A stretch of 32,264 bases of DNA, from positions 1 to 32,264 of the forward strand of contig CANKUB010000047.1 of the NCBI GenBank assembly GCA_947486575.1, given 5' to 3'. The DNA is from Betaproteobacteria bacterium (GTDB lineage Bacteria; Pseudomonadota; Gammaproteobacteria; Burkholderiales; SG8-41). Under the pieces are notes generated by a model. The model was not told the origin of the DNA and searched no databases. It worked only from the letters and a program-made list of their open reading frames with translations. The position numbers were made by a program, and so were the translations under genes. This document shows, piece after piece, positions 1-32,264 of the stretch (positions are counted from its first letter, which is position 1; each line of letters begins with the position of its first letter).

Positions 1-67
1 GGTGAAGGGAATCGAACCCTCGTCATAAGCTTGGAAGGCTTCTGCTCTACCATTGAGCTACACCCGC
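1..67 (-). tRNA. tRNA-Gly (anticodon TCC), 3' end cut by the window edge
   Basis: Read on the minus strand the segment folds as a cloverleaf. The 5' acceptor arm is GCGGGTG (61-67), the D arm contains AGCTCAATGGTAGAGC, the anticodon loop is CTTCCAA with anticodon TCC (33-35), and the T loop TTCGATT is closed by GAGGG/CCCTT, apart from one G-T pair. Only the first four bases of the 3' acceptor strand (CACC) are inside the window, so the 3' end is missing. It follows tRNA-Tyr on the same strand. The order Tyr-Gly usually precedes tRNA-Thr and a tuf gene, so tuf probably lies just outside the window (inference). Confidence 0.93.
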
Positions 68-208
68 CCGGTTCCCGCAAAAAACGAAAAACCTTTCACC
101 ACTCACCACTTCTACAACAACTGCAACCCATGGCACATCAAATAAAAAACATCAATAATTCAATTACTTATTACGTCACACGCACTACAACCACGCTACT
201 ACTATTTT

Positions 209-295
209 TGGTGGAGGAGGTTGGATTCGAACCAACGTAGGCGCTAGGCCAACAGATTTACAGTCTGCCCCCTTTAGCCACTCGGGCACCCCTCC
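209..295 (-). tRNA. tRNA-Tyr (anticodon GTA)
   Basis: On the minus strand the acceptor stem GGAGGGG (289-295) pairs with CTCCTCC, followed by discriminator A and an encoded CCA (209-211). The anticodon loop CTGTAAA carries GTA (259-261). The T arm GTTGG-TTCGAAT-CCAAC is perfect, and there is the long variable arm expected of a class II tRNA. It is the first gene of a tRNA operon with tRNA-Gly 141 nt downstream. Confidence 0.96.
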
Positions 296-309
296 GAACG
301 AAACCGTCT

Positions 310-338
310 ATTATGGATTTTTAAAGCCGCTCTGTCAA
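310..338 (-). promoter_or_regulatory. sigma-70 promoter of the tRNA-Tyr/tRNA-Gly operon
   Basis: On the minus strand a perfect -35 box TTGACA (333-338) is followed after exactly 17 nt by CATAAT (310-315). The predicted start lies about 7-8 nt before the 5' end of tRNA-Tyr. This is one of the two strongest promoter-like sequences in the window and is suited to a stable-RNA operon. Confidence 0.85.
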
Positions 339-577
339 ACAACTTCGCACTTAGCGCAGCTTGGCCGGTGAATCGTATTTGCGCGCTTGCCGGATGCCTT
401 GGTAAGTCGCCTTTGCCTTTGTTCATGCCTCAATTTGGAACGCCGTTTGGAGCACTGCAACATTTTAAGCGACACCTTGGTGCATGTTTTTTACGCCTGA
501 ATTACCGATGCCACTAGAGCGACGATAGCAACAGTAAACAGCTTTCTGTAACCTTACGCAGCCCCAAACAAAAATAC

Positions 578-606
578 GCGACAGGCTCGAAATGTGGTGG
601 CATAAT
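578..606 (+). promoter_or_regulatory. candidate promoter for tctBA
   Basis: GCGACA (578-583), a 17-nt spacer and CATAAT (601-606). The -35 matches four of six consensus bases and the -10 five of six. It would give a leader of about 180 nt before tctB. It is supported only by sequence resemblance. Confidence 0.3.
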
Positions 607-793
607 GCGACGCAAATCAGGGCGGTTCAGCACTTAAAAATACCAAGCCGCAATGATTGCAAATGGAGGGGATCTCAGCTCAGCTTTCAATAGCCTTTCA
701 GTAGCAGTACCCGGCAGGGATCTGTTAACCGAGTCGCGTCGTAACAAATAATTTACCCGCGGCTATCAAGCAAATTTTACGTTGGAGAGTTGC

Positions 794-1243
794 ATGATTA
801 AGAGTAAAAAAGATTTGTACGCAGGTTTGATGTTTATTGTTATCGGTGCGTTCTTTGCACTGTGGGCGCTGAATTATCCGATGGGCACTGCGGTTCGCAT
901 GGGGCCAGCGTATTTTCCAAGCATTCTGGGTTGGCTTACGGCTGGCTTGGGCGTAATCATCCTGGTGCGTGGCTTTACGGTTCCCGATGTAGATCCCAAT
1001 CCGATTAACTGGCATCCGATGCTGTGGATTCATGGCTCCGCAGTGGCATTCGGCTTGCTGGTTGACCCGCTCAAGATCGGTTTTGTCGGCGCGGTAGTCG
1101 TTTCCACGATCGCCTGCGCCTACGGCGGCTACGAGTTCAAGTGGAAAGAAGCCCTTATTGAGGCTACCGTCCTGATTGTGGTTTGCTGGGGCGCGTTCGT
1201 TTACGGACTCGGCCTGCCGTTCCGGCTCTTCCCCTGGTCCTGA
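794..1243 (+). CDS. tctB: TctB-family small membrane subunit of a tripartite tricarboxylate transporter
   Basis: A 149-aa protein with about four hydrophobic segments, near residues 8-27, 42-60, 75-105 and 120-140. This is the size and layout of the TctB subunit (DUF1468 family), the small inner-membrane partner of TctA in secondary uptake of carboxylates driven by a periplasmic Bug/TctC receptor. The ATG at 794 is chosen because a GGAG ribosome-binding site (784-787) sits correctly before it; an in-frame TTG at 782 overlaps that site. tctA follows 43 nt downstream, so the two are presumably one operon. No receptor gene is adjacent; two Bug-type receptors lie at 30-32 kb. The substrate cannot be read from the sequence. 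Confidence 0.88.
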   Translation: MIKSKKDLYAGLMFIVIGAFFALWALNYPMGTAVRMGPAYFPSILGWLTAGLGVIILVRGFTVPDVDPNPINWHPMLWIHGSAVAFGLLVDPLKIGFVGAVVVSTIACAYGGYEFKWKEALIEATVLIVVCWGAFVYGLGLPFRLFPWS

Positions 1244-1286
1244 GTCACTGTAAATCCCAAACAAACATAATCAGTCTGGAGAATTC

Positions 1287-2903
1287 ATGAAAAAAATTAT
1301 TCTGGGAATTACAGCGGTTCTGGCACTGACCGCAACTTCCCTTGTACTGGCGCAGGCCACTGGCAAACCAACGGATTACGTCGATCCGGGTCTGTTCAAG
1401 AACCTGATTCTCGGTTTCTCGGTCGCGTTATCCTGGACCAACCTGTGGTACTGCTTCATTGGCTGCTTTCTTGGCACGCTGATTGGCGTACTTCCAGGCA
1501 TCGGGCCGGTGGCGACCATCGCCATGTTGCTGCCGATTACGTTTAACCTGCCGCCAACGCCTGCATTGATCATGCTGGCTGGTATTTACTACGGCGCAAG
1601 TTACGGCGGCTCGACAACCGCGATTCTGGTTAACCTGCCCGGTGAATCCTCCTCGGTGGTAACCTGTATTGATGGCTACAAGATGGGCCAACAGGGTCGC
1701 GCTGGCCCAGCGCTGGCCATCGCTGCGCTCGGTTCGTTCTTTGCGGGCACTGTGGGTACCATCCTGATCGCGTTGTTCGGCCCGCCGCTCGCAGAACTGG
1801 CGTTTGAGTTTGGCGCTGCCGAATACTTCTCGATGATGGTGCTGGGTCTGGTGGCTGCGGTTGTGCTGGCCTCCGGCTCGCTGATCAAAGCCATCGCGAT
1901 GATTCTGGTTGGTCTGCTGCTGGGTATTGTGGGCACTGACGTGAATTCCGGTATCGCGCGTTACAGTTTCGGCATCTCGGAATTGTCTGACGGTATCGGC
2001 TTCGTGTCGGTGGCGATGGGCATGTTTGGTTTTGCCGAGATTGTGAAAAACCTCGAAGATAAAGAGGCTGACCGTTCGGGTGCCACAATTTCCGAGGTGA
2101 AGAGTTTGATGCCTACGGCTGAAGACATCACAATGTCCATCGGCCCGATTATTCGCGGCACGGCCATCGGTACCATCTTCGGCATTCTGCCCGGTTCGCA
2201 TACGGTTATTGCCGCGTTCTCTTCCTATACACTGGAAAAGAAACTGGCCAAAGACCCGTCACGTTTCGGCAAGGGTGCCATCGAAGGCGTTGCCGGCCCT
2301 GAGTCTGCAAACAATGCCGCTGCGCAAACCTGCTTTATTCCGCTGCTGACACTGGGTATCCCCACCGGTGCGGTGATGGCGCTGATGGTGGGCGCGATGA
2401 CCATTCAGGGTATCGCACCTGGCCCGCAGGTGATGACGCAGAAGCCTGATCTGTTCTGGGGCATGATTGCATCCATGTGGGTCGGCAACGGCATGCTGGT
2501 GTTGCTCAACCTGCCGCTGATCAGTATCTGGGTGATGTTCCTGAAGATTCCCTATCGCATCTTGTTCCCCGGCATCTGCCTGTTCTGCTCGATTGGTGCC
2601 TACTCGCTGAATAACAGCGCGATGGAAGTGTATCTGGCTGCGGCGTTTGGTGTGTTTGGTTACTTCGCCTCGAAGTGGGGCTGCGAACCGGCACCGTTGC
2701 TGCTGGGCTTCGTGTTAGGGCCGTTGATGGAAGAAAACCTGCGTCGCGCCATGCTGATTTCGCGTGGTGATCCGTCAGTGTTCGTCACCCGCCCGATATC
2801 ATGCGGCATGTTGCTGGTTGCGCTGGCACTGCTGATCATGATTATCTCGCCGCAACTCAAGAAAAAGCGCGAGGAAGTACTGCAAGAGGGCGATGGCTTG
2901 TAA
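1287..2903 (+). CDS. tctA: TctA-family large permease subunit of a tripartite tricarboxylate transporter
   Basis: A 538-aa polytopic membrane protein carrying the TctA signature stretches [21 protein letters not shown] (about residues 63-83) and [20 protein letters not shown] (about 101-120), and a repeat-like [12 protein letters not shown] near residue 300. Such permeases have around 12 membrane segments and move carboxylates delivered by a periplasmic receptor. A clear GGAG site precedes the ATG. Compared with typical TctA, which starts close to the GVALT/NL segment, this one has about 30 extra N-terminal residues that look like a signal peptide ([20 protein letters not shown], then LAQA). 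Whether it is cleaved is unknown. It is the last gene of the pair and is followed by a strong terminator. Confidence 0.93.
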
Positions 2904-2918
2904 GCCATTGTTTCTGAA
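2901..2918 (+). repeat. copy of the AT-rich intergenic motif
   Basis: TAAGCCATTGTTTCTGAA begins with the TAA stop of tctA. It is the most divergent of six copies matching roughly TAAGYNNTTGTTTTTAWT. A related piece (CATTGTTTCTGAACAG) lies near 10814-10829. Confidence 0.3.
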
Positions 2919-2921
2919 TAG

Positions 2922-2953
2922 AAAAACGCCGCGATATTCGCGGCGTTTTTTTT
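2922..2953 (+). terminator. rho-independent terminator after tctA
   Basis: Arms 2922-2934 and 2938-2950 form a 13-bp stem with the GC core CGCCGCGA/TCGCGGCG, a 3-nt loop and a run of eight T. The A-rich left arm means it could also stop minus-strand transcription, but the adjacent minus gene ends 43 nt away. Confidence 0.9.
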
Positions 2954-2995
2954 GGCGCTGCTCTGCTGTTTGGCGACACCTGCTAACCCATGCGT

Positions 2996-3721
2996 CTATT
3001 GCCCACCGGTGCCACTAATGCTGGTGCCACCACAAACAAAAATCGTTTGCCCGGTGATATAGCCGTTCTCAATCGCCAGCAAAAACGTCACCATGCGCGC
3101 AACGTCGTCTGGCGTGCCCACGCGTTTGACGGGAATACTGTCAATCACGTGCTGCCGTTTGTCGCTGCCGATGGGGTGTCCCACATCAAACAACGCTGAC
3201 CCTACCGGCCCTGGTGCTATGACGTTCATGGTGATGCCGTCTCCTGCCACCTCCAGGCACGTCGAGCGTGTCATGCCCACCAGCGCCGCCTTGGCTGCTG
3301 AGTACGTCACACGCTGCGTCTTACCCATCATCGCGCGCGACGCCATGCTGACGATGCGTCCAAACTTCGCCTCGCGCATGCCCGGCACAAACGCCTTGAT
3401 CAGGATCATTGCGGCACGCACCGTAACCGCCATCACATAATCCAGGTCTTCCGGCGTGGCCTGCTCCAGCAAGCCCGGTCGGTTAGCCCCTGCGTTGTTC
3501 ACCAGATAACGCACGCCATATTGCTTGACGATTTCTGCGGAAACTTCGCTTGTTTGTTGCGTATCCGCGAGATCCACGCCCATGTAGATCAAGCGGGCAT
3601 GCGAAATGCGCGGCGGCTTGCGTTGCAGCGCAATGACCGTATGGCCGCTGTCCAGCAGGCGTTGCGCTATGGCTTCGCCGATGCCCGCACTCGCGCCCGT
3701 GACTACTGCGACTTCTTCCAT
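2996..3721 (-). CDS. short-chain dehydrogenase/reductase (SDR)
   Basis: A 241-aa classical SDR, an NAD(P)-dependent cytosolic oxidoreductase. Visible motifs are the cofactor loop TGASAGIG (residues 8-15), NNAG (75-78), and the catalytic Ser128 and Tyr140-x3-Lys144 (YSAAK). The C-terminal substrate-loop region ends with ITGQTIFVCGGTS. The length is normal for the family. The ATG at 3721 follows a good GGGAG site; the frame is open further upstream but that part has no SDR similarity. It is divergent from the MFS gene, with 161 nt between. The family covers 3-oxoacyl-ACP reductases and many alcohol dehydrogenases, so the substrate is not assigned. Confidence 0.9.
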   Translation of the reverse strand: MEEVAVVTGASAGIGEAIAQRLLDSGHTVIALQRKPPRISHARLIYMGVDLADTQQTSEVSAEIVKQYGVRYLVNNAGANRPGLLEQATPEDLDYVMAVTVRAAMILIKAFVPGMREAKFGRIVSMASRAMMGKTQRVTYSAAKAALVGMTRSTCLEVAGDGITMNVIAPGPVGSALFDVGHPIGSDKRQHVIDSIPVKRVGTPDDVARMVTFLLAIENGYITGQTIFVCGGTSISGTGGQ

Positions 3722-3882
3722 GATCTGCTCCCGGTAATATGATGAAGGATTATAGCCCGCGTGCTGCAATCCACCTTGTCCGCGCCGTGGCTTGTTACAC
3801 TTGCATGTCGAACCGCATTTGCCGAAGAACATGAAAACATGCCGCACAACCACCTGCCAACGATGAACTTCTGGAAGCTCCA

Positions 3883-5145
3883 TTGAGCGCCGCCGCCACC
3901 GGCGCACTGGCCCCTTTTCACCATCGCAGCTACCGCTTTCAGTGGATGGCGGACCTCTCGACCTCATGGGCGTTCGAGATGGAAACCATCATGCTGAGCT
4001 GGTACATCCTGGTGGAAACGCAATCGGTGTTTCTGCTCACACTGTTTGCGTCCACGCAATACATCGGCACGCTGTTCTCGCCGGTGTTCGGCGTGATGGG
4101 CCACCGCCTTGGAAACAAGCGCGTGTATTGCAGCATGCGTGCGAGCTACACGCTGCTCGCCATAGTCATGCTGGTGCTGGTGCTGAGCGGCTCGCTGACG
4201 CCGCTCTACGTGTTTGTAATCGCCACGCTGCAAGGGCTGGTGCGTCCGTCCGATCTGGTGCTGCGCTATTCGCTGATCGGCGAAACCATGCAGGGCAGTC
4301 AGCTCATGGCGGCCACCAGCGTTTCACGCACCACGCAGGATTCCGCGCGCGTGATGGGTGCACTCGCCGGCGCGGGCATTGTCGCCACGCTGGGCATGGG
4401 CATGGCCTACGTTGCCGTCGCCGGTCTCTACGCGACCAGCTTTGCACTCAGCTTCCAGGTTGCCGGCTTACGCTATACCGCGCCCGCGGCGGGCGCGGAT
4501 AAAAACGAGACCGCTTCCATATCCGTGTGGCGCGATTTACGCGACGGCGCGATTCATGTGTGGCATATGCCGCAATTGCTCGCGGCGATGTCATTGGCGC
4601 TGCTGGTTAATCTCACGGCGTTTCCGCTGAGTAACGGCCTGCTGCCGTATGTCGCCAAGGAAATTTATCACACCGATCAAACAGGCCTCGGCTACCTGTC
4701 GGCGGCCTTTTCATTCGGTGCGCTGGTGGGTTCAATTTTTCTGTCGCGCTTTGGTCACGCACTGCCGCCCGCACGCATGATGACCGCGTTCTGTGGCGTG
4801 TGGTACTGCATGGCGCTGTTGTTTACGCACATGCCGGGGCTTGGCAGCGGCATCGCCGCGCTGCTGCTCACCGGCTGTGCGCAAAGCCTCGGCATGGTAC
4901 CCATGTCCGCCATGCTGCTGCGCAACGCCGATGCACGCTTTCGCGGGCACGTCATGGGCATACGCATGCTGATGATCTACAGCTTGCCTGTAGGACTGGT
5001 GATTTCAGGCCCGCTGATCACGCACTACGGATTTCGCGCGATGGGCACGCTCTACTGCACCATCGGCATCGTCATGACGCTGTGGATTGCGCTGCACTGG
5101 CGTGCACACATCTGGCGGCTGGATGAGCCAGCCAATAAGCACTAA
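3883..5145 (+). CDS. MFS transporter, enterobactin-exporter-like (MFS_3) group
   Basis: A 420-aa integral membrane protein with about 12 hydrophobic segments and the pattern of the MFS_3 group: a FQWMADLSTSWAFEMETIMLSW opening helix, a GHRLGNKRV loop between helices 2 and 3, and SVSRTTQDSARVMGALAGAG around residues 145-164. MFS_3 proteins are inner-membrane proton-coupled exporters of small molecules such as siderophores or drugs. The start is taken as TTG 3883, preceded by GGAAG seven nt upstream; no in-frame ATG or GTG fits better. It is divergent from the SDR gene and convergent with the next gene. The substrate is unknown. Confidence 0.85.
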   Translation: MSAAATGALAPFHHRSYRFQWMADLSTSWAFEMETIMLSWYILVETQSVFLLTLFASTQYIGTLFSPVFGVMGHRLGNKRVYCSMRASYTLLAIVMLVLVLSGSLTPLYVFVIATLQGLVRPSDLVLRYSLIGETMQGSQLMAATSVSRTTQDSARVMGALAGAGIVATLGMGMAYVAVAGLYATSFALSFQVAGLRYTAPAAGADKNETASISVWRDLRDGAIHVWHMPQLLAAMSLALLVNLTAFPLSNGLLPYVAKEIYHTDQTGLGYLSAAFSFGALVGSIFLSRFGHALPPARMMTAFCGVWYCMALLFTHMPGLGSGIAALLLTGCAQSLGMVPMSAMLLRNADARFRGHVMGIRMLMIYSLPVGLVISGPLITHYGFRAMGTLYCTIGIVMTLWIALHWRAHIWRLDEPANKH

Positions 5146-5165
5146 AACGCGACACCGTAAACGGC

Positions 5166-5645
5166 TCACTTCCGCATCGGTATCACAATCTGCGTCTGCG
5201 TAACAATCGCCACACGGCTGCCGTCGCCGGAGTTGGTGATGGTGGTTTGCCATACCATCGTGGTGCGTCCCACGTGAAGCGGAATTGAAACCGCATTCAG
5301 CATCGGCCCCAGGCCCGCGGCGAAAAAATTGGTTTTCGATTCCAGCGTGGTGGTCAAATAACCATCGGGCAAATTCATGATGGCACCGGCCGCACCCACG
5401 CAATCCGCGTAGGCCATCAACGCACCGCCGTTCGCGCGTAAATTGCGGTTCAGCACAATCGGCTTAACCGGCAACTCCGCGACAATTTTTTTCTTGCTGG
5501 CGAGCGTGATCTTCACACCCATCGCACGCGGCAGGCCGCCGCCGAAGCCCTTGAGTCTTTCCGGCAGTTCGCCGAAAGCGGACTTTACTTTCGCTGCGGT
5601 TGGTTTCACGGCGGGTCTTACAGGAATTTTTGTTGCTTTAGACAT
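5166..5645 (-). CDS. hotdog-fold (PaaI-like) thioesterase-family protein
   Basis: A 159-aa protein whose second half resembles the PaaI/YiaI hotdog pattern. It has a GGALMAYADCVGAAGA helix followed by strands including TTTLESKTNFFAAG and TTMVWQTTI, ending in VAIVTQTQIVIP. Such proteins hydrolyse acyl-CoA thioesters. The usual catalytic Asp/Glu in the central helix could correspond to the Asp of YADCVG, which I cannot confirm. The first 40 residues are Lys/Pro-rich and unlike the family core. It starts 28 nt after the flavocytochrome gene on the same strand, but the gap has no recognisable Shine-Dalgarno and instead contains the AT-rich motif, so the start and its translation are unusual. Confidence 0.7.
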   Translation of the reverse strand: MSKATKIPVRPAVKPTAAKVKSAFGELPERLKGFGGGLPRAMGVKITLASKKKIVAELPVKPIVLNRNLRANGGALMAYADCVGAAGAIMNLPDGYLTTTLESKTNFFAAGLGPMLNAVSIPLHVGRTTMVWQTTITNSGDGSRVAIVTQTQIVIPMRK

Positions 5646-5658
5646 TATTAAATTATTC

Positions 5659-5676
5659 AATAAAAACAATAGCTTA
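5659..5676 (-). repeat. copy of the AT-rich intergenic motif
   Basis: On the minus strand TAAGCTATTGTTTTTATT begins at the TAA stop codon of the flavocytochrome gene and fills most of the 28-nt gap to the next start codon. Confidence 0.35.
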
Positions 5677-6942
5677 CGATAGAGAATCCGCCCAGATGTT
5701 ACGCGCCCACCCCCACGCATACATCCCTTCAAGTTCACTCGGCTTGTCGGACAATCCACCCGCCCCTTTTACCGCAATCATGGTTTTTTCCGTTGCGCTG
5801 TACTGATGCACGGAGGTCACGTGAATCACGTTTTTTGCATCTACAAAGCTGTAGCAGGTGTTCATCATCATCGGCTGCTGGTTCACCGGCTGGCCCTTGA
5901 TCAGCGCGATCACTGCGGCTGCACAAATTTTCGCGTGCTGATTCGCCATGCTTGCCGATTTCGGCATCAACGCCGCAGACAGCGTAGCGTCACCCAACAC
6001 ATGTATGCCCGGCACTTTGATGGATTCGTTGGTGAGCCAATCCACGCCGCACCAGCGGTTGTTAGCGGTAATCAGCCCGGCATTGCGCGCGATATCTGCG
6101 GCGCGCTGTGGCGGCACTACGTTGAGCACATCGCCTTTGACATCGCCGAATTGCAGCTTGATGGTCATGCCCTTTACGTCGACATCGGCGATTTCACTGT
6201 TGGGCCGGTAATCGATCATGCCTTTGTACTGGCCGTTCCACACCGCACGAAACAACCCGGCCTTGGATACGATATCCGGGTTTGAATCGAGCACGATAAT
6301 TTTTGACTTCGGCTTCGCGCGCTTGAAATAATCGGCGATCTGGCAAACGCGCTCATACGGCCCCGGCGGGCAACGATACGGCGCAAGCGGAATATGGAAC
6401 ACGAAAACACCGCCGTCGTGCATCGATTCAAGTTGCTTCTTCAAAGCCAGCGTTTGCGGCCCAGCCTTCCATGCATGAAGCACCTGCGCTTGCGCGGCGG
6501 GATTGTTAAGCCCCAGAATTGTATCGTAAACCATGTCCACACCGGGCGACACTATCAACCGATCATAGTTGAGCGTGCTGCCACCTGCCAGCCGCACGGT
6601 CTTCGCGGCAGGATCTATCGCCACAGCATCGTCACGCACAACTTTGATACCGCGATTGGACAAGCCGCTGTAATCACGTGAAATGTCGCTGATGTTTGCG
6701 TTACCCGCCAACACCAGATTACTGATCGGGCATGAAATAAATCCCGACTCACGCTCGACCACCGTGACATCAATATCCGGCGACCACATTTTTATGTATT
6801 TTGCTGCTGTGCCACCACCGATGCCCGCCCCGATGACGACGACGCGTCCTGCGCTACCACCACCCGTTGTGGCACACCCCGCGAGCGCCGTTGCACCTGC
6901 CGCCGCTGTCCACTGCATGAATTCACGTCTGGAAAATGTCAT
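5674..6942 (-). CDS. fccB: flavocytochrome c sulfide dehydrogenase-type flavoprotein subunit
   Basis: A 422-aa exported flavoprotein that matches the FccB/SoxF pattern for periplasmic sulfide oxidation with electron transfer to a c-type cytochrome. The N terminus has a twin-arginine motif (SRREFMQW, residues 4-11) and then LAGC (20-23), which could also be a lipobox. A dinucleotide-binding VVIGAGIGGGTAAKYIK follows at 35-51. Cys71 in FISCPISN is at the position that holds FAD covalently in Chromatium FccB. Cys191 (YRCPPGPYER) and Cys298 (RWCGVDW) match its redox disulfide. All three key cysteines are thus present. It begins 9 nt after the cytochrome gene, with a GGAG site formed at that junction, so the two are co-transcribed. 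Confidence 0.9.
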   Translation of the reverse strand: MTFSRREFMQWTAAAGATALAGCATTGGGSAGRVVVIGAGIGGGTAAKYIKMWSPDIDVTVVERESGFISCPISNLVLAGNANISDISRDYSGLSNRGIKVVRDDAVAIDPAAKTVRLAGGSTLNYDRLIVSPGVDMVYDTILGLNNPAAQAQVLHAWKAGPQTLALKKQLESMHDGGVFVFHIPLAPYRCPPGPYERVCQIADYFKRAKPKSKIIVLDSNPDIVSKAGLFRAVWNGQYKGMIDYRPNSEIADVDVKGMTIKLQFGDVKGDVLNVVPPQRAADIARNAGLITANNRWCGVDWLTNESIKVPGIHVLGDATLSAALMPKSASMANQHAKICAAAVIALIKGQPVNQQPMMMNTCYSFVDAKNVIHVTSVHQYSATEKTMIAVKGAGGLSDKPSELEGMYAWGWARNIWADSLS

Positions 6943-6951
6943 GTCGCTCTC

Positions 6952-7296
6952 CTAATAACCAGCACGCGCAGGCGCAGGTTTGACGTTGGCAAAGTAACCG
7001 GCAATAAACTCAAACTGTGCGTCGGTGTAACCCTTGGCCTGCTGATGCATGATGGTTGCGGGCCGCTTGCCATCGCGAAAATCCTTGAGCAGTTGCAACA
7101 GCACAGCCTTCTCGCGACCAGCAATACTGGGAGGCACATCACCAACGCTGCGCCCCTCTGTGCCGTGACACGTGAAACACGTGGCTGCGAGTGCGCGCGC
7201 AGCGTTCGGGTCTTGTGCCTGCGCAGGCGCAGTGCCCGCCAATATCGCAACTGCAAACGCGGCTACAGAATATGCCGCACGCCATTGAGTGTTCAT
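6952..7296 (-). CDS. mono-haem cytochrome c, partner of the FccB-like flavoprotein
   Basis: A 114-aa precursor with a signal peptide (about residues 1-28, ending APAQAQ) and one haem-binding motif C40-F-T-C43-H44. Met83 in TIMHQQAKGYTD is the likely distal haem ligand. It resembles the SoxE/FccA-like class I cytochromes that take electrons from the flavoprotein. Chromatium FccA has two haems, so a single-haem partner is a difference, though single-haem forms are known in proteobacteria. The ATG at 7296 follows a GGGAG site. It is the first gene of the pair, and fccB starts 9 nt after its stop. Confidence 0.9.
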   Translation of the reverse strand: MNTQWRAAYSVAAFAVAILAGTAPAQAQDPNAARALAATCFTCHGTEGRSVGDVPPSIAGREKAVLLQLLKDFRDGKRPATIMHQQAKGYTDAQFEFIAGYFANVKPAPARAGY

Positions 7297-7373
7297 TCGA
7301 AACTCCCGGTCAAAAATGTAGCGGGCTAGTATAGCAATGCCTGCGTGGATGCACAGTAAAAAATCTACCCGTG

Positions 7374-7412
7374 AAAAGCAAAAACCCCGAACGTTCCGGG
7401 GTTTTTGCTTTT
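7374..7412 (-). terminator. rho-independent terminator after clpA
   Basis: A perfect 16-bp inverted repeat, 7374-7389 and 7397-7412, with core CCCCG/CGGGG, flanking A5/T5 and A4/T4 runs, and a 7-nt loop. Read from clpA it ends in TTTTTGCTTTT. The following cytochrome gene on the same strand starts 78 nt beyond. Confidence 0.88.
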
Positions 7413-7424
7413 GCCGCAATGCCA

Positions 7425-9692
7425 CTACACGACCGTGGCCTCGGGCTTTTTCTCCTCGGCGAAAATCAGCTTAACCTTCTCAGCTGCGTCGAGATCAACC
7501 GTCACTTTGCCGCCACTGACCAATTTACCGAATAACAATTCATCTGCCAGTGCGCTGCGTATCGTATCTTGTATCAGACGCGCCATCGGCCGCGCGCCCA
7601 TAGCCGGATCAAACCCTTTTTTCGCCAGATAATCCTTCAGCGCCTGCGTGAACGAGATATCAACTTTTTTCTCGTGCAATTGGTCTTCAAGCTGCATGAG
7701 GAATTTATCCACCACGCGCAGTATGATCTCGCGATCAAGCGCTGCAAATGAAATGGTTGCATCCAGCCGATTGCGGAACTCCGGCGTGAACAGGCGCTTG
7801 ATCTCGCCCATTTCGTCGCCCACCTGTTTGCTCGGCGCAAAACCCATGCTGGTTTTCGACAACTCCGCCGCGCCCGCATTGGTGGTCATGATAATCACCA
7901 CGTTGCGGAAATCGGCTTTGCGTCCGTTGTTATCGGTAAGCGTGCCGTGATCCATCACCTGCAGAAGAATGTTAAAAATATCAGGATGCGCCTTTTCGAT
8001 TTCATCCAGCAGCAGCACTGAGTACGGCTGTTTGGTGATTTGTTCGGTCAGCAGCCCGCCTTGATCAAAGCCAACGTAACCCGGCGGCGCACCAATCAAG
8101 CGCGATACTGCATGCCGCTCCATGTATTCCGACATATCAAAGCGAATCAGTTCCACACCCATGACATAGGCGAGCTGCTTTGCTACTTCCGTCTTGCCCA
8201 CACCGGTTGGGCCGGAAAACAGAAAGCTGCCGATGGGCTTGATCGGATTGCCCAATCCGCTACGCGCCATTTTGATCGCGGTAGTGAGCGCATCAATGGC
8301 TTTATCCTGACCGAACACGGTGGCTTTCAAATCACGCCCCAGTGTTTTCAACGAGTTACGATCATCGTTCGACACGGTTTGCGGCGGTATCCGTGTGATC
8401 TTCGCCACCACTTCTTCAATCTCGTGTTTACTGATGACTTTTTTCTGCTTTGATTTCGGCAGAATGCGTTGCGCAGCACCTGCTTCGTCGATCACGTCAA
8501 TCGCTTTGTCGGGCAAATGCCGATCATTGATAAAGCGCGCGGCCAGTTCAGCCGCCGCCGTCAGTGCAGCGGCCATGTATTTAACGCCGTGATGCTCCTC
8601 GAAGCGCGACTTGAGTCCTTTGAGAATCTGCACGGTTTCTTCCACCGATGGCTCCAGCACATCGATCTTTTGAAAGCGCCGCGACAACGCGTGATCTTTT
8701 TCGAACACCCCACGAAACTCGGTGTAGGTGGTGGCGCCGATGCACTTTAACGACCCATTCGATAACGCAGGCTTCAATAAATTGGAGGCATCCAGCGTGC
8801 CGCCCGATGCCGCACCCGCACCGATCAGCGTGTGAATTTCATCAATAAAAAGAATGGCATGCGGATTGTCTTGCAGTTGTTTCAGCACTGCTTTCAAGCG
8901 TTGCTCGAAATCTCCGCGATACTTGGTGCCCGCCAGCAACGCACCCATGTCGAGCGCGTAGACCGTGCTTTTTAGAAGAATATCCGGTACGGTTTCTTCA
9001 ATAATACGTCGCGCCAAACCCTCGGCTATCGCCGTTTTGCCCACGCCGGCCTCACCCACCAACAGCGGGTTGTTTTTACGGCGGCGGCACAGAATCTGTA
9101 TCGCACGCTCCAACTCTTTGTCGCGGCCGATTAAGGGATCAATCTTCCCTTGCTGCGCCAGCACATTGAGATTTTGCGTGTAGGTTTCCAGAGCGCCGCC
9201 TGCCGCCGGGGCTTCTTGCTCGCTCTCGGTCTCGTTCTCGGATTTTGCGGGCGTTGCTTGTGGTGTTTTGCTGATGCCGTGCGAAATAAAATTCACCACA
9301 TCCAGGCGTGTGATGCCTTTTTGATTCAGGAAGAAAACCGCGTGCGAATCCTTTTCCCCAAAGATCGCCACCAGCACATTGGCGCCGGTCACTTCCTTTT
9401 TTCCCGACGATTGCACATGTAATATGGCGCGCTGAATGACGCGTTGAAAACCCAGCGTGGGCTGCGTATCGACTTCTTCACCCGCGAGTATCGGCGTGTG
9501 CTCGGTGACAAATTCTGCCAGGAGTTTGCGCAGATCATCGACATCCGTGGCGCACGCCTTCAACACTTCGGATGCTGACGGATTATCCACCAGCGCCAGC
9601 AGCAAATGCTCCACGGTGATGAATTCGTGGCGCTTTTGACGGGCCTCCATGAAGGCCATGTGCAAGCTGACTTCCAGTTCCTGAGCGATCAT
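7425..9692 (-). CDS. clpA: ATP-dependent Clp protease ATP-binding subunit ClpA
   Basis: A 755-aa hexameric AAA+ unfoldase that feeds substrates to ClpP in the cytosol. It has an N-terminal helical repeat domain (1-140, starting MIAQELEVSL) and an acidic linker (150-165). The D1 domain has Walker A GEAGVGKT (213-220), Walker B LFIDEIH (281-287) and pore loop KYRG (257-260). The D2 domain has Walker A GPTGVGKT (494-501) and pore loop GYVGFDQGG (538-546). The length and motifs are normal for ClpA and lack the middle domain of ClpB. It lies 40 nt after clpS on the same strand. ClpS binds its N domain and directs N-degron substrates. clpP is not in the window. Confidence 0.98.
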   Translation of the reverse strand: MIAQELEVSLHMAFMEARQKRHEFITVEHLLLALVDNPSASEVLKACATDVDDLRKLLAEFVTEHTPILAGEEVDTQPTLGFQRVIQRAILHVQSSGKKEVTGANVLVAIFGEKDSHAVFFLNQKGITRLDVVNFISHGISKTPQATPAKSENETESEQEAPAAGGALETYTQNLNVLAQQGKIDPLIGRDKELERAIQILCRRRKNNPLLVGEAGVGKTAIAEGLARRIIEETVPDILLKSTVYALDMGALLAGTKYRGDFEQRLKAVLKQLQDNPHAILFIDEIHTLIGAGAASGGTLDASNLLKPALSNGSLKCIGATTYTEFRGVFEKDHALSRRFQKIDVLEPSVEETVQILKGLKSRFEEHHGVKYMAAALTAAAELAARFINDRHLPDKAIDVIDEAGAAQRILPKSKQKKVISKHEIEEVVAKITRIPPQTVSNDDRNSLKTLGRDLKATVFGQDKAIDALTTAIKMARSGLGNPIKPIGSFLFSGPTGVGKTEVAKQLAYVMGVELIRFDMSEYMERHAVSRLIGAPPGYVGFDQGGLLTEQITKQPYSVLLLDEIEKAHPDIFNILLQVMDHGTLTDNNGRKADFRNVVIIMTTNAGAAELSKTSMGFAPSKQVGDEMGEIKRLFTPEFRNRLDATISFAALDREIILRVVDKFLMQLEDQLHEKKVDISFTQALKDYLAKKGFDPAMGARPMARLIQDTIRSALADELLFGKLVSGGKVTVDLDAAEKVKLIFAEEKKPEATVV

Positions 9693-9732
9693 TGGCGTCC
9701 TTGTTTATTGGCAGCTTTTAAAATGTTGTGGT

Positions 9733-10041
9733 TCAATTTTCTTCCATCATGCACTGTAACGGATGTTGGTGCTGTTTGGCGTACGACCGTACCTGATCTA
9801 CCTTGGTTGCAGCAACATCCTTGGAATACACACCGCACACGCCCATGCCTTCGCGATGCACCTTCAGCATAACCGCCGTCGCCTTTTCGCGATTCAACGA
9901 AAAAAACTTTTGCAGCACAATCACCACAAAATCCATCGGCGTGTAATCATCGTTCAAAATCATTACTTTGTACATAGGGGGCGGCTTGGTTTTAACCGGC
10001 TTCGCCTCCAGTACGGTGCCTTCGCGTTGTCTGCCTGCCAT
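9733..10041 (-). CDS. clpS: ATP-dependent Clp protease adaptor ClpS
   Basis: A 102-aa adaptor that recognises bulky N-terminal residues of N-end-rule substrates and delivers them to ClpAP. The typical core is present: [20 protein letters not shown] with the NDDxTPMD pocket, [19 protein letters not shown], and a C-terminal [12 protein letters not shown]. The N-terminal 20 residues are a flexible tail, as usual. The ribosome-binding site before the ATG is weak. It is followed by clpA and is divergent from the cold-shock gene. Confidence 0.97.
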
Positions 10042-10200
10042 AGTTCGAATTGCTCAAAAGAGAACACTAAACTGGCGGAAAGTGAATTCCGCACATCAGG
10101 TTCTATTTTGGACGTAATCCCGGAAAATTCAAGTAGTTCGCGTGACAAAAGTCCTAAATGGGTCATTTATTGCATCGGGTGATTTTGGTGTATGCTTTAA

Positions 10201-10246
10201 TTCTGCCCCAAATTGCAAGGCGTTTATCGCTCGGATAAAGGCAGAA
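10201..10246 (+). promoter_or_regulatory. structured 5' leader of the cold-shock gene
   Basis: TTCTGCC (10201-10207) is complementary to GGCAGAA (10240-10246), enclosing a second hairpin of GCGTTTATC (10220-10228) with GATAAAGGC (10234-10242). The two partly compete for the same bases. Long switching leaders are known for cspA-type mRNAs, so this may be a temperature-responsive element (inference). A possible promoter just upstream (TTGCAT at 10170, TATGCT at 10191) has a short 15-nt spacer. Confidence 0.4.
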
Positions 10247-10300
10247 AACAGCACATGGGCCACGGCCCGTAATACTCGGCAAGACTCGGAAGGAAATAGC

Positions 10301-10504
10301 ATGCCAACAGGCACCGTGAAGTGGTTTAACGATTCCAAGGGCTACGGGTTCATCACGCCAGACGATAAAAGTGAAGACCTTTTTGCCCACTTTTCAGCGA
10401 TTCAAATGGGCGGCTTTAAAACGCTGAAAGAAGGCCAGAAAGTGTCGTTCGAAGTGACGCAAGGCCCCAAGGGCAAGCAGGCCTCGAACATACAGGCAGC
10501 GTAG
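10301..10504 (+). CDS. cold-shock domain protein, CspA family
   Basis: A 67-aa OB-fold RNA chaperone. The RNP1 motif KGYGFI and the RNP2-like DLFAHFSAI are both present, in the order [28 protein letters not shown]. It ends in [11 protein letters not shown], typical of CspA/CspD-size proteins that bind single-stranded RNA and prevent secondary structure. The ATG at 10301 follows a strong GGAAGGA site; the open frame further upstream is leader sequence. It is divergent from clpS-clpA, an arrangement common in proteobacteria. The structured leader suggests post-transcriptional control. Confidence 0.96.
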
Positions 10505-10885
10505 TAAAGCGCACCCGCCGACGACAGTGTCGGCTTTCACCTGCCGCCGCCTGGGGTAGGCCCAACGTTCGCGCTTTCAGTCTGCTGGCAAGGTGCCTGC
10601 CGACCTTCATATTCATTGAAGTCATTTAAAAATGACAATAAAATCAATAAGATACAAAACAACTTGCTGCGTCGTGTGACTCGCAATGGCTGAAAATGCG
10701 ATAATCGCGCTGGCTAAATACCCTGAATACACTTGATCACGTAACAACGGCCTCACACCAGCGATGCCTTTAACTGCACGCTTAATGCATTTCAATTTAC
10801 GAATTATTTACCACATTGTTTCTGAACAGCTTTTTCATTTGCAGTTTGCGCTAACACTTACCCCATCGAACGGAGAACTGGCACC
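10505..10885. other. gene-free region between the cold-shock gene and the 459-aa gene
   Basis: About 380 nt. It holds the small hairpin at 10517-10537 and AT-rich sequence after 10620, including CATTGTTTCTGAACAG (about 10814), which resembles the segment just after tctA. I found no convincing promoter or small gene here. Confidence 0.5.
10517..10537 (+). terminator. possible terminator after the cold-shock gene
   Basis: GCCGAC (10517-10522) and GTCGGC (10529-10534) form a 6-bp GC-rich stem with a 6-nt loop, followed by only three T. It is correctly placed 13 nt after the stop codon but weak. Confidence 0.5.
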
Positions 10886-12265
10886 ATGACCGCAAAACTC
10901 GACCTTTTTAAAATCGCCAAAGAAGAACAGGAAGGCGATTTGTTCAAGCTGCTCGACAGCATTTTCAAGCGTTCCAAGACTCAGCCGCGCGGCATTAGCG
11001 ACGCAGTGATCTGGGAGGGCGGCAACGAGGCAGGCGGCGTCAAGCCGGTGGCCCACGCGCTGACCGATACCTTTGCCTTGAACGGCACCTTGATGGCGCT
11101 GGACGTTCTGGGCCTGCCGTTCCTCGGCGTTCCCATGATGGCGCAGTTCCGTCACGACACCAAGTTGAAATCGCTGGAATGGTTCGGCAAGATGGATTAC
11201 ACCTGCCTGAAGTGGTCCACGGCAGGCGACTTCATGGTCAATGATGGCGGCAAAAAAGTTGTGGTCGCCGGCAAATCCGCAAATGCGCCGCTGCGCACCG
11301 CATCCGGCGTGTATTGCAACGTGCGCCCGTACGGCACGATTACCAGCATTCGTTTCATGCCCGGCCTGCCCTATTCGCAAGACAACAAAAAATTTATTGT
11401 CGAAAAAGCTACCGGCAATATCCACTCCGAAATGAACACACCGGGCATTCGCATGGCCTACGCCGCGCGCCTGTTTCTGAAAATGGTTCATGACACCGGG
11501 CAGATTGGCCGCGTCGCAACCAAGCCGACGCAAGCGAAGGAAGACGCGGTTAACGCCGGCATCATGCGCTGGCTGTTGCAAGGCACGAAGTTCAAATTGA
11601 AACGCCAGTATGCCGTGGATGCCTACGAAGAACACAAAGAAAACGTTGACGCCATCGCAGCACTGCTGCCCAAGGATTTCAAAGCGGGCATGGAAAACTG
11701 GGGCGGCGATATTTACGAGCACATCTCCGACACCAATTTTGGTCTGCTGCTGCACGACATGATCAATCATCGTGGCGCCATTGTTTATGCAACGGATCTC
11801 GACGGCGACCGCTTGACCGACCTCATGGCCGACGCACCCGATGTGCTGCGCGCGTGGGGCCAACTGGTGCTCGATCACGCCAAAACCGGCCTGGACATGA
11901 AGAAAGTCTGGAAAGACATGGGCTTCACCATGACCAATGGCAAAGACATGACCAGCGTGATGTATCGCATGGAAGGCGCGCCGATTTACGAGCAAACGCT
12001 GGGCTCTGCCGATGCCATGTTGATGCGCTTGCTGGATGGTGACGAAACTGTCGGCGGCACCAAGGACCCCTATGATCCGCGTATCCATTTTGTGCTGATC
12101 AATGAGGCTTACAAGGCCGCCAATCCGGGCAACACGGAGCTTGCCACCTGGCTTGACGCGCAACTCGCAACGTTTGACAAGATTTACTCGTCGGGCAAGC
12201 GTCCGCGCTACATCGACGGCTACAATCAGTTGAAGGCGGCGATCAAGCCTTGGGGCACGAAATAA
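10886..12265 (+). CDS. unrecognised 459-aa cytosolic protein
   Basis: A well-formed gene with GGAG upstream, betaproteobacterial codon use, and a strong terminator after it. I do not recognise the family. It has no signal peptide or membrane segment. Conserved-looking glycine- and charge-rich stretches include [19 protein letters not shown] (about residues 36-54), [53 protein letters not shown] and [14 protein letters not shown]. The C-terminal third reads like an enzyme lid ([20 protein letters not shown]). It lies between the cold-shock gene and the pseudouridine synthase gene. I looked for isocitrate dehydrogenase motifs, because that gene often occupies this neighbourhood, and found none. 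Confidence 0.85.
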
Positions 12266-12287
12266 TCCCTGTTTTATTGCACCTGCT

Positions 12288-12320
12288 CAACAACGCCCGC
12301 ACCTGCGGGCGTTGTTGTTT
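12288..12320 (+). terminator. rho-independent terminator after the 459-aa gene
   Basis: A perfect 13-bp stem (12288-12300 with 12305-12317), core GCCCGC/GCGGGC, 4-nt loop and a short T run. It ends only about 7 nt before the start codon of the next gene on the same strand. Confidence 0.85.
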
Positions 12321-12326
12321 GAGCCC

Positions 12327-12860
12327 ATGATTATTCTCTTCAATAAGCCGTACGGCGTACTGTGCCAGTTTCGTGCGGTCGCAGGCAAACAGACGCTGAA
12401 GGATTTTATCGATCAGCCCGGCGTATATGCCGCAGGCCGCCTGGATGCCGACAGCGAAGGCTTGCTGGTATTAACCGATGACGGCGGCGAACAACATCGC
12501 ATTACCGATCCGCAGCACAAGCTGCCGAAAACGTACTTTGTGCAAGTCGAAGGCGTTCCTGATGAGGCCGCCATCGCGCAACTGCGCAGGGGCGTTACCC
12601 TGAACGATGGGCTGACACGACCTGCCGACGCGGCGCTGGTAGACCAGCCAGTGTGGCTGTGGCCGCGCGATCCGCCAGTACGGTTTCGCAAAAATATTTC
12701 CACATCGTGGATTAAACTCACCATTCGCGAGGGCAAAAACCGCCAGGTTCGGCGTATGACAGCAGCGGTGGGCAACCCCACGCTGAGGCTGGTTCGCCAC
12801 GCAATCGGTGACTGGTGCGTCGAGGATATCGCAACGGCTACATGGAAATGTGCGATGTAA
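12327..12860 (+). CDS. rluE: RsuA/RluE-family rRNA pseudouridine synthase
   Basis: A 177-aa enzyme that isomerises uridine in rRNA. It opens with [14 protein letters not shown] and has the catalytic motif [17 protein letters not shown], with Asp40 as the nucleophile. Later motifs are [10 protein letters not shown] and [12 protein letters not shown], both typical of the RsuA/RluB/E/F branch. It lacks the N-terminal S4 domain of RsuA and RluB, which favours RluE (23S rRNA U2457). The start codon is about 7 nt after the upstream terminator stem-loop, and no Shine-Dalgarno is visible, so it may be leaderless or read through. The stop codon overlaps a copy of the AT-rich motif. Confidence 0.9.
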
Positions 12861-12875
12861 GCAATTGTTTTTAAT
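12858..12875 (+). repeat. copy of the AT-rich intergenic motif
   Basis: TAAGCAATTGTTTTTAAT begins at the TAA stop codon of the pseudouridine synthase gene and continues into an AT-rich run. Confidence 0.35.
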
Positions 12876-13008
12876 AATATTTTTATCATCGATACAAACC
12901 CGTCAACCAACTCGCCGCTAGCTCGTTATTGGACATGACCGACTTTTACGGTCGACCGCAAAAGCGCTCAAGCCAGCGGTCAATTTACCAACCAAATGAG
13001 GAAAACAA

Positions 13009-13236
13009 ATGAACAAACTGTTCGCAACCCTGATCGCCGCTGTTTTTGCTGCTGCCACCATCTCCCCGGTAGTCGCCGCTGACACCAAAGACGCGCCGAA
13101 AGCTGAAGCCAAAAAAGAAGATGGCAAAAAAGCTGATGGCAAGAAAGCCGACGGCAAAAAAGCCGATGCGCCGAAAGCCGACGCAGCGAAAGCCGATGCC
13201 AAGAAAGACGACATGAAAAAAGGCGACAAGAAGTAA
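13009..13236 (+). CDS. small secreted Lys/Ala/Asp-rich repeat protein
   Basis: A 75-aa precursor with a clear signal peptide (MNKLFATLIAAVFAAATISP, then VVAA) and a mature part made almost only of Lys, Ala, Asp, Gly, Pro and Glu. Units of the type KKADG and PKADAA are repeated about eight times. The gene has a good AGGAAAA site and its own strong terminator, so it is likely expressed. The mature chain is probably disordered and strongly positive, as in PsiF-like or other periplasmic Lys-rich proteins. Function is unknown; it might bind polyanions or metals. Confidence 0.8.
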   Translation: MNKLFATLIAAVFAAATISPVVAADTKDAPKAEAKKEDGKKADGKKADGKKADAPKADAAKADAKKDDMKKGDKK

Positions 13237-13253
13237 TAGCCTGCTTTCAAAGG

Positions 13254-13284
13254 AAAGGCAGGGTCTTTTGACCCTGCCTTTTTT
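13254..13284 (+). terminator. rho-independent terminator after the Lys-rich gene
   Basis: A perfect 12-bp stem AAAGGCAGGGTC (13254-13265) and GACCCTGCCTTT (13270-13281) with a TTTT loop and a T6 run. Confidence 0.92.
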
Positions 13285-13347
13285 ATTTGCCAGCGCCCCG
13301 GCGTTACAATAGCCGCATGCAAACCATTCATTCCCCAGTGGCCGATC

Positions 13348-14487
13348 ATGAGCAGTAAGCAACGCATCGTTGTCGGTATGTCGGGCGGCGTAGATTCGTC
13401 CGTCGCCGCTTTGCTGCTCAAACAGCAAGGCCACGATGTCGTTGGCCTGTTCATGAAAAACTGGGAAGACGACGATACCGAAGACTATTGCTCGTCCCGT
13501 CAGGATTTGATCGACGCCGTAGCGGTGGCGGATACCTTGGGCATCGACATCGAGCAGGTAAACTTTTCTGCTGAATACAAAGAACGCGTATTCAGTGAAT
13601 TTCTGGCGGAATACAAAGCGGGCCGCACGCCCAACCCGGATGTGTTGTGCAACGCTGAAATAAAATTCAAGGCGTTTCTCGATCACGCCATCGCGATGGG
13701 TGCGGACTGCATCGCCACCGGTCATTACGCACAAGTACGCGAACGCGACGGACTATTTCAACTGCTGCGCGCCGATGATGGCGCCAAAGACCAGAGCTAT
13801 TTTTTATACCGGCTCAATCAGGCCCAGCTTTCAAAAGCCCTGTTTCCGCTGGGCACTCTGAACAAAACCGAAGTACGCGAACTGGCTCGCAAGGCAGGGC
13901 TTGCCACACATGACAAAAAGGACTCCACTGGCATCTGTTTTATCGGTGAGCGGCCGTTTCGCGAATTTTTGAACCGCTACATTCCCGCCAACCCCGGTGA
14001 TATTTGCACACCCGACGGTGCGCGCGTAGGGCGACACAATGGATTGATGTTTTACACCTTGGGCCAGCGGCAGGGTTTGGGCATCGGCGGCACGCGCCTG
14101 GGCGATGGGGATGCATGGTATGTCGCGGAAAAAGACCTGACCAATAACCGCTTGACGGTGGTGCAAGGTCACGATCATGTGCGCCTGTTTGCAGATCGCG
14201 TGACGGCGGTGAATTTAAGCTGGGTGAGCGGCATAACACCGCATTGCAACTGGGTCTACGGCGCAAAAACGCGTTATCGGCAGAAAGACGCGCCGTGCGT
14301 CATCGCCTCTTCTACCCAACAAAGCAGCGCCATCGAATTCGCCGAACCGCAATGGGCCGTCACCCCCGGCCAATCGGTAGTCGTCTACGAAAGCAATGTG
14401 TGCCTGGGCGGCGGCATTATTGAATCAACGGCATTGTCCAGCGCGGCTGCGGAGGCCATACGGCTACGTCAGCAGGAGTGCGCGTAA
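13348..14487 (+). CDS. mnmA: tRNA-specific 2-thiouridylase MnmA
   Basis: A 379-aa cytosolic enzyme that puts sulfur on U34 of tRNA-Lys, -Glu and -Gln. It has the PP-loop GMSGGVDSS (residues 10-18), the nucleophile Cys101 in [12 protein letters not shown], and the persulfide Cys197 in GICFIGER, and its length is normal. The ribosome-binding site before ATG 13348 is weak. The next gene starts 74 nt downstream on the same strand. 2-Thiouridine is also the substrate for 2-selenouridine synthesis by YbbB/SelU, but no such gene is visible here. Confidence 0.97.
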
Positions 14488-14561
14488 GCCTGACGCAAAC
14501 AAACTTGACGGTATTTCCCGTGCGGGAGTAGTCTTCACCCTTCATTCACCTGGAGTCACTC

Positions 14562-15335
14562 ATGAACGCACCCGTCGAAAAATTCATCCTCTTTTTGCAG
14601 CCTGGATGAAGTTCCTGCCTCAGAGCGAAAGAGTTTCTTTCGAAAAAGAAGATTGACCACGAAGTTGTCGATATCCTGAACGATGCGGGCGGTCGCGAAA
14701 GACTGCTGGCACTGGGCCTGCGCAATGTCCCGGTTGTATCCAAGGGTAAAAAATATGTATTTGGCCAAAAGCTCGAAGATGTAGCTGAATTTGTCGGACT
14801 CGAAGGCACCGGGCACACACCGCTGCCGCCGGATCAACTGGTGAAGAAGTGGATCATCGCGATGCGCGCCGCGCAACGCTATGTGCGGCAACTGCCGGAC
14901 GACATCCTGCTGCAGGATGTGATTCCCAACCGCCCACGGCCGATTCGCATCATGAGCCATCACATTTTCCGCATCTGCGACGCGTTTCTCAACAGCACCA
15001 TCAACGGTAAAGACTACGCTGTCGGTGATGCCAATCAACTGCCCGAGGAAGGCACCTGCATGAAAGGCAGTGAGATCGCCGATTTTGGCGAGAGCGTCAT
15101 CAAGCGCCTTGAGGCATGGTGGGGCGGCTTGCAAGACAAAACCCTCTCTGTTGAAATTCCCACCTACTACGGCCCGCAGCCGCTGCACGTGGTATTCGAG
15201 CGCTCAACCTGGCACTCGGCACAGCACGCGCGACAGTTGATACACGTGCTGGAACGCAATGGCATCAAGCCCAATCAGCCGCTGACAGCGGATGACCTGG
15301 CCGGTTTGCCGTTGCCGGAGCGTCTGTTCGAGTAA
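14562..15335 (+). CDS. selenoprotein: glutaredoxin-like domain (U-S-S-C) fused to a DinB-fold domain
   Basis: The frame from ATG 14562 (GGAG site at 14552) is open to 15335 except for one TGA at 14607-14609. Read as selenocysteine this gives 257 aa. Residues 1-80 look like a glutaredoxin: strand KFILFLQPG, then U16-S-S-C19 at the CxxC position, a helix, and the cis-Pro segment NVPVVSKG. Residues about 90-250 are a DinB-fold domain with candidate metal ligands His133/134 (MSHHIF) and His218/222 (TWHSAQHARQL). A hairpin 16 nt after the UGA fits a bacterial SECIS. DinB-fold proteins include thiol-dependent S-transferases, so a selenol-assisted thiol reaction is plausible but unproven. Ordinary translation would stop after 15 residues, and automatic annotation would probably start at GTG 14841 and lose the redox domain. 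Confidence 0.88.
14626..14642 (+). promoter_or_regulatory. putative SECIS hairpin of the glutaredoxin-DinB selenoprotein
   Basis: CGAAAGA (14626-14632), loop GTT (14633-14635) and TCTTTCG (14636-14642) form a perfect 7-bp minihelix of 17 nt, starting 17 nt after the UGA. The loop begins with G and contains GU, as bacterial SelB-binding loops do, and the distance from UGA to loop (23 nt) is within the usual range. Confidence 0.75.
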
Positions 15336-15350
15336 TGGTTTTGGTTCACT

Positions 15351-15388
15351 AAAAAGCCGCGCGAATGATCCACAGCGCGGCTTTTTTT
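15351..15388. terminator. bidirectional terminator between two convergent selenoprotein genes
   Basis: AAAAAGCCGCGC (15351-15362) and GCGCGGCTTTTT (15375-15386) form a perfect stem with a 12-nt loop. T runs exist in both readings, T7 on plus and T5 on minus. It lies 15 nt after the glutaredoxin-DinB gene and 62 nt beyond the stop of the minus-strand selenoprotein gene. Confidence 0.9.
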
Positions 15389-15406
15389 ATTGTGACAGTT
15401 ACACCA

Positions 15407-15424
15407 TAAGTATTTGTTTTTAAA
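15407..15424 (+). repeat. copy of the AT-rich intergenic motif
   Basis: TAAGTATTTGTTTTTAAA lies in the short space between the convergent selenoprotein genes. With the following TGCTTAT it can also form a 10-bp AT hairpin (ATAAGTATTT with AAATGCTTAT, one G-T pair). Confidence 0.35.
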
Positions 15425-15449
15425 TGCTTATTTAAAATTCCTTGCTATC

Positions 15450-17207
15450 TCAAAGACGCCTCGTCTGCGCCAGCAACTCCTGCCAGTGCTTCGGCAACAC
15501 CACCTTGCGGCTGGTCGGTATGCCCTGCACATGGTTACACACATAGCCACGTGATTGATTGCGCCCGGCATCACCCGCGACAACGATACTCATCCATTCC
15601 GGCCGCTGGAACACCGGCACCAGGCGGTCCGGGTCATCGGACTCGTGATACAGCTTCGGCAGCAAGCCTTCCTTCACGGCGTTGGCAATGCGAAACCCGG
15701 TCAAACCGGCGCCATAGGCATAGCGTTCTGCGGCGGACGCCTTGATCTTCACATTATCGTAAAAGTATTTGCGGATGTCGTCCTTACTCCAGCCATCCTG
15801 CGCAAACACCTTGGCAATCGACGGCCCCAGAATGATCAGCGGATGCCAGTTGGCGTAACACATGCCAATCGCCGTCCAGTAGCCGCAGGCACGTTCGCCG
15901 ATCACATCCGCAAGTAGAGCCGCATGCTCTTCAGCGCGCTCGCTTTGTGAATACGCCGGCGCACTGATCGCCACCACGCTTTGCACCGTGACCACGTTGT
16001 CACCCGCTTTGAAGCCGCGATCCACGCTATATGGTTGCCATCCCAATGCGCCAACGGCATCTTCGTCTTCCGCCAGCACCACCAGAAAACTCTGGCCGAT
16101 GCTGCCTTTGTCGGCGCCCTCTGGCCCATGCGTGAAACCAGCAACGTTGCGTATGAACATGCGCAGGAAACGTCCAACGCTGGTATTGGCCTGTCGCCCC
16201 ACCCGCATCACACCCTGTCCGGCATTGAAACCCAGTTCTTTGATGATCGGCCCGCTCAGTGTGATCAGCGACTCCCAGCCCGGCGTCGAACCCGCATCTT
16301 CAATTTTGTATTCCGGCGTGCAAATCACTTCCACGATCGCCAGCAGTATCGGCATGTATTCCGGGCGGCAGCCGGCCATCACACCATTCACGGCAACATT
16401 CCAAACCGTCGCCTCGCGATTGGCGGGCGGGCACACACCGATCACCTCGTTCGGATCACGATCGGTAAAACGCAAAAACTTGTCTACACGATCCAGCGTC
16501 GGCGGCACCACCGGCATGCCATCCGACCAGTTTTGGTCGTGGAAGTAATCGTTGATCTGATCCAACGTACCGCTGAACACGACATCGCGAGGCTTTGGCA
16601 ACGCCGCCTCAATAGCTGGCGCAGCCAGCTTCAAGGGCTTGGACAACCCATCGATAATGCGTGGCAACAGAACATTGATCACCTGCCCGCGCAACTCTGC
16701 CTTGCTTTGCGTCATCGGCACACCGGGAAACTCTGCGATGGCCATATCAGGCAAGCCAAGGCCCTTGGCCACCACGGCAGCCTGTTTGAGAAACCCCGAG
16801 GAAATAATTGATACTGACGGAACGCCGCAGCGCTCCACCACAGCACTTGCCCGCAACACGGCGGGCGTGCAGGCGCCTCAGGCGCCTATGGCTGAAATAA
16901 CCGCATCAACGTTATGCTTTTTCAGCAATTCCGGCACTTTTGCCACCAACTCTCGCTGGTGGGTACCATGCAGATTGCCGAATGTCTCATAGGTCACGAA
17001 CCGGATGCCGGGATAGCGTTTTGTCAGAGCCTCCCGCAGCATGGGGAACCACTCTTCTCCGCGAAACAGGTAATCCCAAGTTTCGCCAATGACTTTGTTG
17101 TTCAGATCGGCAACGCGCTCAACCGGGGCGCGCGTCGCATACGCAGGTCTACCCAGCGGCCATACGACGTCGTAGGCAGGCTCAATTAATGAAGGATGGG
17201 CACTCAT
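15450..17207 (-). CDS. UGSC-family selenoprotein with a U-G-A-C motif
   Basis: The frame from ATG 17207 (GGAG site just upstream) runs to 15450 with one in-frame TGA at 16878-16880; read as Sec this gives 585 aa. Residues 1-109 end in a hydrophobic strand DAVISAIGA, then U110-G-A-C113-TPAVLR starts the next helix. A second large domain begins near SGTLDQINDYF and contains NGVMAGCRPEYMP, GSTPGWESL and GQGVMRVGRQANTSVGRF. It is a full-length paralogue of the gene at 21985-23724, with the same Sec position and SECIS. The family is known as UGSC (seleno)proteins; the biochemical function is not established to my knowledge. It is transcribed away from selA across a 156-nt shared promoter region. 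Confidence 0.9.
16850..16865 (-). promoter_or_regulatory. putative SECIS minihelix of the U-G-A-C selenoprotein
   Basis: On the minus strand CCCGC (16861-16865), loop CGTGTT (16855-16860) and GCGGG (16850-16854) begin 12 nt after the UGA. The loop has G in its second position and lies 17 nt from the UGA. The 16 bases are identical to those at 22324-22339. Confidence 0.75.
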
Positions 17208-17363
17208 TACATCTCCAAGGCTACTGAAATTGTCGAATTCGAGAATAGCACGCACGCTGGTGTTTGCGCTAAAATTGACCTCCTTCCAGAACCAATCGTC
17301 GCCACCTTTCATGTTCGCGCAGCCTCGCAGGGACTCCATTTTGTGTCCGGTACTCTCACCATC

Positions 17364-18782
17364 ATGGTGAACCCCGAGCCAGCCGCGCGTCGCGCGCTAC
17401 CTTCGGTTGACCGGCTACTGAGCAGCACGGCTTTCAGCGCGTTCATTTCACGATACGGCCGCGCACTCACCACCGAAACCATCCGGGAACTGTTGCAGGT
17501 GCAGCGAGAGAAGCTCGCACAAAACGCCAGTGCATTCGACTTTGATGAGGGGCATTTTGTTGCTGCCTGTGATGCGGCACTGACAAAATACACCCAACCC
17601 TCACTGCGTCCCGTGTTCAATCTGACGGGCACCGTGCTGCACACCAATCTGGGACGTGCGCTGATGCCGCAATCCGTGGCTGATGCGGTAATGACGGCCA
17701 TGACGCGCCCGGTGAATCTAGAATTCGATCTCGGCGGAGGCGCGCGCGGCGAACGTGATACGCACGTGGAAAAATGGATCACCAAACTCGCCGGTGGCGA
17801 AGGCGCGGTTGTCGTCAATAATAATGCAGCCGCTGTGTACCTGGTGCTGAACACGCTGGGTGCGCAACGTACAAAACGGGAAGTCATTGTCTCTCGCGGC
17901 GAACTCATTGAAATCGGCGGCGCGTTCCGTATTCCTGACATCATGAAACGCGCGGGCGTCAAACTGGTTGAGGTCGGCACTACCAACCGCACGCACCTCA
18001 AGGATTTTGCCGAGGCGATTACGCCGCACACCGCGGCAATCATGAAAGTGCACACCAGTAATTATGTCGTGCAGGGCTTCACAGCGTCCGCCCCTGAGGC
18101 CGAACTAGCAGCACTTGCACACGAGCACGGCATTCCCTACATCGTTGATTTGGGCAGCGGCATGCTGGTCAATCTCGAAGACTACGGCTTGCCTCACGAA
18201 CCGACGCCACGCGAGGCGCTGGCCAATGGCGCAGACCTGGTGACCTTCAGTGGTGACAAGCTGCTGGGTGGCCCCCAGGCGGGTCTGCTGGTTGGCAAAA
18301 AAGATCTGATTGCGCGCATCCGCAAGAATCCGATGAAACGCGCATTGCGCGTGGACAAAATGACGCTTGCCGCGCTCGATGCGTTGCTGCGCCTTTACAC
18401 CAATCCGGATAAGTTGCGCGAAGAAGTCACCACCATTCGCCTACTCACCCGCACACGTGCCGACATTCGGGTACAGGCCGAACGCGTATTACCCCACGTT
18501 CAGAATGCAGTCGCTGGCAAAGGTGAAGCGAGAATCGTAGAGACGGGCAGTCAAATCGGCAGCGGCTCGCTGCCGGTGGATTCACTACCCAGTGCAGGAA
18601 TTGCCATCAGCCCCATCGGCAAAAGCAAAAGCTCCTTCGCGGACAAATTGTCGCTGGCGTTTCGCGCGCTGCCGGTGCCAGTGATCGGCCACATCAAGGA
18701 TGGTGCTTTCGTGCTTGATATTCGCTGTCTTGAACATGAAGCGGAATTCATCACGCAGCTCACCCAGCTACAGTTTAAATAA
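17364..18782 (+). CDS. selA: L-seryl-tRNA(Sec) selenium transferase SelA
   Basis: A 472-aa PLP enzyme that converts Ser-tRNA(Sec) to Sec-tRNA(Sec) with selenophosphate. It begins like other SelA proteins (ALPSVDRLLSSTAF). It then has NLTGTVLHTNLGRAL (86-100), GGGARGERDTH (124-134), and the PLP lysine Lys299 in TFSGDKLLGGPQ, equivalent to E. coli Lys295. The length matches E. coli SelA (463 aa). The ATG at 17364 is chosen because family similarity starts there; the frame is open further upstream, but that would overlap the promoter of the divergent selenoprotein. The ribosome-binding site is weak. selB follows 21 nt later. Confidence 0.97.
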   Translation: MVNPEPAARRALPSVDRLLSSTAFSAFISRYGRALTTETIRELLQVQREKLAQNASAFDFDEGHFVAACDAALTKYTQPSLRPVFNLTGTVLHTNLGRALMPQSVADAVMTAMTRPVNLEFDLGGGARGERDTHVEKWITKLAGGEGAVVVNNNAAAVYLVLNTLGAQRTKREVIVSRGELIEIGGAFRIPDIMKRAGVKLVEVGTTNRTHLKDFAEAITPHTAAIMKVHTSNYVVQGFTASAPEAELAALAHEHGIPYIVDLGSGMLVNLEDYGLPHEPTPREALANGADLVTFSGDKLLGGPQAGLLVGKKDLIARIRKNPMKRALRVDKMTLAALDALLRLYTNPDKLREEVTTIRLLTRTRADIRVQAERVLPHVQNAVAGKGEARIVETGSQIGSGSLPVDSLPSAGIAISPIGKSKSSFADKLSLAFRALPVPVIGHIKDGAFVLDIRCLEHEAEFITQLTQLQFK

Positions 18783-18786
18783 ACTG

Positions 18787-18804
18787 TTTAAAAACAGATA
18801 CTTA
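18787..18804 (-). repeat. copy of the AT-rich intergenic motif, between selA and selB
   Basis: On the minus strand TAAGTATCTGTTTTTAAA. It occupies the 21-nt selA-selB gap and touches the first base of the selB start codon, which leaves no room for a good ribosome-binding site. On plus the surrounding CTGTTTAAAAACAG is an inverted repeat. Confidence 0.35.
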
Positions 18805-20837
18805 TGATAGTAGCCACCGCAGGACACATTGATCACGGCAAGACGCTGTTAGTGAAAACCCTCACTGGCGTTGACACCGATCGGCTACCGGAAGAAAAAG
18901 CCCGCGGCATATCGATTGACCTGGGATTTGCCTATCTACCGTTGCCGAATGGCGAGTTGATCGGCTTTGTGGACGTGCCGGGTCATGAACGTTTTGTGCG
19001 CAATATGCTTGCGGGCGTTTGTGGCATTGATTATGCGCTGCTGGTAGTCGCCGCTGATGACGGTGTGATGCCACAGACGCTGGAACACCTGAATATCTTG
19101 AATCTGCTGCATATCCAGCGCGGTGCGGTGGTGGTCACTAAAATCGACCGGGTGGACGAGGAACGCGTCAAGCAAGTCGGCGAAAGCGTTTCGGCGTTAC
19201 TTGCCACGACACAGCTTGCCGATGCCAAGGTGATGCCGGTATCCGCCATCAGCGGCGTCGGCATCAGCGAGTTGCGCGAGATGTTAAAGCGCGAAGCAGC
19301 ATCAGCCCCTTCTCGCGCGAACGCCGACCAGCACTTTCGCTATGCGGCCGACCGGGCATTTACGGTTGCCGGCAGCGGCACCGTTGTCACCGGCACGGTA
19401 TTCAACGGCAAAGTCGCGCCGGGTGACAAGCTGGTGATTTCACCTGCTGGCAACGAAGTGCGGGTTCGCGGCATCCAGATTCAAGGCAAGGCTGCTCAGC
19501 AAGCCAGCGCGGGCCAACGCTGCGCGTTGAACCTGACCGGCACGGATCTGGAAGCGGTTAGCCGTGGCGACTGGGTGCTGGCACCCGCTATTCATCAACC
19601 CACGCAACGCATCGCCGGACGCGTCAGTGTTCTCGCCAGCGAAACGCAATCCCTCAAGCACTGGACGCCGGTGCATTTGCATCTGGCCACCGCTGATGTC
19701 ACTGCGCGTATTGCCATCCGTCGTGGCGAAAACATTGCACCCGGCGCATCAGCCATCGTGCAATTGCAGCTCGACAAGCCGATAGGCGCGCTGCACGGCG
19801 ACCGCTTTATTCTGCGCGATCAATCGGCCACTCGCACCCTCGGCGGAGGCGTGGTGCTGGATCCCTTTGTAACGACCGGCAGCACGAGAGGCCGCAGCAA
19901 GGAAGCACGTGAAGGAGAACTCGCCGCGTTTGAACAACCCACGCCGCAGAACACGCTGCAGGCCTTGATTCAGCTCGGACGCCCGATTGATTTACAGCGT
20001 TTTGAAACGTTGTTCAATATGCCGCCCACGCATGCTGCGGTGCTGTACGATAAAGCGACGCTGGTGATGCTGGGTAAAGACACGCGCGTGGGCGTGCCAC
20101 GCGCACGCCATCAGCAAATCGTCGACGCGGTTGTGCCGCAGCTCGAAGCATTCCACAAAGCCCATCCACAGGCGACGGGCGAAGAAACGGAAACGCTACG
20201 CAAGAAAATTGCACCGGAATTGTCCGCTGACGCCTTCGGCGCCGTTCTGCGTGCGCTCACCGATGCCCGCAAAATTGAAACCAGCGGCTCCATCGCGCGC
20301 CTGCCCGCACACAGCACGACAGCCAACACCGCTGACGAGAAAATGTGGCAAATCGTCAAACCCGCGCTCGAGACAGCAGGATTCAACTCGCCGCAAATCA
20401 AAGACCTGGCGCTGCAACTCAAATTGAAGGAACCCATCGTCAAGGATTTTCTCTACCGCAAAACCAAAAGTGGTGAAATTTATCGCGTGACGCCGGATCG
20501 CTTTTATACCAAAGACACGTTGGCCAAACTGGCGGCCACGGCCCAAGCTACCGCACAGGCACAGCCCACCGGCATTTTCACCGCTGCGCAATATCGCGAC
20601 TGGACAGGCGTAGGCCGCGGCCTGGCGATCGAAATTCTGGAGTTCATGGATACGCTGGGCGTAACACAGCGTATCGGCGACACGCGCAAAATGCGCAAGG
20701 ACTTTGTGCCCATCCTGGGTGCTGCGGAAATTCCCGCGAAGCCGTTACTGGCCGCACCGCGCCCCGCGCAACTGCCGCCCTCATCCAGCAAACCGGCCAA
20801 TCAGCAACGCCGACCAAATAATTTTTATCGTAGATAA
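18804..20837 (+). CDS. selB: selenocysteine-specific elongation factor SelB
   Basis: A 677-aa GTPase that carries Sec-tRNA(Sec) to the ribosome and binds the SECIS hairpin with its C terminus. GTPase motifs are GHIDHGKT (7-14), DVPGHE (57-62) and TKID (112-115), with TAVDTDRLPEEKARGISID-like switch I in the form TGVDTDRLPEEKARGISIDL (21-40). Then come EF-Tu-like beta domains and the winged-helix region (about 390-620) ending in YRDWTGVGRGLAIEILEFMD. There is a Pro-rich basic tail. E. coli SelB is slightly shorter (614 aa). No Shine-Dalgarno is evident before ATG 18804, suggesting translation coupled to selA. Confidence 0.98.
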   Translation: MIVATAGHIDHGKTLLVKTLTGVDTDRLPEEKARGISIDLGFAYLPLPNGELIGFVDVPGHERFVRNMLAGVCGIDYALLVVAADDGVMPQTLEHLNILNLLHIQRGAVVVTKIDRVDEERVKQVGESVSALLATTQLADAKVMPVSAISGVGISELREMLKREAASAPSRANADQHFRYAADRAFTVAGSGTVVTGTVFNGKVAPGDKLVISPAGNEVRVRGIQIQGKAAQQASAGQRCALNLTGTDLEAVSRGDWVLAPAIHQPTQRIAGRVSVLASETQSLKHWTPVHLHLATADVTARIAIRRGENIAPGASAIVQLQLDKPIGALHGDRFILRDQSATRTLGGGVVLDPFVTTGSTRGRSKEAREGELAAFEQPTPQNTLQALIQLGRPIDLQRFETLFNMPPTHAAVLYDKATLVMLGKDTRVGVPRARHQQIVDAVVPQLEAFHKAHPQATGEETETLRKKIAPELSADAFGAVLRALTDARKIETSGSIARLPAHSTTANTADEKMWQIVKPALETAGFNSPQIKDLALQLKLKEPIVKDFLYRKTKSGEIYRVTPDRFYTKDTLAKLAATAQATAQAQPTGIFTAAQYRDWTGVGRGLAIEILEFMDTLGVTQRIGDTRKMRKDFVPILGAAEIPAKPLLAAPRPAQLPPSSSKPANQQRRPNNFYRR

Positions 20838-20859
20838 TTGACGAAAAGAAGGAACCACC

Positions 20860-21771
20860 ATGGCAACAAACTATGACGTAATTGTGATTGGCGAAGGGGT
20901 CGCTGGTTTGACTGCAGCGGGTGAGCTGGCTGGCGCAGGACTTAAGGTCGCAACGATAGAAGCACAGCTCTTTGGCGGGCTGGTTATCAATATCAATGAA
21001 CTTGATCCGGTGCCATCCGGCAGCGAAGCCGCCGGCGGCGCGGAATACGCCTCATCACTGGTGGAAGCCGCAGCCAACGCGGGCGTCACCAGCATCAATG
21101 AACCTGTCAACACCATCGAAGCCTCCGGTGACGTTAAGAAAGTGAACACCGATGGCGGCAGCTACACGACCAAGGCAATCGTCGTAGCCTCTGGCGCACG
21201 GCTGAAAAGGCTCGGCGTGCCCGGCGAAATGGAATACGAAGGCAAAGGCGTATCGCAATGCGCCGACTGCGATGGCCCGATGTATCAGAACGAGGGCGTT
21301 GTCGTCGCGGGCGGCGGCGATTCTGCCTTGCAGGAAGCCATCGTGCTGTCGCACTACTGCAAGGAAGTACGGCTGGTGCATCGTGGCGCGGCACTCACCG
21401 GTGCTGCCCACTTGCAGCAGGCCGTGAATGCAGAATCCAAAATCATCAAGATATTCAATGCTGAAGTCACTGCCGTCGGTGGTGGACAAATGGTGGAAAG
21501 GGTTTCGATCAAACACGCCGATGGCCGTAGCGAAGATATCGCCTGCGCCGGCCTGTTTGCTTATATCGGTCTCGAACCCAACGCCGGATTTTTGCCCGAC
21601 ACGGTCAAGCGTGACGAACAGGGCCGCGTCGTTGCCAACGACAAACTGGAGACGGCGCTGCCAGGCGTGTGGGCAGCGGGCGCCGTTCGCAGTGGCTGCG
21701 GTGGGCTGCTGGACGACGCGATTGCCGATGGCAAAAAGGCGGCGGCAGAAATACGCGCACGACTTGGCTGA
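20860..21771 (+). CDS. thioredoxin-reductase-like FAD/NAD(P)-dependent oxidoreductase
   Basis: A 303-aa flavoprotein with the TrxR fold: an N-terminal FAD motif VIGEGVAG (9-16), the dithiol motif C134-A-D-C137 in VSQCADCDGP (E. coli TrxR has CATC), and the NAD(P)-binding VVAGGGDSALQEA (148-160). The second FAD motif is WAAGAVR (271-277), where the usual Asp of AAGDVR is Ala, so FAD binding may differ. It has a good AAGAAGGA site and lies 22 nt after selB, just before selC. The position inside the sel cluster suggests it may reduce one of the selenoproteins here or support selenium metabolism (inference). It could instead be a ferredoxin- or thioredoxin-independent paralogue. Confidence 0.88.
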   Translation: MATNYDVIVIGEGVAGLTAAGELAGAGLKVATIEAQLFGGLVININELDPVPSGSEAAGGAEYASSLVEAAANAGVTSINEPVNTIEASGDVKKVNTDGGSYTTKAIVVASGARLKRLGVPGEMEYEGKGVSQCADCDGPMYQNEGVVVAGGGDSALQEAIVLSHYCKEVRLVHRGAALTGAAHLQQAVNAESKIIKIFNAEVTAVGGGQMVERVSIKHADGRSEDIACAGLFAYIGLEPNAGFLPDTVKRDEQGRVVANDKLETALPGVWAAGAVRSGCGGLLDDAIADGKKAAAEIRARLG

Positions 21772-21856
21772 AACTGCTTACGAAGTTCGTGCAGAGCGCC
21801 GATCTAGGAATTACAATCAGGTACTGGTTTTTGCATTCGTAGTTCATCTGCATTAC

Positions 21857-21951
21857 GGAAGGGAATCGCTCCCGGTGGGGCGGCCGGACTTCAAACCCGG
21901 TGAGGGCTGTTAACAGTTCTGTGTGGGTTCGACTCCCACTCTCTTCCGCCA
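21857..21951 (+). tRNA. selC: tRNA-Sec (selC), anticodon TCA
   Basis: A 95-nt tRNA including encoded CCA, the same length as E. coli selC. It has an 8-bp acceptor stem (21857-21864 with 21940-21947, one G-T pair), discriminator G, and a 6-bp D stem CGCTCC/GGGGCG with a 4-nt loop. The anticodon loop CTTCAAA holds TCA at 21891-21893. There is a long variable arm, and the T arm GTGGG-TTCGACT-CCCAC is perfect. The 8+5 acceptor/T helix and 6-bp D stem are diagnostic of bacterial tRNA-Sec. The innermost anticodon-stem pair is A21888 opposite C21896, a mismatch. Confidence 0.98.
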
Positions 21952-21984
21952 ACAAATTGCATTCTGCCCGGCCTGGAGAATCTC

Positions 21985-23724
21985 GTGTCCGATACGTCAC
22001 ACAACGAACCTCGCTACGATGTCCTGTGGCCCATCCCGCGCCGTGCCGTCGAAGACCGCGCCTGCGCACCACGCCTGCCTGATCTCAATGGCAAAGTCAT
22101 AGGTGAATTGTGGGATGTAATATTTCGCGGCGAGATGATTTACCCGCAGGTGCGCGAACACGTGCGCGCAAAATTTCCGGGCGCGAAATTCGTCGAGTAT
22201 TCTGAATTCGGCAATTTCTATGGGCCCAAGGGCGAGGCCATCGCCGCGACGCTGGCCGATAAACTCAAGGCACACAAAGTCGATGCCGTCATAGTCGGCA
22301 TAGGCGCCTGAGGCAGTTGCACACCCGCCGTGTTGCGGGCCGCAGCGCAGATCGAAAAGATGGGCATCCCCACGGTGTCTCTGATTGGCAACGCCTTTAT
22401 GCGACAGGCTGACGTGGTTTCGCGCGGGCTGGGATTGCCACTTGCCTACGCCGAATATCCCGGCGCGCCGATGGTCGATGGCGTCGAAGAACTCAGCACC
22501 AAGGTCAGAAACACGCTCGCGCCCGGCGTCATCAAAGGGCTGACGCAAGGGCGTGATACGCCGTCCACCGCCAGTGTTGAAACCGAACCTGCAGCGGGCT
22601 CGATAGTGATGAGCGGCACGCTGGACGAAATACAGGAGTATTTTTACCGCAAGCTGTGGACAGACGGCATGCCGATTATTCCGCCCACGCGAGAGCGGGT
22701 GGATGCTTTTCTCAAATTCACCGACCGCGATCCCGGCGAAGTGCTGCGGGTGGTACCGCAGGAGGGCCGCGAGGTCTCGATACTCAGCATCGCCATCACG
22801 GGTTGTATGTCGGGTTGCCGTCCGGAATACATGCCGCTGCTGATAGCCGTGATCGAGGCGATGTGCGATCCGGAGTTTCACATCGAGCACTGCGGCTCCA
22901 CGCCGGGATGGGAACCGCTGGTGATAGTCAGCGGCCCCATCATCAAGCAACTCGATTTCAACTACGGGCAAGGTGTGATGCGCGTGGGCCGTCAGGCAAA
23001 CACGACTGTCGGCCGCTTTGTACGCATGTTCCTGCGCAACGTCTGCGGCTACCGAATTCCGCCCGGTGCGGGCGACAAAGGCAGCATCAGCTTTACCTTT
23101 AATGTCGCGCTCGCCGAGGACGAAGACACCGCGCGCGACATCGGCTGGCCGACCTACGGCATGGATCAGGGCTTTAAGCCCGAAGACAGTGTCGTCACCG
23201 TAAGAAGCGTGGTCGCCATCACGCCGCCGACCTATAGCGCGGGCGACGAAGCCATCGACCACGTGCAGCAGTTTGCCGACGTAATGGGCGCGACATTCAC
23301 TTACTGGTCGCACACCGGTATGAAGCGCGGCTTCTGGCACCCGCTGATCGTCGTGGGGCCCAGTATCGCTCGTGTCATCGCCCGTGAATGGAGCAAAGAA
23401 AAAGTTCGTAACTATTTGTTTAATAAGGTAAAAGTTACAGCCGGTCAAATTACGCATTACGCGCAGATGACCAGCACGCCCACGTTCAGCCTGCCGCGGC
23501 TGGTGGCCGAAGGCACACTACCCAAGTCGTATCATGAATCGGACGACCCTGACCGATTGGTGCACGTGTTCATCGATGAGGCAATGACCGGCATTCTGGT
23601 TGCTGGTGATCCGGGGCGCAATCAATCACGCGGGTACATGGGCAATCACGATCAGGGAGCACCGACCAGCCGCAAAGTGATGCTGCCAAAGCACTGGCAG
23701 ACCCTGCTCACGTCACGCGGTTGA
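21985..23724 (+). CDS. UGSC-family selenoprotein with a U-G-S-C motif
   Basis: The frame from GTG 21985 (GGAG at 21975-21978) is open to 23724 apart from one TGA at 22309-22311. Read as Sec it encodes 579 aa. The strand DAVIVGIGA is followed by U109-G-S-C112-TPAVLR. The N-terminal region (RYDVLWPIP, KVIGELWDVIFRGE) and the large C-terminal domain (TDGMPIIPPTRERVD, GCMSGCRPEYMP, GSTPGWEPL, GQGVMRVGRQANTTVGRF) are shared with the paralogue at 15450-17207. U and C are three residues apart, as in redox-active pairs. Family name UGSC (seleno)protein; the reaction is unknown. It starts 33 nt after selC. Conventional annotation would give a 108-aa fragment and a separate gene from GTG 22330. Confidence 0.92.
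22324..22339 (+). promoter_or_regulatory. putative SECIS minihelix of the U-G-S-C selenoprotein
   Basis: CCCGC (22324-22328), loop CGTGTT (22329-22334) and GCGGG (22335-22339) begin 12 nt after the UGA. G is the second loop base and the loop is 17 nt from the UGA. Sequence and spacing are identical to the element of the minus-strand paralogue. Confidence 0.78.
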
Positions 23725-23809
23725 CCGTTGGCGAATCGCATTGGAAAATCGGCTGGAAGCTCATTCCCGCCGATATCAATTAGGCCCTGCGCTTGCTACT
23801 TGTCAGGGA

Positions 23810-24619
23810 TCAACGAGTACTAGTGGTGGTGCTAGAGGGACTTGTAGTCACACTTGTCACGTCATCTTCTTTGTTGGCGTTTGTCACTACAAGACCTGCG
23901 GCAAGAGCGGCGGCGCCAATCGCGATGCCCATAGCCGGTGTTATGGCACCTGCAGCCTGCGCGCTGGCAACCGCAGCACCAACACTCCCGGTTACCGTAA
24001 TGGTCAGCCCGGCTAACTGGCTAAATGTTGCCGCCACAGACGCAGGTAGCGCAGACAACGGTATCGTTACTGCAAGCGAAGCCCCGGTCGCCACCGTTCC
24101 CGCCGCCCCGGCCCCAAACGCAGCCACGCCAGCGGTATTCGTCACGGTAACTGCTCCATTGATCACTTGAAAGTACACCGGATTGACGATCGCCACGAGG
24201 AAATCCGTACCACGTATACCCATCGTGGCCGTGGCAGTTTTTAATGTATACGCGTCCGGCGTTCGCCGCGTGGTGGCCGCAGTCACCGAGCGCAGCGCGC
24301 CCTTGGCCAATTCAAAACTGAATTTATCCTTGGCCGGCTGGTCTTTGGTGAATGAATACTCGCTGATACGAAAATCACTGTTTTCATGCACCGCAATGAC
24401 TTGACCATCTTCAAAGCGAATCTGCGCGCTACTCTTGGGGCCGGTGACAATCGTAGTAGCACGCGTCACCCGCTGCGACACCTTGGCTGCCGTGGCAGCA
24501 CCAGAGGAAATGCCAACCCTGACATCACCGTTTACCGTTTCCAATACCCCCGCCGCCAATACCGAAAGCGCCGATGACACACTGAAAAGAAAAACCGCTA
24601 ATTGTAAAAATACTTTCAC
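23810..24619 (-). CDS. exported FecR-domain protein
   Basis: A 269-aa protein with a signal peptide (MKVFLQLAVFLFSVSSALSV, then LAAG) and a FecR domain at about residues 25-145. That domain shows GVLETVNGDVRV, SSAQIRFEDGQVIAVHENSDFRI, FELAKGALRS and the TATMGIRGTDFLV signature. The rest is Ala/Gly/Val/Thr-rich and hydrophobic, ending in a Ser/Thr tail. Here FecR is an exported stand-alone domain, not the anti-sigma regulator, which would have a membrane anchor and an adjacent sigma factor; neither is seen. A GTG start follows a very strong GGAGGGAG site. It is monocistronic and convergent with the selenoprotein gene. Its role is probably cell-envelope or polysaccharide related, but this is uncertain. 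Confidence 0.85.
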   Translation of the reverse strand: MKVFLQLAVFLFSVSSALSVLAAGVLETVNGDVRVGISSGAATAAKVSQRVTRATTIVTGPKSSAQIRFEDGQVIAVHENSDFRISEYSFTKDQPAKDKFSFELAKGALRSVTAATTRRTPDAYTLKTATATMGIRGTDFLVAIVNPVYFQVINGAVTVTNTAGVAAFGAGAAGTVATGASLAVTIPLSALPASVAATFSQLAGLTITVTGSVGAAVASAQAAGAITPAMGIAIGAAALAAGLVVTNANKEDDVTSVTTSPSSTTTSTR

Positions 24620-24652
24620 AATGTCTCCCTCCGATTATGAGATTGATACGTC

Positions 24653-24680
24653 ATTGTACGCTTCTGCGTTTGGAAGGCAA
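24653..24680 (-). promoter_or_regulatory. candidate promoter of the FecR-domain gene
   Basis: On the minus strand TTGCCT (24675-24680), a 16-nt spacer and TACAAT (24653-24658) lie about 35 nt upstream of the GTG start. The -10 is close to consensus. Confidence 0.45.
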
Positions 24681-24719
24681 TAGTCGCCAATAACTCTGGC
24701 ACAACTTACCCTGCGAGCC

Positions 24720-25940
24720 TTATAGCGTAGGGTTCAAAATCTCGCCGCCCAACGCCACCAACCCCCAGGACGGCGCCTGCGCATCAAAATTCAGGCTGAT
24801 ATGCGCAGCCAGCGCATGCGCATCGCGGAAAATACGCTCCAGCGGATAAGATTGATAGACACCGGTCGCGCCGGTAACTGCATGCAGCGCATCCACAGCC
24901 TCGGTACACAGCACTGCGGCATATGCCGCATTACGCTTGTAGCGCAGCTTTTGCTGAGTATCGGGCACCACATTTTTGTTTGCAAGGTTCTGCGCCTCGA
25001 TGGCATCTGTGCGCAACATCAATTTAGCGGAATCAATTTTCACCGCCGCTGTGGCCACGCGATGCTGCACGATCTGTTGGTCGCGCATTTTGAGACCGGT
25101 GTAGTTGGTGCTACGCTCTTTCACTAGGGCCAGGGTGTGCTCCAGTGCTGCCATCGCGTTGCCGACGGCCGTGGCTGCAATGCCATGCCCGCCCAGCGCG
25201 TTCAGTGACACGCGATAGAGCGCATTGGGGTTGCCAGGCGCACCCGGAAAGCCATCGCCACCGCGTATATCGTACGCGCACAACGCGCGATACTCGGGTA
25301 CAAACACATCCTTGACGACTACCGTCATGCTGCCAGTGGAACGCATACCCAGCGTATGCCAATCGTCCACCACTTCGTATTGCGATTTATCCAGCAGGCA
25401 CATGCGGTGATCAATGATCTTTTCGCCCTCACTTTCGTTACCTCGCACCGTAACCGCAAGCATGCACCATTCGGCAATATTCACGCCGCTGGAAAAATTC
25501 CATTTGCCGCTGATCACAAAGCCGCCATCAACAACTCGCGCGCGTCCCTGCGGATAAGCGATACCTGCCGCGATCAAGGCTTCCGGATTGGCGTCCCACA
25601 CATCGGCTTGCGCGCGCTCGTCGTACAGCGCGAGCATCCATTCGTGAATACTCAGGTTGACGGTGTTCCAGCTGGTTGAAGCACAGCCGCGCGCAAGCTC
25701 CATCGGCACATCGACATAGGCAATAAAATCCAGTTCCATGCCGCCCCAGCGCTTGGGTTGCAGCATGCGCAACGCGCCGATGCGATGCAGATCGCTCACC
25801 GTTTCCGGCAACATCGCGCGCGCCGCTTCAGCCCGAGCCGCACGGCTGCGTAGCGCAGGCACCAGTTCGCGCGCCTGGCGAATGGTGTCTTCATAGGTAA
25901 CGCCGACAAAACTGGGCGCGATGTGATCCGGTGCATTCAT
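24720..25940 (-). CDS. acyl-CoA-dehydrogenase-fold flavin-dependent monooxygenase (oxygenase component)
   Basis: A 406-aa protein of the HsaA/HpaB-like group D flavin monooxygenases: an N-terminal helical domain (ARAEAARAMLPETVSDLHRIGALRMLQPKRWGG), a beta domain (SGKWNFSSGVNIAEWCMLAV, LGMRSTGSMTVVVKDVFVPE) and the C-terminal Acyl-CoA_dh_2 helices. The catalytic Glu of true acyl-CoA dehydrogenases is not apparent. Such enzymes hydroxylate aromatic or sulfur compounds using reduced flavin from a separate reductase, which is not found in this window. The start is taken as ATG 25940; a TTG two codons earlier is possible. No clear Shine-Dalgarno is seen. It is on the same strand as the ABC-binding protein but separated by 267 nt. 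Confidence 0.85.
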   Translation of the reverse strand: MNAPDHIAPSFVGVTYEDTIRQARELVPALRSRAARAEAARAMLPETVSDLHRIGALRMLQPKRWGGMELDFIAYVDVPMELARGCASTSWNTVNLSIHEWMLALYDERAQADVWDANPEALIAAGIAYPQGRARVVDGGFVISGKWNFSSGVNIAEWCMLAVTVRGNESEGEKIIDHRMCLLDKSQYEVVDDWHTLGMRSTGSMTVVVKDVFVPEYRALCAYDIRGGDGFPGAPGNPNALYRVSLNALGGHGIAATAVGNAMAALEHTLALVKERSTNYTGLKMRDQQIVQHRVATAAVKIDSAKLMLRTDAIEAQNLANKNVVPDTQQKLRYKRNAAYAAVLCTEAVDALHAVTGATGVYQSYPLERIFRDAHALAAHISLNFDAQAPSWGLVALGGEILNPTL

Positions 25941-26178
25941 GAGCAACTGTCTTGGCGATTCATCGGGACTATATTTTAGCCGCTTTGAGCACCTTGCCTT
26001 GAAGCCTGCCGCGCGCCATCGGTAGCATCGTGGCTCTTGGATGAGTCAGCCGCCATACGTCCTGCATTAAATGACTTGCCTGTTGCGACGTTGCAGCGAT
26101 ACAGCGTTGATCAGCATGGCTTTCACGGTTGCCACAGTGGCGCCCAACATTTATGCGTGATGCGCGCAAGAACCGTAA

Positions 26179-26196
26179 TATAACTATTTGTTTTTA
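26179..26196 (+). repeat. copy of the AT-rich intergenic motif
   Basis: TAACTATTTGTTTTTATT lies just beyond the stop codon of the ABC substrate-binding protein gene, in the otherwise featureless 267-nt gap. Confidence 0.35.
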
Positions 26197-26207
26197 TTGA
26201 TAAATTT

Positions 26208-27800
26208 TCACCTGTCCAGCCACACCGTTTCCAGGCGATTGTGTGCATAGTTTCCGTTAGCGCCCCTGACAAACCCCTTGACGTGAGGGTGCCAGCATTG
26301 CGTCAACAGGGTCTGAAATAGGGTGGGCTTGGCATTTTCACGTTGCAGCACAATATCGATTTGCTGCACCAGCTCTTTGCGTTTTTTGGGGTCGAGCGTC
26401 ACCGACTGTTCGTGGATCTTCGCCTCAATGTCCTTGTTGCAGTACTTGGTGTAGTTACGCGCTGAATTGCACATGAAATTTTCGTACAGAATAATATCGG
26501 GGTCATCCATGGCGTTGCCAGTGGCGTGGAACGCCAGCGTGTAAGCACCTTTCATCAGCAGGCCGGTAAACAAGGTGTAGTCTTTCGCATCGACATCACC
26601 GTCTATATGGATTGCACGCAACTGATCGGCGACGAGCGTCGCACCCTGCACCGCAGCGTTGGCCTGACGCACAAAGTACGTCACCTTGAGCTTCTTGTTC
26701 GGGCCGTAGCCCGCGTCCTCCATAAGCTTACGCGCCTCTGCGCGGCGCTTTTCGATATCCCTGCCGAAGCCCGGCAGGGTTTCGAGTTGCGTTGGCGTCA
26801 GGCCCCACACACCGTGGGGCGGTGTCATCATGATGCCCCCTACCCGGCCGTGGCCCTGTTGGGACGCCACAAAGACGTTGCGGTCCAGCGCCAGAGAAAT
26901 CGCCCGTCGCACCCGAGGGTCCTGCATCTGCGGCGCGTTATGATTGATGAGCAGGTGAGAACTGCCCGCCGAAGCGTAGGTCTCGCAAACGGCTTTAGGC
27001 ACTTGTGCCTTGATGTCTTTCTCGATGGCCGGTGTTACATCGCTGGGGCCGGTAATATCAAACTGCCCGGTGACAAACGACAGCGTGCGGGTCGCCTGGC
27101 TGGGAACAATGCGGTATTCGATACCGTCGAGATAGGGCAACCCCGGCTTCCAGTACTCTGTGTTCTTCGCGAGCCGAATCACTTCGCCAGGCTTGTACTC
27201 CACGAACTTGTACGGGCCGGTGCCAATCGGTTTCTGCCGCATCACACGTCCATCAACATGGCAGGGATACACCGCAGACCAACCGACCGCGAGCATGGAC
27301 ATGAACGAAGGTTGCGGGCGCTCCAGCGTGAAGCGCACCTCATGCGGGCCATTGACCGAAACATCCTTCAGGTTGCGATACCACTCCTTGCGCACGTTCT
27401 TGCGCCAGTTCGCATTGCGCTTCTCCAGCAGGGTGTCCCAGGTGCACTGAACGTCCGCGCTGGTGAATGGTTTGCCGTCGTGCCACTTGACGCCTTCGCG
27501 CAATTTGAAAGTGACTACTTTGTTGTCAGCGCTCCATGTCCACTCCGTCGCAAGATCCGGCTTGATCGATTCAAGCCGCGCTATCTTGTCCTGCTGATCG
27601 AACAGGACAAGATTATTAAAGACCCCCATTAACGGAAGATTCGTATAGATGGAGGATTCTTCGATGAGAGAGACGCTGCCCGGGTTTTCGCGTAGCTGTA
27701 CTTTAAGCGTGCCCCCGGACTTCTGGGCAAAGACCGGGGCTGCAAACCCACATGCTGCTACGACAACGCAGACATTGGCCAAGCTGATTGAGTAGTTCAT
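26208..27800 (-). CDS. periplasmic ABC-transporter substrate-binding protein, family 5
   Basis: A 530-aa exported binding protein of the peptide/nickel/oligosaccharide (SBP_bac_5) family. It has a signal peptide (residues 1-25, ending AAPVFAQ), PDLATEWTWSADNKVVTFKLREGVKWHDGKPFTSADV (about 80-115), PIGTGPYKFVEY, and DPRVRRAISLALDR, all in family order. An excellent AAGGAGGA site precedes ATG 27800. The permease and ATPase genes are not adjacent, so it is either an orphan receptor or works with a transporter elsewhere. It is divergent from the enoyl-CoA hydratase gene, which suggests a link to the same catabolic pathway. The ligand is unknown. Confidence 0.93.
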   Translation of the reverse strand: MNYSISLANVCVVVAACGFAAPVFAQKSGGTLKVQLRENPGSVSLIEESSIYTNLPLMGVFNNLVLFDQQDKIARLESIKPDLATEWTWSADNKVVTFKLREGVKWHDGKPFTSADVQCTWDTLLEKRNANWRKNVRKEWYRNLKDVSVNGPHEVRFTLERPQPSFMSMLAVGWSAVYPCHVDGRVMRQKPIGTGPYKFVEYKPGEVIRLAKNTEYWKPGLPYLDGIEYRIVPSQATRTLSFVTGQFDITGPSDVTPAIEKDIKAQVPKAVCETYASAGSSHLLINHNAPQMQDPRVRRAISLALDRNVFVASQQGHGRVGGIMMTPPHGVWGLTPTQLETLPGFGRDIEKRRAEARKLMEDAGYGPNKKLKVTYFVRQANAAVQGATLVADQLRAIHIDGDVDAKDYTLFTGLLMKGAYTLAFHATGNAMDDPDIILYENFMCNSARNYTKYCNKDIEAKIHEQSVTLDPKKRKELVQQIDIVLQRENAKPTLFQTLLTQCWHPHVKGFVRGANGNYAHNRLETVWLDR

Positions 27801-28022
27801 CCAAGTTCCTCCTTAATGCGAAAGGGGCGACCTATGAAGAAGCGCAGACTCATGCCAAGCATAACGTATTGTGGGTGAATTTGATGGGCTTGCACCAACG
27901 TAGCGGCATCCGGCAGCGTCTTCAATTGCGCGTCTTCAGCCGCCATATGGAATCTGCGCATACTTGATGGTGGTAGCAGACCTGTGACAATATAGGCTGA
28001 GCAAGCGATAAGGAGCATTCCA

Positions 28023-28871
28023 ATGGCACCAACACTGGTCAACCACCTGCTGTACGAACCCGAAAATTCCGGCATTCTGTGGATCAAGTTTAATCGCCCG
28101 GAACGCATGAATGCGTTGATAGGGTCTTCTGAAGAGAATGGTACCGTTGCCAAGGTTGGCGAATACATGCGCGCTGGCGACGATGATCCCGCCGTACGGG
28201 TCATTGTCTTGACCGGCATCGGACGCGGATTTTGCTCCGGTGCCGACATGAGACGCGATACGCCGACGGACATAAAAGGAGAAAATTTCGTCGGCAATCG
28301 CAACATCCCCGAAGGGGGCGACGCTGCACGGGAGCGTTTTTTTCACGGCTTCACCAAATTGCATCGCGATATATCGCTGATACGCAAACCCACTATCGCT
28401 ATGATTAATGGCCCTGCAGTCGGCGCAGGCATGGACATGGCGCTGCACTGTGATATCCGTATCGGTTGCGAAAACACGCGCTTTGTCGGCTACCAGCAGC
28501 TAGGGCAAATTATGGAAAACGGCGGCTCCTACTATCTGCCCAAGTTGGTCGGGCTGGGCCGCGCGCTTGAATTCGCCTATACAGGTCAGCTTGATGCCAA
28601 GCGCGCGCACGAATGGGGTTTGTTGAACCACCTCGTAGCCGCCGACCAGCTGGAATCCACGACCCGAGATTTATGCAGCCGCATCATTCAAAATCCCCCT
28701 CTGACGCAGTGGATTGGCAAACGCATCATGCGTGCCGCACTCGATAGCTCCATGGAAACGACGATGGTTATGACGTCCAATGCGGGCGGTATTCTGAATA
28801 GCTCTGAGGATGCCAGCGAAGCCCGCAAGGCGTTCCTGGAAAAACGCCGCCCTGTTTTCAAGGGACGCTGA
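28023..28871 (+). CDS. enoyl-CoA hydratase/isomerase family protein
   Basis: A 282-aa crotonase-fold enzyme acting on CoA thioesters. Visible motifs are IKFNRPERMNAL, the first oxyanion-hole segment GRGFCSGADM (about residues 69-78) and the second GPAVGAGMDMAL (about 131-142). In the catalytic region the usual F-x-x-PE-x-x-G glutamate segment reads FVGYQQLGQIMENGG, so the first Glu is replaced by Gln while a Glu is kept in MENGG. The reaction may be isomerisation or a non-standard lyase rather than hydration. A GGAG site precedes ATG 28023. The CoA-transferase gene starts immediately after its stop codon, so the two are translationally coupled. Confidence 0.9.
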   Translation: MAPTLVNHLLYEPENSGILWIKFNRPERMNALIGSSEENGTVAKVGEYMRAGDDDPAVRVIVLTGIGRGFCSGADMRRDTPTDIKGENFVGNRNIPEGGDAARERFFHGFTKLHRDISLIRKPTIAMINGPAVGAGMDMALHCDIRIGCENTRFVGYQQLGQIMENGGSYYLPKLVGLGRALEFAYTGQLDAKRAHEWGLLNHLVAADQLESTTRDLCSRIIQNPPLTQWIGKRIMRAALDSSMETTMVMTSNAGGILNSSEDASEARKAFLEKRRPVFKGR

Positions 28872-30101
28872 ATGACCTCGCAGCAAGTCCCCCATGCACC
28901 GTTGCCCGCCGGCCCACTGGCAGGCATGCGCATACTCGACCTCACCACGGTGCTGCTCGGCCCCTACGCGACTAAAATTCTCGGCGACCTCGGCGCGGAC
29001 GTGATCAAGATCGAACCGGTCGAAGGCGAGTCGCGCCGCACCTCTGGCCCGCAACGCAACAAGGAAATGGGCCAGACGTTCATGGTGCTCAATCGGGCCA
29101 AGCGCGCCATCGCCATCAACCTCAAGGAACCGGCGGGCCGCGATGCCTTCCTGCGATTGGCCGCCACTGCCGATGCCATGGTACACAACGCCCGTGTGCA
29201 AGCCATGGTGCGCCTGGGTCTCGACTACGACGCCGTACGCAAGGTCAAGCCGGACATTGCCTACTGTTACGCTGTCGGGTTCGGCAGCAAAGGCCGTTAT
29301 GCAGGCCGACCAGCCTACGACGATATTATTCAGGGACTCATCGGCATGCCATCCTTGCTCAGCGAAGCCGCTGGCAAACCCATCTTTGTGCCGATCAACA
29401 TGGCCGACCGCGTGTGCGGCGTCTATCTCGCCAATGCCACGCTGGCCGCGCTGCTGCATCGCGCGCGTACCGGGCAGGGTCAACAAGTTGAAGTGCCCAT
29501 GTTCGAAATGATGGCGGAAATGGTGCTGTCCGAACACCTGTGGGACAACTATTTCGTGCCGCCCACCCAAACCAAAAACAGAAATCGCATGTTTGACCGC
29601 CGTCCCTACAAAACCAGGGACGGCCATATTTGCGTGATGATAGGCAGCGACAAGATGTTTTTCACCTTTTGTGATCTCGTCGGCAAGCCCGAAATGAAGA
29701 CGGACGCGCGCTTTGCCCAACGCACACAGCGCTCCGTGCATGCAAAAGAAGTCTACGACATGATGGAAGCCGCACTGGCAACGCGCGCCAGCGCAGAGTG
29801 GCTGGAGCTGCTGACCAATGCCGACATTCCCGCGTCACCGGTACATACCATGGAGAGCCTGCTCGCCGACCCGCACCTGAATGATGTGGATTTCTTCCAG
29901 ATCGAAGATCACCCAACCGAAGGTAAGTTACGCGCCATGCGCATGCCGATGCATTTTTCTGCGTCCCCTTTAATGAACCGGCGCCCAACCCCGCATGTGG
30001 GTGAACATACCGTGGCGGTACTGCGCGACGCCGGGCTAAGTGCGGCGGAAATTGACAAACTGCTGGCCGAGGGCGTTGTCAGAGCGAGTTCCCCCGAGTA
30101 A
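28872..30101 (+). CDS. CaiB/BaiF-type (class III) CoA-transferase
   Basis: A 409-aa enzyme that moves CoA between carboxylic acids. Motifs are LAGMRILDLTTVLLGPYATKILGDLGADVIKIE (about 17-49), the FMVLNRAKRAIAINLK segment, and the catalytic Asp in GRPAYDDIIQGLIGM, followed by a C-terminal domain with IPASPVHTMESLLADPHL. The length is standard (formyl-CoA transferase type). Its ATG directly abuts the TGA of the hydratase gene (TGAATG). Together they form a two-gene unit for activating and processing a carboxylic acid. The acid donor cannot be identified from sequence. Confidence 0.95.
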   Translation: MTSQQVPHAPLPAGPLAGMRILDLTTVLLGPYATKILGDLGADVIKIEPVEGESRRTSGPQRNKEMGQTFMVLNRAKRAIAINLKEPAGRDAFLRLAATADAMVHNARVQAMVRLGLDYDAVRKVKPDIAYCYAVGFGSKGRYAGRPAYDDIIQGLIGMPSLLSEAAGKPIFVPINMADRVCGVYLANATLAALLHRARTGQGQQVEVPMFEMMAEMVLSEHLWDNYFVPPTQTKNRNRMFDRRPYKTRDGHICVMIGSDKMFFTFCDLVGKPEMKTDARFAQRTQRSVHAKEVYDMMEAALATRASAEWLELLTNADIPASPVHTMESLLADPHLNDVDFFQIEDHPTEGKLRAMRMPMHFSASPLMNRRPTPHVGEHTVAVLRDAGLSAAEIDKLLAEGVVRASSPE

Positions 30102-30195
30102 AAGCTCTGGCCGCGTCGCAAAGGATATTGCTATGGATGGCCACTATACGTTGCCGTCCGTACTGATCCAGGCTGTCTTGACTGACCCAGAGAAA

Positions 30196-31182
30196 TCATT
30201 TTTGCACAAACGCAATTGCCTTCATTAATCGCGAAATCTGCGCGATCTCATTGCGCAAATACAAACCGAACTGCTCACCCGGCAGATAGTTGGGTTCGAG
30301 ACCGATTTTCATTAACTGTTCACGCGCCTGTGGATGATTCAGAATCTTTTCCATCGCGGCCTGAAGCTGCGCCACGATGTCTTTCGGCATGGCCGACGGG
30401 CCCATCAGGCCATTCCAGCTTGACCGGTCGTAGCCCGGCAATCCGGTTTCGCTGACGGTGGGCAAATCGGGCTTCAACGCCGAGCGCCTGGCGCTGGTGA
30501 CGGCGAGCAGCCGGATTTTTCCGGCCTCGGCCATCGGCAGCGTGGCCGTGAGTGAGGGGAAGCCCATATCGACATGACCTGCCGCGACGGCAGTCGAGCT
30601 CTCGGTGCCACCCTTGAAAGGCACGTGCAGCATGTCGAGCTTGGCCATCGATTTGAACAACTCGCCGTTGATATGCGCGGAAGCCGCGATGCCTTCCGAA
30701 GCGTAGCTCAGCTTGCCCGGACGCGAACGGGCCAGCGCGATCAGGTCTTTGACACTGCGCACCGGCACTGAGGGATGCACCATGACGACGTAAGTCGTCG
30801 AGGTGGCGCGTGCAATGGGCACCAGATCGCGGTTGATATCATAGGGCAGATCCGTGCGTGCGGCGGATAGCCCGGCACCCGACGCAGCCATGAGCAATAA
30901 GGTATAGCCATCCGGCGCGGATGTCGCAGCACGTTCGTTGGCGAGCGCCGTGCCTGCCCCTGCGCGGTTCTCGACAATCACCTGCTGCCCCAATACTTCG
31001 CCGAGCTTTTGCGCGATAAAACGCCCGGCCAGATCGGTTGAGCCGCCGGGCACAAAGCCCACCAGCAATCGTACGGGCTTGTTGGGATAGTTCTGCGCAA
31101 CAGAGTGGATTGATACAGACAATGCCGCAAGTCCAGCGGCCAACGCAGCCACACGCACCCGACGTAAATCGATGTTTGTCAT
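30196..31182 (-). CDS. Bug-family tripartite tricarboxylate transporter receptor (1)
   Basis: A 328-aa periplasmic binding protein with a signal peptide (about 1-30, ending SIHSVAQ) and then the Bug hallmark NYPNKPVRLLVGFVPGGSTDLAGRFIAQKL. Further family motifs are VENRAGAGTALANERAATSAPDGYTLLL, LHVPFKGGTESSTAVAAGHVDMGF and LPTVSETGLPGY. Bug receptors capture carboxylates or related small acids for TctAB-type permeases. ATG 31182 follows GGGGGAG. It is the second of two tandem receptors on this strand (32 nt apart) and is convergent with the CoA-transferase gene. Confidence 0.95.
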   Translation of the reverse strand: MTNIDLRRVRVAALAAGLAALSVSIHSVAQNYPNKPVRLLVGFVPGGSTDLAGRFIAQKLGEVLGQQVIVENRAGAGTALANERAATSAPDGYTLLLMAASGAGLSAARTDLPYDINRDLVPIARATSTTYVVMVHPSVPVRSVKDLIALARSRPGKLSYASEGIAASAHINGELFKSMAKLDMLHVPFKGGTESSTAVAAGHVDMGFPSLTATLPMAEAGKIRLLAVTSARRSALKPDLPTVSETGLPGYDRSSWNGLMGPSAMPKDIVAQLQAAMEKILNHPQAREQLMKIGLEPNYLPGEQFGLYLRNEIAQISRLMKAIAFVQK

Positions 31183-31214
31183 TGAGCCATCTCCCCCGTT
31201 TAAAACAGATTGAT

Positions 31215-32204
31215 CTAGCGTATCGATTCCGGCGCAATACCCGCGCTTTTGATGACTTTGCGCCAGCGATCTTCTTCGGAGCGAATCATCTCGCCGAATG
31301 CCGCTGGTGTACTGGTTGCGGCCTCGACCCCCTGTATCAAAATGCGCTGCACGAATTCGGGCTGTGAAAGCACTTTGTTCAGGTCTGCGTTGATGCGCAT
31401 GACAATCTCGCGCGGCGTGCGCGCCGGCGCCAGCAAGCCATACCACGTAGTATTGTTGAACCCCGGCAGTGTTTCAGCAATGGCCGGCAAGTCAGGCGCG
31501 GCACGCGTGCGCGTTGCGTGCCCTACGGCGATGGCGCGCAGCCGACCTGTCTTCACGTGCGGCAGCACCTGCGGGATCGCCGAAAACATGAATTGCAGTT
31601 GTCCACCCAGCAGATCAGTGGTTGCCGGGCCACCGCCCTTGTACGGGACGTGCACAGTACGAATGCCGGCCATAATATCCAGCATCTCGCCGCCCAGATG
31701 ATTCGGTGTTGCCGTGCCGGACGATCCGTAATTGAGTTTGCCGGGCTGCGACTTGGCATATTCGATGAATGCCTTCACGCTGTTCGCCGGGATGGAGGCA
31801 TGCAGCACCAGCATATAGGGGACGTAAACAATCAGGCCGATGGGCACGAAGTCCTTGCGCGGATCATAGGCCAGCCGGGTTCCCAGCGCCGGTGCAATCG
31901 CAAGGCCAGTGGAAGTGCCCAGCAGCAGCGTGTAACCATCGGGCACCGACGTAGCCGCCATGCCGTGACCGATAAGGCTGCCTGCGCCGCCGCGATTGTC
32001 GATCACCAACTGCTGCCCCCAGATTTCTGACAGGCGCGGTGCGACCTCGCGCGCGGTGTAGTCGGTTGACCCTCCCGGCGGATAGGGCACGATAAAGCGA
32101 ATCGGCTTGGTGGGGTAATTCTGCTGAGTCGGCTGAGCAAACACGCTGCTCGCTACCCACAACAGTCCGCACAGCATGGCCATTACACTGCTAGTTATCC
32201 GCAT
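31215..32204 (-). CDS. Bug-family tripartite tricarboxylate transporter receptor (2)
   Basis: A 329-aa periplasmic receptor with a signal peptide (residues 1-24, ending SSVFAQ). Bug motifs are NYPTKPIRFIVPYPPGGSTDYTAREVAPRL, NRGGAGSLIGHGMAATSVPDGYTLLLG, VHVPYKGGGPATTDLLGGQLQFMF and LPAIAETLPGF. It is clearly similar to the downstream receptor but not a recent duplicate. ATG 32204 has an AGGAAAA site. The 60 nt upstream of it, to the window end, show nothing definite. Multiple Bug receptors per permease are common in Burkholderiales. Confidence 0.95.
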   Translation of the reverse strand: MRITSSVMAMLCGLLWVASSVFAQPTQQNYPTKPIRFIVPYPPGGSTDYTAREVAPRLSEIWGQQLVIDNRGGAGSLIGHGMAATSVPDGYTLLLGTSTGLAIAPALGTRLAYDPRKDFVPIGLIVYVPYMLVLHASIPANSVKAFIEYAKSQPGKLNYGSSGTATPNHLGGEMLDIMAGIRTVHVPYKGGGPATTDLLGGQLQFMFSAIPQVLPHVKTGRLRAIAVGHATRTRAAPDLPAIAETLPGFNNTTWYGLLAPARTPREIVMRINADLNKVLSQPEFVQRILIQGVEAATSTPAAFGEMIRSEEDRWRKVIKSAGIAPESIR

Positions 32205-32264
32205 ACATTTTTTCCTGATTCAAGGGATGACTACGCACCCAATTCCTCAATTGCGCGCGTTAAA

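Follow-up and report, generated by a model that had tools for sequence, protein, structure and literature searches.

The analysed DNA window, a stretch of 32,264 nucleotides on contig CANKUB010000047.1 of a betaproteobacterial draft genome, carries a genuine set of selenocysteine (Sec) insertion genes with three selenoprotein genes alongside, as confirmed by the results set out below. The locus is best described as a cassette of a Sec-glutaredoxin-DinB gene, selA, selB, a thioredoxin-reductase-like (TrxR-like) gene and selC, with two of the genome's 17 UGSC-family genes as local clients that would act as reductases, and we consider this interpretation as a whole rather probable. The gene identities, the replacement of Sec by cysteine, the conserved hairpin of the UGSC paralogues, the conserved gene order, the pairing of UGSC with a partner domain and the expansion of the family are, taken jointly, established from the sequences with near certainty. 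The locus comprises the following features:

14562 to 15335, forward strand: fusion of a Sec-glutaredoxin (USSC) with a DinB-like domain; UGA at 14607-14609, apical hairpin at about 14626-14642
15450 to 17207, reverse strand: UGSC-family selenoprotein (UGAC), UGSC plus partner domain; UGA at 16878-16880, apical hairpin at about 16849-16866; PF24696, E 3.6e-25
17196 to 18782, forward strand: selA; TIGR00474 match from residue 66 of the open frame
18804 to 20837, forward strand: selB; TIGR00475
20860 to 21771, forward strand: TrxR-like flavoprotein with CADC; TIGR01292, 230 bits (below cut-off)
21857 to 21951, forward strand: tRNA-Sec (selC); ARAGORN and Rfam RF01852
21985 to 23724, forward strand: UGSC-family selenoprotein (UGSC), UGSC plus partner domain, the latter from about 22600; UGA at 22309-22311, apical hairpin at about 22324-22339; PF24696, E 2.7e-25

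In bacteria, SelB and tRNA-Sec insert Sec at UGA codons that are followed by a hairpin, and SelD supplies the selenophosphate. The window genes selA (TIGR00474, 579 bits against a cut-off of 268) and selB (TIGR00475, 456 against 242) as well as the tRNA-Sec called by ARAGORN (RF01852, 77.7 bits against 47) were assigned with scores over the respective cut-offs; since the selA match starts at residue 66, the true start of this gene is probably later, near position 17364. Along with the read-through frames, these matches confirmed the arrangement proposed by the first-pass annotation, namely selA, selB, selC and three UGA-containing genes within positions 14562 to 23724. The same annotation had suggested that the cluster is self-contained, which does not hold, because the selD gene it suggested searching for was found on another contig (C248; TIGR00476, 426 bits, cut-off 125) and itself contains an in-frame UGA. 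The accompanying search for other UGA/Cys genes raised the number of probable Sec genes located outside this contig to 19, selD included, and the genome thus holds at least 22: 17 UGSC genes, two glutaredoxin-DinB genes and one gene each for SelD, a PrdB-like and an OsmC-like protein. The adjacency of selA, selB and selC with selD located elsewhere is shared with other bacterial selA-selB-selC clusters, whereas the divergent TrxR-like gene between selB and selC and the Sec-glutaredoxin-DinB gene upstream of selA distinguish this locus and those of the relatives examined.

The three selenoprotein genes are open solely by read-through of UGA codons at positions 14607 (USSC), 16880 (UGAC) and 22309 (UGSC). 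As the first-pass annotation had stated, each of them carries a U-x-x-C motif and a GGAG ribosome-binding site upstream of the start codon. A hairpin of SECIS type had also been claimed, and an apical hairpin downstream of the UGA is indeed present in the predicted fold of all three genes, but none of them, folded as a lone 45-mer, exceeded dinucleotide shuffles (p 0.46, 0.12 and 0.14 for 14607, 16880 and 22309, respectively). When 17 sequences were folded in this way, 8 reached p ≤0.05, and the copy on contig C153 lacked the usual hairpin. Conservation was assessed with 13 UGSC hairpins picked for one register (11 from this genome and two from plasmids), a set that excludes both window UGSC hairpins, which are in another register, and the glutaredoxin hairpin: 97.1% of 104 cells were paired, the covariation score was reached by 1 of 500 shuffles, and the number of pairs with two-sided changes by 20 of 500.

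A homology-free scan of the window detected 13 UGA-joined frames with at least 200 codons downstream of the UGA. With the window hairpins also singly non-significant, the case for Sec therefore rests on homology, the conserved hairpin of the 13 UGSC sequences included. Each of the 17 UGSC genes contains a single UGA, located at the motif; the comparison with Cys-containing homologues that had been recommended yielded UGA in 74 and Cys in eight relatives at the glutaredoxin-gene site, and Cys at the UGSC site in five plasmid-borne relatives from cultured organisms.

The two window UGSC proteins matched PF24696 with 89.5 and 89.9 bits, above the gathering score of 25, and the equivalog model NF041046 with 50.5 and 51.7 bits, below its cut-off of 125. 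Across the 16 full aligned copies of the genome the U, the G at position +1 and the C at +3 are invariant, while the median pairwise identity is 28%, a divergence that would fit different substrates. For 16 of the 17 UGSC genes the partner is either fused (7) or adjacent (9), and in five of the split pairs the partner start codon overlaps the UGSC stop; exceptions are a UGSC gene without a partner nearby (contig C171) and a partner gene without UGSC nearby (contig C40). The partner domain matched no Pfam family at E ≤0.1, and a conserved Cys (MAGC) occurs in 16 of 17 partner sequences. A relative encodes 53 UGxC copies among 53 to 55 probable Sec genes of only three families, some of the UGSC copies being cut or carrying an extra stop. 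Many neighbours of the UGSC genes, named by eye from translated starts, resemble organic-acid catabolic genes. Neighbouring binding-protein genes of the TctC (tricarboxylate) type were discarded as a functional hint, as such genes are common everywhere in the genome (at least 150 scored matches among 693 candidates). With the UGSC/Unknown_1 proteins of the GOS selenoproteome (PMC2398784), in which UGSC is fused to a conserved extra domain, the window proteins share the PF24696 match, the UGxC motif and the fusion itself; the partner is possibly the same domain as Unknown_1, and the accessible part of that paper makes no mention of the partner as a coupled neighbour or of 17 to 53 copies per genome.

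The protein encoded upstream of selA consists of a glutaredoxin part (Pfam Glutaredoxin, E 4e-10) and a DinB-like part, for which DinB_2 scored 19.5 bits on the window protein against a gathering score of 24.8 (E 0.0014) and which matched every one of the 15 aligned relatives at E ≤0.5 (best 1.8e-8). It resembles known Sec-glutaredoxins and UXX-star proteins in having a glutaredoxin domain with U-x-x-C; it differs from them by its fusion to the DinB-like domain, in which TWHSAQH is invariant in 15 sequences, and the UXX-star model NF041212 gave 27.8 bits, under its cut-off of 66. The gene is present in 67 of 74 family genomes. The TrxR-like protein scored 230 bits with TIGR01292, below the cut-off of 343, and contains CADC and a pyridine nucleotide-disulfide domain. 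In all 23 relative loci in which both were found, its gene follows selB in the same orientation. A second TrxR-like gene was not detected (tblastn, 1e-5) within 0.26 Mb retrieved around the remaining UGSC and Sec genes of this genome. Moreover, trxB adjoins a Cys-UGSC gene in Roseovarius and is located two genes from a UGSC/partner pair in Variovorax SRS16. The assignment of the flavoprotein to a reductase chain is guilt by neighbourhood.

The core order of Sec-glutaredoxin, selA, selB, TrxR-like gene and tRNA-Sec is conserved in relatives, which suggests vertical descent, and inspection of the window by eye revealed no mobile element. On the other hand, Paracoccus plasmids carry a cluster of selA, selB, a TrxR-like gene that again follows selB (43% identity), tRNA-Sec and a Sec-UGSC/partner pair, in which no selD match over the cut-off was obtained, and a conjugative IncP plasmid of Acidovorax bears a lone Sec-UGSC fusion. 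These plasmid occurrences make transfer plausible for this type of module; of the earlier suggestion of a transferable unit this much stands, the copy in the window being a candidate case at most.

A weak similarity connects the UGSC proteins with Sec-containing subunits of glycine and proline reductases. At E ≤0.1, nine of 16 UGSC members matched TIGR01917 (best 3.2e-5) and five of 16 matched TIGR04483 (best 2.6e-5) among the GrdB, GrdF, GrdH and PrdB models. In the first member the match surrounds the Sec, with 19.0, 19.4 and 18.2 bits for TIGR01917, TIGR01918 and TIGR04483 against cut-offs of 602, 65 and 300. When UGSC was aligned with a PF07355-type gene from this genome, a single pair (E 8e-7), UGA fell on UGA with Cys at +3, but the UGSC profile gave only 10% probability (E 0.003) against the one PF07355-type protein. 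The likeness to GrdB, GrdF, GrdH and PrdB consists of a weak local similarity at the Sec with UGA on UGA in the one relative compared. In contrast to GrdB and PrdB, UGSC stays below the family cut-offs, the partner matched no GrdE-type model at E ≤1, although PF09338 was hit by one UGSC member at 0.021, and the host genome looks aerobic as it contains two haem-copper oxidase genes.

In the structure predicted for the UGSC domain, strands and helices alternate, with U after a strand, and we read this model as Rossmann-like. No solved structure was similar at E ≤1e-3 to the models of the window UGSC protein and of the partner. When the window UGSC protein and profiles of UGSC, the fusion and the partner served as queries against PDB sequences, nothing convincing was returned, the sole match of the fusion profile being an engineered protein (0.0012, 41 residues covered). 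Class I fumarases provided the three best PDB matches of the partner and were rejected as its fold, the matches being too weak (E 0.008-0.035, probability 0.30-0.38, TM 0.20-0.26).

Among other explanations, the strongest regards UGSC proteins as general thiol-disulfide or peroxide-defence selenoproteins, their copies being redox paralogues without distinct substrates. This view draws on the UxxC motif as in thioredoxin and glutaredoxin, the Sec-glutaredoxin in the same cluster and the likely thioredoxin-like fold proposed in the 2008 GOS paper, as far as its accessible text goes (PMC2398784). However, the predicted fold led us to discard a thioredoxin-like one, none of the 50 PDB matches listed was described as thioredoxin or glutaredoxin, although none of them was significant either, and a conserved partner domain along with 17 to 53 divergent copies is hard to explain by defence; we therefore hold this view to be unlikely. 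Much less probable is a role in the binding or processing of metals, metalloids or organometals, which has been suggested for SAO selenoproteins: the accessible part of a 2026 review considers metals or other substrates as possible ligands of the Sec in SaoB, SaoC and UXX-star proteins, but no metal-resistance gene stood out among the neighbours named by eye from translated starts, many of which look like organic-acid catabolic genes instead. That the UGAs are stops in split, decayed or chance frames, as the non-significant single hairpins and the 13 UGA-joined frames might suggest, is highly improbable in view of the same-column UGA in 17 of 17 copies, the Cys in relatives, the hairpin kept in 13 sequences and the adjacent decoding genes.

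Under the preferred reductase interpretation, SelB and tRNA-Sec would insert Sec at these UGAs, aided by the hairpin just downstream, with selenophosphate supplied by the SelD encoded elsewhere. The Sec nucleophile would attack a small organic substrate that the partner domain helps to hold, and a selenenylsulfide would be closed by the Cys three residues on or by the conserved Cys (MAGC) of the partner. The TrxR-like flavoprotein might then re-reduce this bond with NAD(P)H, perhaps via Sec-glutaredoxin-DinB, and the many UGSC paralogues would serve many substrates. Glycine reductase and proline reductase follow the same logic. We tentatively propose that the UGSC/partner pairs are reductases, each with its own substrate. 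Still more tentative is the wider proposal that these pairs represent an aerobic counterpart of glycine and proline reductases, that is, many-substrate Sec reductases for organic acids that share one NAD(P)H/TrxR-like/Sec-glutaredoxin-DinB chain, with client and cassette also present on plasmids.

Sec decoding, the UGSC family and the UGSC fusion were already known. The expansion of UGSC, the selenoprotein combining glutaredoxin and DinB, the connection to GrdB/PrdB, the conserved reductase gene and the Paracoccus cluster were not found in the open-access literature searched, which for the expansion, the DinB selenoprotein and the plasmid cluster covered titles and abstract beginnings; Haft and Tolstoy 2025 or Deng et al. 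could overlap. The former is said to deal with selenoprotein neighbourhoods, and the latter is reportedly the groundwater MAG study behind a total of 63 selenoproteins, as cited in the 2026 review. UGSC was among the commonest selenoproteins of the GOS water survey, with 255 sequences according to the accessible text (PMC2398784). The accessible part of the 2026 review counts UGSC among families with largely uncharacterized functions and describes the selenoprotein-richest bacteria as predominantly anaerobic, with published totals of 57 and 63. The 53 to 55 probable Sec genes of the relative come near these totals, and the expansion bears on the view of anaerobes given there, since two genes for haem-copper oxidases occur in the present genome. 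The chemistry of UGSC becomes testable through the pairing of the genes, the candidate reductase and the weak likeness to GrdB and PrdB, in cultured Paracoccus as well. The host group consists of uncultured bacteria in which UGSC, a poorly understood selenoprotein, has multiplied to dozens of copies, and if the proposal is true, one betaproteobacterial family would have built most of its selenoproteome from UGSC/partner proteins, with 53 UGxC copies in one genome.

The selA, selB and tRNA-Sec (selC) genes that the first-pass annotation had placed in the window (contig C47) each score above the curated cut-off. Three further genes of the window had been proposed to encode selenoproteins, and each of them is open only if UGA is read through, with a GGAG ribosome-binding site 5' of the start codon in all three cases.

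Window genes that need UGA to be read as selenocysteine (Sec, U)
14562-15335, + strand: glutaredoxin with the motif USSC
15450-17207, - strand: UGSC-family protein with the motif UGAC
21985-23724, + strand: UGSC-family protein with the motif UGSC

A blind scan of the window yielded 13 UGA-joined frames. The window alone is insufficient to settle the matter, which was decided by homology. As to the hairpins of SECIS geometry after the UGA codons, a stem is kept across UGSC sequences; the three hairpins of the window, folded alone, were no better than shuffled sequences (p of 0.46, 0.12 and 0.14 for the USSC, UGAC and UGSC genes, respectively). A p of 0.05 against shuffles was reached by 8 of 17 hairpin sequences folded, and folding of the UGSC copy on contig C153 revealed no hairpin of the usual kind. 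The conservation test comprised 13 UGSC sequences sharing one register, namely 11 of the 17 from the window's genome and two from plasmids, the hairpin being shifted or absent in the other copies. The stem was paired in 97.1% of the 104 cells of this set and in at most 51% when slid; its covariation score was matched by 1 of 500 shuffles, and 20 of 500 had at least as many pairs changed on both sides.

Both UGSC proteins of the window were assigned to the selenoprotein family PF24696. In the draft genome (5.35 Mb, 98% complete, 0.7% contamination), which the note had suggested searching for other UGA-containing genes, 17 of 18 PF24696 matches have a single in-frame UGA, located at the UGxC motif; the 18th is a flavoprotein below the cut-off. 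In an alignment of the 16 full copies, from which the 17th was left out as it is cut by a contig end, the U, the Gly that follows it and the Cys at the third position after the U are invariant. Any two of these copies are at most 62% identical (median 28%), and they are therefore not strain duplicates.

PF24696 was present in all 74 genomes of the bacterial family that were searched, representing 9 genera with 1 to at least 40 matches each, and absent from all 14 control genomes. At the level of the order, 38 of 300 genomes, mostly from a small number of families, contained a match (above the cut-off in 35), and one copy without UGA was found among the matches listed. In the relative G050 (98% complete, 2% contamination), 58 matching places were detected, 54 with a UGA and 51 of these without a further stop; 56 of the 58 are covered by the 52 regions that were read closely. 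In these regions exactly one UGA occurs in 54 domains, in 53 of them as UGxC, and a stem of at least 6 pairs at the right distance was found in 47 of the 54, versus 19% of mononucleotide shuffles. None of the 52 copies long enough for comparison has a paralogue more than 74% identical to it. G050 additionally contains a SelD gene and one glutaredoxin-DinB gene, each with UGA, which brings its probable Sec genes to 53 to 55, the total varying with the inclusion of copies that carry an extra stop; three families account for all of them. G061, from the same genus, has 35 matches, 30 of them with UGA. According to a 2026 review, the largest bacterial selenoproteomes comprise 57 and 63 members, and the selenoprotein-richest organisms are predominantly anaerobic.

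According to their names, the relatives are mostly metagenome-assembled Betaproteobacteria or Burkholderiales, with isolate names that suggest lakes, groundwater, sediment and soil; a small number carry the labels Deltaproteobacteria, Binatia, Rhodospirillaceae or Kiloniellales. Eight metagenome-assembled records (L061, L062, L063, L080, L081, L092, L099 and L109) are labelled Bordetella parapertussis, group with the environmental Betaproteobacteria and look like environmental genomes with a wrong label. The window's genome contains two haem-copper oxidase genes and, among 693 candidates, at least 150 genes for TctC-type binding proteins. A flavocytochrome c sulfide dehydrogenase flavoprotein gene with FCSD domains (5674-7425 of the window), preceded by a cytochrome c gene, suggests sulfide oxidation.

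No Pfam family was found for the C-terminal domain of the window's UGSC proteins, here termed the partner. The genome contains 19 partner matches, 17 of which accompany 16 of the 17 UGSC genes, with two on C24, where tandem partner genes adjoin one UGSC gene that is itself cut by the contig end (L024 347-2422). The other two lie on C40, as a partner gene in a neighbourhood without UGSC (L113 7121-8173), and on C140, where the match is truncated at the end of the contig. The partner is fused to seven UGSC genes and neighbours nine; for that on C171 (L019 1639-2181) no partner was found within the stretch read. Of the nine split pairs, five have the partner 3' of UGSC, with a start codon of the partner overlapping the UGSC stop, and four have it 5' of UGSC. 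The Cys of the motif MAGC is present in 16 of 17 partner sequences. A fusion of UGSC with a domain named Unknown_1 has been reported from the GOS selenoproteome (PMC2398784).

The Sec-glutaredoxin carries a C-terminal DinB-like domain, as DinB_2 matched all 15 aligned relatives (E up to 0.5, best 1.8e-8) and the window protein itself with an E of 0.0014, under the gathering score; the motif TWHSAQH is invariant in the alignment. The gene is present in 67 of the 74 family genomes, some matches being fragments. Comparison with Cys homologues, as had been recommended, revealed the motif in 82 of 85 loci (74 with UGA, 8 with Cys), which are not independent cases since many represent the same genomes from two collections. 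Relatives with Cys share 39-45% identity with the window protein. Within the available stretch, selA lies 3' of the glutaredoxin gene in 29 of 53 loci; several of the remaining loci are truncated where their contig ends or represent relatives further removed. In all 23 loci in which both were found, a gene encoding a TrxR-like flavoprotein lies 3' of selB in the same orientation, followed by tRNA-Sec in 19. An opposite-strand UGSC gene follows the glutaredoxin gene in eight loci and precedes selA in six, the stretch ending before selA could appear in the other two; L109 has the gene order of the window from UGSC through UGSC. No second TrxR-like gene was found in 0.26 Mb around the other Sec genes of the genome.

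Among 72,556 plasmid records, searched twice, UGSC/partner relatives were detected in 24 records each time, and nine of these records were inspected; selB itself is not rare on plasmids, occurring in 117 records. On Paracoccus versutus pTAV4, whose record leaves the cluster unannotated, the order is trxB-like gene and selA, Sec-UGSC and partner, selB, TrxR-like gene (its product 43% identical to the window's) and tRNA-Sec. P. ferrooxidans pFER4 (L126) contains the same selenium genes split by two ISPme2 copies: most of the cluster, with all of selB but its final 40 residues, is enclosed by the pair, and the end of selB, the TrxR-like gene and tRNA-Sec are found beyond one of the two copies. 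No selD above the cut-off was found on either plasmid. Acidovorax sp. T1 encodes a Sec-UGSC fusion on its conjugative IncP plasmid p2-T1 (L117 7986-8276 and onward). The annotation closes this gene at the UGA and lists none for the remainder, which is probably an annotation error. Cys occupies the site in Natrinema, Halorientalis, two Variovorax and Roseovarius relatives, and a pattern search found no motif in that of Sporomusa. A trxB gene adjoins UGSC in Roseovarius and is two genes away from the pair in Variovorax SRS16, and V. boronicumulans has a flavoprotein gene two genes upstream (30% identical to that of the window).

The NCBIfam models of the glycine-type and proline reductase subunits GrdB, GrdF, GrdH and PrdB match UGSC members weakly. 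TIGR01917 matched 9 of 16 members (E up to 0.1, best 3.2e-5), and in the first member the matches cover the Sec-containing stretch. In a single comparison, UGSC aligned with the UGAs matched (E of 8e-7) to a PF07355-type, GrdB/PrdB-like gene of the same genome (L029 on C244, 733-1962, in-frame UGA, UPNC); the UGSC profile gave a 10% probability for this protein. The gene adjoins an OsmC-like gene with an in-frame UGA (64-714), and both are probably selenoprotein genes. The model of the window UGSC protein (mean pLDDT 77, pTM 0.84) alternates strands and helices, with U after a strand; searches of the PDB with this model and that of the partner (pLDDT 82) yielded no structure at an E of 1e-3 or better. 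In view of the weak matches, the 10% probability and the negative PDB searches, the claim is limited to the statement that UGSC may work like the glycine and proline reductases, without being called one. The Sec decoding parts and clients, the UGSC/partner pairing, the gene order and the expansion are established at the sequence level. A mechanism can be proposed in which the partner would supply substrate binding and perhaps a Cys, the TrxR-like and Sec-glutaredoxin-DinB proteins would recharge the UGSC/partner pair, and each pair would represent a reductase with its own substrate.
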